From the NCBI RefSeq assembly GCF_017814435.1, contig NZ_JAGJCB010000022.1, positions 1 to 55,740 of the forward strand: a DNA stretch of 55,740 nucleotides, read 5' to 3'. The DNA is from Mariniflexile gromovii (GTDB taxonomy: Bacteria; Bacteroidota; Bacteroidia; Flavobacteriales; Flavobacteriaceae). Positions 1-55,740 of this stretch are shown here, piece after piece; within the stretch, counting starts at the first letter, position 1; each line of letters begins with the position of its first letter. The notes under the pieces were generated by a model. That model had not been told where the DNA came from and made no database searches. It saw nothing but the letters and a program-made list of their open reading frames with translations. The translations under genes and the position numbers were made by a program.

Positions 1-82
1 CTTGAACAACCTGAAGCTTAAAAGAAATCGAATAATCTTTTTGAGTACGCTTTACATACCCACTGTTTTCTGGTGTTTTCAT
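1..82 (-). CDS. IS3-type transposase OrfA, N-terminal end (partial)
   Basis: The first 27 codons of a minus-strand gene run off the left edge. The protein begins MKTPENSGYVKRTQKDYS and continues into a basic helix. This is the typical beginning of the small helix-turn-helix OrfA of IS3-family elements found in many flavobacteria. OrfA binds the element ends, and with a frameshifted OrfB it makes the transposase. The start ATG (82-80 on the minus strand) lies about 46 bases inside the presumed terminal repeat, as expected for such elements. The family call rests on recognising this N-terminus only; the rest is outside the window. Confidence 0.75.
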   Translation of the reverse strand, partial: MKTPENSGYVKRTQKDYSISFKLQVVQ

Positions 83-128
83 TACACTAAGGTTTGAGTG
101 TATCGCTATTGCAGGACGGGACACTTCA
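1..128 (-). mobile_element. End of an IS3-family insertion sequence
   Basis: Read on the minus strand from position 128, the sequence starts TGAAGTGTCCCGTCCTGCAA and leads into the OrfA start. A terminus beginning with TG is typical of IS3-family ends, so I place the element border at 128, right beside an A15 tract (128-142). The other end, OrfB and any target duplication lie outside the window. The element marks the left border of the polysaccharide locus. Confidence 0.65.
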
Positions 129-142
129 AAAAAAAAAAAAAA

Positions 143-265
143 GACCCTGAAAAATTCAGAAAAAACATAAGAGAAAACCGCTAAAAAGTAAAAGAAGGCT
201 TAATAGAATACCTAGGAGAAGATCGTGGTGAAGAAGTGTTTAAAGCTTCCGCTTTTAAGAGGTAG
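143..265 (+). pseudogene. Broken coding fragment beside the IS end
   Basis: In one frame the DNA reads DPEKFRKNIRENR, then a TAA at 182-184, then KVKEGLIEYLGEDRGEEVFK and ASAFKR, ending at TAG (263-265). The charged, helical composition and continuity across the single stop look like the C-terminus of a former gene cut by the insertion sequence. I do not recognise the family. A clear hairpin terminator follows at 362-399, consistent with the 3' end of a plus-strand gene. Confidence 0.35.
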
Positions 266-361
266 TAAGTTAATAAAAAAGTGTTTTAATTGATTACCGT
301 TTTTATTTCTAACGGTTGGTGTGCCATACACATCTAAATAGATAATGTAGGTTAGTTTAGT

Positions 362-399
362 TGCGCGTTAACTTCTGTTTTGTTAACGCGTATTTTTTT
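362..399 (+). terminator. Hairpin terminator
   Basis: CGCGTTAAC (364-372) pairs perfectly with GTTAACGCG (382-390), and a T run follows (393-399). It would end transcription of the broken gene at the left edge and insulate the locus starting at 594. The rest of the gap (400-593) holds the 24-base repeat at 509-532 and presumably the promoter of the next gene; I see no further gene. Confidence 0.75.
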
Positions 400-508
400 A
401 TAAAAAAAACATAACAATTTCTATTACTAGTTTAAAAAAAAGTAATCCTACACCATATTCCATCTTAATATATACAAACCAAGGTAAATACTTAAAAATG
501 GTTGGCTT

Positions 509-532
509 AAGCAATAAAATGATAGATTACAG
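509..532 (+). repeat. 24-base direct repeat, copy 1
   Basis: A 24-base sequence containing GCAATAAAATGATAGATTAC is present identically at 6629-6652. Both copies lie in non-coding DNA upstream of genes for small secreted proteins: 61 bases before the ATG at 594 and 89 bases before the ATG at 6742. A shared regulatory element or leader is possible; the function is unknown. Confidence 0.7.
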
Positions 533-593
533 CAATTATACTTATAGCCGTTAGAGTAATTTCGTCATTATTCATTTATAAAAACATAATATC

Positions 594-1367
594 ATGAGAC
601 AAAAATTACTTTTAACAAAACTATTTTTATTTACCACTTTCTTTATTTCAGCACAAGCTATTATTACAACCGATAATAATGTTGAACAGTTTAAATCCCC
701 AGAAATTCCTGGAATACAAGCTACTGCAGTAACTGGTGTTTTTAGTATAGGTGCCAATAATGCATACTATCAATTAAGAGGAGATGCAGCTATAAAAGAT
801 GATCTTTCGGGAAAATTAACATTTGATATAGCTACTGCTTCTGGCTCTATAGATGGAAAACTCTCATTTGACTTTAGGAAGCTTTATGGATCTGTTGCTG
901 AAATTACAGTTACAGTGGATGGTTATACACCACAAACTTTTAGCTTGCCAGCTGATGGTACTAGCTCTGCTTTTACGCCTCAGTATTTTATAGATTTTAC
1001 TGAGACCATAACTTTTACATCAACACCATTAAAAATTACTTTTGATATTACCGATTTAGACCAAGGAAATCAAACGGGTATAACAAATTCAAGACTCTAT
1101 AACGTTGTTATTGATAAATCAACCTTATCAACAAATAACTTTATTAAAAACTCATTTAACCTTTATCCAAATCCCACAACAAATAGTTTCGAAATAAGAG
1201 GTACAAAAGAAATAAATAACGTGCAAGTATATAGCGTTAATGGGCGTTTATTAAAAACACTAACCCCTACAACTAAATATGATATTAGTGATTTAGCATC
1301 AGGTTTATATTTGATAACTATTAACACTTTGTCCGGTTCTGAAACGATGAAATTAATAAAAAAATAA
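594..1367 (+). CDS. T9SS-secreted stand-alone binding-type module
   Basis: The 257-residue protein has a signal peptide (about 1-22), one beta-rich module (about 48-173) and a type A T9SS sorting domain (about 186-257, with LYPNP, VYSVNGRLLK and SGLYLI, ending in LIKK). It should be exported across the outer membrane and be cell-attached or released. The module is clearly homologous to residues about 513-645 of the endo-fucanase-like protein at 7231-9426. Shared anchors in order are GVFS, QLRG, SGKL, FDFR, VTV-G-PQ, DFT, TP-K and DLDQG. No catalytic residues stand out, so I infer a carbohydrate-binding or cell-surface module, not an enzyme. It has its own terminator (1457-1495) and carries the 24-base repeat upstream. 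Confidence 0.8.
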   Translation: MRQKLLLTKLFLFTTFFISAQAIITTDNNVEQFKSPEIPGIQATAVTGVFSIGANNAYYQLRGDAAIKDDLSGKLTFDIATASGSIDGKLSFDFRKLYGSVAEITVTVDGYTPQTFSLPADGTSSAFTPQYFIDFTETITFTSTPLKITFDITDLDQGNQTGITNSRLYNVVIDKSTLSTNNFIKNSFNLYPNPTTNSFEIRGTKEINNVQVYSVNGRLLKTLTPTTKYDISDLASGLYLITINTLSGSETMKLIKK

Positions 1368-1412
1368 AAATGACAATACCTCTTTAATTAAACAAGGTAA
1401 TACTAAATTATT

Positions 1413-1430
1413 AAAAAAAAAAAAAAAAAA
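1413..1430 (+). repeat. A18 homopolymer
   Basis: Eighteen consecutive A bases lie in the gap between the genes at 594 and 1507. A tract this long is prone to slippage and could vary between cells or be a sequencing uncertainty. A similar A15 tract sits at 128-142. Confidence 0.9.
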
Positions 1431-1456
1431 GAAAGCACATAATAATTTCACAACCT

Positions 1457-1495
1457 ATATGCACATGATTTAAAAATTCTTGTGCATATTTTTTA
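1457..1495 (+). terminator. Hairpin terminator just before the esterase gene
   Basis: ATATGCACA (1457-1465) pairs with TGTGCATAT (1481-1489), and T bases follow to about 1494. It ends only 12 bases before the ATG at 1507. It therefore either terminates the 594 gene with partial read-through or acts in the leader of the esterase gene. Confidence 0.7.
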
Positions 1496-1506
1496 TATAA
1501 ATAATT

Positions 1507-4137
1507 ATGCATAAACCAATCTCACTTATCATATTTTTTTTAGCATTACTAAGTTTTTCACAAGCAACCAGCGGCCCAGCATACATAAAACAAGCTCTAA
1601 CAACTAGCGGCGTTTATAACGCCCCTAGTTTTGAGTTCACCACAGCTTATGATGCCTACAACACCGTTTCTGTTAACGGTACTATTCGTGGCTTATTCTA
1701 CCAAGGACTACCTTATACGCAAGCCGTAAATAGCAATAACGAAACAAAAATATTTGCTTGGTACGGGGAACCTGCGGGACTCTCTCCTGGCGACAAAGTT
1801 CCTGCTGTAATTTTAGTGCACGGCGGTGGCGGTAGAGCTTACACTGAGTGGGTAGCAGAATGGGTTAATAGAGGCTATATCGCAATTGCCATGTCTAATA
1901 GAGGTACCACCCCTGATGATTCAGCTGCTTTTCAATATGCAGGACCAAGTCAACCCGTGTTTTTTTCAGACAACGATGGCCCGTTACAAGATCAATGGTT
2001 TTATCATGCTATTGCAAATGCCATGTTATCCAACAGTTTACTTAGAAATGATGCCTTTACCACTCATGTCGATAAAAATAATATTGGAATCACCGGCATT
2101 TCTTGGGGAGGTATAATTAATACGGTTATAGCTGGCATAGATGAACGTTTAGATTTTGTAATTCCTGTTTATGGCTGCGGATTTTTGTACGACTCACCTG
2201 TTTACTCTAAGCAGTTTGCAAGTATGAGTAAATCGGCTCAAGATTTTTATCTTGAAAACTGGGAACCTTCATTATATACGCCTTTACACTCGGCACCTAT
2301 GTTATTTGTAAACGGTAATAAAGATTTACAGTTTACCTTGAATATTTTCGGAAAAACCTATGAAACATCCAACAGCCCAGAGAAATTTCTACGCATACAA
2401 GACCTAATGGGTCACGGTCATGGAGCAGGAAGAAGACCTGAAGAAATTTATGATTTTGCAGATTATGTAACGGGCTTAGCCCCTAATGCTGTAAAACCAT
2501 TAGAATTTACTTCAGAACAAATAGATTCTGATAAAAACATAAGCTATAGTTTTAATTTTGATGGCCCAGTTGATGAAGCACTTTTGTTTTACACTAAAGA
2601 CACTTTGCAATGGGGAAAAACAGACGATAAATATTTATGGCTAACAAAAACTGCAAACCTAAATAAATCAAGCAATTCAGGATTAATTACTACAACAGTT
2701 CCCGAAGATGCCCAAGCCTACTACGTAAATGTAAATAATACCACTGATGGATTAATGTACAGCTCGGTTATTAAATACGCTATTAGAGATTATGAATGGT
2801 ATAATTATGAAACAGCTGTATTTAATACACGAATTGATAATTCTTCAGGAGGTACTTTTACAGACAACACAACCAATCCCAATACCTCTGGCATAAACCC
2901 AAGTACTCATGTTGGTAAGTTTGAAAGAACATCGGGAGATGCTAAAATTGTTTTTAATTTAACAAAGAACATCACTGATGTTTCAATTTTCAAACAAAAA
3001 ATTAAATTATATATAAATAACCCAGATTTAGCTTCTATTTCAAATAATAAAGTACGCCTGTATTTATCTAATTCTGAAATAGATTACAAAACAAGTAGTT
3101 TATATGAAGACATTACTCTAAATTCTGGTGCGCAATGGGTAGATTACAACTTTGATTTCACAAACAAAACTGTGCCTTCTAACATTCTATCGGAAGGTGG
3201 TTTTAATCAAGTTATTTTGGTTTTTGCTCCAGATGACACCACTTCAACAGGTATCATTTATTATTTTGATGATTTGCGAGGAACCATAAACCAACCTGAA
3301 TATGTAGCACCAGAACCATATTATGATTGGTTGAATTACGGTAAAGAGAACGCCGTTGAAGAAATTAATTACGCAAGTAGTGTTGGCGGAAACTATACAA
3401 AAACATATAATGTTTCATTAGATGCCGGAGTTACAAATAGTGGATCTGCTTCAGGGTTGGCTACAAAATTCACTAAAACCACCGAGAACAGTTGGAAATT
3501 TGCCCAAATACGCTATGATTTTGAAGATGGGATCATTAACAACACCCAAAGCATCACCTTTAAACTAAAAGCTTTAATTAAACCTGAAACTATTTCAGAA
3601 ATAAATATTCTTAATGAAGATAGCCGATCGGTAAGCATCTATCTACAAGACAGATTAGGGGGAACTAATTTGAATCAAAAATTTGTAAAAGCATATTTTA
3701 CTCAAACAAATGCTTGGGAAACCTTAGAGTTTACCTTCACCGCATCCGATTTAAATTATTATGACAGGCTCGTAATTATGGTAGCTTCAGGTCTTACATA
3801 TCCTGTTGATGAAGACGGAAAGGAGTTAACAAACGAAGACTTAACCTATTATTTTGAGTCTTTAACTGCAAACGAAAATATAAATTCAACCTTATCTACC
3901 GAGGTTTCTTTAAAGTCTCCTGAAAGACTAATGCTATACCCAAATCCCGTAAATAAAACTTTACGAATTAATAAGGTCGTAGAAGAGGCAGAAATACTAA
4001 ACCAGTTAGGACAAAAAGTCCATTCTTTTAAAAACACCGATAACTTTAACGTAATCAACTTAAAAAATGGGCTATACTTTTTAAAAGTTAACCTAAAAAA
4101 TAAGCCTACTCAAGTTTATCGTTTTATAAAAAAATAA
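1507..4137 (+). CDS. T9SS-secreted alpha/beta-hydrolase (esterase-like) with two sandwich modules
   Basis: This 876-residue protein has a signal peptide (about 1-20) and an N-terminal alpha/beta-hydrolase domain. The oxyanion region is HGGGG (from H105), the nucleophile elbow is GISWGG with S199, the likely acid is D273 (NGNKD) and the likely base is H303 or H305 (GHGHG). Two related beta-sandwich modules follow at about 428-600 and 605-800. Each starts with a tyrosine/tryptophan-rich YEWYNY or YYDWLNY segment and ends with YYFDDL or YYFESL. A T9SS sorting domain (about 808-876, LYPNP) ends the protein. It probably removes ester groups such as acetyl from the polysaccharide outside the cell, with the sandwich modules binding glycan. 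The substrate is not readable from sequence; a peptidase-S15-like role is the main alternative. Confidence 0.75.
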   Translation: MHKPISLIIFFLALLSFSQATSGPAYIKQALTTSGVYNAPSFEFTTAYDAYNTVSVNGTIRGLFYQGLPYTQAVNSNNETKIFAWYGEPAGLSPGDKVPAVILVHGGGGRAYTEWVAEWVNRGYIAIAMSNRGTTPDDSAAFQYAGPSQPVFFSDNDGPLQDQWFYHAIANAMLSNSLLRNDAFTTHVDKNNIGITGISWGGIINTVIAGIDERLDFVIPVYGCGFLYDSPVYSKQFASMSKSAQDFYLENWEPSLYTPLHSAPMLFVNGNKDLQFTLNIFGKTYETSNSPEKFLRIQDLMGHGHGAGRRPEEIYDFADYVTGLAPNAVKPLEFTSEQIDSDKNISYSFNFDGPVDEALLFYTKDTLQWGKTDDKYLWLTKTANLNKSSNSGLITTTVPEDAQAYYVNVNNTTDGLMYSSVIKYAIRDYEWYNYETAVFNTRIDNSSGGTFTDNTTNPNTSGINPSTHVGKFERTSGDAKIVFNLTKNITDVSIFKQKIKLYINNPDLASISNNKVRLYLSNSEIDYKTSSLYEDITLNSGAQWVDYNFDFTNKTVPSNILSEGGFNQVILVFAPDDTTSTGIIYYFDDLRGTINQPEYVAPEPYYDWLNYGKENAVEEINYASSVGGNYTKTYNVSLDAGVTNSGSASGLATKFTKTTENSWKFAQIRYDFEDGIINNTQSITFKLKALIKPETISEINILNEDSRSVSIYLQDRLGGTNLNQKFVKAYFTQTNAWETLEFTFTASDLNYYDRLVIMVASGLTYPVDEDGKELTNEDLTYYFESLTANENINSTLSTEVSLKSPERLMLYPNPVNKTLRINKVVEEAEILNQLGQKVHSFKNTDNFNVINLKNGLYFLKVNLKNKPTQVYRFIKK

Positions 4138-4308
4138 TCTATTTAAGTCACAGTGTATTAGAGCAAAACAATGATAGATAAGAGAAACTGTTTTATTATA
4201 AATGCATGTTAATTTACACTTTTCCCTTTAATACCAATTCTAAAGTATAGATTCAAATTAACTGATAACAAAAAAAACAACATCACATCACATACAACTG
4301 CTAAACAA

Positions 4309-6525
4309 ATGAAAAAAATAATTCTAAACGCCTTGTTTGTAGTGCTATCTATACCCCTTGTGGCACAAAATGTATTGGAAATGAATCCTGAAAATGCCCA
4401 GGATAATGCTTTTTTTAAATTCATTCCTTCTATAGATTATAACAGTATTCTGGAGCAAAATGGTACAACAAATTTTACAACCAGCTACTCGCCTTCTGGA
4501 AGTTATTGGCTAGACCCAACAGAAGCAGACGAACAACATGTGTATCTAGCAAAACTTGAACACCAAGCATCTACACCAGAAAATTCATGGCAGTTAAGAA
4601 TTGGTCAAGGCGGACAAATTTATTCTTTTAAAAGTGCCTATGGAGAAGGTATTCCTCCTCAATCTAAAGAACACTCAACATGGAATGATGAAGTTTGGCA
4701 GCCTGTTTCTGTATCAACTTTAAATAATAGAGATTTTACTTCGGCATTTTATTTTATTCATGGCGCCGGAGCCTATAATAATGATGGTATAGAGAAAACC
4801 TGGTACAGTCCATTAATGGCTTCTTACTATGATGCTTTCGATAAATCGTATGCTGTTACCAATTGGGGCGCTCAAGCACATATACCATCTTTGTATAAAT
4901 CTGAAATTTTATACACAACTAAATATCGAGAAATTGGAGAAGGTGTGCTAGAAGTTACTTATTTCATTCAAAATTTTGGAGATGAACCTATGGTTCACAT
5001 CAATGCACCTTGGGGAGGTGTTCGCGCTTCCAGTTTACGCGGTAAATTTGTAGGCTTACCCGACGGAAGTATTGAAATTTCGGATGGAAACACAGGAACT
5101 ACTGTTGATACTAGAGATATTGATGAAACCGGTGGTTATGTGATATGGTCTGAAAACACTACTAATAGCACAGCAGCTTCGATGGGAATTGTATTTGGAA
5201 ACAAACTTAAAACAGCCGAGTTGACCAATCATGGTTTACGAAATGTGTTTTTCAGACTTGGTCAAGTTGGTGGCGATACAAACCCAAGAGATTATACTTT
5301 ATTTACCGTTATTGCTCAATTAGACATAAAACGCGGCGAAACGTTCTATTACAGAACCTACTATATAAATGGAACAAGAGATTTTGTTCAAGAAAAAGGG
5401 AATCTATTAGCACCATATAGCGATTATGGTTTTATTGAGCCTAATGCCGATGAAACACCAAAAACAACAATATCAGCTTCCGATTCGGACGGTGGACTCT
5501 CAAAAACAATTTACTTAAACACAAGTTTCACAAAGGATATGCTACCTATTTTTCTTATGAAAAATACAGCAACCGGAAAAACATACATTTCCCCAGACCC
5601 GTATTACAATGTAACAACTCAACCTTTGGAAAACCCTTATAATGAAGGTGATCCTGAATATGAAACCTACCAAAATAGATTTGTATATAAACTTCATGAA
5701 AGCCCAATAGAATATGTGCGACTTTTAGGATATGCGTTTGATAAGGATATGTCATCTAACCCTTCTTTCTCGCTACTTGATGATTTAATTTTAGACAATG
5801 CTAAAGTTATTCTAACAGCTCCATACCTCAACAAAATATGGGTTCAAACTACAGATTCTCCTATCACCGCAACTAATCTCGCCCTAGATGGAGTTGCAAC
5901 GCAGTCCTCTACCCTACACGATGCCGAAGCCACTAGAGCCATAGATGGCAATACAAATGGAGCATTTTCTGAAGGATCCGTAACACATACAGGATCTGAT
6001 CCAGAAACGTATTGGCAGGTAGAATTAGATGCTGAATATGCTATTGGGATTATCAATATTTTTGGTCGCACAGACAGTTGTTGTTTAGAGCGTCTTTCAA
6101 ATTTTACTGTTTTAGTTTATGATGCCGATGGGCAATTAACCTATTCTGAAACTTTTGATGCTTATCCAGATCCTTCAGTAACCTCTAATGCAAACGGTGT
6201 TCAAGGTAAAATAATAAAAGTTCGTAATAACACAGGCTCAACATTATCCTTAGCAGAAGTACAGGTTTTTGAAGCATTAAAACTGTCGGTTACCTCACCA
6301 GAAAAGAACATAAATTTCTTTCCTAACCCCGTAAAAACCTCTTTCAAAATAAATAAAAAAAATATTCATAACATTAATATATACGACGTCTCAGGAAAAT
6401 TAGTTAAAAACTTTGACACCCCACAACACGAGTATATCATCACTAATTTAAAGCCGGGAATATACTTTGCAAAAACAATAGATACCCAAGGAAAAACCGC
6501 TATTAATCGATTAATAAAGTTATAG
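4309..6525 (+). CDS. T9SS-secreted protein with unrecognised N-terminal domain and fucolectin-like domain
   Basis: The 738 residues comprise a signal peptide (about 1-20), a large beta-rich region (about 21-515) that I cannot assign to a family, a discoidin/F5-8C fold domain (about 521-660) and a T9SS sorting domain (about 668-738, FFPNPV). The discoidin domain is of fucolectin type: it begins NLALDGVATQSST, has AIDGN, and carries RTDSCCLER at R587-R595, with H560 upstream. This resembles the His/Arg/Arg fucose site and adjacent cysteine pair of eel fucolectin (CBM47-like), with slightly different spacing. The N-terminal region is rich in Trp, Tyr, Asp and Glu (for example WNDEVWQPV and NAPWGGVR), as expected of a carbohydrate-active enzyme. 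I infer an extracellular fucan-active enzyme or binding protein; catalysis is unproven. Confidence 0.65.
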   Translation: MKKIILNALFVVLSIPLVAQNVLEMNPENAQDNAFFKFIPSIDYNSILEQNGTTNFTTSYSPSGSYWLDPTEADEQHVYLAKLEHQASTPENSWQLRIGQGGQIYSFKSAYGEGIPPQSKEHSTWNDEVWQPVSVSTLNNRDFTSAFYFIHGAGAYNNDGIEKTWYSPLMASYYDAFDKSYAVTNWGAQAHIPSLYKSEILYTTKYREIGEGVLEVTYFIQNFGDEPMVHINAPWGGVRASSLRGKFVGLPDGSIEISDGNTGTTVDTRDIDETGGYVIWSENTTNSTAASMGIVFGNKLKTAELTNHGLRNVFFRLGQVGGDTNPRDYTLFTVIAQLDIKRGETFYYRTYYINGTRDFVQEKGNLLAPYSDYGFIEPNADETPKTTISASDSDGGLSKTIYLNTSFTKDMLPIFLMKNTATGKTYISPDPYYNVTTQPLENPYNEGDPEYETYQNRFVYKLHESPIEYVRLLGYAFDKDMSSNPSFSLLDDLILDNAKVILTAPYLNKIWVQTTDSPITATNLALDGVATQSSTLHDAEATRAIDGNTNGAFSEGSVTHTGSDPETYWQVELDAEYAIGIINIFGRTDSCCLERLSNFTVLVYDADGQLTYSETFDAYPDPSVTSNANGVQGKIIKVRNNTGSTLSLAEVQVFEALKLSVTSPEKNINFFPNPVKTSFKINKKNIHNINIYDVSGKLVKNFDTPQHEYIITNLKPGIYFAKTIDTQGKTAINRLIKL

Positions 6526-6628
6526 CCAAAGGCAGCTAATATGCTTTAGTACAAATAGTTTCAATAGTTCAGAAATATACTGTACTAAACATTTATAATA
6601 AACGGTTAAAGGAATAAATGAATGAAAA

Positions 6629-6652
6629 AAGCAATAAAATGATAGATTACAG
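6629..6652 (+). repeat. 24-base direct repeat, copy 2
   Basis: Identical to 509-532. It lies 89 bases upstream of the small helical protein gene at 6742, in non-coding sequence. Confidence 0.7.
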
Positions 6653-6741
6653 AAATTAGTAAAACCAAAGTTTAAATACTTTTGAAGCAACATTATTATA
6701 GACAAAGTTGAAAGTCAACTTGAACTAAAAATTAATTTAAA

Positions 6742-7089
6742 ATGAAAAAAATGAAAAAAAGTTTATTCACATTAGTATTAGGATTATTAGTTAGTATTGC
6801 TACTATGGCACAATCTAATAACGATCGACGTGCAGAAAGAATTACACAACAAGCTTTAACAAAAATAGAAGCATCATTAACTTTAAAAGAAGAAGAGAAA
6901 AAAACTTTTGAAGCTTTGAAAAAGGAATCACTGTTTAAACATTTTGAAATTGCAGATGAGTACAAAACGAAAGATCCTGAAATGTTTAAACAAAAAATAA
7001 AAGAGAACAACGAAAAGTTTAATGAATCGATGTTTAAAGCTTTTGGTAAAGCTAGAGCTAGAGAAATAATGGCTACAATGAAAAACTAA
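6742..7089 (+). CDS. Small secreted helical protein of unknown function
   Basis: The 115-residue protein has a signal peptide (about 1-23, ending TMAQ). The mature part is about 90 residues, highly charged and almost certainly all helical, with many Lys/Glu and no cysteine. Its size and helical character recall Spy/CpxP-like periplasmic proteins seen in flavobacteria, but no LTxxQ motif is visible, so I do not assign that family. It lies between two genes for T9SS-secreted proteins but has no sorting domain, so a periplasmic location is likely. An alternative start at the second methionine (residue 4) would also fit. Confidence 0.65.
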   Translation: MKKMKKSLFTLVLGLLVSIATMAQSNNDRRAERITQQALTKIEASLTLKEEEKKTFEALKKESLFKHFEIADEYKTKDPEMFKQKIKENNEKFNESMFKAFGKARAREIMATMKN

Positions 7090-7179
7090 AAAGTTAGTAC
7101 TTGGTTAGAAAGTAATTTGCCAAAATCAAGAAAAATAAAAACTATCATTAAAAGTTAAAATACAGAGAAAAATAATTGA

Positions 7180-7192
7180 TTATGGTTAACTG
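7180..7192 (+). promoter_or_regulatory. Candidate operator, TTATGGTTAACTG
   Basis: This 13-base sequence sits 38 bases before the ATG at 7231 and recurs exactly, inverted, at 44110-44122 upstream of the sulfatase at 44299. Related sites lie on both sides of the susC divergent promoter (30931-30945 and 31143-31173). It may be a binding site for the hybrid regulator at 46080; this is inference from recurrence only. Confidence 0.3.
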
Positions 7193-7230
7193 TTTTTGTT
7201 TGTTTTTCGTCAAAAATTAATTTATTAATT

Positions 7231-9426
7231 ATGAAAAAAATATTACTTGCCATTCTTTTTATTTCGATGTTACTAACCAACAAATCTATCGCACAAGAAT
7301 CATTGCAAGGTTCATGGGGTGTTCGATTAATTGTAAGTGGTGGTTCCAAATTGGATAATAATGCAGCTGATGATGACTGGGTTACAGGTGCACAGGAAAT
7401 TGTAGATGAACTGCCATCAGCTGGTCATGTAATTACTAATTTTACACATCCTGCCCATGGTTATCATTTTACCTTAAGAACTAATGCTAATGTAGATATT
7501 GCCAACGAAATTCATCCTGATTTTGTACCTTCACTTGAAAATGAACAAATTATTTTAGATGTTATAAACGTCTTAAAAAATGGAGGAAAAAAAGTAATTC
7601 TTTACATTGCAACAGATGGTCCTTCGGCACGAGGAGGCACACCTGACAACGCTACATATGAAGCTGCTTGGGCTAACTACTATAACACCAAGTTTGGTGG
7701 AGATGAAGGAGCCGCTTGGCGAAATTTAGCTAGAGGTTTTGCAGAACGATTTAAAGGATTGGCAGATGGTTACTGGTTAGATCATACAGGAAGTTGTCCA
7801 GGAGGAATCGTAAATTTTATAGCCATGTTAAAAGATGTAGATCCTACCTTGAGTATTACCGGTAACGGTGTTGAAGAAAATGTAACAGATTATGATGACT
7901 ATTTTGAATATCCTGATGGTACTATTATACAAGTTGATACAGATGGATTAAATGATACAGATCTGAGAAAATATAGAATAAAAAGCTTCAATACCTTCTC
8001 ACCCTACTTAGAATTTACTTCGGGGCATCCAACACCTTTAGCACAGGGTGCACCACCTAACTCATGGGCTTACGAAGAATTTACATTTCCAGAAATAATT
8101 GCTGTATCAACTTATTTCAATCCCGATACAGACCTTGTTAAGCATGCTTGGATACCAATGAGACAAAATTGGACAAATAGCAGTTTTCCATTGTTGTTTG
8201 AAGTAGAGCAAGCCTACAGATTTGTACGTACGTTAACAGATGGTAACTGCGCCATAACCTGGGGAAATACACAAACCGATGGTAAAATTACGCCAGAGGA
8301 AATGAGTATTATGAAAGAAATAGATTCGAGATTGCAAATGTCTCCAATGCCCGATTACGTTCCTTATTCAAGACCAGAAGGTGCACTTTTAGTTGGAGAA
8401 TCAGCAAATAATCGTTATCAACTTATCTTTGCTGATCAACTTCCAGACAAAGAGCTTGGTGACTCTGACATTCCAACCGGAGCTTTAGCAAGTTCTGGAT
8501 TACCGGTTACCACGACTAGCTCAGATACATCTGTTGCTACAATTATAAACAATCAAATTCATATTGTAGGTATTGGAACTACAACAATAACCCACTCACA
8601 AGCTGGTAATTCTGAGTATAATGCAGCAGTAAATGTTTCTAGAACTTTAACTGTTGTAGAAGAACTTAATGCAATTACCGCTCAAGTTATAGTAACTTCA
8701 GATGAAGGAGATCAGAGATTTGCTTTAAATGAAACACTAAACCCTACGATTACTCCTGGTTTGCTAGGTGTATTTTCTACTAATACAACGTACACACAAC
8801 TAAGAGGAACTAATACAGTATTAGATAATATTAGTGGCAAATTAGAATTTTATGTGCAAAGTGATTCAGGCAATAAAACAGGGCATATAGCTTTTGATTT
8901 TAGAACCATTGTCGGTACACAAGCAACTGTTACCGTTACTGTTGAAGGTTTATCTCCACAAGTTTATAATGTGGTAAACACAAATACGGACATATTGATA
9001 AATTCTGTAGGTATATATGATGAATATCGCCTTGATTTTACTAATGCTGTTAATTTTAGTAATACCCCTATTAAAGTTTCCATAGAAGTTAACGATTTAG
9101 ACCAAGGCAGTGCAACAACTGTTACGGCAGCTAGGTTTTATAATTTTTATTATACAAACCAACAGGGATTATCAACCAACACCCATATTAAAAAAAACAA
9201 AACCTTTAAGGTGAGCCCTAATCCTGTTCAACATGGTTTTTCTCTTGTAGGAGATTTTAATGAAGATATTGAGCAAATAGAAATTTTTAATATGGCAGGA
9301 GTCTTAGTAAAAACATTAAAAGGCCAAACAACTAATTATAATATAAGCGACTTGTCCCCTGGCCTGTATTTAGCTAAAGCTAAAACTGTAAATCAAATAA
9401 CAGTAGTGAAATTAATAAAGGAATAA
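7231..9426 (+). CDS. T9SS-secreted endo-fucanase-like glycoside hydrolase (GH107-like)
   Basis: The 731-residue protein has a signal peptide (about 1-21), a TIM-barrel-like catalytic domain (about 25-390), an Ig-like region (about 395-485), a beta-module (about 513-645) shared with the protein at 594-1367, and a T9SS sorting domain (about 660-731). The best catalytic candidates are D184 in DGYWLDHTG (end of a barrel strand) and H266 in TSGHPTP. GH107 endo-alpha-1,4-L-fucanases use an Asp nucleophile and a His acid/base in this order, a barrel related to GH29, and Ig-like and T9SS tails. With the fucosidase and sulfatase context, I infer cleavage of sulfated fucan outside the cell. The exact family number is not certain; another endo-fucanase family is the main alternative. 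Confidence 0.6.
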   Translation: MKKILLAILFISMLLTNKSIAQESLQGSWGVRLIVSGGSKLDNNAADDDWVTGAQEIVDELPSAGHVITNFTHPAHGYHFTLRTNANVDIANEIHPDFVPSLENEQIILDVINVLKNGGKKVILYIATDGPSARGGTPDNATYEAAWANYYNTKFGGDEGAAWRNLARGFAERFKGLADGYWLDHTGSCPGGIVNFIAMLKDVDPTLSITGNGVEENVTDYDDYFEYPDGTIIQVDTDGLNDTDLRKYRIKSFNTFSPYLEFTSGHPTPLAQGAPPNSWAYEEFTFPEIIAVSTYFNPDTDLVKHAWIPMRQNWTNSSFPLLFEVEQAYRFVRTLTDGNCAITWGNTQTDGKITPEEMSIMKEIDSRLQMSPMPDYVPYSRPEGALLVGESANNRYQLIFADQLPDKELGDSDIPTGALASSGLPVTTTSSDTSVATIINNQIHIVGIGTTTITHSQAGNSEYNAAVNVSRTLTVVEELNAITAQVIVTSDEGDQRFALNETLNPTITPGLLGVFSTNTTYTQLRGTNTVLDNISGKLEFYVQSDSGNKTGHIAFDFRTIVGTQATVTVTVEGLSPQVYNVVNTNTDILINSVGIYDEYRLDFTNAVNFSNTPIKVSIEVNDLDQGSATTVTAARFYNFYYTNQQGLSTNTHIKKNKTFKVSPNPVQHGFSLVGDFNEDIEQIEIFNMAGVLVKTLKGQTTNYNISDLSPGLYLAKAKTVNQITVVKLIKE

Positions 9427-9484
9427 CTTTTAAAACTCATCTTGATTTTTTTTCTTTAACTGAAAATGTAATAATACTTATATA

Positions 9485-9499
9485 AAAAAGACGCTTTTT
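9485..9499 (+). terminator. Weak hairpin after the endo-fucanase-like gene
   Basis: AAAAAG, a three-base loop and CTTTTT form a short A/T-rich hairpin about 60 bases past the stop codon. It is weak, and the stronger hairpin at 9789-9830 may be the real stop. Confidence 0.3.
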
Positions 9500-9622
9500 A
9501 AAAATCATAGCATCGCTAAGGTTAATAAAAAAAATGAATTATAGGTTGATTCTATACATTTTTTAGATCAAGAAAATATCAAGATGAGTTTAATGTTGGA
9601 AAAAGAGCTTATATTGACTTTT

Positions 9623-9790
9623 TTATTTATTAGCTTGATGTATACCTTCACCCACAACTTGTATAGGTCCTCCTGCAATAATTTATTAATGGATTCTCTT
9701 TTTACGATTTATTTATTTCTTCTCGCATGGCATTGCAAGCTACTTCTACTTTGTCAACCGCACAAATCAATAGGGAGTTTTCAAAGGAAA
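9623..9790 (-). pseudogene. Possible decayed coding remnant
   Basis: On the minus strand one frame reads NSLLICAVDKVEVACNAMRE then EINKS and a stop (9704-9702). A second frame continues with IIAGGPIQVVGEGIHQANK and stops at 9623. Two protein-like stretches joined by a frame change suggest the C-terminus of a lost gene. I do not recognise the family, and compositional chance is possible in such a short stretch. This is the only gene-like content I see in the gap 9427-9863 apart from the hairpins. Confidence 0.25.
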
Positions 9791-9830
9791 AAGAGAGCTC
9801 TAAAATGATATTTTTTAGGGCTCCCTTTAT
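9789..9830. terminator. Bidirectional hairpin between convergent genes
   Basis: AAAGAGAGCTCTAAAA (about 9790-9805) pairs, with one mismatch and one G-U pair, with TTTTAGGGCTCCCTTT (about 9813-9828). A and T runs flank it, so it can serve both the plus-strand gene ending at 9426 and the minus-strand sulfatase ending at 9864. Confidence 0.6.
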
Positions 9831-9863
9831 TTTTTAATTTAAAAATTCTTAACGAACCTCTAT

Positions 9864-11444
9864 TTATTTTAGATTCGCAAATTCCGCTTGAGGCCAAGCA
9901 TGGCTTATAGGATCATTTTGTTGGATTTTACCAGGTGTGCTTCTCCCATCTTTTATTATTTGAGTTAACAATTCTTTTAACTCCTTAACTTTATCAGGGT
10001 ATTGTTTTGCTACATTGTTACTTTCTTTTACATCTGTTTTTAAATTGTATAAGATATATTCTGGAAGCGGTTTTGTAAGTTTATTTTGATTTCCTCCAGG
10101 TGCAATTCCTGAGTTTGGAGAAACAATTAGTTTCCAATCTCCTTTTCTAATAGCAAAAATTCCATATTTATCATGATGAATGGTAGCTTTTCGATTATAG
10201 GTTCCTTTTTGTGTTAATAAAGGCATCATACTATAACTGTCTTCAGCTTCGTTATCTTTTAATTGATAGTTTAATAAATCTGCAATAGTAGCCATAAAAT
10301 CGGAAGTACAAATAGTTGTATCACAAACTGAATTAGGCTGTATTTTCCCCGGCAATTTTACTAAAAAAGGAACTCTGTGTCCTCCCTCCAAATAACTCCC
10401 TTTAGAGCCACTATAAATATAACTAGGATTATGATTTTTCTTTTTTAATATACCAATATTGGCTGTTGATGCTGCACATCCATTATCACTAGTAAAAATT
10501 ATCATAGTGTTTTCCTCTATTCCTTGACTCTTAAGGGTTTTAAAAATATCTCCCATCAAATCATCTACCATCATCACAAAATCTGCATATTCGTTGATAC
10601 CGCTTTTCCCTTTCCATGGATCAATTGGTAATACTGGACTATGTGGGGCTGGTAATGGCAAATAAAGAAAAAATGGTTTTTCATCATTTGCCTTTTCTTT
10701 AATATAAGAAACTGCTTTGTTTACAAAAGTGGGTAGTACTTGGTCGTGTTTAAAATCATCCGCTATATCTCCTTTCATCCAAGCAGTAAAAGGAAACTCT
10801 TTTCTGCTTCTTTCTGTTATTTTTGTGGGGATTTGGGTGGCTTTGTCATTCTCTAAATATACATAAGGAGGCATGTTTAAAGAAGTGGAAATAGCGTAGG
10901 AATAATCAAATCCTAAATCTAAAATTCCGAATTTTAAAGGTTTACTATAGTCTATCTGATTGAAGTCCAATCTATCTCTCCTCCTATCTGTTATATGTTC
11001 AAATTCTGGACTATTATTTTTCATAGACCAATTTAATCCAAGATGCCATTTACCAATATTTGCCGTTTGATAACCGTTTTCTTGCAACAATTTAGCTACA
11101 GTTAATCGGTCTTTTCTAATTAATGTAGGGGCATTTCCCAAAACGATAAACTCTTTTAAAGGGGTTCTCCAGTTATATCTACCTGTTAAGATACTATAAC
11201 GTGAAGGAGTACAAATAGAAGAAGTAGTATGTGCATCTGTAAATCTCATACCTTCAGTTCCCATTTTATCCAAATGTGGCGTAGGAATTTTACCGTTTTC
11301 ATTATAAATTGTTAAATCACCAATACCTAAATCATCTGCTAAAATGTAAATGATATTAGGTTTTTTATCTTGAGAATACACATTACTTTGCATAAAAATG
11401 CATTGTAATATGATGATCATCATCAGCAAATTATTTTTTAACAT
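9864..11444 (-). CDS. S1 sulfatase (CTPSR type), periplasmic
   Basis: This is a 526-residue type I sulfatase with a signal peptide (about 1-24). Metal ligands D37 and D38 lie in LADDLG, the formylglycine site is C78 in CTPSR, K132 and H134 lie in GKWHLG, and a later FTSDNG carries further metal ligands. The cysteine is converted to formylglycine by a maturase not encoded here. It would remove sulfate esters from fucan oligosaccharides in the periplasm. It is a close paralogue of the sulfatase at 17019-18599: the segment NENGKIPTPHLDKMG and much of the C-terminal half are nearly identical. The GH2 gene and a decayed sulfatase lie between the two copies. It starts 35 bases after the GH2 stop, so it is probably co-transcribed with it. 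Confidence 0.94.
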   Translation of the reverse strand: MLKNNLLMMIIILQCIFMQSNVYSQDKKPNIIYILADDLGIGDLTIYNENGKIPTPHLDKMGTEGMRFTDAHTTSSICTPSRYSILTGRYNWRTPLKEFIVLGNAPTLIRKDRLTVAKLLQENGYQTANIGKWHLGLNWSMKNNSPEFEHITDRRRDRLDFNQIDYSKPLKFGILDLGFDYSYAISTSLNMPPYVYLENDKATQIPTKITERSRKEFPFTAWMKGDIADDFKHDQVLPTFVNKAVSYIKEKANDEKPFFLYLPLPAPHSPVLPIDPWKGKSGINEYADFVMMVDDLMGDIFKTLKSQGIEENTMIIFTSDNGCAASTANIGILKKKNHNPSYIYSGSKGSYLEGGHRVPFLVKLPGKIQPNSVCDTTICTSDFMATIADLLNYQLKDNEAEDSYSMMPLLTQKGTYNRKATIHHDKYGIFAIRKGDWKLIVSPNSGIAPGGNQNKLTKPLPEYILYNLKTDVKESNNVAKQYPDKVKELKELLTQIIKDGRSTPGKIQQNDPISHAWPQAEFANLK

Positions 11445-11479
11445 AATTAATTTTGATTTATTGTTATATACTTTATTAC

Positions 11480-14400
11480 TTACTGTGCTCCAAAAGAGAT
11501 AATGGCATCTGCCAATCCTTTAGCAATTATACGAGCTTCTTTTGTAGAAAATTCTTGTGTGTTACCAGAGAAATATCCAGCAGGTAAACTACTAACATCT
11601 TTATATACAAAAGGAATAACATATACGTCTTTCTTTTCAAAGTACTTTTCTGCAATGGCGTTAAGTCTTTTTGCAACAAGCGCTTTCTTTTTATTTTTAC
11701 CAAATTCTGATGGAATAGGAGTCCAATAAATTTTATTCGATTTCTTGTTTAAAACTTTCCAAACATCCTCTAAGTATTGTAAAAACTCCTGATCCGTAAT
11801 ATTTGAATCCAAATTATTTTCTCCTATAGAAAACACAACTCTGTCAATTTTATTTTTACCAATGCTCTCAGAAATAGTTTTAACAGCATTCTTACTTTTA
11901 TCTAAATTAATAGGACTTAAAGTTTTTACAACCCCTTCAAGCGTTTGCATGGTAGCGTAATTTAAACTAAGCGTTACTGGGTCTCCTACAAATACTAATG
12001 TTGGCAACTCTAAATCTGATGCATCTGGTGCTATTTTTGTACCCTCAAGATAATCTGGCATAACCTTAGGGATTCCATAATATTCTCTTTTTACAGGTGC
12101 TATTTGTTTGTCATACACCTTGAAACGCTCAATTTGCGCTTTCTGTAAAGACAAATCATATACCTTATCAGTAGAGATTGGTAAAGCTCCGTTAAAAGAA
12201 ACACCTAAATTTGTCATTAATGTTTGTAAAATACGATGTGATTTTTCTCCACCAGCTTTTAAATCTAATTGAGATACTAATACACGACCACCTTTTGCTT
12301 TTAACTCCATTACTACAGGGTCTCTATTTACAAACCAACTGTTTTGACGTAAATCACGAACTCCATTAAGTTGTTCACCATATAAATGGTTGGTAGGTTC
12401 AGATCCAATATGCCAGTTACTTATTAAAATCTGATGATCTTCAACCGCATAAACTGGGTTCATATCTTTTATTTCAATACCGTATTTAAACATTTCTTTT
12501 GAGTTCCAATCTAAATCAATATTAGCAATACCAGATAGAAGCGGGTTTAAATTTGGCTCAAATGGATAAGGAACCAATACACCTTCATAATAATCAACAT
12601 ATTCTTTTGGTGTTCCAATTCTTTGCCAAGAAACAGGAGCTTTAATACATTTAAAACGTTGTTCAAAATAAGGCTCCGTTAATTGTAAAGATCTACCTGT
12701 AATTTCACGGATTAACTCAATTGACTCTGGGCTTACTTGTGAAAACAAAATAGTTCCACCAGATTCAAGATGTTTACTTAGGTCTTTTTTGTTTTTTGAT
12801 AATTCTATAGCATCATTTGCTTCTACAACAATGATGTCTGTTTTTGAGGTTATAGATAAATTAGATACTTCATCAATATCCATTTTTTTCAACCAATTAC
12901 TCAAAAATCCATTACCTATTAGATGAACCTTTCCTAAGTCTTTACTTGGCTTATAGGCATCTAAATAATTTAACATTCTATTTAAAAGAAATCCTGCCAT
13001 AGGTTCCTTATTATTTTGAATATTTAAAGCACTTTCTAAAAGAACACCTTTTCCAATAAAAGTTTCTTGAAGTGCGGCTTTTGATCCATCTTTATTTCCG
13101 AATAAGATTCTTCTTGTATTTAAAGATTCTGGGAAAGATATAGATTGTAATGAACTACCACCTCTCCAAAAAGAAAAGTCTTCTTGTCCTAAGTTTTCTA
13201 ATAAGACATGTTTATTACTACCTGGCTGTACATAAGCACTAGGTAATGCACCACCTCTAATATCTAAAGATTTTATTTGTACTCTACTTTTAGGGTTGGT
13301 TTCTGTAAATAAAACACCAACAGCAACTATTCCTGTTAAGTTTACTTTTACATCACCGTTGTTCTCTACAATTTTTCCGTTTTCAAATTTTACTGGTTTC
13401 CAGGAAAAGGTTGAACAATCTAGTTTAAGTAAATCATTAAAAGCAAACGGGTCTTTTCTTTCCATAGTTAAGGTTCCGTTATCTCCATCACTAACAAACC
13501 ATCCTCCCGAAGTATCAGAAACTAAGATTTTAAACTTTTTCTCATAAAATGATGCTCCTCCATTGTTAGTCCATTGAGTTTCATACCCATCTTTTCCTGG
13601 GTTTTCCCACAAACCATAATCTAATTGGATTTTTGAAGTCTGCGAAAAATCTATCATTCCAGGAAAATCAAAAGTCAACCATGTTCCAGGAGCTGGATTC
13701 TCAATTGTAAAACTCTTACCATTCATAATTGATTTCACATTTTCTTGTGCACCAAAATTCATTGTTTGAAGTTTTGCAAGTTTTAAATTTTCCACGCTAC
13801 CTTTAAAATTTTCCGATTTACCCCTAATAGTGATCACGGCCTGACCTATCTTATTCTGTGAATTTAACTTTTCTTGGGTAGATTGAATTAATACACGTGT
13901 ACCTTTTGCGACATATTTGTCCCAAGAAGCATCATAAGATTCTGCAACAATAATATTTGCTTTTGAAACAGGTACACCAGAACCACCAAGTATTTCTTGC
14001 AGTGTTTTACCAATGACGGCAACTTTTTTTGATATTAAATCGATTGATTTAATATTAGGGAATATTTTAGCTTCAGTAATTTTTCTATATCCTATGTTAC
14101 CTTTATTTGAAAATTGTCTTACCAATCTTACTTCTGTAACATCATCTACTTTAGGAAGTGTCCACTGAGAATGAAACTCTTTTTTATATTCACCCGCTAT
14201 TAATGAAATATCTTTAGAAGAAGACGTTAACACTTTACCTTCTGGTGTTTCTACTCTAAATTCTACTTTGTCTGCAGGACGATGGTCTTCAAAAAATAGT
14301 CGACCATCGAATATAATCGTTTCTTCAGAGAAATAAGTTCTATATTTTGGATCGTCTGGAAAACGTACACGAGCTAAAAAGTCATTAAAACAATAAAAAG

Positions 14401-16186
14401 CAGGGTTTGCTATATATGTAGGTAATGTTGGATCCCAAATATTTATAGGGGTTGCACCTGGGTTTATAAACAAAGGTTGAAGACCCGATACCCCTTCTTT
14501 TTTTGCATATTTAGGATAATATCTTTGAAAATTATTAATCGGTTGAAAGCGAAAAAAGTTATAACTCAATTCCCAAGGAAAGTAAGCATTTACCCTGTAG
14601 AATTCGCCATTCACCATTTTTCCGTCTGCAAAAACCTGGATGTCATTTCGCATCATTTCCCAACCATCTCTCCAGATACCTGTCGCAACGTCTTGAGCGC
14701 TTATTTCAGCACCTGCTGGTCCCGTTTTTAAAGGTCTATCATGTTGCCACACACTACCAATTTCGTCCCAAATCATTACTTTTTCAGGACCAAATTCTTC
14801 CCAATCAGTCCAAATTTTTTCTGCAGCATAATGATGTGAAATCACATCTCCATGCCTACTCCATTGGGAAAAATCACTGTTAAATGCAGGTCTCGTTGGA
14901 TCTAATTTTCGACTTAACTCAATTAAATAAACCGGTTCTTCAAAATTTCTCCAATGCAATTCGTTGGCGACACTCCACATCATTATGGAAGGACGATTTC
15001 TTAACCACATAATTAAACCTTCCATGTGTGACATAGCTTTCTCTTTAGAGGGTAATCTAAAATGGTGAGCAGCTTCAGAAATTAACAAAAATCCCATTTC
15101 ATCTGCAGCATCATAAATTTCTAAATGACGAGGCATGTTATGAAGTCTCATAGCTTCTACACCTTGATCCTTTAGCTGGGTAAGCCATGCTCGAGTATAT
15201 TCTTTTCCGCCTTGAAGATCTCCAAATGAATGACCGCCATGCCCTCTTAAAAACACCTCGTTTCCATTTAAGTATAAATGATGCTTTTGCCAAGTAATTT
15301 CACGGAAACCAAATCTTAATCGATGACTATCTATAAGTATTCCGTCATTATTTAACACCTCTGTAGTTATAAAATGTAAATAAGGATCGTCTATCGACCA
15401 AAGGTGTGCATTATTCCATATTTCTGAAGTTTTAACTTTTTTCATTTCAGAAGGTGAAAGCGAAATCTTCTCTTTATAATCCCATGTTTTTACAATGTCT
15501 CCTTCAGAATTCTCAACTTTAAAACGCAACTTAATGTCTTGTTTCTTTTTGCTGTTGTTCAATAAAGGAACCTCATAAGTTAATGTGTTTTTTAAAACAG
15601 AAGTTTGTATATAGACTTGAGAACTTACTACTCGAGTCTTTGGAACAAACTTTAACGTTACATCACGATAAATACCTCTTCTGAAAGTATTGTAATCTTC
15701 AAACAATCCGCTAGTATTATTATTATCAACGAAAACTAACAATTCGTTTTCATTACCATAGTTAACATAATTAGTGATGTCAAATTCAAATGGGATATAA
15801 GAATCTTCCCACTTACCTACCTCTTTTCCATTTATTTCAATTCGACCAGTATGTCTAACGCCTTCAAAACGTAAAAGAACTTGTTGTCCCTTGGTATCTT
15901 TAGGAATTGAAATGGAACGCTTATAAACAGCTTCTTTATTTTTCCAATTTTTTGGATACCCCCATACATCCCAATGCTCTTTACCCCATAATAGATTCTG
16001 ACCAGCAAATGATGAAGGGACTTGAATATCTACAAAGTTTTTACTACTCCCTACTTTTATTTCCCACAGTCCGTTTAGATTAATTTCTTTACGTAATGGA
16101 TTATTATCTTTCTTTAGAATAGAGTTTGCATGTATGCTAAAAACTGAAATAAGATATAATGCAAGCAACAAAAATATTTTTTTCAT
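11480..16186 (-). CDS. Long GH2 glycoside hydrolase with degenerate C-terminal SGNH domain
   Basis: At 1568 residues this is far longer than a usual GH2 enzyme (about 600-1100). After a signal peptide (about 1-20) come a GH2 jelly-roll (about 30-190), an Ig-like domain and a TIM barrel. The acid/base is E409 in SVANELHW and the nucleophile is E475 in MIWDEIGS. A sandwich region (about 780-990) and a flavodoxin-like region (about 1050-1130) follow. The C-terminal domain (about 1390-1568) resembles an SGNH esterase, but the normal GDS is GDP (P1403) and the normal D-x-x-H is N1542-T-Q-E1545. All three catalytic residues are lost, so it is probably a binding domain. The substrate may be a galactoside or glucuronoside branch of fucoidan; this is inference. 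A 239-base gap to the decayed sulfatase upstream allows its own promoter. Confidence 0.88.
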   Translation of the reverse strand: MKKIFLLLALYLISVFSIHANSILKKDNNPLRKEINLNGLWEIKVGSSKNFVDIQVPSSFAGQNLLWGKEHWDVWGYPKNWKNKEAVYKRSISIPKDTKGQQVLLRFEGVRHTGRIEINGKEVGKWEDSYIPFEFDITNYVNYGNENELLVFVDNNNTSGLFEDYNTFRRGIYRDVTLKFVPKTRVVSSQVYIQTSVLKNTLTYEVPLLNNSKKKQDIKLRFKVENSEGDIVKTWDYKEKISLSPSEMKKVKTSEIWNNAHLWSIDDPYLHFITTEVLNNDGILIDSHRLRFGFREITWQKHHLYLNGNEVFLRGHGGHSFGDLQGGKEYTRAWLTQLKDQGVEAMRLHNMPRHLEIYDAADEMGFLLISEAAHHFRLPSKEKAMSHMEGLIMWLRNRPSIMMWSVANELHWRNFEEPVYLIELSRKLDPTRPAFNSDFSQWSRHGDVISHHYAAEKIWTDWEEFGPEKVMIWDEIGSVWQHDRPLKTGPAGAEISAQDVATGIWRDGWEMMRNDIQVFADGKMVNGEFYRVNAYFPWELSYNFFRFQPINNFQRYYPKYAKKEGVSGLQPLFINPGATPINIWDPTLPTYIANPAFYCFNDFLARVRFPDDPKYRTYFSEETIIFDGRLFFEDHRPADKVEFRVETPEGKVLTSSSKDISLIAGEYKKEFHSQWTLPKVDDVTEVRLVRQFSNKGNIGYRKITEAKIFPNIKSIDLISKKVAVIGKTLQEILGGSGVPVSKANIIVAESYDASWDKYVAKGTRVLIQSTQEKLNSQNKIGQAVITIRGKSENFKGSVENLKLAKLQTMNFGAQENVKSIMNGKSFTIENPAPGTWLTFDFPGMIDFSQTSKIQLDYGLWENPGKDGYETQWTNNGGASFYEKKFKILVSDTSGGWFVSDGDNGTLTMERKDPFAFNDLLKLDCSTFSWKPVKFENGKIVENNGDVKVNLTGIVAVGVLFTETNPKSRVQIKSLDIRGGALPSAYVQPGSNKHVLLENLGQEDFSFWRGGSSLQSISFPESLNTRRILFGNKDGSKAALQETFIGKGVLLESALNIQNNKEPMAGFLLNRMLNYLDAYKPSKDLGKVHLIGNGFLSNWLKKMDIDEVSNLSITSKTDIIVVEANDAIELSKNKKDLSKHLESGGTILFSQVSPESIELIREITGRSLQLTEPYFEQRFKCIKAPVSWQRIGTPKEYVDYYEGVLVPYPFEPNLNPLLSGIANIDLDWNSKEMFKYGIEIKDMNPVYAVEDHQILISNWHIGSEPTNHLYGEQLNGVRDLRQNSWFVNRDPVVMELKAKGGRVLVSQLDLKAGGEKSHRILQTLMTNLGVSFNGALPISTDKVYDLSLQKAQIERFKVYDKQIAPVKREYYGIPKVMPDYLEGTKIAPDASDLELPTLVFVGDPVTLSLNYATMQTLEGVVKTLSPINLDKSKNAVKTISESIGKNKIDRVVFSIGENNLDSNITDQEFLQYLEDVWKVLNKKSNKIYWTPIPSEFGKNKKKALVAKRLNAIAEKYFEKKDVYVIPFVYKDVSSLPAGYFSGNTQEFSTKEARIIAKGLADAIISFGAQ

Positions 16187-16425
16187 TTCACTAATTATAT
16201 TTAACTTAGTTTACAAACTTAGCAGATTATAACACCGTTTATGTTGCTGTAAACAAGCAATTTTTTGCTTTAATTGAGCGACAAGTAGCATGTTAAAAAA
16301 TTAAAGAATTTAAAATAAGCTAATTACATTTTTAGTTAGTAAAATGCAGTGATTATAACTTTTATTAAGGGTATCGTTTGTTATTAATTTGAAATAATTT
16401 CAATTTACAATCTACCATATTGTTT

Positions 16426-17006
16426 TTAACAAAGTGCTTCTACGAGAGTTCCACATCTGTTTCCATAATATTGAAGAAGTTCTTTGTAATCAGGATTATT
16501 GGCAAGTTATCTTGTTCTTTTGGGGCTTTTAGTAGTTTAAACAATTCTACATAAAAACGCTATATCAGCATATTTTAGATTGCTCTGACAAGATTTTTCG
16601 ATCATTTTCTTTACTAAAAGAGCGAATGTATTTGTATTGTTTAGACCTAACTACTTCTTGAGGCGGATAGCCCTAATCTGTAAATAAATTTTATAAGAAT
16701 ATTTCATTTCCCCATTTTAGATTCTTTTTTTAATTAATGGCTGCACTTACTCCTTGATATGTTGAAGATATAACTGGAAACACATACGGCTCCCATATTG
16801 TAACTATGGGTAAAAGTAACCCCTTGATTAGCTAACCTATCTAGATTTGGTGTTTTTAAATGATCTAGACCTATAATACCCGTGGTTTCAAAACTTTGGT
16901 CGTCTGAAAAAATAAATAATATGTTAGGCCTTTTAGATTGTGCACTACTTGTAAAAACAAGAAGTAAAAAGCAAGCACTTAAAATGTGTTTAAATGTAAT
17001 GGTCAT
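16426..17006 (-). pseudogene. Decayed S1 sulfatase (N- and C-terminal remnants)
   Basis: From ATG 17006 the frame gives a signal peptide and a normal sulfatase start (RPNILFIFSDDQSFETTG, TPNLDRLANQGVTFTHSYN, MGAVC). It collapses just after the formylglycine cysteine: VSSYIFNISRSKCSH then stop at 16734, where a (S/P)R pair should follow. Downstream, out of frame, the C-terminal part of a sulfatase is still readable: GYPPQEVVRSKQYKYIRSFS (about 16675-16616), then a stop, then near the end NNPDYKELLQYYG in another frame, stopping at 16426. The middle, about 250-300 residues, is deleted. It is a different subfamily from its neighbours and lies 12 bases after the stop of the intact sulfatase at 17019. 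Confidence 0.85.
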
Positions 17007-17018
17007 ATCTGTATTGAT

Positions 17019-18599
17019 TTAATGAAAAGCAAATTCAGCTTGTGGCCAAGGTGAAGAAATAGGGTCGTTATTTTGAATGGCTCCTGGAGTACTTCTGCCC
17101 TCTTTAATTTGCTGTATAAGTAAATCTTTTAACGCCCTAACCTTATCAGGATGTTTGGCTGCAATATTGTGATGTTCTTTAACATCGGTTTTTAAATTGT
17201 ATAAGATATATTCAGGTAGTGTTTTTTTTTGTTTGGCTGGTTTTCCTGCGGCATCAACTCCTGAGTTCGGAGACACGATTAATTTCCAATCGCCTTTTCT
17301 AATGGCAAATACCCCGAGTTTATCATGATGTATGGTTGCTTCTCTTTTGTAAGCTCCGTTTTGGGTTAACAGAGGTAGCATACTATAGCTATCTTCACCT
17401 TCGTTGTCTTTTAATTTATAATCGATCAGATCGGCAATGGTAGCCATAAAATCTGTAGTACACACTGTGGCATTGCATACCGTATTTGGTTTAATTTTTT
17501 CAGGCCATTTAACTAGAAATGGTACGCGATGTCCTCCTTCTAAATAACTGCCTTTTAATCCACTATAAATATAACTGGGGTTGTGGCCTTTTTTCTTTAA
17601 TAATGGAATGTTTGCTGTGCTTGAGCATCCATTATCACTTGTAAAAACAACCAAAGTGTTTTCTTCTATACCCTGTTCTTTCAGTGTTTTAAAGATATCA
17701 CCCATTAATTCGTCTACCATCATTACAAAATCGGCATACTCATTAACACCACTTTTTCCTTTCCAAGGCGCAATTGGCAATACGGGACTATGCGGTGAAG
17801 GCAATGGTAAGTATATAAAAAACGGCTTTTCTTTGTTTGCATTTTCTTCAATATAAGAAATCGTTTTATCTACAAATGTTGGAAGCACTTGTTCGTGTAC
17901 AAAATCATCAGAAACATCTCCTTTTATCCAACTAGAAAAAGGATATTCGCTTCTTTTTCTTTCCGTTTTTTGGGTTGGAATCATGGTAGCTTTATCATTC
18001 TCTAAATACACAAAAGGTGGCATATTTAAAGAAGCAGGAATCATATAAGTATAATCGAATCCTAAATTTAAAACGCCTGATTTTAAAGGTTCACTAAAAT
18101 CAATTTGATTTATGTCGACTTTATCTGTTCTATCTGAAAAATAAGGATAATCTGGACTGTTATTTTTCATGGTCCAATTCAAGCCAAGATGCCATTTACC
18201 AATACTTGCTGTTTGGTAGCCATGATCTTGAAGTAACTTAGCTACTGTTAATCTGTCTTCCTTTATAAGTATGGGTGAATTTCCCCAGGTTACAAATTCT
18301 TTTAAAGGGGTACGCCAATTATAACGCCCAGTTAAAATACCGTATCTGGTAGGTGTACAAACGGCAGATGAGGTATGAGCATCGGTGAATTTCATGCCTT
18401 CGGCACCCATTTTATCTAAATGCGGTGTAGGGATTTTACCGTTTTCATTATAGATTGTTAAGTCGCCAATACCTAAATCATCTGCTAAAATATAGATGAT
18501 ATTTGGTTTTGGAGATTGTGCAATGGCATTGTTTTTTATGTTTATCAGGTTAAACATTAAGACAATTACGCAGATTGCACTCTTTGTAAATACACCCAT
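17019..18599 (-). CDS. S1 sulfatase (CTPTR type), paralogue of the one at 9864
   Basis: This 526-residue type I sulfatase has a signal peptide (about 1-28), metal ligands in YILADDLG, the formylglycine site C81 in CTPTR, GKWHLG and FTSDNG. It is the same length as the paralogue at 9864-11444 and very similar along its whole length, so the two arose by duplication. Replacing Ser by Thr in the CxPxR motif is tolerated in the family. It lies 26 bases after the EF-hand esterase gene in the long minus-strand operon. The expected role is periplasmic removal of a sulfate ester from a fucan oligosaccharide; the position of the sulfate cannot be read. Confidence 0.94.
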   Translation of the reverse strand: MGVFTKSAICVIVLMFNLINIKNNAIAQSPKPNIIYILADDLGIGDLTIYNENGKIPTPHLDKMGAEGMKFTDAHTSSAVCTPTRYGILTGRYNWRTPLKEFVTWGNSPILIKEDRLTVAKLLQDHGYQTASIGKWHLGLNWTMKNNSPDYPYFSDRTDKVDINQIDFSEPLKSGVLNLGFDYTYMIPASLNMPPFVYLENDKATMIPTQKTERKRSEYPFSSWIKGDVSDDFVHEQVLPTFVDKTISYIEENANKEKPFFIYLPLPSPHSPVLPIAPWKGKSGVNEYADFVMMVDELMGDIFKTLKEQGIEENTLVVFTSDNGCSSTANIPLLKKKGHNPSYIYSGLKGSYLEGGHRVPFLVKWPEKIKPNTVCNATVCTTDFMATIADLIDYKLKDNEGEDSYSMLPLLTQNGAYKREATIHHDKLGVFAIRKGDWKLIVSPNSGVDAAGKPAKQKKTLPEYILYNLKTDVKEHHNIAAKHPDKVRALKDLLIQQIKEGRSTPGAIQNNDPISSPWPQAEFAFH

Positions 18600-18625
18600 A
18601 ATTTTTTTTTAAAATATTAATTGTA

Positions 18626-19765
18626 TTAAAAATTAGAAACAAAATATGCAATGGTTGATTGCTCTATTTCTCCTCGTGTAGGATTGATATCGGCGCCTAC
18701 TTTTCTCCAATTATGCCCCGCGTTTTTAACAATAATAATACTTACAGGAGCACCAATTTTTTCAGCCTTTTCTTCCATGTAATAGGCGTGTTTTACAGGA
18801 ATTGTTGTATCACTATCGCCTTGTATCATCAATAAGGGCGGGCTCGTTTTGGTTAAATAATTAATCGGACTCATTTCTCTGTATAAAGCCAATTTATCTT
18901 TTTCTTTGGTATCTGGCATTAAAATTCTTGGTCCGAATCGGTCTCTAAAGTCTGGTCTATCATCGTGATTAAATAAACTAGATTTTTCAAAATCACAAGG
19001 CCCATACCAAGATACTCCTGCAACCATTTTGTAATCGTAGTTTTTTAGTGATCCATCACCTTCTAAACTTTCAGGCGAACTTAACAACAACATTTGAGCA
19101 ATTTGCCCTCCTGCCGAATCGCCAAAAGCATAAAAGCGGTTCTTATCGATGCTTAATTCCTGATTGTTTTTAGACAAATATCGTAGGGCGTCTTTACAAT
19201 CAATTACACAATCGCGCATTGAAGTGGTACCATCTTTTTCCCAAAGACGGTAACTAACAGACACCACGCAAAACCCTTTATCTAAAAGCGCAGTATGTAC
19301 CGTTTTAAAAGATGCATTAGAAGCACCATGTCTGCTTCCTGCTGCCCAACCACCACCATGCGTATAAATAACTACTGGTAATTTATCGCCTTCCTTTGCG
19401 TTTTTAGGATAATAAATATCTAAGTATAAGTCCTTTTCTTTTGTGACTTTATACAGCACATTTAATTTTCTTTTTCCGTCTGTTTCTAGGTTAGGGATTT
19501 GTATTTTATTTGAATACTCTTCAAAACTAACCTGATTGTCTTGATTGCTATCAAACCGTTTTATTTTTTTCCAGCTGAGTTCGTTTTCTTTTTCGGTAAA
19601 TACACCATCATTATTGGTATCTAATTTTGCCCAAGACTCTTGTATATAAATTTTACGGTATGCCCCGTTTGATTGGTCGTCGGATTGTGCATTAGTTTTA
19701 AAAAATGGCGCCATAAAAATCATGGCTGCTATTAGTATATTCAATCTAGTTTGATTTGGTTTCAT
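18626..19765 (-). CDS. EF-hand alpha/beta-hydrolase (carbohydrate esterase-like)
   Basis: This 379-residue secreted protein has a signal peptide (about 1-27) and two EF-hand calcium loops, [12 protein letters not shown] (about 49-60) and [12 protein letters not shown] (about 72-83). An alpha/beta-hydrolase of the hormone-sensitive-lipase/BD-FAE type follows: oxyanion HGGGW (136-140), nucleophile S217 in GDSAGG, acid D319 in QGDSDT and base H351 in NAGHNW. All catalytic residues are present. It probably removes acetyl groups from fucan oligosaccharides in the periplasm, so that fucosidases and sulfatases can act. It sits between a GH29 gene (56 bases upstream) and a sulfatase (26 bases downstream) in one operon. 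The exact ester is not known. Confidence 0.85.
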
Positions 19766-19821
19766 TGTTACGCTTATTAATACTGTTTATTTAAATAAAT
19801 GGAAAACCTATGAGCTAATTA

Positions 19822-21303
19822 TTAAAATGTAAACTTCACCATATCTGGCAATGAAGTGGTTATTTCTACAGGAACAACAACCGTAATTGTTTTTGATTTT
19901 TTATCATAACCAAAATCTATTTTTTGTTTTGTTCTTAATAAAACCACCGATTTTGGTTGCTCTACATTATGTATTTCTATTCGATTTTGTGCATCGGGCA
20001 TTACATAATAATTATTTCCTTTTACTGTTGTAAAATTATTGGTTTTATCTAAAGTTGGCAGTGGCGCAGTTAATTGCACATCATAAATAGCCTCACGTGA
20101 ATGTTGCATCCAAGTCTCCATTTCGGCACAAACTTCATAAAACCAATCCATCATTTCACCATTTCCTTTAGGGGGTACGTTAACTAATAAATTACCACCA
20201 AGCGCTCTACATCGCACGAGTTCTGTAAGAAATTTATTGGTATCCCAATGGTTTGTTTCGCATTCTATACCATAATGCCAATTTGGAGTAAACGTGTTTT
20301 CAGATTTTACACACAATTCCCACCACCAATTCGCTTCGTTTACTACTTTTAGACTTTCGCTTGTGCCATGTCCCAATCCTTCTGGTGTAGCAATATTCCC
20401 TCTAGCAACTAATATGTTTGGTTGCATTTTTTTTAATTCACTGCCTTCTACAGCAACACTTCCATCCCACCACATCACATCAATAGGACCATAATTACTC
20501 ATTAATTCTTTGACTTGATTTATCGACTCCTCACGCTCATTTTTTATCATTTCTTGAGTCAATTTGGGTATGTTATCTACCTTTTCATGCTTATAATTAA
20601 TCGTATATTTTTCACTTTTTGGATGTTCAAACTCTTTGTTTTCATAGGCATAATGCCAATTTGGACCCGAATAATAAAAACCTACTTTTATATTGTTTGC
20701 TCTACAGGCTTCTACATAATCTTTTACTAAATCTCGTCCGTTCATTTTATCGCCTGTATCCCAATCTCCATATTTACTTGGCCATAACGCATAGCCGTCA
20801 TGGTGCCTTGTGGTTAATACCGCATAACCAAAACCTGCTTTTGATGCCGCTTTCATCCATTTGTTTGGATTAAACTTTTCAGGATTCCACATATCGGCAA
20901 TAGCAAACATTTTAGTGGCAGGTTCCATATAGCGACCTGCCTTTTCTTTAGTTTCACTCCATTGAATCGCCCAAGCATCCCCTGTATCGGGATTGGCACT
21001 TGGTAAGCCCCAATGTAAAAAAATCCCTAAGCCAGATTTTCTAAACCATGCCCATTCTGGGTGTTCCTCATCAATTATAACTCTTTTAGCTGTTAATTTA
21101 TGATGTAAGTTTTTTTTAGCCCATGCTCGAAGTTCCTCGGGAGTTTTACCTTCCCAAGGCTTAACTTCTGAAAATCTAGTTTTATGTGTATTAACAGCAA
21201 AAGGATCTTCGGCTAATTTATCTGCTTGTCCCATTACTTTAAAAAAGGAGCACATAACAAGCAGTAAGCCTAAAATTATATTCTGTTTTATTACTTTTAA
21301 CAT
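19822..21303 (-). CDS. GH29-family alpha-L-fucosidase-like enzyme
   Basis: The 493-residue protein has a signal peptide (about 1-26). The GH29 barrel shows GIFLHWG (about 94-100), TRHHDGYALWPS (about 165-176), GFYYSGPNW (208-216) and the nucleophile D280 in IDVMWWDGS, followed by a short C-terminal sandwich. An insertion around residues 103-135 (GDAWAIQWSE, RYMEPATKMF) differs from the other GH29 copies here, so it probably has its own linkage preference. It lies downstream of a sulfatase gene (159-base gap, the longest in this part of the operon, with a TTGGT/ACCAA inverted repeat at 21336-21350) and upstream of the esterase. Predicted periplasmic exo-fucosidase. Confidence 0.88.
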   Translation of the reverse strand: MLKVIKQNIILGLLLVMCSFFKVMGQADKLAEDPFAVNTHKTRFSEVKPWEGKTPEELRAWAKKNLHHKLTAKRVIIDEEHPEWAWFRKSGLGIFLHWGLPSANPDTGDAWAIQWSETKEKAGRYMEPATKMFAIADMWNPEKFNPNKWMKAASKAGFGYAVLTTRHHDGYALWPSKYGDWDTGDKMNGRDLVKDYVEACRANNIKVGFYYSGPNWHYAYENKEFEHPKSEKYTINYKHEKVDNIPKLTQEMIKNEREESINQVKELMSNYGPIDVMWWDGSVAVEGSELKKMQPNILVARGNIATPEGLGHGTSESLKVVNEANWWWELCVKSENTFTPNWHYGIECETNHWDTNKFLTELVRCRALGGNLLVNVPPKGNGEMMDWFYEVCAEMETWMQHSREAIYDVQLTAPLPTLDKTNNFTTVKGNNYYVMPDAQNRIEIHNVEQPKSVVLLRTKQKIDFGYDKKSKTITVVVPVEITTSLPDMVKFTF

Positions 21304-21462
21304 TAGTCTAATTAAATTATTGAATGAAATTCAAGTTGGTTAATTACCAAAAGTATAAGAATTTAGCCTACTCTTTTTTCTCTATTCAACCATTTAATTA
21401 CTAGTTTTGATACCCTAAAAAGTAAACTAGCTCGTTAATTTTTACTAAAGCAGGCATCATTA

Positions 21463-22923
21463 TTACATCTCAATTTTCCCTATTTTTCTATTTTCACTTC
21501 CTTCAGCAATCCCAACATTTAAATCACCAAGTTCTTTTCTGTATTTTTCCACAACTTCCATGAGTTCCTGCACTTTTTCTGGGTACGATTCAATAACATT
21601 AAATCGCTCACCAGGGTCTCTCATCATATTATACAGTTCTGGTTTTTCCACAGTTATATTCAACTTTATTCCACGATGCCCGTCATTACCTGGTTGTGTG
21701 TTATATGAACCATATGTATGTGGTAAAACCAATTTCCAATTCCCTTTTCGTACACCATTTAGATTATTCTTTCCAAAATAATAAAGAATGGTTTCACGCG
21801 GGTTGGATTCAAAATCACCTTTCCAAAGTAATGTGATATCAACACCATCAATCTTATTGTCAGATAATTTGCCATTAGTGATTGAAGCAAAAGTGGGTAA
21901 TAGATCAACCGCACAAGCTAATTTATTACAAACTGTTCCTTTGGGTGTATTTCCTGGCCAACGGATGATAAACGGCACACGTTGTCCGCCCTCCCAACTA
22001 GTAAATTTCCCAGACCTTAACCCTCCTGATGAACCAGCATGATTACCATAACTTAGCCAAGGACCATTATCGGTTGTAAAAATAAAAATGGTATTATCTA
22101 CTAGATTATTTTGTTTTAAGGCTTCATTTATTTCACCTACAGACCAGTCTATTTCCATCATAACATCACCATATAGACCTAGTTCACTTTTGCCTCTAAA
22201 CTTTTTAGATACACCAAGAGGTACATGTCCCATGGTATGCGGAACGTATAAAAAGAAAGGCGTGTCTTTGTTTCTGTTAATAAAATCTACTGCTTTTTCG
22301 GTATAAAGTGTAGTTAGTTTATCCTGATCTTTTAAAGATGAAATTGTTTCAGAAATTTCATTTCCAACTATTAAAGGCAGCTCTGGATAATTTCCACGAC
22401 CTTTACCTTTTGGCAACTTTTCACCTGTAACATTATCATATGGCCACATATCATTAGAATAAGGTAAACCTACAAACTCATCAAAACCATGTTGCAATGG
22501 CAGGAACTCTTTTTGCCATCCTAAATGCCACTTCCCGTAGCAGGCAGTAGCATAACCTTGGGCTTTAAACATTTCGGCAATGGTTAATTCTGATGCATTC
22601 ATTCCAATGGTGTCTTTTGGAAATAAAGCACCCGAAAACCCAATTCTATTAGGGTAGCAACCTGTTAAAATACCCGCGCGTGACGCACTACATACAGGTT
22701 GGGCGGCATAATAATTTGTAAACCGCATACCTTGGCTTGCAATATAATCTATATTGGGCGTTTGAAAACCTGTTGCGCCATAACAGCCAATATCACCATA
22801 GCCTTCATCGTCTATAAATATAACCACAACATTAGGCTTTTTTGTGTTTTGCTTTTGTTTGTGCTGACTATAACCATTAAAAAAAACGGTAGTTAAAAAA
22901 ATTAAAAGGGTATACTTTTTCAT
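21463..22923 (-). CDS. S1 sulfatase (CSASR type)
   Basis: This 486-residue type I sulfatase has a signal peptide (about 1-20), FIDDEGYGD metal ligands, the formylglycine site C78 in CSASR followed by AGILTGCYPNR, YGKWHLGW, and FTTDNGPW. The motif pattern and the YVPHTMGHVPL segment resemble the arylsulfatase A / GalNAc-6-sulfatase branch more than the other sulfatases here. It lies 16 bases after the GH29 lipoprotein gene in the minus-strand operon. The predicted action is desulfation of an imported oligosaccharide in the periplasm. Confidence 0.94.
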   Translation of the reverse strand: MKKYTLLIFLTTVFFNGYSQHKQKQNTKKPNVVVIFIDDEGYGDIGCYGATGFQTPNIDYIASQGMRFTNYYAAQPVCSASRAGILTGCYPNRIGFSGALFPKDTIGMNASELTIAEMFKAQGYATACYGKWHLGWQKEFLPLQHGFDEFVGLPYSNDMWPYDNVTGEKLPKGKGRGNYPELPLIVGNEISETISSLKDQDKLTTLYTEKAVDFINRNKDTPFFLYVPHTMGHVPLGVSKKFRGKSELGLYGDVMMEIDWSVGEINEALKQNNLVDNTIFIFTTDNGPWLSYGNHAGSSGGLRSGKFTSWEGGQRVPFIIRWPGNTPKGTVCNKLACAVDLLPTFASITNGKLSDNKIDGVDITLLWKGDFESNPRETILYYFGKNNLNGVRKGNWKLVLPHTYGSYNTQPGNDGHRGIKLNITVEKPELYNMMRDPGERFNVIESYPEKVQELMEVVEKYRKELGDLNVGIAEGSENRKIGKIEM

Positions 22924-22939
22924 AATTATTTCTCTTATT

Positions 22940-24793
22940 TTATTTAATCGTTGCTTTAACTACAAAACCATTTTTAGCAGTTATAGCTGTTTTTAATTGA
23001 ATTAATAATCCTTCTTCAGTTTGTGACCAATTTTGAATTGGATGACCATTTAAAATACTAACTTCCTGAATGTCGCCGGCAGATTTATTTAAAGAACGAA
23101 TTAAAACCGTATGAGATGATGGCGCTAATGAAATGGCATAAACCGCATTCGCTTTAGTTGTAAACCAAAAATCATTAGTTGTAAAATTACGTTTGAATCC
23201 TTTTGCCGCTCTGTGTCCTGTACCTTCTAAAAGCGTTTCTTCTTCACCTTCATTGGCAATTATCCAACGCGATGTTCCATAAACAGCATCACCATTTACA
23301 GCAATCCACTCGCCCATTTCTAGAAGGCTTTTTGAACTAGCCTCTGGAACATGCCCTTTTCCGTCGGGACCAATATTTAATAGGTAGTTTCCGCCTTTAG
23401 ACATAATATCTACAAAATAGTATAAAAGCTCTTTTGTGCTTTTCCAATCTTGGTCATATTCTTTATAACCCCACGAGTTATTAGTCGTTCCACAGGTTTC
23501 CCAGTATTTATCTAATTTATCATTAGCCGATGGAATTTTATTATCTCCAGCATCTAAATAATCTCCAAAATCCCACCCCACTCTTCTATTTACCAATATA
23601 TTTGGATTGGTGTTGTAAACCATTTTGTAAAATTTGAAAGATTGATCTTCGGTAGTAAACCCTTCACCATCAAACCAAATTAAACGTAGTTTTGGTAGTA
23701 AAGCGATAAGCTCTTGAATTTGAGGGTAACTTTTAGATTCGTAATATGCTGTATGAGTATTCGGGCTAGGGTCCCATAAGTTTTTACCCGAACTGTGTGT
23801 ATAAATGCCCAAAGAATCGTTTATTTTTTTAACGTTTGCATAGTTTCCATCACCCCCATCATTCCAATCGTTTCCATGAGAATAATACACACCAAAATCT
23901 AAACCTTCGCTTAAACAAGCCTCGTACAATTCTTTTACAGCATCGGCTTTGTAAGGTGTGGCATCAACCATATCATAGGTTGAACATTTTGAATCGAACA
24001 AGGCAAATCCGTCGTGATGTTTAGAGGTAATCACCACATATTTCATCCCTGATTGTTTGGCTAATTTGGCGATATTCTGCGCAAAAGATTTATCTGGATT
24101 AAAAGTTTTTGCGAGTTCGGCATATTCTTCTCTTGGAATTTGAAACGCATGCATGAGCCATTCTGCTACTTTTGGTCCTGGGAAAGGCGCATTATTAATT
24201 TTGGTTTCTTTCCAAATGCCACCTGCTTGCGAATACAATCCCCAGTGGATAAACATACCAAACTTGGCTTCTTTAAACCATGCTAAAGCGGCCTGTTTTT
24301 CGGGAGATTCGTGCATTTTCAACCATTCTTGATGATGCACTCCCGTACCTACAGGTGTTTTATATGAAGGTACCAATCTTAATTGATCAAAATTTGCCTC
24401 TGTTTGGATAGTTATTACATGCTGTTTAGAAGCATCGCTAATTTTTATTGATTTATCGAATTCTGAAACAATTTTATCATTATAAGTGGTGTAATCTTGT
24501 TGAAAATCACCTACCAATTCTTGATCATCAATCTTAACTTTTACAAGCGCTAAATTTGTTGGTAAAGCATCAAAAACCACTTGTACTAGGTAGTCTACAG
24601 GATGCTTTATCTCAACATGCCATGTATACGTATTTCCATCTTTTACAGCATCGGCTTTATTTAAAATTACCCAATTTCTTGTTTGGTCGAAAGTTTGAGT
24701 TTTTTCTACTTTTAATGTTTCTTTCTGCTTACAGTTGTAAAACCCTAAAAAGACCATTATTATTAAACTTTGTAAAACTATTTTATTACTCAT
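22940..24793 (-). CDS. GH29 alpha-L-fucosidase, lipoprotein
   Basis: The 617-residue protein has a lipoprotein signal with lipobox Cys21 (GFYNC), so it is membrane-anchored. An extra N-terminal beta-domain (about 30-145) precedes the GH29 barrel. Barrel motifs are GMFIHWG (179-185), TSKHHDGFALFDS (256-268), GVYYSHGNDW (301-310) and the nucleophile D375 in RLIWFDGEG. A C-terminal sandwich (about 510-617) follows. The layout is that of classical GH29 fucosidases, and of the five copies here it is the most canonical. It lies 21 bases after a sulfatase and 16 bases before another, consistent with stepwise removal of sulfate and fucose. Confidence 0.92.
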   Translation of the reverse strand: MSNKIVLQSLIIMVFLGFYNCKQKETLKVEKTQTFDQTRNWVILNKADAVKDGNTYTWHVEIKHPVDYLVQVVFDALPTNLALVKVKIDDQELVGDFQQDYTTYNDKIVSEFDKSIKISDASKQHVITIQTEANFDQLRLVPSYKTPVGTGVHHQEWLKMHESPEKQAALAWFKEAKFGMFIHWGLYSQAGGIWKETKINNAPFPGPKVAEWLMHAFQIPREEYAELAKTFNPDKSFAQNIAKLAKQSGMKYVVITSKHHDGFALFDSKCSTYDMVDATPYKADAVKELYEACLSEGLDFGVYYSHGNDWNDGGDGNYANVKKINDSLGIYTHSSGKNLWDPSPNTHTAYYESKSYPQIQELIALLPKLRLIWFDGEGFTTEDQSFKFYKMVYNTNPNILVNRRVGWDFGDYLDAGDNKIPSANDKLDKYWETCGTTNNSWGYKEYDQDWKSTKELLYYFVDIMSKGGNYLLNIGPDGKGHVPEASSKSLLEMGEWIAVNGDAVYGTSRWIIANEGEEETLLEGTGHRAAKGFKRNFTTNDFWFTTKANAVYAISLAPSSHTVLIRSLNKSAGDIQEVSILNGHPIQNWSQTEEGLLIQLKTAITAKNGFVVKATIK

Positions 24794-24814
24794 TTTAAAT
24801 TATGATTTTTTTTA

Positions 24815-26299
24815 CTAAATATTTTTTGGATTCCAAAAAGGTATGCCTTGCTCTGATAATTGTTTTTCATAGCGTATATGCAGGGGTTGCTTTTTAACTT
24901 TTTTTCTGTTTTCATTAACCATAAACGGAATGGAATTATTCCACCAATCTGTGTATGGTTTTTTGAATTTTGAAACCACTTCAGGATATTCTGCTGCAAT
25001 GTCCTTTGTTTCCCCAGGATCACTAGCCACATCATATAATTCTATATTATTTACAAAGCGCCATTGCTGACTTCTTACTGCCATTTTATGGTATTTAGCC
25101 TCGTTAACCATGCCTGAAGCCCAACGACCGCAATGCGTAAAGAACAAACGATCTTCCCAAACAATTGCTTCATTCTCTAACAAAGGCACTAAAGAAACCC
25201 CTTCTAAGTATTGCGTTTTTTCAGGTAATTTGGCGCCTGCAAGTTCTACAAAGGTTTTATACACATCAACCTGAGCAGTTAACTCGTTACGGTCTATACC
25301 CTCACCCAAAACACCTTTCCAATACCAAAAAAAAGGTACGTGATTACCTCCTTCGTAAGGGGAATTTTTTCCACCTTTAAGATTTGCATTAAAATGTTTT
25401 ACGCGTTTTCCATTTAAAGTGCCACCTAAATGCGTAGCTCCATTGTCGGTTGTAAAAATAACCAAGGTATTTTCTAAAGCGTTCCACTCTTTAAGCTTCT
25501 GCATGAGTACGCCAAAATTGTCGTCTATATTTTCAATCATGCCATATCGTCCTGCAGTCCCTTCATCATAACCCAATTCTAAAAAGCGTTTTTTATAAGC
25601 TTCTGGAGCTACTAAAGGCGCATGAGGTGCATTTAAAGTAATGTATGTGAAATAGGTTTTATTTGCATCAATTTGTTTTTTTGTCCAAGCCAATGCTGCA
25701 TCAAAAAACACGTCGGTGCAAAAACCTTTCGTTTGTACAATGGTTTGATTGTGTAGTAATACATTGTCAAAATAAACGTTTTCTCTATTGGGTGGAAAAT
25801 CACCTAAACCTACTTGACCAATGCCACCTGCACCATGCATGAGCACCTCGTTAAACCCTCTGTTCTGAGGCAAGTATTCGTCTCCATCTCCTAAATGCCA
25901 CTTTCCAAATAATCCTGTTTGATAGCCAGAAGATTGTAAAGCTTCAGGAAAAGTATACACATCTAAAGCCATTCTTTCCCGCTCTAAAACCGTGTGCGTC
26001 ACGCCTACTCTAAATTCGTGAACACCACTCATTAATGCCGCTCTTGTAGGGGCACAAGTGGGACTTACATGGTATTCTGTAAAACGAGTTGATTTTTCGT
26101 AAAAAGCATCAATATTTGGTGTTTTTACCACTTGGTTACCCATGCAAGACAAATCGCCCATACCTTGGTCGTCCGTCATTACAAATATGATGTTTGGACG
26201 ACTATTTTTAAGGCCTTTTGAAGGTATTTGCGCTCCCGAAATATGGGTAAAAAACAAAGCAAGTATTAAAGTTATATTGATTTTTAAGATCATATTCAT
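24815..26299 (-). CDS. S1 sulfatase (CAPTR type)
   Basis: This 494-residue type I sulfatase has a signal peptide (about 1-23; Met3 is an alternative start), MTDDQGMGD metal ligands, the formylglycine site C82 in CAPTR, FGKWHLGDGD and FTTDNGATH. A glycine-rich HGAGGIGQ segment is shared, as HGGGGIGQ, with the sulfatase at 50758-52617. The two therefore belong to one subfamily, although this copy lacks the long C-terminal extension of the other. It lies 8 bases after the upstream sulfatase stop. The role is periplasmic desulfation; the position of the sulfate removed is unknown. Confidence 0.94.
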   Translation of the reverse strand: MNMILKINITLILALFFTHISGAQIPSKGLKNSRPNIIFVMTDDQGMGDLSCMGNQVVKTPNIDAFYEKSTRFTEYHVSPTCAPTRAALMSGVHEFRVGVTHTVLERERMALDVYTFPEALQSSGYQTGLFGKWHLGDGDEYLPQNRGFNEVLMHGAGGIGQVGLGDFPPNRENVYFDNVLLHNQTIVQTKGFCTDVFFDAALAWTKKQIDANKTYFTYITLNAPHAPLVAPEAYKKRFLELGYDEGTAGRYGMIENIDDNFGVLMQKLKEWNALENTLVIFTTDNGATHLGGTLNGKRVKHFNANLKGGKNSPYEGGNHVPFFWYWKGVLGEGIDRNELTAQVDVYKTFVELAGAKLPEKTQYLEGVSLVPLLENEAIVWEDRLFFTHCGRWASGMVNEAKYHKMAVRSQQWRFVNNIELYDVASDPGETKDIAAEYPEVVSKFKKPYTDWWNNSIPFMVNENRKKVKKQPLHIRYEKQLSEQGIPFWNPKNI

Positions 26300-26307
26300 G
26301 ATATATT

Positions 26308-28206
26308 CTATTTATTTTTATGAAATTCACTTTTCACCATATAACGATGCGCATCAATAAAAATCAAACCATACTCTAATGCTTCTTTAGGTACCGTTAA
26401 GCTGTACTCTAAATTATTTTTACTTTTAGTTATTGGTAATTTTATATATGTTGTTGAATGCTTACTACGCTTTCTATTTTTTCCATTTTTATCAACTCGA
26501 ACCGGATCTCCTATCTGTATAAGTGCATAGCTTTCAATCACTTCAGACTTACCACTTTCTAGGGTTACAGAAAATTTTCTAGTTTTATCATTAAAAGTGG
26601 TATTGGCAATTACTGGTATTGCTGCAATATTTTGCTTTTCTGATGCGTCTTTAGTTTTTGAAGGACTTTTATAAGGGTACTTAGCATCATAATCCTTCAA
26701 GTATTTCTCTAATTTCGATGCCAAATCTTTTACAACCTTAGGGTTTTGTTTAGCGACATTGTGTTTTTCTTCTAAATCTGCTCTTTTTCCATTTTGATAC
26801 AAACGGTACAATTCATATTCTCCAGTGGTTAAATCTTTATACAGTTTGAAATCTCCAGAACGTATTGCCGATTGCATTTGATGATCCTGATTGTGAGGGA
26901 AATGCCACCACAAATCTTCTCTTGTATTTCCTTCTTTATTGATAATACTCTGTTCACCATCGATTAAAACATTTGTAATATCCAATCCATCAAGATTTGA
27001 ACTATAATTTTCTGCTATTTTGCTATGTGTAAGATTTAAAATGGTTGGAAAAAAATCTAACTGATTTACCAAACCATCAAAGTTTTTTCCTTTTGGAATA
27101 CTAGGCCCCACTACTACCATTGGCACTCTAATCCCTCCTTCTTGAGCATATTTTTTCCCTTGATCTAAAGGAAAATTATCTGTAATGATTTCTTTTCCTG
27201 TTTTTTCACAACCTCCGTTATCCGAAGAAAAAAAGATATAAGTTGTTTCATATAATGTTTTACCTGGATTTCTAGGATCGTTGGTTTTCTTTAATAAATC
27301 TACCACACGCCCTAGGCTCCAATCTAAGGTTGTTACCATTGAACCATAAAACGGATTTGTTTGCCCGCCGGTTGTAACAGGAATATCCTGAGTTGGAAAA
27401 TCTACACCTAATTTATCACTGTAATACTTTAATAATTCTTTGTTTTTAGTGTGGATAGGTGCATGCACCAACCAATGCGCTAAATACAAAAAGAACGGTT
27501 TGTCTTTACTTTTCTCTATAAATTCCAAAGCTTTCTCGGTCACCTCATCTTTAGGATAAGAAATGCCATTAGGAGATTCCTTTGTAAAAGGCGGATATTT
27601 TTCTTCACTCAAACGATATGAATCCTTTTTATCGTGAGTAGCAAATTCGGTTAAACGATTTGCAGGTTTTTTAGGTCCTTGATGAGCACCTCTAGATTCG
27701 AAAGCAAAATCGAAACCTTGGTTAGTTGATGCTTGAATTTTAAGACTACCTGCATGCCATTTTCCAACATGTCCTGTTGTATAGCCATTCTCTTTTAAAG
27801 CTTCTGCAATGGTAAAATGCTCAGGCATTAATCCTGTTGGAAAAAATGGTTCAATATAATTTGAATATTTTGCTTTGGGGACACTACCTCCTGCTACATG
27901 TGTAACTCCCGTTTTAGCGGGATGCAATCCAGTTAAAATTGAACATCTAGAAGGCGCACATGTTGGTGCTGGAGAATAGCCATTAGTAAAATTTAATCCG
28001 TTTTTAGCTAATTTTGAAATATTTGGTGTTTCCCAAGGACTTGGGTCATCTAAATTATTTAATTGGGTGTCTTGCCACCCTAAATCATCTGCATAAAAAA
28101 TGATGATGTTAGGCTTAAAATTATCTGTTTTATTCTGGCCAACTACAAGATTGAAACAAAGTGATATAATTAAAAGTAAGATGGAAAATAGAGGACTTGT
28201 TTTCAT
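26308..28206 (-). CDS. S1 sulfatase (CAPSR type) with C-terminal extension
   Basis: This 632-residue type I sulfatase has a signal peptide (about 1-23), YADDLGW metal ligands, the formylglycine site C83 in CAPSR, VGKWHAGS (Ala replaces the usual Leu) and FSSDNGG. It is about 130 residues longer than its neighbours. The extra C-terminal part (about 515-632) is lysine-rich at first, then beta-rich (KFSVTLESGKSEVIESYAL) and may be an accessory sandwich for substrate binding. The gene is 10 bases after the GH168-like gene and 8 bases before the next sulfatase, so all three are co-transcribed. Confidence 0.93.
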   Translation of the reverse strand: MKTSPLFSILLLIISLCFNLVVGQNKTDNFKPNIIIFYADDLGWQDTQLNNLDDPSPWETPNISKLAKNGLNFTNGYSPAPTCAPSRCSILTGLHPAKTGVTHVAGGSVPKAKYSNYIEPFFPTGLMPEHFTIAEALKENGYTTGHVGKWHAGSLKIQASTNQGFDFAFESRGAHQGPKKPANRLTEFATHDKKDSYRLSEEKYPPFTKESPNGISYPKDEVTEKALEFIEKSKDKPFFLYLAHWLVHAPIHTKNKELLKYYSDKLGVDFPTQDIPVTTGGQTNPFYGSMVTTLDWSLGRVVDLLKKTNDPRNPGKTLYETTYIFFSSDNGGCEKTGKEIITDNFPLDQGKKYAQEGGIRVPMVVVGPSIPKGKNFDGLVNQLDFFPTILNLTHSKIAENYSSNLDGLDITNVLIDGEQSIINKEGNTREDLWWHFPHNQDHQMQSAIRSGDFKLYKDLTTGEYELYRLYQNGKRADLEEKHNVAKQNPKVVKDLASKLEKYLKDYDAKYPYKSPSKTKDASEKQNIAAIPVIANTTFNDKTRKFSVTLESGKSEVIESYALIQIGDPVRVDKNGKNRKRSKHSTTYIKLPITKSKNNLEYSLTVPKEALEYGLIFIDAHRYMVKSEFHKNK

Positions 28207-28216
28207 TTGGTTTTGA

Positions 28217-29389
28217 TTATTTCCAGTTTAATTGGGCCGTTTTATTTTTAATATCTAATACAACATCTAAATACTCGAAAGACCTCGTGTAGACATAGCC
28301 TTCTTTTTTTGCATAACCTTTAGGAGCGCCTAATCTTTTTTGATATTGAGGAAATGTTTTTAACCAAACAGATGATCTTTCAATACCAAAGCCATCATGA
28401 GGATAGATGTAGCTGTGCTTTTCTGCGCACACCAAGAAAATAGCTAAAATATAATCCAGACGTTTTGTTAAATCTGAATTGGCATTTACTTTTTCTCTTA
28501 CATCGTCAATTCCTGCAACTGCATTTTTTGAAGCTTGCCCTATGCCAATTGTCATGGCAATAATTTCACCTTCTCTTGCCGATTTTTGCACGGCTTCAAT
28601 CCCTTTGGCCAAATAATCTTCATAGGTCATTCCAAAGTTTTCATGTTCAAACCCCTCAAGATAAGTACCATCAAAATATTTTAAATACCCTCGGCCTACA
28701 TCTTTAAACTCTGGGCGAACACGCAAAATATTAGCAAGCAAAACATTATCTGATCCAAGCTGAGTATTTAAATCCTCCATCATGGTAACATAGCCCGCTT
28801 GAATATCCTTTTGTTTTTCTGCACCAACTCTACTCTCAAAAAAGCCTGGAACCAATACTTTTATATTGGCATCCATAAACACGCCATCTATATAAGGACT
28901 GCTAGTTACTTCAGTCACATTATCCAACCAATACTTGCGCACATAGTCTTTTGAAATATCAAAAAAACCTGTTTTTTTATTAGGCATTAACGCTTTTTTT
29001 CCGTTTTCATCTACCAAAAGGGCATCACGGTTTTTTCTTATAAAGTAATCATCATCCTTATAACCATCCCAATTGATAATCACATTTTTATAATATAATA
29101 TGGTAGCGTTAGGGTTTAATTTTTTAACCGCTTTGGCTGCAACAATTGTCCCATTTTCGGTAGAACCATAAGTTTTACTTCCTGTGGTTTTCTCGAAAGT
29201 AATTAATGGGAATTTTGACAAATAGTTTATTTCTTCATCTGTAAAAGCTGTAGCCTTTCTAAGATGCATATACAAGGGCATGGTGTCCCATGAAAATTCT
29301 GGTAATTTTTTGTTTTGCGCATTACCTTCTATGTCAAAAAAGACCGCTACAAGTAAAAACATATACACTTTATAGTTCATAATATGCAT
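28217..29389 (-). CDS. GH168-like TIM-barrel protein, paralogue of 38125-39267
   Basis: The 390-residue protein has a signal peptide (about 1-24). Met4 (29380) is an equally good start; Met1 begins 5 bases after the upstream stop. The barrel-like domain has FSWDTMPLY near the start, DGVFMDA (D173) and FDGTYLEGFEH (D240, E245). The paralogue at 38125-39267 conserves all three residues. D173 and E245 are the best catalytic pair, 72 residues apart. Endo-1,3-fucanases of GH168 are retaining enzymes of about this size with an Asp/Glu pair and occur in sulfated-fucan loci, hence my tentative label. An uncharacterised DUF-type glycosidase is the alternative. It has no T9SS tail, so it probably acts in the periplasm on imported oligosaccharides. 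Confidence 0.55.
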   Translation of the reverse strand: MHIMNYKVYMFLLVAVFFDIEGNAQNKKLPEFSWDTMPLYMHLRKATAFTDEEINYLSKFPLITFEKTTGSKTYGSTENGTIVAAKAVKKLNPNATILYYKNVIINWDGYKDDDYFIRKNRDALLVDENGKKALMPNKKTGFFDISKDYVRKYWLDNVTEVTSSPYIDGVFMDANIKVLVPGFFESRVGAEKQKDIQAGYVTMMEDLNTQLGSDNVLLANILRVRPEFKDVGRGYLKYFDGTYLEGFEHENFGMTYEDYLAKGIEAVQKSAREGEIIAMTIGIGQASKNAVAGIDDVREKVNANSDLTKRLDYILAIFLVCAEKHSYIYPHDGFGIERSSVWLKTFPQYQKRLGAPKGYAKKEGYVYTRSFEYLDVVLDIKNKTAQLNWK

Positions 29390-29394
29390 CTTAT

Positions 29395-30918
29395 TTATTT
29401 TAAAATAATTTCAAATCCTATTGCTGGTTGCCCAGGGATGTTTTTTGGTAGCTTGATGGTTAAGCCGTCTTTAGTTTGTTTCCACACTATTTTTTCATCA
29501 CTTCCTAGCAGGGTAACATTTTTTATCTTATTCTTTAAAACGTCGTGTTCTTTTAAAGTTTTTATAACGATATCTTCAGTAGGTTTTGCCAACACAAAAG
29601 CATAGATGTTTCCGTTTTTGGTTGTAAATCGAATATCTTTAGCAGAGTATGCTTTTAAATTCTCGCCTGTTCGCTTTGTTACAATTTCTAAAGGGCCTTC
29701 GCCAAATACTTTCCATGGTCTAGTTCCATAAATACCCTCGCCGTTAATTTTTATCCAATCGCCAAATGCACGTAACATTCTAGCCTGCGGTTCTGGAAGT
29801 GTCCCGTCTCCCTTAAGTGCAACATTAAGCATAACAACACCATTTTTACTTATAGCATCGACAGCATTTCCTATTAACACAGGAATACTCATTCTTGTTT
29901 TAGCCTCTTTTCTGTAAAACCAATTTCCTGAAAGATCGGTAGCCCACATCCAAGGATATTTTTGTGGTTCGCCAAACATGCCGCGTTCTAAATTGTAAGT
30001 AAATGCAGCTTTATCTCTTTTAGTATCTTTAAAGGATAATACAACAGATTGTTTTCCATTATTTTCAGATAAATCTTTATTTAAATAATCTGAAAAAAGT
30101 TTAACTCCTAAGCCCTTTCCTGTTTTAATTGAAGGATATGGGGAGTCATTATTAAACATGTCTGGATCGTACTTTTCAATTAAATCCCAGCAGCGTTTAT
30201 ACCAATGTTCATTCCAGCTATCTTGACTGGCGTATTTGTTAGGATCGAAATCCATATTAAAAAGCTCCCACTCTGGTGTGTTTGGCTTTTGATATTTACG
30301 CGCCGTGTTAAAAAAACGTGGCGACCAATATAAATGTGTGGAAACTCCAAATTTTAAGTCGTATTTATAAGCAGCATCTTTCCATTCTTGAATAACATCG
30401 CGTTTTGGCCCCATTTTCACAGAATTCCATCCAAAGAAAGAATCGTACATATCAAAATTATCATGATGCGTCGCTACTGGCATAATAAAATGAGCACCAC
30501 AATCTTTAAAAAATTTCACCAATTCTTCTGGCTTCCAGTTTTCTGCGGTAAAGTTTGGAACAAATTTCTCGTAACCAAAATCTTCTGGCGCTCCATAAGT
30601 TTTAGCATGCCAATCGGAAAGTGTTTGGGTCATATTTAACTGCGCTCCAGTTTCACCATCATTTGGCCCATACATTCTTCTTCCGTAGTGAGAGCCATCA
30701 TTTGGTCTTGTTTCATCTATCGCTGAAGGAATACCCCAATGCATCCATACGCCTATTTTTCCGTCTTGAAACCATTCTGGCACCTGATACTTTTTAGCCA
30801 TCGAATCCCAATTAGGATCAATAATAGTTTTTGCTTGTGCCTTTTGTTTTTTCTGCCCCAAACAAACCAATGTTGAAAGGGATAAAAAAACAACTATTAT
30901 TAATTTTAATTTAGACAT
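29395..30918 (-). CDS. GH29-related enzyme with unusual active-site motifs
   Basis: I place the start at ATG 30918 (507 residues), because a normal signal peptide (MSKLKLIIVVFLSL to about residue 22) begins there; upstream codons to 30966 are an unlikely extension. The GH29 barrel is recognisable from GVWMHWG, ATHHDNFDMYDS, FGVSTHLYW and PDMFNNDSPYP. The usual HHDG is HHDN, and the nucleophile region, normally W-(F/W)-D-G, is FNND-SP, with D258 in the nucleophile position. A conserved C-terminal sandwich with LLNVA-like VVMLNVALKGDG follows. Substrate preference probably differs from the classical fucosidases in the locus, perhaps for a sulfated fucoside. It is the first gene of the long minus-strand operon, divergent from susC. 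Confidence 0.82.
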   Translation of the reverse strand: MSKLKLIIVVFLSLSTLVCLGQKKQKAQAKTIIDPNWDSMAKKYQVPEWFQDGKIGVWMHWGIPSAIDETRPNDGSHYGRRMYGPNDGETGAQLNMTQTLSDWHAKTYGAPEDFGYEKFVPNFTAENWKPEELVKFFKDCGAHFIMPVATHHDNFDMYDSFFGWNSVKMGPKRDVIQEWKDAAYKYDLKFGVSTHLYWSPRFFNTARKYQKPNTPEWELFNMDFDPNKYASQDSWNEHWYKRCWDLIEKYDPDMFNNDSPYPSIKTGKGLGVKLFSDYLNKDLSENNGKQSVVLSFKDTKRDKAAFTYNLERGMFGEPQKYPWMWATDLSGNWFYRKEAKTRMSIPVLIGNAVDAISKNGVVMLNVALKGDGTLPEPQARMLRAFGDWIKINGEGIYGTRPWKVFGEGPLEIVTKRTGENLKAYSAKDIRFTTKNGNIYAFVLAKPTEDIVIKTLKEHDVLKNKIKNVTLLGSDEKIVWKQTKDGLTIKLPKNIPGQPAIGFEIILK

Positions 30919-31260
30919 ATTTAAAATTATTGTTAACCATGTAAAATTAAAGACACACAACAACACCTGTTTTCTCTAAATAATCAAAAACATGCTCTAA
31001 ACGACCAAAACAAAAAAAATAACTATACTATAAATCATAAAAAAAAACTAATTATATAGAATAGATTTATGAAAAAACTAAAATCATGAAAACATTATTC
31101 TAATAAAAGAATTAGTGAATCAATAAAAAACAACCAACCCAATTTACATGGTTTACCATCGACAATGGTTAAAATGAGTAAACATATGATTAATTCGAGA
31201 AAAGCTTTACTTTGATTTAACAATAATTTAGCGGAAACCAATTATAACTAAATTTAAATT
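30919..31260. promoter_or_regulatory. Divergent promoter region between the long operon and susC
   Basis: This 342-base A/T-rich stretch must drive both operons. It contains TTTACATGGTTAACA on the minus strand (30945-30931) and TTTACATGGTTTACC on the plus strand (31143-31157), plus ACCAT-CGACA-ATGGT, an inverted repeat at 31155-31169. TTACTTTG at 31207-31214 is one mismatch from the Bacteroidota -7 box TAnnTTTG; I see no convincing -33 box. I see no gene here. Confidence 0.45.
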
Positions 31261-34200
31261 ATGAAAAAATTACTAATTATTTTTCTTGTTATGTTAACTT
31301 TTCAAGCTTTTTCGCAAGAAAAAAGCGTTTCAGGAAGTATAACTGATGAAGAAGGGCAGCCCTTATTGGGGGCTACTGTATTAATTAAAGGTGAGGCAAA
31401 AGGTGCCGTCGCAGATTTTGATGGAAATTACACCTTAAAGGCTAAACCAGGCAATATATTGGTCTTTTCCTTTATTGGTTCAGAAACAAAAGAGATAACG
31501 GTAGGTAATCAAACCACCATTAATGTGTCACTAGCAAAATCAAACACAACACTTGACGAAGTTGTTGTTGTAGGTTATGGTAGTGTTATGAAAAGTGATT
31601 TAACAGGGTCTGTTTCCTCTGTAAAAGGAGAAGACTTAACCAAAGCAGGTACGGTAAGTCTTGATCAAGCATTGGCAGGAAGAGCTCCAGGAGTTTTGGT
31701 AACACAAAACTCTGGTGAACCAGGTTCTGGGGCTTCTATTAGGGTAAGAGCCATTAGTTCCCTAAATGGTAGTGAACCGCTATATGTTATAGATGGTATA
31801 CCTATGGACAACACTAGTGCTAGCGGATTAGGTGATCAAGACGTAGAGAGTTCATCATCAAGCCCTTTAGCGATGATTAATCCCGCAGATATACAATCTA
31901 TAGAAATCCTTAAAGATGCATCATCAACTGCCATATATGGTTCTCGTGGTGCTAATGGGGTTATTTTAATTACCACCAAATCAGGGGAGATAGGAAAAGG
32001 AGTTATCTCTATTGAACAAGAATATGGAATTACGGAGGTTTTAAATTATATCGATGTATTAAAATCTAATGAGTTTTATATATTAAATCGAGAAGCCTTT
32101 ACAAATGTAGGTAATGACCTCACTGATGAAGCGCAAGTTAGATTAGATTCTGCAAATGCTGGATTATTACCTAACTCAAATTGGCAAAGAACCATTACGC
32201 GTATAGGTACCACATCAAATACTAACTTAAGTTTTAGTGGTGGAAATAAGGATCTTAGATATCTAATTTCATCAAATTACCTTAATGCTAAAGGTATTGT
32301 AGAAGATACGGATTACAAACGTGCCTCGACTAGAGTTAACTTAAATGCCAACATCTCCGAAAAATTTACAGTAGGTACAAGTATAAATTATTCTCATGTT
32401 ACTTCAAACCAAAGTGCTATTAGTACTGGTGTTAATAATCTCAGAGGAGCTAGTAGTGCTTTTTCTAGAGCGCTTAGATCTTTTCCAACAACGGGTCTTC
32501 TTGCAGATGATGAGGATGAGGGTATTGAACTTTGGACGCCTTTAACAGCATTAAAAGGCAACAAATATAATAACTTACTTACCCAAATGATAGGTAATAT
32601 TTATGCCGAATATTATTTTACTAAAGCCTTATCTTTTAAAACTGCATTTTCCTATCAGAATAGAAATACAGCACAGCGTTATTATCAATTAGATATTTTT
32701 CCAAATAATGTAGCAGAAGGCGGAAGAGCAAAAACAGGAGATAGTAGATTTACTGGATCTACGGTTACAAATACCTTAAATTTCAGAAAGGTATTAGGTA
32801 GAGGGACTAATATAAATGCCGTATTAGGACAATCTATAGAATCTAGTGAAAGTGAAGGTATTTTTGTCTCTAATTATGGTTTTTCTAATGATTTATTAAC
32901 TTATTACGATCCAGGCTCTGCTACCTTTTATGATCCAGATAGGGTTACTTATTCAAAAACTACTTTAGCTTCATTTTTTGGAAGAATTAATTTAACCCTT
33001 AATAGAAAATACTTATTTACTGTAACGGGGCGTTACGATGGCGCATCAAAATTTGCTGCTAATAATAAATGGGCTTTTTTCCCCGCTGCTGCCTTTGCTT
33101 ATAAACTGTCAGAAGAAAACTTCATGAAAGATAGTGATTTTATAAATGAAATGAAATTACGTGTAAGCTATGGTACTTCTGGAAATCAAGCCATTCAACC
33201 TTATCAATCTTTAGACCAATACGCTAGTGGTTTAACACCATTTAATGAGGCATCTACAACTATTTATTTTGCTAGTCAATTACCAAATGACAATTTAACT
33301 TGGGAAACAACAACACAATTAGATTTAGGATTAGACTTAGGTTTTTTAAAAAATAAGTTTAGAGCTACTTTTGAATACTATGAAAAAATAACTGACGACC
33401 TTTTATTTACAGGCAATAGAATACCTGTACAATCCGGATTCACAACATTTACTGAAAATTTTGGGTCTTTAGAAACCAATGGATTTGAAGCCTCCGTAAA
33501 TGCTAATATCATTAATAAACCTGAATTTTCTTGGACACTAAACGCCAATGCTGCTACGGGTAAAACTATTGTTAGAAATATGGCATCAGATTATCTCTTT
33601 AGTGGATGGAATCCTGGTTTCATATCGGGTGGAACACAACGTTTAATTATAGGCGAAGAAATAGGAACATTTTATGGTTATAAAAGAACAGGAATAGCAC
33701 AGTTCGATGACTTCGTGGAGTTTCAAGGGCTAACAGATCAAGAGCGTATAGATATCTATAATGCAAACCCTAATGCTACTTACACCTTTGTTGATGGCCA
33801 TGATAGAGGCTATCCTACCACAGATCAAAGTCACAGACCAGGAGAACAATTATATGAAGACGTAACTCCAGATGGGGTAATTACGGCCGATGATAGAACA
33901 ATCATAGGTCAGGCACAAGCTGATATTACATTTGGGATTAATAATTCATTTAAAATTGGAGATTTAGATTTAAGCATTTTTATAGATTCTCAATTAGGTA
34001 GAGATATGGCTGTTATACAAAATACTGGCCTCTTAAATTTTACCGGGAGACAAGGCTTAAGTGTAACTCAAAACAGATGGACACCAGAAAACCCAAGTAA
34101 TGTTTGGCCAAGAGTAGATCAAAACAATGGCGCTAATTTACTCTTTAGCGATCGTTATATTGAAGACGCCTCTTTTGTTAGATTACAAAATGTTACAATT

Positions 34201-34413
34201 GGCTACAATTTACCAAAAGAAATAACCGACAAATTAAACCTTAGTGCTTTAAGGATATATGCTTCAGGAACCAATTTACATATATGGAGTGACTATACAG
34301 GGTATTCGCCAGATGTCTCTTTAAGAGGTTCGTCTACAACAAATTTAGGACATGACAATGCAGGATACCCTGCAGGTCGAGTTATCAGAATGGGAGTAAA
34401 TTTAAAATTCTAA
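31261..34413 (+). CDS. susC: SusC-like TonB-dependent outer-membrane transporter
   Basis: This 1050-residue protein has a signal peptide (about 1-19) and a carboxypeptidase-regulatory-like N-terminal domain (about 22-105, GSITDEEGQPLLGATVLIKG). The SusC/RagA hinge is DEVVVVGYGSV. The plug domain includes LSGRAPG-like LAGRAPGVLVTQ and YVIDGIPMDN and ends at about 230 with SRGANGVILITTK. A long beta-barrel ends in a terminal aromatic segment (GVNLKF). It imports oligosaccharides across the outer membrane using TonB energy, with the SusD lipoprotein from the next gene (26 bases downstream) as its lid. Given the neighbours, the cargo is probably sulfated fuco-oligosaccharide. There is no N-terminal STN/anti-sigma domain, so regulation falls to the hybrid regulator at 46080. 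Confidence 0.97.
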   Translation: MKKLLIIFLVMLTFQAFSQEKSVSGSITDEEGQPLLGATVLIKGEAKGAVADFDGNYTLKAKPGNILVFSFIGSETKEITVGNQTTINVSLAKSNTTLDEVVVVGYGSVMKSDLTGSVSSVKGEDLTKAGTVSLDQALAGRAPGVLVTQNSGEPGSGASIRVRAISSLNGSEPLYVIDGIPMDNTSASGLGDQDVESSSSSPLAMINPADIQSIEILKDASSTAIYGSRGANGVILITTKSGEIGKGVISIEQEYGITEVLNYIDVLKSNEFYILNREAFTNVGNDLTDEAQVRLDSANAGLLPNSNWQRTITRIGTTSNTNLSFSGGNKDLRYLISSNYLNAKGIVEDTDYKRASTRVNLNANISEKFTVGTSINYSHVTSNQSAISTGVNNLRGASSAFSRALRSFPTTGLLADDEDEGIELWTPLTALKGNKYNNLLTQMIGNIYAEYYFTKALSFKTAFSYQNRNTAQRYYQLDIFPNNVAEGGRAKTGDSRFTGSTVTNTLNFRKVLGRGTNINAVLGQSIESSESEGIFVSNYGFSNDLLTYYDPGSATFYDPDRVTYSKTTLASFFGRINLTLNRKYLFTVTGRYDGASKFAANNKWAFFPAAAFAYKLSEENFMKDSDFINEMKLRVSYGTSGNQAIQPYQSLDQYASGLTPFNEASTTIYFASQLPNDNLTWETTTQLDLGLDLGFLKNKFRATFEYYEKITDDLLFTGNRIPVQSGFTTFTENFGSLETNGFEASVNANIINKPEFSWTLNANAATGKTIVRNMASDYLFSGWNPGFISGGTQRLIIGEEIGTFYGYKRTGIAQFDDFVEFQGLTDQERIDIYNANPNATYTFVDGHDRGYPTTDQSHRPGEQLYEDVTPDGVITADDRTIIGQAQADITFGINNSFKIGDLDLSIFIDSQLGRDMAVIQNTGLLNFTGRQGLSVTQNRWTPENPSNVWPRVDQNNGANLLFSDRYIEDASFVRLQNVTIGYNLPKEITDKLNLSALRIYASGTNLHIWSDYTGYSPDVSLRGSSTTNLGHDNAGYPAGRVIRMGVNLKF

Positions 34414-34439
34414 AGTTACAAACTAAAAAACATAAAAAA

Positions 34440-36089
34440 ATGAATATAAAAGTAAAAATAGGATTATTACTTATTATGACAATGAGTATATCATGCGATG
34501 AATATCTTGTTGAAGAACCACCAACTTTCATTTCAGCGAGCAATTACTTTAAAACAGCTGGAGACGCTAGAACAGCTGTTGATGGTGTTTATCAACAAAT
34601 GAATGAGGTATATAGTAGATTTTGGACCGCTATTGATGCTTACACAGATGATCAGGTTAGTAGAGATGCAGGTGGGGTTTACAATTCTTTAGGAACGCAT
34701 ACAGTGTCACCATCTGATCAGATTTTCGAGCAATTTCTTATATATAGCCGCTGGTGGATAGGCATTGCTAGAGCCAATAACGTACTAACTTATGTACCTG
34801 ATATAGAAATGGATGAAGATGAAAAAAACATAGTTCTTGCAGAAGCGAGAGCCTTAAGGGCTTTGTATTATTATCAATTAGTTAGAGCGTTTGGCGATCA
34901 GCCATTAATACTAGATGCCGTATCCATCGATGCCGATTTTGAAAAGCCGAGAACAAGTGCAGAAACTATTTATGATGAAGTCATCATACCAGACCTTCAG
35001 TTTGCAGAGGTATATTGTAGAGATGCTTTACATGATGGGCATATTACAAAATGGACAGCCAAACTACTTTTATCTGAAGTTTATTTAACACGCGCAGGCC
35101 ATAGAAGAACATCCCAAGGTGACTTTATTCAAGGTGACCCAATAAACTGGGCATTAGCACGAGATAAAGCAAAAGAAGTTATTGATGATTCACCACATAG
35201 CTTAAACCTTGTTGGCTCAGGAAGTACACCAGCATTCGGTATGGCTTGGGATGATAATAACCCGTTCACTCCTGAATCTATGCTAGAATTATCTTATGTT
35301 CAAGTATTTGGACAAGGAAACTGGCTAAGTCGTGAAAGTAATGGTTCAACATTTGGCACAGGATACTGGGGAGCAAACCCGAACATTACGCCTTTAGTTG
35401 CTGAAGGCAATAACGCGAATATTAGATCTATGCGTTTTCCAGGATTTCCACCAGGTATTGGCGCTCAATTACCTACTCCAGATCTTTATGACGCCTTTGA
35501 AGATGGAGATGAAAGACTTTGGAGTATTATGACACGTTATGATGTGTCTGCTACTGAAACCTATCTTTGTCAACCAACCTTTAGAAAATTTATCGATATC
35601 GCTTATTATCTAGGCAAGGAAGGTACTAATTTTCAATACACCAATTCTAATATTGTTTTGTATCGTTATGCAGATGCTCTATTAATTTATGCAGAAGCTC
35701 AAAATGAAGCCGACGGGGCCCCAAATGCGGATGCATATGCAGCAGTAAATGCCATTAGAAACAGAGCAGGATTAGCCGATTTAACTCCAGGCTTATCACA
35801 AAATGAATTTAGAGAAGCTGTTTGGCAAGAAAGACGTGTTGAATTTAATGCAGAATTTAAAAGAAAGTTCGATCTAATTAGAACAAATAGACTTGTTCAA
35901 GAGACTACAAATATTAATCTTGATTGGACAGCAGAACAAGGGTCTTTAACGGATTACAGAAATTGTTACACGCCGTTTTATAATGACAGACCTGCATGGC
36001 CAGACAATGAGTGGTTATTTCCTATTCCGCAATCGGAGATGGATTTAAATAAAGAAAATGGATGGGTTCAAAATGAAGGTTATGATTAA
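34440..36089 (+). CDS. susD: SusD-like surface glycan-binding lipoprotein
   Basis: This 549-residue RagB/SusD family protein has lipobox Cys19 (MSISC followed by DEYLVEEPP). It has the helical TPR scaffold typical of SusD (LAEARALRALYYYQLVRAFG at about 138-157) and the C-terminal SusD signature (ADALLIYAEAQNEADG, AVNAIRNRAGL, WQERRVEFNAEFKRKFDLIR). It caps the SusC barrel and captures oligosaccharide at the cell surface. It is co-transcribed with susC, and the strong terminator at 36120-36156 ends the pair. The binding residues cannot be placed from sequence. Confidence 0.97.
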   Translation: MNIKVKIGLLLIMTMSISCDEYLVEEPPTFISASNYFKTAGDARTAVDGVYQQMNEVYSRFWTAIDAYTDDQVSRDAGGVYNSLGTHTVSPSDQIFEQFLIYSRWWIGIARANNVLTYVPDIEMDEDEKNIVLAEARALRALYYYQLVRAFGDQPLILDAVSIDADFEKPRTSAETIYDEVIIPDLQFAEVYCRDALHDGHITKWTAKLLLSEVYLTRAGHRRTSQGDFIQGDPINWALARDKAKEVIDDSPHSLNLVGSGSTPAFGMAWDDNNPFTPESMLELSYVQVFGQGNWLSRESNGSTFGTGYWGANPNITPLVAEGNNANIRSMRFPGFPPGIGAQLPTPDLYDAFEDGDERLWSIMTRYDVSATETYLCQPTFRKFIDIAYYLGKEGTNFQYTNSNIVLYRYADALLIYAEAQNEADGAPNADAYAAVNAIRNRAGLADLTPGLSQNEFREAVWQERRVEFNAEFKRKFDLIRTNRLVQETTNINLDWTAEQGSLTDYRNCYTPFYNDRPAWPDNEWLFPIPQSEMDLNKENGWVQNEGYD

Positions 36090-36119
36090 TTAACAATTAA
36101 ATAAATATAGTTTGATACG

Positions 36120-36156
36120 ACCCCTGCTTTTACGAAAGTTAAAAACAGGGGTTTTT
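36120..36156 (+). terminator. Strong terminator after susCD
   Basis: ACCCCTG (36120-36126) pairs with CAGGGGT (36146-36152). A second inner A/T stem with a single bulge brings the arms together, and TTTTT follows (36152-36156). It separates susCD from the GH29 gene at 36306. Confidence 0.88.
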
Positions 36157-36305
36157 ATAACAACTAAACAATACCAAATATTATTTAAAATAGATTACCA
36201 GAATACATAATAATTTATTCTTCGATCTACCAATGCCTTTATTATAACGGTATTTTATCAAAAAAGTTGTTTATCTAAAAAAAGGAAAACTTAAAATTTA
36301 ATAGC

Positions 36306-38120
36306 ATGATAATTACAATAATTAAAAAAAATCTACTAATAGTTGCTACAGCACTGTGTGTAGCTAATGCATCATTCTCCCAAGTTAAAAAAGACAAAGG
36401 CATGGAAGAAATGTGGGGAGAAACAAAAGTTTCAGTAGACGCATTAAAAAATGGAAAAGCAAAGTTCTTTGACGAAAGTAATTTTGGAATGTTTATTCAC
36501 TGGGGATTATTTTCAAATTTAGGCGGCGTATGGAATGGTAAAACCTATTATGGCATTGGTGAATGGATTATGAATCCAAGAATGGCAGGAATCCCTGTTA
36601 AAGATTATAAGCAGATTGCAAAAACGTTTAATCCAACTGGTTTTGATGCTAAAAAAATAGCACAATTGGCCAAAGATGCTGGCATGAAATACATTGTGAT
36701 TACAAGTAAACATCATGAAGGTTTTGCGATGTTCGACTCCAAAGTAAGTGATTTTAATATTGTAGATGCCACACCTTTTGGAAGAGACCCCATGCATGAG
36801 TTGGCTGATGCTTGCCATGATTTAGGTTTAGGTTTTGGATTTTATTATTCACACAACCAAGATTGGACCGCTCCAGGAGGCACCAGAGGTCCTGAAGTTG
36901 ATAAAAAAGGTAAAAAAACTACTTTTAAGGATTATTTTTATAACAAGTGTAAACCACAGGTAAAAGAAATTTGTACAAATTATGGAGATATAGATTTTGT
37001 ATGGTTTGATACCCCAGGAGATATGCCAAAGAAATATGTTGTAGAATTGGCTGATATGGTACGAGAATTACAGCCAAAAGCCATGATGTGTAGCCGAGTT
37101 GGCTATGGTTTGGGCGACTATGCAAGTGTGGGTGATATGGAAGTGCCAACTAAGCGTATAGAAGGCTTATGGGAAACTTGCGACACCAATAACGACTCTT
37201 GGTCTTACGCCTGGTATGATAATAATTTTAAAAGCCCAAAAATAATATTATCTAGACTGGTAGAGACCGTAGCAAGAGGAGGCTCTTATTTATTTAATGT
37301 AGGACCTAATAACCTAGGCGAGATTCCTGAAATTGGTGTTGAATTTTTAAGAGCAACAGGTAAATGGCTTAAAAAATACCCACAAGTGGTATATGATGCA
37401 GATCCTTCACCATGGGATTATAAATTACCATGGGGCGATGTAACTTCAAAAGGAAATTCATTGTATTTAGCCGTTTCAAATTGGCCAACAGACGGAAAAT
37501 TATACTTACCAGGTTTAGAAACTAAAATAGAATCTGCAAAAATATTAAACCCTAACGGGAACGATGTTACCGTGCATTATAAAGAAGACAAAAACGAATG
37601 GGCTATTTTTGATGTGCCTTTTAAAGCTCCAGATGATTTGATCTCTGTTATCGAATTAAAGTTTAAAGAAGGGTCAAAAATAATTGCTAAAGATGAAGCC
37701 TTAGGTATTTACCCTAATACGGATACAGAACTTATTACAGAGTTTGGAGTAGTTGTAAATGCTGAACAAAAAAACATTCGATGGATGGAAAAGTTTGGCG
37801 AATGGAAACATGCTAATCAAGTTGGGAATTGGAAAGAAAATGGAAAAGTAACTTGGAAGGTTAATGTTCAAAAACCAGGTTATTACTATGTTAACCTTTG
37901 CTATGCAGGAGAAGACAGACTGGTATGGAAAGTTACTACAGATGAAAACGCTTTGTTACAAAACCAGCAAGCTGCTACCGACAAATATGTAAACTACACT
38001 ATGGGGATTCTAGAATTTAAAAAACCTGGTAAACACAGCATATCGGTTTCTCTTGTAGAGGGTAATAAAGCAACTTCTAGTTTAAAATCAATTGTATTCA
38101 CCCCTATTACTAATTACTAA
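36306..38120 (+). CDS. GH29 alpha-L-fucosidase with C-terminal accessory domain
   Basis: The 604-residue protein has a signal peptide (about 1-26). Barrel motifs are GMFIHWG (61-67), TSKHHEGFAMFDS (Glu replaces the usual Asp of HHDG, about 133-145), GFYYSHNQDW (178-187) and the nucleophile D235 in DFVWFDTPG. A C-terminal beta-domain of about 120 residues (about 480-604: ITEFGVVVNAEQ, GKVTWKVNVQKPGYYYVNL) resembles the tail of the GH29 lipoprotein at 41648-43477. It should release fucose from oligosaccharides in the periplasm. The next gene starts 4 bases after its stop, so the two are co-transcribed. Confidence 0.9.
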   Translation: MIITIIKKNLLIVATALCVANASFSQVKKDKGMEEMWGETKVSVDALKNGKAKFFDESNFGMFIHWGLFSNLGGVWNGKTYYGIGEWIMNPRMAGIPVKDYKQIAKTFNPTGFDAKKIAQLAKDAGMKYIVITSKHHEGFAMFDSKVSDFNIVDATPFGRDPMHELADACHDLGLGFGFYYSHNQDWTAPGGTRGPEVDKKGKKTTFKDYFYNKCKPQVKEICTNYGDIDFVWFDTPGDMPKKYVVELADMVRELQPKAMMCSRVGYGLGDYASVGDMEVPTKRIEGLWETCDTNNDSWSYAWYDNNFKSPKIILSRLVETVARGGSYLFNVGPNNLGEIPEIGVEFLRATGKWLKKYPQVVYDADPSPWDYKLPWGDVTSKGNSLYLAVSNWPTDGKLYLPGLETKIESAKILNPNGNDVTVHYKEDKNEWAIFDVPFKAPDDLISVIELKFKEGSKIIAKDEALGIYPNTDTELITEFGVVVNAEQKNIRWMEKFGEWKHANQVGNWKENGKVTWKVNVQKPGYYYVNLCYAGEDRLVWKVTTDENALLQNQQAATDKYVNYTMGILEFKKPGKHSISVSLVEGNKATSSLKSIVFTPITNY

Positions 38121-38124
38121 ACCT

Positions 38125-39267
38125 ATGCAGGCTTATTTAAAAAAAGTAATTATTTATGGTATAATATTTTTCGTTTGTTTTCAAACTTTTGGACAAACGA
38201 ATAATAATTTTCCGAAATTTAGCTGGGATAAGGTTCCCATCGCTTTTCATTTTGGAAAAGAAGGAAGCCTCAATAAAAAGGAAGCCAAATTTATTGCCTC
38301 ACATTCAAGTTTTATAGTTTTAGAAAAAGGACACGGTATTCCAGATTATAAAACCACTGAAACTGGAATTGAAGCAGATGCGAAAAAGTTAAAAAAATAC
38401 AATCCCAATATGAAAGTTATTTTTTATTGGAATGCGTTTCTAGATTATAATATGTACAAAGCTCATACGGTCTATGAAAACCATCCAGAGTGGTGGTTAA
38501 AAATGAAAAGTGGTGAATATGACCTGAAAAATGAAAAAACCAAACGCTATGATCTTTCTAATCCTGAAGTAAGGAATTGGTGGGTAGACATTGCTAAAAA
38601 TGAAGTTTTAAATGGTTCTACAGATGGTGTATTTATGGATGCTTTTATTCAAGTCGCTAGCAAAGCCAACATCAATATTTGGGGCCAAGAGAAATACGAT
38701 GCCATACAGCAAGGATTAAAAGATTTAGTTAAAGAAACTAGAATGGCATTAGGCAACGACAAGCTTATTGTTTATAACGGTATACGCTCTAAACCAAACG
38801 ATAATACAGGAAACAACTTTCCAGATTATACCGATGCAGTAATGATTGAGCATTTTGCCATCCTTAAAAGTCAATCCAAGGAAAGCATGTTACAAGACAT
38901 CCTTGAGATGGAGAAAGCAGGTAAAACAGGTAAAATAGTCGTATTTAAAGGTTGGCCTGGTTATGCTTGGTTTGATAATGATTTCATGGCGAAACCCCTA
39001 AAAGAAAAGCAAGAGATCTCAAGAAAAAACATCACATTTCCTTTAGCATCATTTTTGGCCGGAGCTCAAGAAAATTCATTTTTTATCTATAACTGGGGTT
39101 ACCGATTTAAACATGGCGTTTTAGACTGGTATCCTGAATTTGATAAACCTTTAGGCAAACCTTTACATGATATGAAAGTGAAAGGTTGGGAATTAACCCG
39201 AGATTTTGAACATGCTTCAATTTGGGTTAACTTAGAGACAAAAGAAGCTACAATCGACTGGAAATAA
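38125..39267 (+). CDS. GH168-like TIM-barrel protein, second paralogue
   Basis: I start at ATG 38125 (380 residues), not at an upstream ATG inside the GH29 gene, because MQAYLKKVIIYGIIFFVCF is a proper signal peptide and the gene then begins 4 bases after the preceding stop. The protein shares with 28217-29389 the FSWD start, DGVFMDA (D172 in this numbering) and D-AVMIEHF (E242). It also has KHGVLDWYPEFDKPLG and a C-terminal ATIDWK matching TAQLNWK. The conserved Asp and Glu are the likely catalytic pair. My tentative label is a GH168-type endo-fucanase or a related exo/oligo-fucosidase in the periplasm. The hairpin at 39313-39346 terminates the two-gene unit. Confidence 0.55.
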   Translation: MQAYLKKVIIYGIIFFVCFQTFGQTNNNFPKFSWDKVPIAFHFGKEGSLNKKEAKFIASHSSFIVLEKGHGIPDYKTTETGIEADAKKLKKYNPNMKVIFYWNAFLDYNMYKAHTVYENHPEWWLKMKSGEYDLKNEKTKRYDLSNPEVRNWWVDIAKNEVLNGSTDGVFMDAFIQVASKANINIWGQEKYDAIQQGLKDLVKETRMALGNDKLIVYNGIRSKPNDNTGNNFPDYTDAVMIEHFAILKSQSKESMLQDILEMEKAGKTGKIVVFKGWPGYAWFDNDFMAKPLKEKQEISRKNITFPLASFLAGAQENSFFIYNWGYRFKHGVLDWYPEFDKPLGKPLHDMKVKGWELTRDFEHASIWVNLETKEATIDWK

Positions 39268-39312
39268 CAAACAAGTTACTTAAAGCATAAGCTCATAAAC
39301 GATGTGAGTTTT

Positions 39313-39346
39313 AAAATCTCAGGTTAAAAATAATCTGAGATTTTTT
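39313..39346. terminator. Hairpin terminator between convergent genes
   Basis: AAAATCTCAG (39313-39322) pairs with CTGAGATTTT (39335-39344), and a T run follows to 39346. The flanking A and T tracts allow use in both directions, for the GH168-like gene and for the minus-strand lipoprotein gene ending at 39515. Confidence 0.85.
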
Positions 39347-39514
39347 ATGCGTGTAACCGATAGTTATTACAAAAACAAATACTACAAGACTTAAAATAAA
39401 TTTCATTGTTATGTTTTTAATTGAGCTGATATAATTAACTGGTTCATTTTTCTAGATTTTAAGTTTTAAAATGAGAATGCATCCCAAATAATTTGTAAAG
39501 TTGGGCAATCGTAA

Positions 39515-39967
39515 TTATTTTGGCATTGGTATTTCTTCAACATAATTTAACATACCAATATCATACTGAATTTTCCATGATCCATCATTTTGTTTTTCCC
39601 AAATATGAACTGCTTTAAAACGCTCTGTAGTAAATATATCGTAAGCAATATTACCTTCTACTCTAATATCAATATACTCCCTACCCATTTTCCAATCTTG
39701 CTTTTCGGTTGGCTCCTGAACTAGTTTTTGGTTTGCTGCGCGCGTTTCAAAATAGCGTTTAATTTCTGCCCTATCCCAAACATGTGGCTCTGTATGCAAA
39801 CGTTTGGCCTCTTGTGTAAAAAAGCTTTCTACTGTTAAAAAATCGCCATTTGCCCATGCTGTTTCGTAAGCGTCAATTGTCTTTAAAAGCAAATCCTTTT
39901 CATTAGTTTCATTTTTAGTGCAAGACGTGACTAAAACAGCACAAAATAATAGATTAATTAATTTCAT
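39515..39967 (-). CDS. SnoaL/NTF2-like lipoprotein
   Basis: This 150-residue protein has lipobox Cys16 (VLVTSC) and a mature part with the cone-fold pattern of SnoaL/DUF4440 proteins: a helix with AYETAWANGDFLTVESFF, then beta strands including YIDIRVEGNIAYDIFTTERF and WEKQNDGSWKIQYDIGML. Such domains bind small ligands or catalyse simple eliminations; the function here is not known. The gene begins 12 bases after the esterase-like gene at 39980, so it is probably in the same transcript. It is a membrane-anchored protein facing the periplasm or the surface. Confidence 0.75.
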   Translation of the reverse strand: MKLINLLFCAVLVTSCTKNETNEKDLLLKTIDAYETAWANGDFLTVESFFTQEAKRLHTEPHVWDRAEIKRYFETRAANQKLVQEPTEKQDWKMGREYIDIRVEGNIAYDIFTTERFKAVHIWEKQNDGSWKIQYDIGMLNYVEEIPMPK

Positions 39968-39979
39968 AAGATGGTCTTG

Positions 39980-41473
39980 TTATTTATAATTCCCTATAGG
40001 TCTTTGATAAAAACTTAAAGCACCAATATTGTTTTCTTTGCCCATCAACCATGGCCCATTATAGACAATCTCGGTACCTGTATAAAACTTAGCTGGCAAA
40101 TAACTTATAAAGTTAATGTCTGAATTGCTTTCTAATAAAATATGCAATGTATTATCTACAACGTGAATACTTTTTATTGTCTCAACACGGTTTTCATCTC
40201 CTAAATTCGTGCTAAAGAAAAATTGATTTTTCAAAAAATAATCTACACCACGAACCCTTTTTTTTTCTTCAAAAACTAAAGGCTGATCAAAAGTTAACAG
40301 CATTTCTTTTGGACTTATAAAATTTGATGATATCAATTTTGGCGGTGTAATGGTATAATTAAATTGCTCAGCATAAAAATCTCTAGATACGAGCGGAAAA
40401 ATGCGCTTAGAAAACTCTAAGTACCCTTCGTATGAAAAATGACAACCATCATGACCAGTTACGCCCATTGTAGACATGATTTCTACGATTTCATACTTCT
40501 TATCAATCTCATTTTGAACTTCACGTAATTCTGCCTGAAATGTTTGTAGGGTACGCCCACAACCAGGATGTAATTGAAATAAATATACTTTTTCTAAACC
40601 CGTATAAACCCTTTTCCAATCGTTTAGCAAAACATCAAAATTAGAAGCATACGCTTTATAACTGCTTTCTGTATTAGAATTGGATTCGCCTTGATGCCAA
40701 AAAACAGCCTTAACTTTGTCTTTTAACCCTGCTTTATTTACACGATAAGCCAATCTACCAAAACTTGTTTCTAAAGAAGGTTGCTCGGGATACAACATAT
40801 TTTGTTCTATAGATGAAGAACCACTACCACCATTAATAATGCAAACAGGTATTTGATATGTCTCTACAATATGCCGCATTAATTCCATACCCCAAACCCC
40901 TACTCCGAAAGAATTTTTTGTAAACCAACCACCTACAGTCTTTTTTAAACCGGGGCAATTTCCCGTTGCTAAGCCCCAGTGTACATTTTTGTCTTCCTCG
41001 TTATAAGCCTCATACCCCGTTTTCACACCATAACTTCTGCAATAGACATTGCTATAAGTAGATAAAGTACTACTGGCATGAGAATTTGATTGCCCTGTAA
41101 TAATATAAGCATCGCCACAAACCACATGATTGGCAAAATAGTAAAGGCTATCTTTTTGTTTTTTTTCTATATAAACTTCAAATTTATATTGGTGTAATCC
41201 TGCGTGAATTCTTGTAGAAATTGAAAATTTATGGTCCTTTATAATTGATTTTTGAGTGGTATAAAGCACATCATCTTTAAATACTTTTAACGTAACTTTT
41301 TTTAAAATTGACTGCTTTTTTAACGCTCCTGAAACCAAAACCTCAGCCGAATTTGTAGTGTCTCTTGCGTACAATTGATAATTTTCTGGAGCTTCAATAA
41401 ACTTTATTTCTTGAGCCCATAAAGTAGTTGAGACACAAAAAAATAAGAATAGAAAAAGTGAAAAATATTTCAT
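39980..41473 (-). CDS. Sialate-O-acetylesterase-like (SGNH) protein
   Basis: This 497-residue secreted protein has a signal peptide (about 1-20), an N-terminal beta-domain (about 25-110) and a SASA-type SGNH esterase domain. The nucleophile is S129 in ITGQSNSHASS, block III is WHQGESNSN (259-267), and the catalytic D342/H345 pair lies in HDGCHFSYEG. A C-terminal sandwich (about 365-497) follows. All catalytic residues are intact, in contrast to the SGNH domain of the GH2 protein. It probably deacetylates fucan oligosaccharides. An extra Ig-like C-terminal region is unusual but seen in PUL esterases. It lies 12 bases before the SnoaL-like gene. Confidence 0.82.
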   Translation of the reverse strand: MKYFSLFLFLFFCVSTTLWAQEIKFIEAPENYQLYARDTTNSAEVLVSGALKKQSILKKVTLKVFKDDVLYTTQKSIIKDHKFSISTRIHAGLHQYKFEVYIEKKQKDSLYYFANHVVCGDAYIITGQSNSHASSTLSTYSNVYCRSYGVKTGYEAYNEEDKNVHWGLATGNCPGLKKTVGGWFTKNSFGVGVWGMELMRHIVETYQIPVCIINGGSGSSSIEQNMLYPEQPSLETSFGRLAYRVNKAGLKDKVKAVFWHQGESNSNTESSYKAYASNFDVLLNDWKRVYTGLEKVYLFQLHPGCGRTLQTFQAELREVQNEIDKKYEIVEIMSTMGVTGHDGCHFSYEGYLEFSKRIFPLVSRDFYAEQFNYTITPPKLISSNFISPKEMLLTFDQPLVFEEKKRVRGVDYFLKNQFFFSTNLGDENRVETIKSIHVVDNTLHILLESNSDINFISYLPAKFYTGTEIVYNGPWLMGKENNIGALSFYQRPIGNYK

Positions 41474-41647
41474 AAATTAATTAAAATTTTGCTTGGTTAA
41501 ACAAACCTATGCCCCACTATACAACTCTTTTAATTCATATAAAGCACATACCCATTTACTTACAGATATTTTACTTGATATATCTAATTATTCAAAAACA
41601 ATAAAATATATAGTCGTCTAATTAAACATTTTGATTCTTCTGCATTA

Positions 41648-43477
41648 TTAATCGATTCGAATAAGCTCCAAACCTTTAAACTTAAATTCACTGCTTTTTG
41701 TAGTGCGTACTACTGGATGAACATATATTTTCTGAATCCCCTTATTTGCAATCTCGATGGTTTGAACATGTGTTTTTCTTTTCAGAACACCTAGTTCACC
41801 CTTTGCGTTTAAAATTTGGGCATCGTCTAAAGTTTTTAATTCGTATTGCAATTCACTATCCGAATTATCTTCGCTTACTATTTTAAAAATCCCTGGTTGA
41901 GTTACATTAACCGTCCATACAAGGCCTTGCTTGGTATTTTCTCCCCAACGGTGGGTTACTTTTTCTTCATAGTTATAACTAATTCTTCTAATTTCATATT
42001 CGCACTTTTCAACGGGTAATTTAATTGAACCATCCGCCTCTTGTTGCAAAGTTTCATCTATAACCCTAGCATTAATATCTTTCATTTCTAAAACAACTAC
42101 AGTTACTTTTGGCGCTTGTAAAGATTGAGGTACGGTAACCTTTAAATTTGCACCTTCTTGTCTGAAGGTTAAAGGTGTTTTTTCTGTATCGGACAAACAA
42201 TAGGCATTCGATATTTTAGAAAGAATCCCTTTAAGTTCAACTTCATTATTATTAAAATCTTTTACATGAAGGTAAACTTTATTGGGTTTGCTTGTAATTG
42301 CAAATGGCGGGAATTTTAAAGGGCTAGGGTCGGCTCCATAAATCGATTCTCCGTTTACCTTTAACCAATCGCCAATAGCTTTTAAACTATTAACTTGCGA
42401 AGGCGGAATAGTGCCATCTGGTCTGGGGCCTACGTTTAATAAATAAACACCTCCATTACCCACAATACGGCATAGATTATATATAAAATCGGTATACTCT
42501 GCAGAGCGATCGTGTTCGCCTCCAAATTTGGTATACCCCCAACCTCCTACAGTTACAGACTCATGTGTTTGCCAAGGAATTTTTAAATCTGGCAACCACG
42601 AATCGGTGCTTACACTCGGTGTTTTTCCATTATCAATAGACACATCAAAATGTCCGTAACCATTTCCTAATCTAGAATTAACTAAAGCTCCTGGTTGGTT
42701 AGTTTTAATAACATCCATTAACGCTTCACATTGCGCATCTAGCATACGCACAGGAGTATCAAACCAAACCATAAAAATGTCGCCATAATTCTGTGTTAGC
42801 TCTTTAACTTGCGGGATAGCCTTTTCGTTAAAATAAGCATCAAATTTTTCTTGAGGCATGTCTTTAGGAAAATCCCAAGTATTTCCATACGCGCCTTCTT
42901 CATGCCAGTCTTGACTTTGTGAATAATAAAATCCTAAGTTCATATCTCGATCTTCACATGCTTCAGAAAGTTCTTTTAAAATGTCTCTTCCAAACCCCGA
43001 ATAATCTTTTAGGTTATAAGGGTTTTCAGAATCATACATTGCAAAACCATCATGATGTTTAGCTGTAACCACCATAAATTTCATACCTGCATCTTCTGCG
43101 ATACTTACCCATTCCTGTGCATTAAAATTATTAGGTTTAAATTTGGCTGCAGCTTCTTTTTCATATTCTTTTATTGGTATAAAAGCGCGTTTCATAATCC
43201 ATTCCCCCGTAATTTCTTCACCTTTCCACATGCCTTCCAACTGCGCATATGGACCAAAATGAACAAAAAGCCCAAATTTATCTTCGTAAAGTTTTTGCAT
43301 ATTATCTCTAATTTCAGGGGTGTATGCAGAAACATCGGTTTTACCAAAATCTTGTTTCCCCGAAGTCGTTGTTATATAATCTATATTATTGATTTCTTTG
43401 TCCTTATTATTACAACTTACCTGTAAGAGTATAATTAACAGAAAAAGGGTTTTTAATTTTAAAAGGATCTTATTCAT
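41648..43477 (-). CDS. GH29 alpha-L-fucosidase, lipoprotein
   Basis: The 609-residue protein has lipobox Cys22 (LLQVSC). Barrel motifs are GLFVHFG (69-75, Phe replaces the usual Trp), TAKHHDGFAMYDS (138-150), GFYYSQSQDW (182-191) and the nucleophile D240 in FMVWFDTPV. After the barrel is a sandwich domain (about 380-470) and a further beta-domain (about 490-609) related to the tail of the GH29 at 36306-38120. It is membrane-anchored; fucose release from oligosaccharide is expected. The gene stands alone, with 170-base gaps on its downstream side and 84 bases to the remnant upstream. Confidence 0.9.
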   Translation of the reverse strand: MNKILLKLKTLFLLIILLQVSCNNKDKEINNIDYITTTSGKQDFGKTDVSAYTPEIRDNMQKLYEDKFGLFVHFGPYAQLEGMWKGEEITGEWIMKRAFIPIKEYEKEAAAKFKPNNFNAQEWVSIAEDAGMKFMVVTAKHHDGFAMYDSENPYNLKDYSGFGRDILKELSEACEDRDMNLGFYYSQSQDWHEEGAYGNTWDFPKDMPQEKFDAYFNEKAIPQVKELTQNYGDIFMVWFDTPVRMLDAQCEALMDVIKTNQPGALVNSRLGNGYGHFDVSIDNGKTPSVSTDSWLPDLKIPWQTHESVTVGGWGYTKFGGEHDRSAEYTDFIYNLCRIVGNGGVYLLNVGPRPDGTIPPSQVNSLKAIGDWLKVNGESIYGADPSPLKFPPFAITSKPNKVYLHVKDFNNNEVELKGILSKISNAYCLSDTEKTPLTFRQEGANLKVTVPQSLQAPKVTVVVLEMKDINARVIDETLQQEADGSIKLPVEKCEYEIRRISYNYEEKVTHRWGENTKQGLVWTVNVTQPGIFKIVSEDNSDSELQYELKTLDDAQILNAKGELGVLKRKTHVQTIEIANKGIQKIYVHPVVRTTKSSEFKFKGLELIRID

Positions 43478-43561
43478 TGGGTAATAATTTTATAATTAGG
43501 GGCTATATTTTATATATTAATGTGATAGAAAATATGCGCTTTAATGGTTCTTATTTTTGTT

Positions 43562-43819
43562 CTATGGAATGGGGTCGAATGCAAATGCACATAAACTATT
43601 AGCTGGTAGTTCCACACTATAATTGTTATCTAACACCATTATATTTTGAGTTATTTTTACATCGGATGCATTTTCAAGAAAAACAACCAGTCTTTTATTA
43701 TTTCTAACAGCCAAAGCTTCTACCTTATCTGGTGTTACTACATCAATGCTTTGTGAGATAACAATGCCATGCATCCCTAAAAACAGGACTCCCACAAACT
43801 TCATTAAGGTCTTCTTCAT
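43562..43819 (-). pseudogene. Signal peptide joined to the tail of a glycosidase-like protein (probable internal deletion)
   Basis: I start at ATG 43819 (85 residues), which gives a normal signal peptide (MKKTLMKFVGVLFLGMHGIV). The remaining about 60 residues (VDVVTPDKVEALAVRNNKRL, then VELPANSLCAF) resemble the C-terminal beta-domain of GH30/GH39-type glycosidases, where a NxxxLPANSxxxF pattern is common. A protein with only a signal and a C-terminal strand domain suggests in-frame loss of the catalytic part. It could instead be a genuine small secreted protein. The GH29 lipoprotein gene follows 84 bases downstream. Confidence 0.45.
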
Positions 43820-44298
43820 TTTACAATTATTTTTTATTGGCGCCAATCCTTCATTTTAAATTAGTGCACTTATTTTATTTTTAAAGGCTAAAATCTAATT
43901 GTAAATTAACTTAAAAGTATAGCCAGACCTTTATCCAAATTGCTCATTTAATTGCTTTGTTATTGTATTTAGTGGTTTTAAGCATCCTTTGAGTTATAGA
44001 AAGCTCTTAATTTAATACCTGTCTTTTTTTATTGCCATATGCCCACAGGTCTCATCTTCACTTATCTATCCTATAAAATTAAAAAATTCCCCAAATAGGT
44101 CGACAGTTTCAGTTAACCATAAATAGCTAGGACGACTTCACTATATCAAATTCTATTTATAACATTAAAAATCAGCGAAATGAGATACTCTTTGCTGTTG
44201 TTAATTCATTAGTTAATGATTGATTTAAGAAACAATTAAATGGATTCAAGCAACAATACCTCTTCTTAAAAAAATATATTGCCTAAAATTTAATCTTC
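43820..44298. promoter_or_regulatory. Divergent intergenic region upstream of the lipoprotein sulfatase
   Basis: This 479-base non-coding stretch separates the minus-strand remnant from the sulfatase at 44299. I see no gene. The minus-strand copy of TTATGGTTAACTG lies at 44122-44110, about 180 bases before the sulfatase ATG. No clear promoter boxes were identified. Confidence 0.35.
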
Positions 44299-45729
44299 AT
44301 GAAAATTATAAAATCAATTACCTTTTTATTCATCTTAAGCTTGCTTTACTTTAGTTGTAAACAGGCAGCAGATCAGGTTCTGGAAACCACACAAACACCT
44401 CAAACCACAAAACCTAATATCGTTTTTATATTTACCGACGATTGGGGCTGGGGAGACTTAAGTGCCCACGGGCACCCTTATGTAAAAACCCCAAACATTG
44501 ATAGACTTGTAAAAGAAGGTACCGATTTTCAAAGATTTACGGTGGCTAGTGGCGTGTGTTCACCAAGTCGAGCAGCTGTAATGACTGGGCAATTTCCGGC
44601 ACGATTTAATATTGATGGTCATTTTGCCTGGGCTAAAAATAACGCCAAGCGCAACATGCCCGATTGGTTAGATTACAACACGACACTTTTACCTAAATTA
44701 TTACAGGAAAGTGGCTATGCTACAGCACATTTTGGTAAATGGCATCTGTCTAACAATATGATTCCCGATTCGCCAACCCCTGCTAAATATGGCTACGATA
44801 CTTATGGGGCATTTAATTGCTCTGGAGAACAAATGCCGTATTATAAGGATGCTGATAATGCCATCGCTTTCATGGAAACGGCACATGAACAAAACAAACC
44901 ATTTTTTATTAATTTATGGGTTCACGAACCACATACACCACACCACGTTTTGCCTAAATATCAATACCGTTTTCCTGAGTTAAACGAAGCCGACAATATT
45001 TATGCTTCAGTTTTATCGTATGCAGACGATAGAATTGGAGAAGTTTTGGATGCCATAGACCGATTAAAACTAACCGATAACACACTTGTTGTTTTTAGTT
45101 CGGATAATGGTCCGGCTCGAGCCGTAAAAACCGTTGAAGAGTTAAAAATATATTTAGATACCGCAACTGGAGTTGGCTACGGAATTGGTGCCTCTAAAGG
45201 AATTACAGGTGGGAGAAAAGGTTACAAAGCAGCTTTATTTGAAGGTGGCATTGGTGTACCTTTTATAGCCAGGTGGCCAGGAAAAATTAAAGCAGGAGCT
45301 ATTGATGATGTCTCATTAATTTCAGCAGTAGATTTATTACCAACATTTTGCGAACTGGCTGGTGCTCAATTGCCCGAAACCTATAAACCTGACGGTATAA
45401 GTCAGGTAGCCACACTTTTGGGTAAAACATACCCTGAAAGAACCAAACCTCTATTTTGGAAAATTGGCGCGCATTGGCCTACTAGTAAAAGCGCCCCAGA
45501 CCATTGGGTATCTTTTGCCATTGTAGATAAACATTGGAAACTGGTTGCAAACAATGATTTAAGTTATGTAGAGCTTTATAATATTGCCCAAGATGTTTAC
45601 GAAAAAAACGATTTAAAAGCAACTAACCCAACTGTAGTAGAAGATATGAAAAACCAAATATTAGCCTGGCAGAAAACACTGCCAGAAAAGCCAAATGATA
45701 ATCTTTTTTCTGCTCAAAGAAATAAATAA
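44299..45729 (+). CDS. S1 sulfatase (CSPSR type), lipoprotein
   Basis: This 476-residue type I sulfatase has lipobox Cys20 (LLYFSC), TDDWGWGDLS metal ligands, the formylglycine site C87 in CSPSR, FGKWHLSNN (Ser replaces the usual Gly) and FSSDNGPA. It is membrane-anchored. It differs from the periplasmic operon sulfatases in motif and in the FNIDGHFAWAKNN segment, so it probably targets another sulfate position. The regulator gene at 46080 lies 350 bases downstream on the same strand. A long-loop inverted repeat (45746-45755 with 45792-45801, followed by CCCTTTTT) may end its transcript. Confidence 0.93.
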   Translation: MKIIKSITFLFILSLLYFSCKQAADQVLETTQTPQTTKPNIVFIFTDDWGWGDLSAHGHPYVKTPNIDRLVKEGTDFQRFTVASGVCSPSRAAVMTGQFPARFNIDGHFAWAKNNAKRNMPDWLDYNTTLLPKLLQESGYATAHFGKWHLSNNMIPDSPTPAKYGYDTYGAFNCSGEQMPYYKDADNAIAFMETAHEQNKPFFINLWVHEPHTPHHVLPKYQYRFPELNEADNIYASVLSYADDRIGEVLDAIDRLKLTDNTLVVFSSDNGPARAVKTVEELKIYLDTATGVGYGIGASKGITGGRKGYKAALFEGGIGVPFIARWPGKIKAGAIDDVSLISAVDLLPTFCELAGAQLPETYKPDGISQVATLLGKTYPERTKPLFWKIGAHWPTSKSAPDHWVSFAIVDKHWKLVANNDLSYVELYNIAQDVYEKNDLKATNPTVVEDMKNQILAWQKTLPEKPNDNLFSAQRNK

Positions 45730-46079
45730 TCACAAGATTTTTAGTGAATTCATCTTGTCTATTTGATTTAAATCCAAAATTAAATTTATTTAGATGAATT
45801 CCCTTTTTAAACCATTTAATAGAAACTATCAACACAACAGATTAAAACCTTACTTTTTGAAACACATGCTTTTATAAATGGATTAAAATTTTATTTTTAA
45901 GTAGCCCAAAAAGTATCTAAATTAACAGACAAATACATTAACTCCGCACAAAGAAAATTATGCTATAATATTTAACTTAAAGCCCGTGTTTAAGCATGAA
46001 ACAGCCCTTTTTTAAAAATTAAATTCGCCTGTTTTTTTCTATCTTAGCAACTAATTACATACATTAATCTCTATGAATT
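45730..46079 (+). promoter_or_regulatory. Gap upstream of the hybrid regulator
   Basis: This stretch of 350 bases has no gene. It contains the inverted repeat noted after the sulfatase (GAATTCATCT 45746-45755 / AGATGAATTC 45792-45801). TATCTTAG at 46040-46047 is one mismatch from the Bacteroidota -7 box TAnnTTTG, about 33 bases before the regulator ATG. Promoter assignment is tentative. Confidence 0.3.
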
Positions 46080-49000
46080 ATGAGTAAAAAAAGCGTATAT
46101 AACCATCTTATTATATCTACAATTTTATTATGCCTTAGTTTTTGTAATTCATTTTTTTTAGGTGCTCAAAATTTTGAAAGATTTTCAAATAAAGAAGGGT
46201 TTAATCAAAACACTATAAATGCCATCTCTCAAGACCGTTATGGATTTTTATGGTTTGGTACACCTAACGGGTTAATAAAATACGATGGTTACGAGTTTGA
46301 AACCTATACAACCCAACTTAAATCAAACGGCACCATATCAAGTAATTTCATTACAAGTCTCTATAATGACCCTAATGGTGTTTTATGGATTGGTACAAAT
46401 GTAGGCTTGAATATTTATGTGCCATGGCTTGAGAAATTTTACACAATACCCTTAACTTCAAAAATTAATATTACCCATATCACTTCAGGGCCTCAAGGCG
46501 CTATTTGGTTTTCGGGAAGAAACAAATTATATGCCTGCCATATTACCGATGTTGTACACGGTGTATTTGAAGTTTCTAGCGATATGCTTACCTCCTTTTC
46601 CAACGTCGCAAATATTAATCAATTTAGTTTTACAGACAACAACTCTATCATTTTAGCGACTTCAAATAATTTAAATGAGCTTTATTTTGCCGAAGGCTCC
46701 AATGGTATTAATACTGTTGTTGAACGCATCATAGAATTCGATAATTTTAAAGGCAGTTATATTTCTTCAGTTAATAGTATAAAAAATTTACTTTGGATAG
46801 GAACCAATAACGGGTTATATAAAACCAGTTTTGAAAATAGTGGAATTCATGTGATTCGTAAGTACGATATTAATAATAATCTAAATAATAATCCGCTATA
46901 CGTAAATACAATATTTGAAGATAACAATGGTACTATATGGATTGGAACAAGAGCTTCTGGATTGCTTAAATATTTAGACACTATTGATGAATTTATAAGT
47001 TACTCCAACAGCCCGAAAAACAATCATAGTTTAAGTAGCAATCTTGTAAACGCTATTTTTCAGGACAATTACGATGTTTTGTGGATTGGCACAGGACAAG
47101 GCGGACTTAATAAACTTGATATTGCTCAAAAACAATTTATTAATTATTCTAAAAATCCTTACGACCCCCAATCAATAAAAGACAATTTAATCACTTCCAT
47201 TTTAGAAGATAGTAAAGGTAAATTATGGATTTCTACTTTCAATAGAGATTTATATAGAAGTACTAAAAGCATTAATGACAAAACGGTACGTGATATTAAA
47301 TTTGAAAATATATCAAATCAATTAGATTTAACTATAATACGTTGCATTTACGAGGATAGCAAAGGATTTATCTGGTTTGGATCTAATTCAGATTTGCATG
47401 TTTACAATCCCAATACAGAGCAATTCAAAAAAGTAATTTTAAAACATAAAGGCGCGGTTGCTCAAGACCAATTGTACCGCAGTTTATGTCAGATAGACGA
47501 TAATACATTAGTTTTTGTTGGTAATCAAGTTACGGTAATTAAAAATCCCTGGGATAAAATACAGCATGAAAAACAACCCAAAATAGAGGTGCTCACTACC
47601 TTGGATATTGACCCAAGTATTGTTTATCAAACTGTTATTAATGACAAAAATAAAAACCTATGGTTTGGAACAACAGATGGTGTCTATTATGGCTCATTTG
47701 ATGGAAAAAACATAAACATTAAAAAACATATTACAGATAACGACGACGAAATTTCTTTAAGTTACCCCAATGTTTTTTCGCTCCATGAAGACACTAAAGG
47801 AAATATATGGGTAGGCACTTTTGGTGGTGGATTAAACAAAATAAGTTTAAACAAGGATGGCATACCAGATAAAATAGCGTTTTTTAGAAAAAATGATATT
47901 TTACCAGACGATGCCATTTATGGTATTCTACAGGAAGACGAAAACCTTTTATGGATAAGTACAGATATGGGGTTGGTTAAATTTAACACCAATACAGAGG
48001 AGGTAAATGTTTTTGATGTAAGGGATGGCTTAGCACAAAATAATTTTAGACAAGCCGCTTATTTTAAAGGAGATTCGGGATATTACTATTTTGGAGGCTT
48101 AAATGGTTTAACGATTTTTAAGCCGCAAAATATTCGATTAAATGTTACGCCTCCAAAAATTATTATCACGTCACTTTTAGTTAATAATAAGGAGATTAAA
48201 ATTGGAGAGAGACTAGATAATAATGTTGTTCTAGAAAAATCGATATCTGAAACTGAGAAGATAACCATTAGTCAAAATGAGCAAACTATAGCTTTTAAAT
48301 TAGTCGCCGAACATACCTCAACGCCTTCTAAAAACAAATTGGCTTATAAACTTAATGGTTTTAATGATGAGTGGATTGAAGAACACACTGGAAAAACAAC
48401 CGTTACCTACACCAACCTTTCTGCAGGGGAATATGTTTTTGAAGCAAAATCTGAAAACGGCGATGGCGTTTGGAGCCCAGAAATAAAGCGTTTAAAAATT
48501 GTTATTTTGCCGCCTTGGTACCAAACATGGTGGAGTTATATGCTTTTTGTATTATTAACACTTTTAATTTGTATTGCTATCATCATTTACTTTGTACAGC
48601 ATGAAAAACTCAAACAACGCTTAAAATACGAGCAGTTAGACAAAGAACGATTAGACATTATAAACCAAGGTAAATTTAGGTATTTCACAAACATATCACA
48701 TGAGTTTAGAACCCCGCTAACTCTAATTGCAGGACCTTTAGAACACATTATTTCTACCAATAAAGATGCTGGAAACACCAAGTATTTGGCCATTATTGAG
48801 AAGAACACTAAACGACTTCTTAGTTTGGTCGATCAATTAATAACCTTTAGAAAAGCAGAGCAAGGTTATATCGATTTACATTTTAGCCAAAACACCTTGG
48901 GAGGCTTTATCTACCCGACCACCGAGGCTTTTGAAAATTATGCTACTGAAAAAGGCATCAATTTCTTTTACAAAGTAAATTCACCAAATGAGGAAATTGT

Positions 49001-50231
49001 AATTGATACCGAAAAAGTGGAACGAATACTTTTCAACTTATTATCAAATGCATTTAAGAATACACCTATAAATGGAAGTATAAGTATAGAATCAGATATC
49101 ATTTACAAATCGGGAACCAAAATGATTCAAATCGATGTAATCGATACAGGTAAAGGCATCCCTGCTAAAGATTTAGTAAATATTTTTGAACGTTTTTACC
49201 AATTGGGAAACAATTCTGAAACCGTTAGTGGTGGTGGTATTGGCCTTGCATTTTGTAAATCTTTAATTAACTTACTTGAAGGTGAAATATCGGTAAAAAG
49301 TGAACCTTTTGTAGAAACTAGATTTTCTGTATTAATACCAACAGGAAACATTGAAGATTACAACAATATTGAAGTAAACACCAATACTAAATCCTTTATA
49401 AAAGATTGGGTACCGCTATCTACAGAATATAAAAATGAAACCTTAAATGAAAAAGCAACCGAAGAATTAAAAGAACACCATTTGTTAATTGTTGAGGACG
49501 AAGAAGACGTCCAAAACTTTTTAACCAGTACTCTATCTAAGAATTATAATATTACCATTGCGAATAATGGTTTAGAAGCTTTAGAACAAATTAAAATAAA
49601 CGAGCCTACCCTTGTTATAAGTGATGTGATGATGCCAGAAATGGATGGATTTGCTTTTTGTGAAAAAATAAAATCTAATCCACAAACCTGCCATATTCCA
49701 GTGTTACTGCTAACAGCTTTAGGTACTAATGATGATATTATTAAAGGTTTAGAGTTTGGAGCCGATGAATATGTAAGCAAACCATTCTCTATAAAAGTTT
49801 TAGAATTACGTATTAAAAAACTTATTGAAAACAACCTAAAAATTAAAGAATACTTTTCAAAAAACAGTGAACTCCCTAAAAAGGGAATCGAATTATCAAC
49901 TAGAGATAAAGCCTTTATCAATGACATTATAAAAGTTATAGAAGAAAATATTTCCGATTCTAACTTTGGAGTGGTCGAACTATCGGCCGAAATGAATATT
50001 AGTCCGTCTCACTTTTACAGAAAGTTAAAACAGTTAACTGGTCAAATCCCGAACGCCTTTTTAAGAAATTTCAGGTTACAAAGAGCGGCAGAATTATTAC
50101 GTAAAAATGATGGAGCAAATGTTACCGAAGTCATGTACCAAATAGGCATCGAGTCTAAATCTTATTTTTCTACCTCATTCAAAAAATTACATGGTGTTAC
50201 CCCTTCGGAGTTTGCAAAAAATTCAGAATAG
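46080..50231 (+). CDS. Hybrid two-component system regulator (HTCS)
   Basis: This 1383-residue one-polypeptide sensor/regulator is typical of Bacteroidota PULs. After a signal peptide (about 1-30) come two-propeller-type repeats with the D-x-x-G-x-(L/I)-W-(I/F)-G-T pattern repeated roughly ten times or more (about 45-720). A Y_Y_Y domain (about 735-805) and a transmembrane helix (about 818-843) follow. The histidine kinase has H874 in NISHEFRTPLT, an N box around 975-990 (ERILFNLLSNAFKN) and a GGGIGLAF lid at about 1051. A receiver domain (about 1133-1250) has phospho-acceptor D1182 in ISDVMMPEMDG, and a C-terminal AraC-type HTH spans about 1275-1383. It should sense an oligosaccharide in the periplasm and activate the locus, including susCD. 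All key residues are present. It is the only transcription regulator in the window. Confidence 0.97.
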   Translation: MSKKSVYNHLIISTILLCLSFCNSFFLGAQNFERFSNKEGFNQNTINAISQDRYGFLWFGTPNGLIKYDGYEFETYTTQLKSNGTISSNFITSLYNDPNGVLWIGTNVGLNIYVPWLEKFYTIPLTSKINITHITSGPQGAIWFSGRNKLYACHITDVVHGVFEVSSDMLTSFSNVANINQFSFTDNNSIILATSNNLNELYFAEGSNGINTVVERIIEFDNFKGSYISSVNSIKNLLWIGTNNGLYKTSFENSGIHVIRKYDINNNLNNNPLYVNTIFEDNNGTIWIGTRASGLLKYLDTIDEFISYSNSPKNNHSLSSNLVNAIFQDNYDVLWIGTGQGGLNKLDIAQKQFINYSKNPYDPQSIKDNLITSILEDSKGKLWISTFNRDLYRSTKSINDKTVRDIKFENISNQLDLTIIRCIYEDSKGFIWFGSNSDLHVYNPNTEQFKKVILKHKGAVAQDQLYRSLCQIDDNTLVFVGNQVTVIKNPWDKIQHEKQPKIEVLTTLDIDPSIVYQTVINDKNKNLWFGTTDGVYYGSFDGKNINIKKHITDNDDEISLSYPNVFSLHEDTKGNIWVGTFGGGLNKISLNKDGIPDKIAFFRKNDILPDDAIYGILQEDENLLWISTDMGLVKFNTNTEEVNVFDVRDGLAQNNFRQAAYFKGDSGYYYFGGLNGLTIFKPQNIRLNVTPPKIIITSLLVNNKEIKIGERLDNNVVLEKSISETEKITISQNEQTIAFKLVAEHTSTPSKNKLAYKLNGFNDEWIEEHTGKTTVTYTNLSAGEYVFEAKSENGDGVWSPEIKRLKIVILPPWYQTWWSYMLFVLLTLLICIAIIIYFVQHEKLKQRLKYEQLDKERLDIINQGKFRYFTNISHEFRTPLTLIAGPLEHIISTNKDAGNTKYLAIIEKNTKRLLSLVDQLITFRKAEQGYIDLHFSQNTLGGFIYPTTEAFENYATEKGINFFYKVNSPNEEIVIDTEKVERILFNLLSNAFKNTPINGSISIESDIIYKSGTKMIQIDVIDTGKGIPAKDLVNIFERFYQLGNNSETVSGGGIGLAFCKSLINLLEGEISVKSEPFVETRFSVLIPTGNIEDYNNIEVNTNTKSFIKDWVPLSTEYKNETLNEKATEELKEHHLLIVEDEEDVQNFLTSTLSKNYNITIANNGLEALEQIKINEPTLVISDVMMPEMDGFAFCEKIKSNPQTCHIPVLLLTALGTNDDIIKGLEFGADEYVSKPFSIKVLELRIKKLIENNLKIKEYFSKNSELPKKGIELSTRDKAFINDIIKVIEENISDSNFGVVELSAEMNISPSHFYRKLKQLTGQIPNAFLRNFRLQRAAELLRKNDGANVTEVMYQIGIESKSYFSTSFKKLHGVTPSEFAKNSE

Positions 50232-50355
50232 ATTTTTTTACTGAATGGATTCGTTAACACATCAAATTTTTATAGTACTATAAAAGTTTTTATAATTATT
50301 ATCCATAAATAAAGGAAATGCTTATAATGCCAATTAGCAAACTTATTACAAACCA

Positions 50356-50537
50356 ATAAAAATTACCAAAACGATTATAATCTTACTTCTATTCATTGGA
50401 TGTTCGGATTGTAAAAATCGGATAACTGAATTCGACAAAGCTTTAGGAAATTAAACAGTTCTAATTTGGGTAAGCCTACAGTTGATTTGAATGATTATGA
50501 TATTAGAAAAATAATTATAGCTGAATTAACTAATTAA
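50356..50537 (+). pseudogene. Degenerate small lipoprotein gene
   Basis: A frame reads KITKTIIILLLFIGCSDCKN then RITEFDKALGN and TAA (50452-50454). This looks exactly like a lipoprotein signal with lipobox Cys, but the codon where ATG is expected is ATA (50356-50358) and no in-frame start is available. A second frame after the stop continues with SSNLGKPTVDLNDYDIRKII then IAELTN to a stop near 50537. I read it as a decayed lipoprotein gene. Apart from the terminator at 50698-50731, nothing else is visible in the gap 50232-50757. Confidence 0.4.
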
Positions 50538-50697
50538 AAATACGTTTGAAACCATTTATAAAATGCTTAATTTCAGCTTATTCATAATAATACTTGCAAG
50601 ATTTTCCATTAGGCTTAAATTTACTAAAATAAGCGCTTAATCAAGCACTATTTCCCCCGTCTTAAGCAACATAAACACTCCATTACCCTTAGCCATA

Positions 50698-50731
50698 AAA
50701 AAACGGCCATCTACAAATTGACGGCCGTTTT
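50698..50731. terminator. Bidirectional terminator between convergent units
   Basis: AAACGGCC (50701-50708) pairs with GGCCGTTT (50723-50730), with flanking A and T runs. It sits 27 bases from the stop of the minus-strand sulfatase (50758) and can serve both directions. Confidence 0.8.
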
Positions 50732-50757
50732 ATACGCAAAACACCTATAAATTTACT

Positions 50758-52617
50758 CTAATTTACTTTTTCAACATTAATATAGAAAGCATTACATGGC
50801 ATGCCGTCAATCATATCAAAATAAGCCAATAAATCGGTTTTACCTTCTGGAACTTTCATTTCAATAACGGCAGCTTCAAGGGTATTATCTACCTCTATTT
50901 CCTTAATAGTTTCGCCTATTTTTAAATACGCCTTAGAAAACGCCATGGCTTTCCCATTGGCTATTGCTTCGGTATGTGAGGTTGCCGGCTTTCCATCGGT
51001 TAGTGCTGCTCCAAGAGCCAAACCGCTTTCTGAGGGCCATCTTCTTAAATGAAATTTATAATTGCCAGCTTTAACAAAATTCACCATAAAAGGTGCAGGT
51101 TTCATAGGTTTTCCTGCTCGAATTTGTTGTTGATTCCATGGTGGAAAATAATCAATCGTACGGGCATCATGACAGGTTAATAAATCCATATCTTCAACAC
51201 CTAAATCTATTGTAGAATATTTGGTTTCTTTAATAACATCTGCCCACCAACTGTCGTAAAAAGCATTCATTTCGGCTACTTTTTCTGGATGTGCAGCCGC
51301 GACATTATGTTCTTGCCCAGGATCTTCAGTAATATGATAAAGTTCAGTGCCTCCAATTAAGCGCCATTCATCATCCATAACACAACTGTTTTTTCCTTTA
51401 ATTGGCCAAGATACACGTTGTGTATCTACCACCAAATACCTTTCTGGCGCACTGCCCTTTCCTAAAAGATAATCACTTACATCGGTACCATCCATTGTTT
51501 TTGTAGCTTTAAACTCTTGTCCTGTTAAGGTTACAAAAGTTGGTAACATATCAACATGTGCCACTAAATTGTTTAATGACTTCCCTCCTGTTAAACCACC
51601 ATCTGGCCAGCGTATAATAAAAGGTACTCTATGGCCACCGTCATACTCGCTTCCTTTTGTCCCCTTCATATTCGCATTATAGCCTAACATTTTGTTTGTT
51701 TCATCATCTTGTTCATAACCTCTAGCCGTTCCATTATCTGTAGTAAAAACAATTATAGTATTATCAGCAATACCTAATGTTTCCAATTTTTTCAATAATT
51801 TCGAGAAATTATCATCAATATTAGTGATCATGCCATAAAAACGCTTTTGCTTTTCGCTGATAGCCGTTTCATCTTTATACATATTATAATATTCCTCTGG
51901 CACATTGTACGGGCCATGAGGTGCATTTAAACTTAAATAGCAGAAGAAAGGTTCATCCTTTTTAGCTTCAATAAAACTTAAGGCTTCATCAAACCAAACA
52001 TCGGTACAGTAGCCTTCTTTTTTCTCTGGTACACCATTTCTAAAATAAGAATCATCAAAATAATCATTATTCCAATAATCTGGAGTTTGACCAATACCGC
52101 CACCACCATGAAAAAATGCTTCTTCAAAACCGCGTTCATGTGGGTGAAATGGATGATTATCTCCTAAATGCCATTTACCAAACATACCTGTTCTATAGCC
52201 ATTTTTTCGAAACACATCGGCCATGGTCACTTCTTCTCGATTAAGAATTGAAGCCCCCATAATGGTATGCCAAACCCCGTTTCTGTTACAATTTCTTCCT
52301 GTTAATAAACCTGCTCGTGTTGGTGCACAGGTTGTAGCTACGTGATAGTTCGTAAGATTTACAGCTTCATTTGAAAATTTATCAATTGTAGGTGTTTTAA
52401 TAATCGGGTTTCCTGTGTGCCCTAAATCACCATAACCCTGATCATCGGTAATAACAAAAACGATATTAGGTTTTGTGTTTTTAATTTCTTTTTTCTCTTC
52501 TTTTTCTTTACATGAACTTAGAAGAACTAAGGTGAATAAAACCAAGAAATAGGTTATCGATTTTAGTCCCAGATTTCCCTCTTGTTCTGGAATTTCATAA
52601 AAATGGTTAAGCTTCAT
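50758..52617 (-). CDS. S1 sulfatase (CAPTR type), lipoprotein with C-terminal extension
   Basis: This 619-residue type I sulfatase has a long n-region and lipobox Cys36 (LLSSC), ITDDQGYGD metal ligands, the formylglycine site C97 in CAPTR, FGKWHLGDNHP and FTTDNGTA. The HGGGGIGQ segment places it in the same subfamily as the sulfatase at 24815-26299. A C-terminal extension of about 120 residues (about 500-619, YKFHLRRWPSESGLALGAAL) forms a separate beta-domain, probably for substrate binding. It is membrane-anchored. A decayed sulfatase gene lies directly upstream, with only 9 bases between that remnant and this start. Confidence 0.93.
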   Translation of the reverse strand: MKLNHFYEIPEQEGNLGLKSITYFLVLFTLVLLSSCKEKEEKKEIKNTKPNIVFVITDDQGYGDLGHTGNPIIKTPTIDKFSNEAVNLTNYHVATTCAPTRAGLLTGRNCNRNGVWHTIMGASILNREEVTMADVFRKNGYRTGMFGKWHLGDNHPFHPHERGFEEAFFHGGGGIGQTPDYWNNDYFDDSYFRNGVPEKKEGYCTDVWFDEALSFIEAKKDEPFFCYLSLNAPHGPYNVPEEYYNMYKDETAISEKQKRFYGMITNIDDNFSKLLKKLETLGIADNTIIVFTTDNGTARGYEQDDETNKMLGYNANMKGTKGSEYDGGHRVPFIIRWPDGGLTGGKSLNNLVAHVDMLPTFVTLTGQEFKATKTMDGTDVSDYLLGKGSAPERYLVVDTQRVSWPIKGKNSCVMDDEWRLIGGTELYHITEDPGQEHNVAAAHPEKVAEMNAFYDSWWADVIKETKYSTIDLGVEDMDLLTCHDARTIDYFPPWNQQQIRAGKPMKPAPFMVNFVKAGNYKFHLRRWPSESGLALGAALTDGKPATSHTEAIANGKAMAFSKAYLKIGETIKEIEVDNTLEAAVIEMKVPEGKTDLLAYFDMIDGMPCNAFYINVEKVN

Positions 52618-52626
52618 AATGTATGT

Positions 52627-53065
52627 TTATTTAATAATTAGTTGATTTTTAATGTTAGTATAGTGCCATTTGCCAATGGCTGCTGTTCTATAACCCTGAA
52701 CTTTTAATAATCCCGCCAGGGTTGTTCGGTCTAGAGGAATTAAATCTTTGCTATACCCCTATATCACGTCTCTTTTTAATGTAGAACGCTAGTTAAAATA
52801 CCATATCTGGCAGGTATACATACAGTGCTGCTTGCATGGGCACGGTAAACATAACACCTTCGGATACTAGTTTATCGATATGGGCTGTTTTAATTTTTGA
52901 ATTTTCATTAAAACTAGAAACCTCGTCGTAGCCTAAATCATCTACTAAAATATATATGATATTGGGTGGCTTTTTCGTGTCTACGTTTTTCTTTTGTCCA
53001 AATGATGAAAAACTAAAAATCAATACAATATTAAAAGAAATAAATCCGCTTATAATTCTATTCAT
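52627..53065 (-). pseudogene. Frameshifted and truncated S1 sulfatase
   Basis: From ATG 53065 the frame gives a signal peptide and a sulfatase start (PPNIIYILVDDLGYDEVSSF, HIDKLVSEGVMFT). At about 52850 one base appears deleted, because the next frame continues RAHASSTVCIPARYGILTSV, with the formylglycine motif CIPAR, then stops. A third frame continues RSTLKRDVI, a stop, then GYSKDLIPLDRTTLAGLLKV and QGYRTAAIGKWHYTN, stopping at 52627. The conserved GKWH motif is thus reached, but about 300 residues of the C-terminus are missing. It belongs with the sulfatases at 9864 and 17019 by its NWR-type continuation. It is clearly inactive. Confidence 0.9.
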
Positions 53066-53111
53066 GTTTTTCTACTTTTAGTTATATTAATGTGATATGC
53101 CTTTTAGTGTT

Positions 53112-54164
53112 TTAATCTGGAATCCACCCTTCAATTTTTACAAAAAATCCCGCTGAAGGATCATCGTCATGACAAGCTAGAAACAGATATTCAGGCGCAC
53201 CATTTTTCCATAAAATATGAGGACGTTCTGTTCTTGCTAGCTTATTTCCAAAATACTGCTCGTTTGTTTTATAACCAATTTCAGGGCGCTCCCAATGGAT
53301 GCCGTCTTCCGATTTATAAATTAAACCTGGGCGATTACCTCCTGGTTTAATCTCTTTTTCTGGAATAGGGTGCCCTTCCAACATGTTTTTCACACCTTTC
53401 CTATCTTCAACAATCATATAATACATGTCTTTATAGAGGAAAGCATAACAATCTTCAATATCTAATGCTTTTTCCGCATAACTTATAACTGGGTTATCTG
53501 GATAATTTTTATAAGGTCCTTCTATGTAATCGCTTATGGCTAAAGAAATCTCTCGATGTCGTTTTTTTCCGTAAGAATCAGTTATAGATTTATAATAAAT
53601 TCTAAATTTTCCATCTTTATCTTTTAAAAAAGTAGGGTTTGAAGCGTGAACAATATTAGCACCATCACCTTGCTTTCCTGAGGCCTTTATTATTGGATTA
53701 TACGGACTCTCTATCCATGGGCCATCTATTGATTTTGCCGTTGCAATACCTATTTCTTGAAGGTGTCCTTCGGTTTCTATACTTTTTAATAGATACACTA
53801 ATACATAAGTGTCTCCTACCTGAGAGATTTGTGGGTTGTGGTAGGTATGCGTTTTGCTTGCAAAGGTTGTATCTACAAAAGTATATGGCCCTTCGGGGCT
53901 GTTGGCTTTATAATGTACAATTTTACTGTTTTTACTCCAGCTACCCGCATTTGGAATGGCAGACATAAACACATGTAATTTCCCAGAAGCATCATAAATT
54001 GGAGCCATACCCCAATGCCACCAATCTTTTGGTGCATCCAAAATATATTTTCCTGGTATATGTGATTTAACGAAAGAAGACTCTTTTACCAACAGATCTT
54101 TTTTACAAGAAAAAACTAGAATAACAAGCGTTAATAAAATTAAGCTATGACTTTTGTATTTCAT
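53112..54164 (-). CDS. Five-bladed propeller glycosidase-like lipoprotein (GH43/GH117 superfamily)
   Basis: This 350-residue protein has lipobox Cys20 (LVFSC). The mature part shows the repeated W-x-x-P/S-x-G and blade patterns of the GH43/GH117 five-bladed propeller: WWHWGMAPIYDASGKLHVFM near the start, THTYHNPQI, HASNPTFLKDKDGKFRIYY and TERPHILWKNGAPEYLF. Such proteins are exo-glycosidases on alpha-linked sugars, or inactive relatives. I cannot tell GH43 from GH117 with certainty. It is surface- or periplasm-anchored by its lipid. It may remove a side-chain sugar of the fucan, but this is inference. A decayed sulfatase follows 46 bases downstream. Confidence 0.7.
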   Translation of the reverse strand: MKYKSHSLILLTLVILVFSCKKDLLVKESSFVKSHIPGKYILDAPKDWWHWGMAPIYDASGKLHVFMSAIPNAGSWSKNSKIVHYKANSPEGPYTFVDTTFASKTHTYHNPQISQVGDTYVLVYLLKSIETEGHLQEIGIATAKSIDGPWIESPYNPIIKASGKQGDGANIVHASNPTFLKDKDGKFRIYYKSITDSYGKKRHREISLAISDYIEGPYKNYPDNPVISYAEKALDIEDCYAFLYKDMYYMIVEDRKGVKNMLEGHPIPEKEIKPGGNRPGLIYKSEDGIHWERPEIGYKTNEQYFGNKLARTERPHILWKNGAPEYLFLACHDDDPSAGFFVKIEGWIPD

Positions 54165-54477
54165 TATTTTTTTAATTGTAAAATTCTTGAAATAACATAA
54201 GTTCGCTTGTCTCTATTCACTCAAAATATTGCTTAAATAATGCTTATGTTTAAATAACTGGCTGTAAACATTAAAAAGAACTACAGCTATAAACATTAAA
54301 CTAAAACCGGATGATTTTTGTTTTTAGGTATCGAACCAATACATGTTAATAGCTTTAAAGCTTGCATTAAATTTCTGTTACACTATTAGTATACGACTCC
54401 AGGAACACCAATTAGAAATAAACACTATTGGTATTTATTTTAAAAACTTTCAAGTCAATTTAGCCGTTAATAGTATA
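54165..54477. other. Gap between propeller glycosidase and GH5-like gene
   Basis: These 313 A/T-rich bases hold no gene that I can see. They contain a perfect 12-base palindrome, AGCTTTAAAGCT (54351-54362), and two near-repeats of TATAAACATTAAA (about 54266-54278 and 54289-54301). The promoter of the lipoprotein gene at 54164 should be here. Confidence 0.4.
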
Positions 54478-55587
54478 TTATTTTAAACCTCCCGTAATTT
54501 CTTCCAATTTATTGAAGAAGGCGTTTTTACGAGGCGAACTTATTTGCCAATTTACAGGCACTGACTGAAATCCATGGTCATATTCCTCGCCTTTCATTCT
54601 AAAATCAAAATATCCCCAAGATGCGTATGCCTTTATTGCTTCTACCATGTTATTTGTTGGTTTATCAAAATCGAAATGGTCATCCTCATTAAAAACAATC
54701 GGCATGGGTTTATATCCATTGACTGTTTTTACTTGGGCTACCATTTCTGCAATACGTTTTGGGTCTTTAACAGAGTTCCCATGTAACAATATAAAATCGG
54801 ATTCCTTAACCACATTCGGTGCTGGGATTTTTCCTCCTGAAAAACTGGTTCCCACTAAATAGCTATAACCGTTTTTTACTTTGGATTTTACTCGTTTTAT
54901 CAATTCATCCACCCGTTTATCTGTCAAGATTTCGTGATCATAATGTATATCACATTCATTATTCAATTCAATGATAACATTTCGGTACTCCTTTTTAAAT
55001 AACCAATTTATAGTATTATCGACGGCTTTAATAATAGCCGCTTCGTCCTTAATGTATTCATCTTGACCAAAATAGAAAATGCCCAAAATAACCACCATCC
55101 CTTTTTCATTGGCGCGATCCAATATTTTTTCCAAACGCGACATATAATCTGCGCGTAATTCGCCTTCTGGGTCAATGGCACTATTAATCCATCCTTTGTT
55201 GCCATAACCAAGCGGGCTCCCGCCTTGCATATTAACTGTAAAAGCCAAAAGTCCTTTGGCGTACCAAGCATCCATAGCGGCAATAAATTCATCCGTGTTT
55301 CGGTCAGCATCCCATTTTTGAGTATCTGGATATTTCCATTGCCCTGCTGTTTCCGGATTTAAATCATCAAAAACACCTTGAACCATTCTAGAATTCATCA
55401 ATAAGCCTTCGATAGTGTTACCCTGCCACTCACGACCTTCGTAAGTTGGTTTTCCATTTATAAAAAACTTTTCGCCCTCAATACTCACAACGGTTTGCTG
55501 TTTAACTTTTGATTGTCCATTAGAATTTGCAGGAAGCATTCCTAAACAGACAAAAAGCAATACTGAAAATAACATGGTACGTTTCAT
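54478..55587 (-). CDS. GH5-like (clan GH-A) glycoside hydrolase
   Basis: The 369-residue protein has a signal peptide (about 1-24). The TIM-barrel shows the clan GH-A pattern: an Asn-Glu pair in IIELNNECD (acid/base E211) and a nucleophile candidate E301 in PIVFNEDDH, 90 residues apart, with a HGN segment (269-271) between. Length and motifs fit GH5 or a near relative. The specificity is unknown; a role on a side branch or backbone of the polysaccharide is inferred from context. It begins 50 bases after the end of the partial gene at the right edge, so they are probably in one transcript. It has no T9SS tail, so it acts in the periplasm. Confidence 0.7.
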   Translation of the reverse strand: MKRTMLFSVLLFVCLGMLPANSNGQSKVKQQTVVSIEGEKFFINGKPTYEGREWQGNTIEGLLMNSRMVQGVFDDLNPETAGQWKYPDTQKWDADRNTDEFIAAMDAWYAKGLLAFTVNMQGGSPLGYGNKGWINSAIDPEGELRADYMSRLEKILDRANEKGMVVILGIFYFGQDEYIKDEAAIIKAVDNTINWLFKKEYRNVIIELNNECDIHYDHEILTDKRVDELIKRVKSKVKNGYSYLVGTSFSGGKIPAPNVVKESDFILLHGNSVKDPKRIAEMVAQVKTVNGYKPMPIVFNEDDHFDFDKPTNNMVEAIKAYASWGYFDFRMKGEEYDHGFQSVPVNWQISSPRKNAFFNKLEEITGGLK

Positions 55588-55637
55588 ATTAATATAGGTT
55601 GATATTTAAAAAAATTGATTGATTCTATCTCATAAAA

Positions 55638-55740
55638 CTAGTTTTTCCCATATTGAAACTCTTTATCAAGCGTAACATTGAAAAAATCATCGGAACCAGG
55701 AATTGTAAAATTATAATTCAAAAGCGGGTCTACTTCAACC
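55638..55740 (-). CDS. C-terminal end of an unidentified gene (partial)
   Basis: The last 33 codons of a minus-strand gene enter from the right edge and stop at 55638. They read VEVDPLLNYNFTIPGSDDFF then NVTLDKEFQYGKN. The strands look beta-rich, as at the end of a sandwich domain, but no T9SS signature is present. I do not recognise the family. The gene at 54478-55587 follows 50 bases downstream. Confidence 0.6.
   Translation of the reverse strand, partial: VEVDPLLNYNFTIPGSDDFFNVTLDKEFQYGKN

Follow-up and report, generated by a model that had tools for sequence, protein, structure and literature searches.

The single intact open reading frame at positions 4309-6525 of the forward strand (P0001; ATG to stop codon, 738 aa), located in a 55,740-nt stretch of DNA hereafter called the window, probably encodes a T9SS-exported GH174-type endo-alpha-1,3-L-fucanase that carries a CBM47/F-type lectin domain. 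The homologies, motifs, gene order and neighbourhood were observed directly, and we infer the activity, linkage, residue roles and binding of this protein from sequence comparison. The first-pass annotation had proposed a new fucan-active enzyme; homology agrees with a fucan-active hydrolase, but not with its novelty, since the family of the solved chains 8jd7 and 9k1g has already been described, and what is new here is only this GH174 member and its GH174-CBM47-T9SS layout.

Domain architecture and export signals

Judged by eye from the translation, the N-terminus of P0001 looks like a Sec signal peptide (probable residues 1-20, positions 4309-4368, on the forward strand as are all features of the gene), and is followed by a putative GH174-type endo-1,3-fucanase region (residues 23-513, positions 4375-5847) delimited by phmmer against 8jd7 and 9k1g. 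The C-terminal part comprises a CBM47/F-type lectin domain (residues 523-655, positions 5875-6273; phmmer against 2j1r, Pfam PF22633 and PF00754), where the discoidin-type Pfam domain F5_F8_type_C_2 was detected at residues 543-638 (E 1e-12). Further along, residues 671-735 (positions 6319-6513) form a T9SS type A sorting domain that scored above the curated cut-offs both in Pfam (PF18962, E 3.7e-10, 40.4 bits vs. a cut-off of 27) and in NCBIfam (TIGR04183, 37.9 bits vs. a cut-off of 23), in agreement with the earlier reading of the protein as T9SS cargo. Two weak Pfam matches, to DUF3885 (E 0.0081) and AcrF2 (E 0.062), were below the cut-offs and were taken as chance. Neither promoter-like sites (23 vs. 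24.0 in shuffled sequences) nor terminator-like sites (3 vs. 2.8) were above expectation.

Homology of the N-terminal region

The N-terminal ~500 residues had been described as matching no known family. This description held for Pfam and NCBIfam, where no model scored above its cut-off for residues 23-513, but not for solved structures: in a phmmer search of the PDB, the same residues aligned end-to-end with 8jd7_A, named 'endo-1,3-fucanase' (E 5.6e-180), sharing 278 of the 488 aligned positions (57%), a match that is far beyond chance. A second, distant chain, 9k1g ('endo-1.3-fucanase'), aligned with residues 52-358 (E 5e-37; 95 of 292 aligned positions identical, 32%), the rest of the chain lying outside the phmmer alignment. 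Eight distinct PDB chains matched P0001 at E <=10, two of them through the catalytic region and six through the C-terminal lectin domain; among these matches there were neither the GH107 chains 8bpd (Mef1) and 6m8n (P5AFcnA) nor the GH168 entries given in the table of a 2025 review (PMC11943901, available in excerpt), which gives no structure for GH187.

An N-terminal half belonging to a new enzyme class, an esterase or a lyase, had been left as an option, and the lack of an above-cut-off Pfam or NCBIfam match for residues 23-513 would agree with it. However, no esterase or lyase family was found for residues 21-515 in Pfam or NCBIfam at E <=0.1 or in the PDB at E <=10, and the full-length match is to a solved endo-1,3-fucanase instead, which makes this option hardly credible. 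The family matched by residues 21-515 is a catalytic one, and not a family of non-catalytic surface proteins.

According to the review excerpts (PMC11943901), Fun174A, a GH174 enzyme, has a beta-sandwich CBM that belongs to a new family. Because the match to 9k1g ends at residue 358, residues ~360-513 of P0001 could be a second binding module of this Fun174A-like type, a guess from a single alignment end. The predicted structure of full P0001, obtained from a three-row alignment (A1), had a pLDDT of 34.1 and a pTM of 0.24.

Proposed active-site residues and family assignment

Fun174A of Wenyingzhuangia aestuarii, the founder of GH174, is reportedly the first member of that novel family and was published in 2023 (Liu et al., Carbohydr Polym 306:120591). 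The endo-fucanase families named in the review excerpts are GH107, GH168, GH174 and GH187 (PMC11943901), and an excerpt of a later paper indicates that GH141 also contains endo-fucanases (PMC12786026). The active site of Fun174A is tabulated in the same review excerpts as D119, E120 and E218 (PMC11943901). Residues D121, E122 and E220 of 8jd7 (HMMER numbering) correspond to these three at one constant offset of +2, from which we infer that 8jd7 is either Fun174A itself or a protein nearly identical to it and numbered slightly differently; a literature search, mostly outside subscription papers, found no paper naming 8JD7 together with a fucanase. Mapped through 8jd7, the proposed active-site equivalents in P0001 are D127 and E128 (positions 4687-4692) and E215 (positions 4951-4953). 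P0001 shares with 8jd7 the whole of residues 23-513 and all three tabulated residues, although the stretch from the second to the third is ~11 residues longer in 8jd7, and P0001 shares the same three acidic positions with 9k1g. The family name GH174 was given to P0001 on the basis of this residue mapping, and its catalytic domain is most likely a GH174 endo-alpha-1,3-L-fucanase.

Conservation was evaluated in an alignment of 13 rows (P0001, ten locus proteins and two PDB stretches), from which L012 and L013 were excluded as repeats of L009 and L010. The region does have conserved acidic residues and a conserved His: E75, E113 and H151 were invariant (13/13 rows). Position 127 was Asp in 12 of the 13 rows and Glu in L017, position 128 was Glu in eight, Asp in four and Ser in one, and position 215 was Glu in eight and Gln in five. 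The rows with Gln at the position of Fun174A E218 (L017, L018, L019, L020 and L021) are distant GH174-like proteins, with 23-36% identity to P0001, and this residue possibly reflects another specificity, no activity, or a position that is not essential. The fact that the E218 equivalent is not universal in distant relatives argues against all three residues being simply indispensable, and the role of E215 in P0001 is uncertain.

These substitutions, all in distant rows, together with the binding domain and the export tail that P0001 carries, would be compatible with a non-catalytic fucan-binding surface protein that retained the fold and lost the activity. All three tabulated residues are nevertheless kept in P0001, and likewise in its closest relatives L009 and L010, so that loss of activity appears very improbable in comparison with a catalytic GH174-type domain.

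Predicted fucose-binding domain

Residues 523-655 matched the bacterial fucolectin-related chain 2j1r, which we take to represent family CBM47, with an E of 1.4e-21 as a separate query and of 2.4e-20 within the whole protein (phmmer). Six distinct PDB chains matched the lectin domain at E <=0.001, including 2j1r, 2j22, FBP32, Sm-hPAF (4gwi) and the eel lectin 1k12 (E 2e-10). The first-pass annotation had pointed to a C-terminal discoidin domain with RTDSCCLER and an upstream His, and both Pfam and the solved fucolectins bear this out: the motif, a predicted fucose site supported by alignment, extends from R587 to R595 (positions 6067-6093), and 26 residues separate Arg587 from His560 (positions 5986-5988), which in the alignment falls on the lectin-motif His. 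We assume that this His and the two Arg of the motif are the fucose-binding residues; the predicted fucose-site residues H560, R587 and R595 are all kept in P0001.

The domain and the motif residues His, Arg, Asp and Arg are shared with the CBM47/F-type lectins 2j1r, Sm-hPAF (4gwi), FBP32 and 1k12. Five residues lie between Asp589 and Arg595 in P0001; the Asp-to-Arg spacing of 2j1r is one residue shorter, whereas that of 4gwi (RGDGNVANR) is equal and aligns without gaps. Three further places in the genome carrying the window, on contigs C49, C28 and C50, matched the lectin domain. A CBM47 is described in the review excerpts as binding a sulfated fucan whose backbone is 1,3-linked (PMC11943901), in keeping with the linkage that the catalytic domain of P0001 is predicted to cleave.

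Genomic neighbourhood

The location of the gene among fucan-degrading functions, noted in the first-pass annotation, was recovered with Pfam, which assigned to the window seven sulfatases, five Alpha_L_fucos (GH29-type) proteins, SusC/SusD and a hybrid two-component regulator, in addition to a GH2 protein, a BD-FAE-type esterase, a SASA-type esterase, and GH43-like and GH5-like proteins. The locus also encodes two proteins assigned to GHL15 ('hypothetical glycosyl hydrolase family 15'), at 28217-29389 (reverse strand) and 38092-39267 (forward strand).

Two genes downstream of P0001, a homologue of GH107 endo-fucanases with a T9SS tail is encoded at positions 7231-9426 (forward strand), and belongs to the same family as Mef1 (8bpd, E 4e-169) and P5AFcnA (6m8n, E 1.5e-121), the two chains to which P0001 itself showed no match at E <=10. 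Its residues D184 and H266 occupy the positions of D187 and H270 in the 8bpd chain; the review table, in excerpt, lists 8BPD as Mef1 (GH107) and gives Asp187 together with a His that appears in print as 'His27' (PMC11943901). The catalytic Asp and His are kept in this homologue, and ~270 residues between its GH107 domain and its T9SS tail had no Pfam match above cut-off. Upstream of P0001, positions 1507-4137 (forward strand) encode a large, secreted acetyl-xylan-esterase-like hydrolase with a T9SS tail (PF05448, E 1.2e-8; PF18962; 6agq, E 1.5e-6), in which residues 73-222 correspond to an AXE1-type alpha/beta hydrolase and ~450 residues before the tail lack a Pfam match above cut-off.

Between the P0001 and GH107 genes lies the gene for a protein of 115 aa whose N-terminus is signal-like (positions 6742-7089, forward strand); this protein has no Pfam family above cut-off and is present as a single copy in its own genome. 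Matches to it at E <=0.001 were detected in 11 of 397 genomes sampled from the family, five with E <1e-15 and the other six weak. The five genomes with strong matches were all within the seven having a GH174-type match, and in four of them the small gene was <2 kb from the GH174 gene, the fifth (G323) having it on a separate contig. The match in genome G383 contains one internal TAA. The 115-aa protein may be a partner in fucan use.

Distribution of relatives

Residues 21-515 were matched at E <=0.001 in 7 of 397 genomes sampled from the family to which the window belongs and in 4 of 395 sampled from the class, its own genome being counted in both cases. Six short peptide patterns, used to scan a genome collection, picked out two named relatives, Tamlana sedimentorum at 86% and Flavicella sediminum at 81%. 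The gene order esterase, GH174, small protein and GH107 is kept in T. sedimentorum (79, 81, 75 and 84% identity, respectively), and in F. sediminum, within the 13.5 kb examined, the esterase-like and GH107 proteins matched through their tail regions only, so that neither of these two genes was detected there. The protein L014 shared 458 of 502 aligned positions (91%) with 8jd7. No stretch fitting the peptide patterns was detected in viral contigs, and among 72,556 plasmid records two matched, solely through query residues 523-661 and 495-654.

Proposed function and substrate

In the proposed mechanism, the N-terminal domain of P0001 would hydrolyse alpha-1,3 bonds within sulfated fucan chains by means of D127, E128 and perhaps E215, while the CBM47/F-type lectin domain would anchor the enzyme to the fucose-rich polysaccharide and the sorting domain would direct its export through the outer membrane. 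P0001 and the neighbouring GH107 enzyme would jointly yield oligosaccharides that SusC/SusD could import, and whose breakdown could be completed by the sulfatases and the GH29-type fucosidases that the locus encodes.

The bonds cleaved might differ from those of Fun174A, so that P0001 would be a GH174-type enzyme of shifted specificity, acting on another linkage or sulfation pattern such as that of brown-algal 1,3/1,4-fucoidan. In this regard, 43% of the aligned positions differ between P0001 and 8jd7, the neighbouring GH107 homologue is closest to Mef1, an alpha-1,4 enzyme, and cleavage specificities vary within GH174 according to the review excerpts (PMC11943901). Yet the two solved chains related to P0001 (57% and 32% identity) both bear the name endo-1,3-fucanase, and GH174 enzymes are termed endo-1,3 in those excerpts (PMC11943901); such a shift is therefore considered unlikely, and the endo-alpha-1,3-fucanase assignment is preferred. 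The natural substrate may be a fucoidan of brown algae or a fucan of animal (sea-cucumber) origin. Fun174A is described, in an excerpt of PMC10778895, as having no significant activity on brown-algal fucoidans; nothing in the window names which of the two substrates applies to P0001.

Characterised GH174 enzymes are few, four being listed in the table of the 2025 review, as excerpted (PMC11943901), and a narrow literature search, conducted mostly outside subscription papers, found no report of a GH174-CBM47 pairing, the review being the only paper there to mention both fucanases and CBM47. A rather doubtful suggestion, though a conceivable one, is that a GH174 enzyme with a CBM47, paired with a GH107 gene, acts on brown-algal fucoidan, unlike what is reported for Fun174A; if true, the substrate range of GH174 enzymes would be set in part by the binding module and the partner enzyme. 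The copies of Pfam and NCBIfam used here miss the GH174-type domain, so that enzymes of this kind look 'unassigned' in family scans. P0001 would add to the family a GH174 member with a CBM47 module, which would be useful for making defined fucan oligosaccharides.
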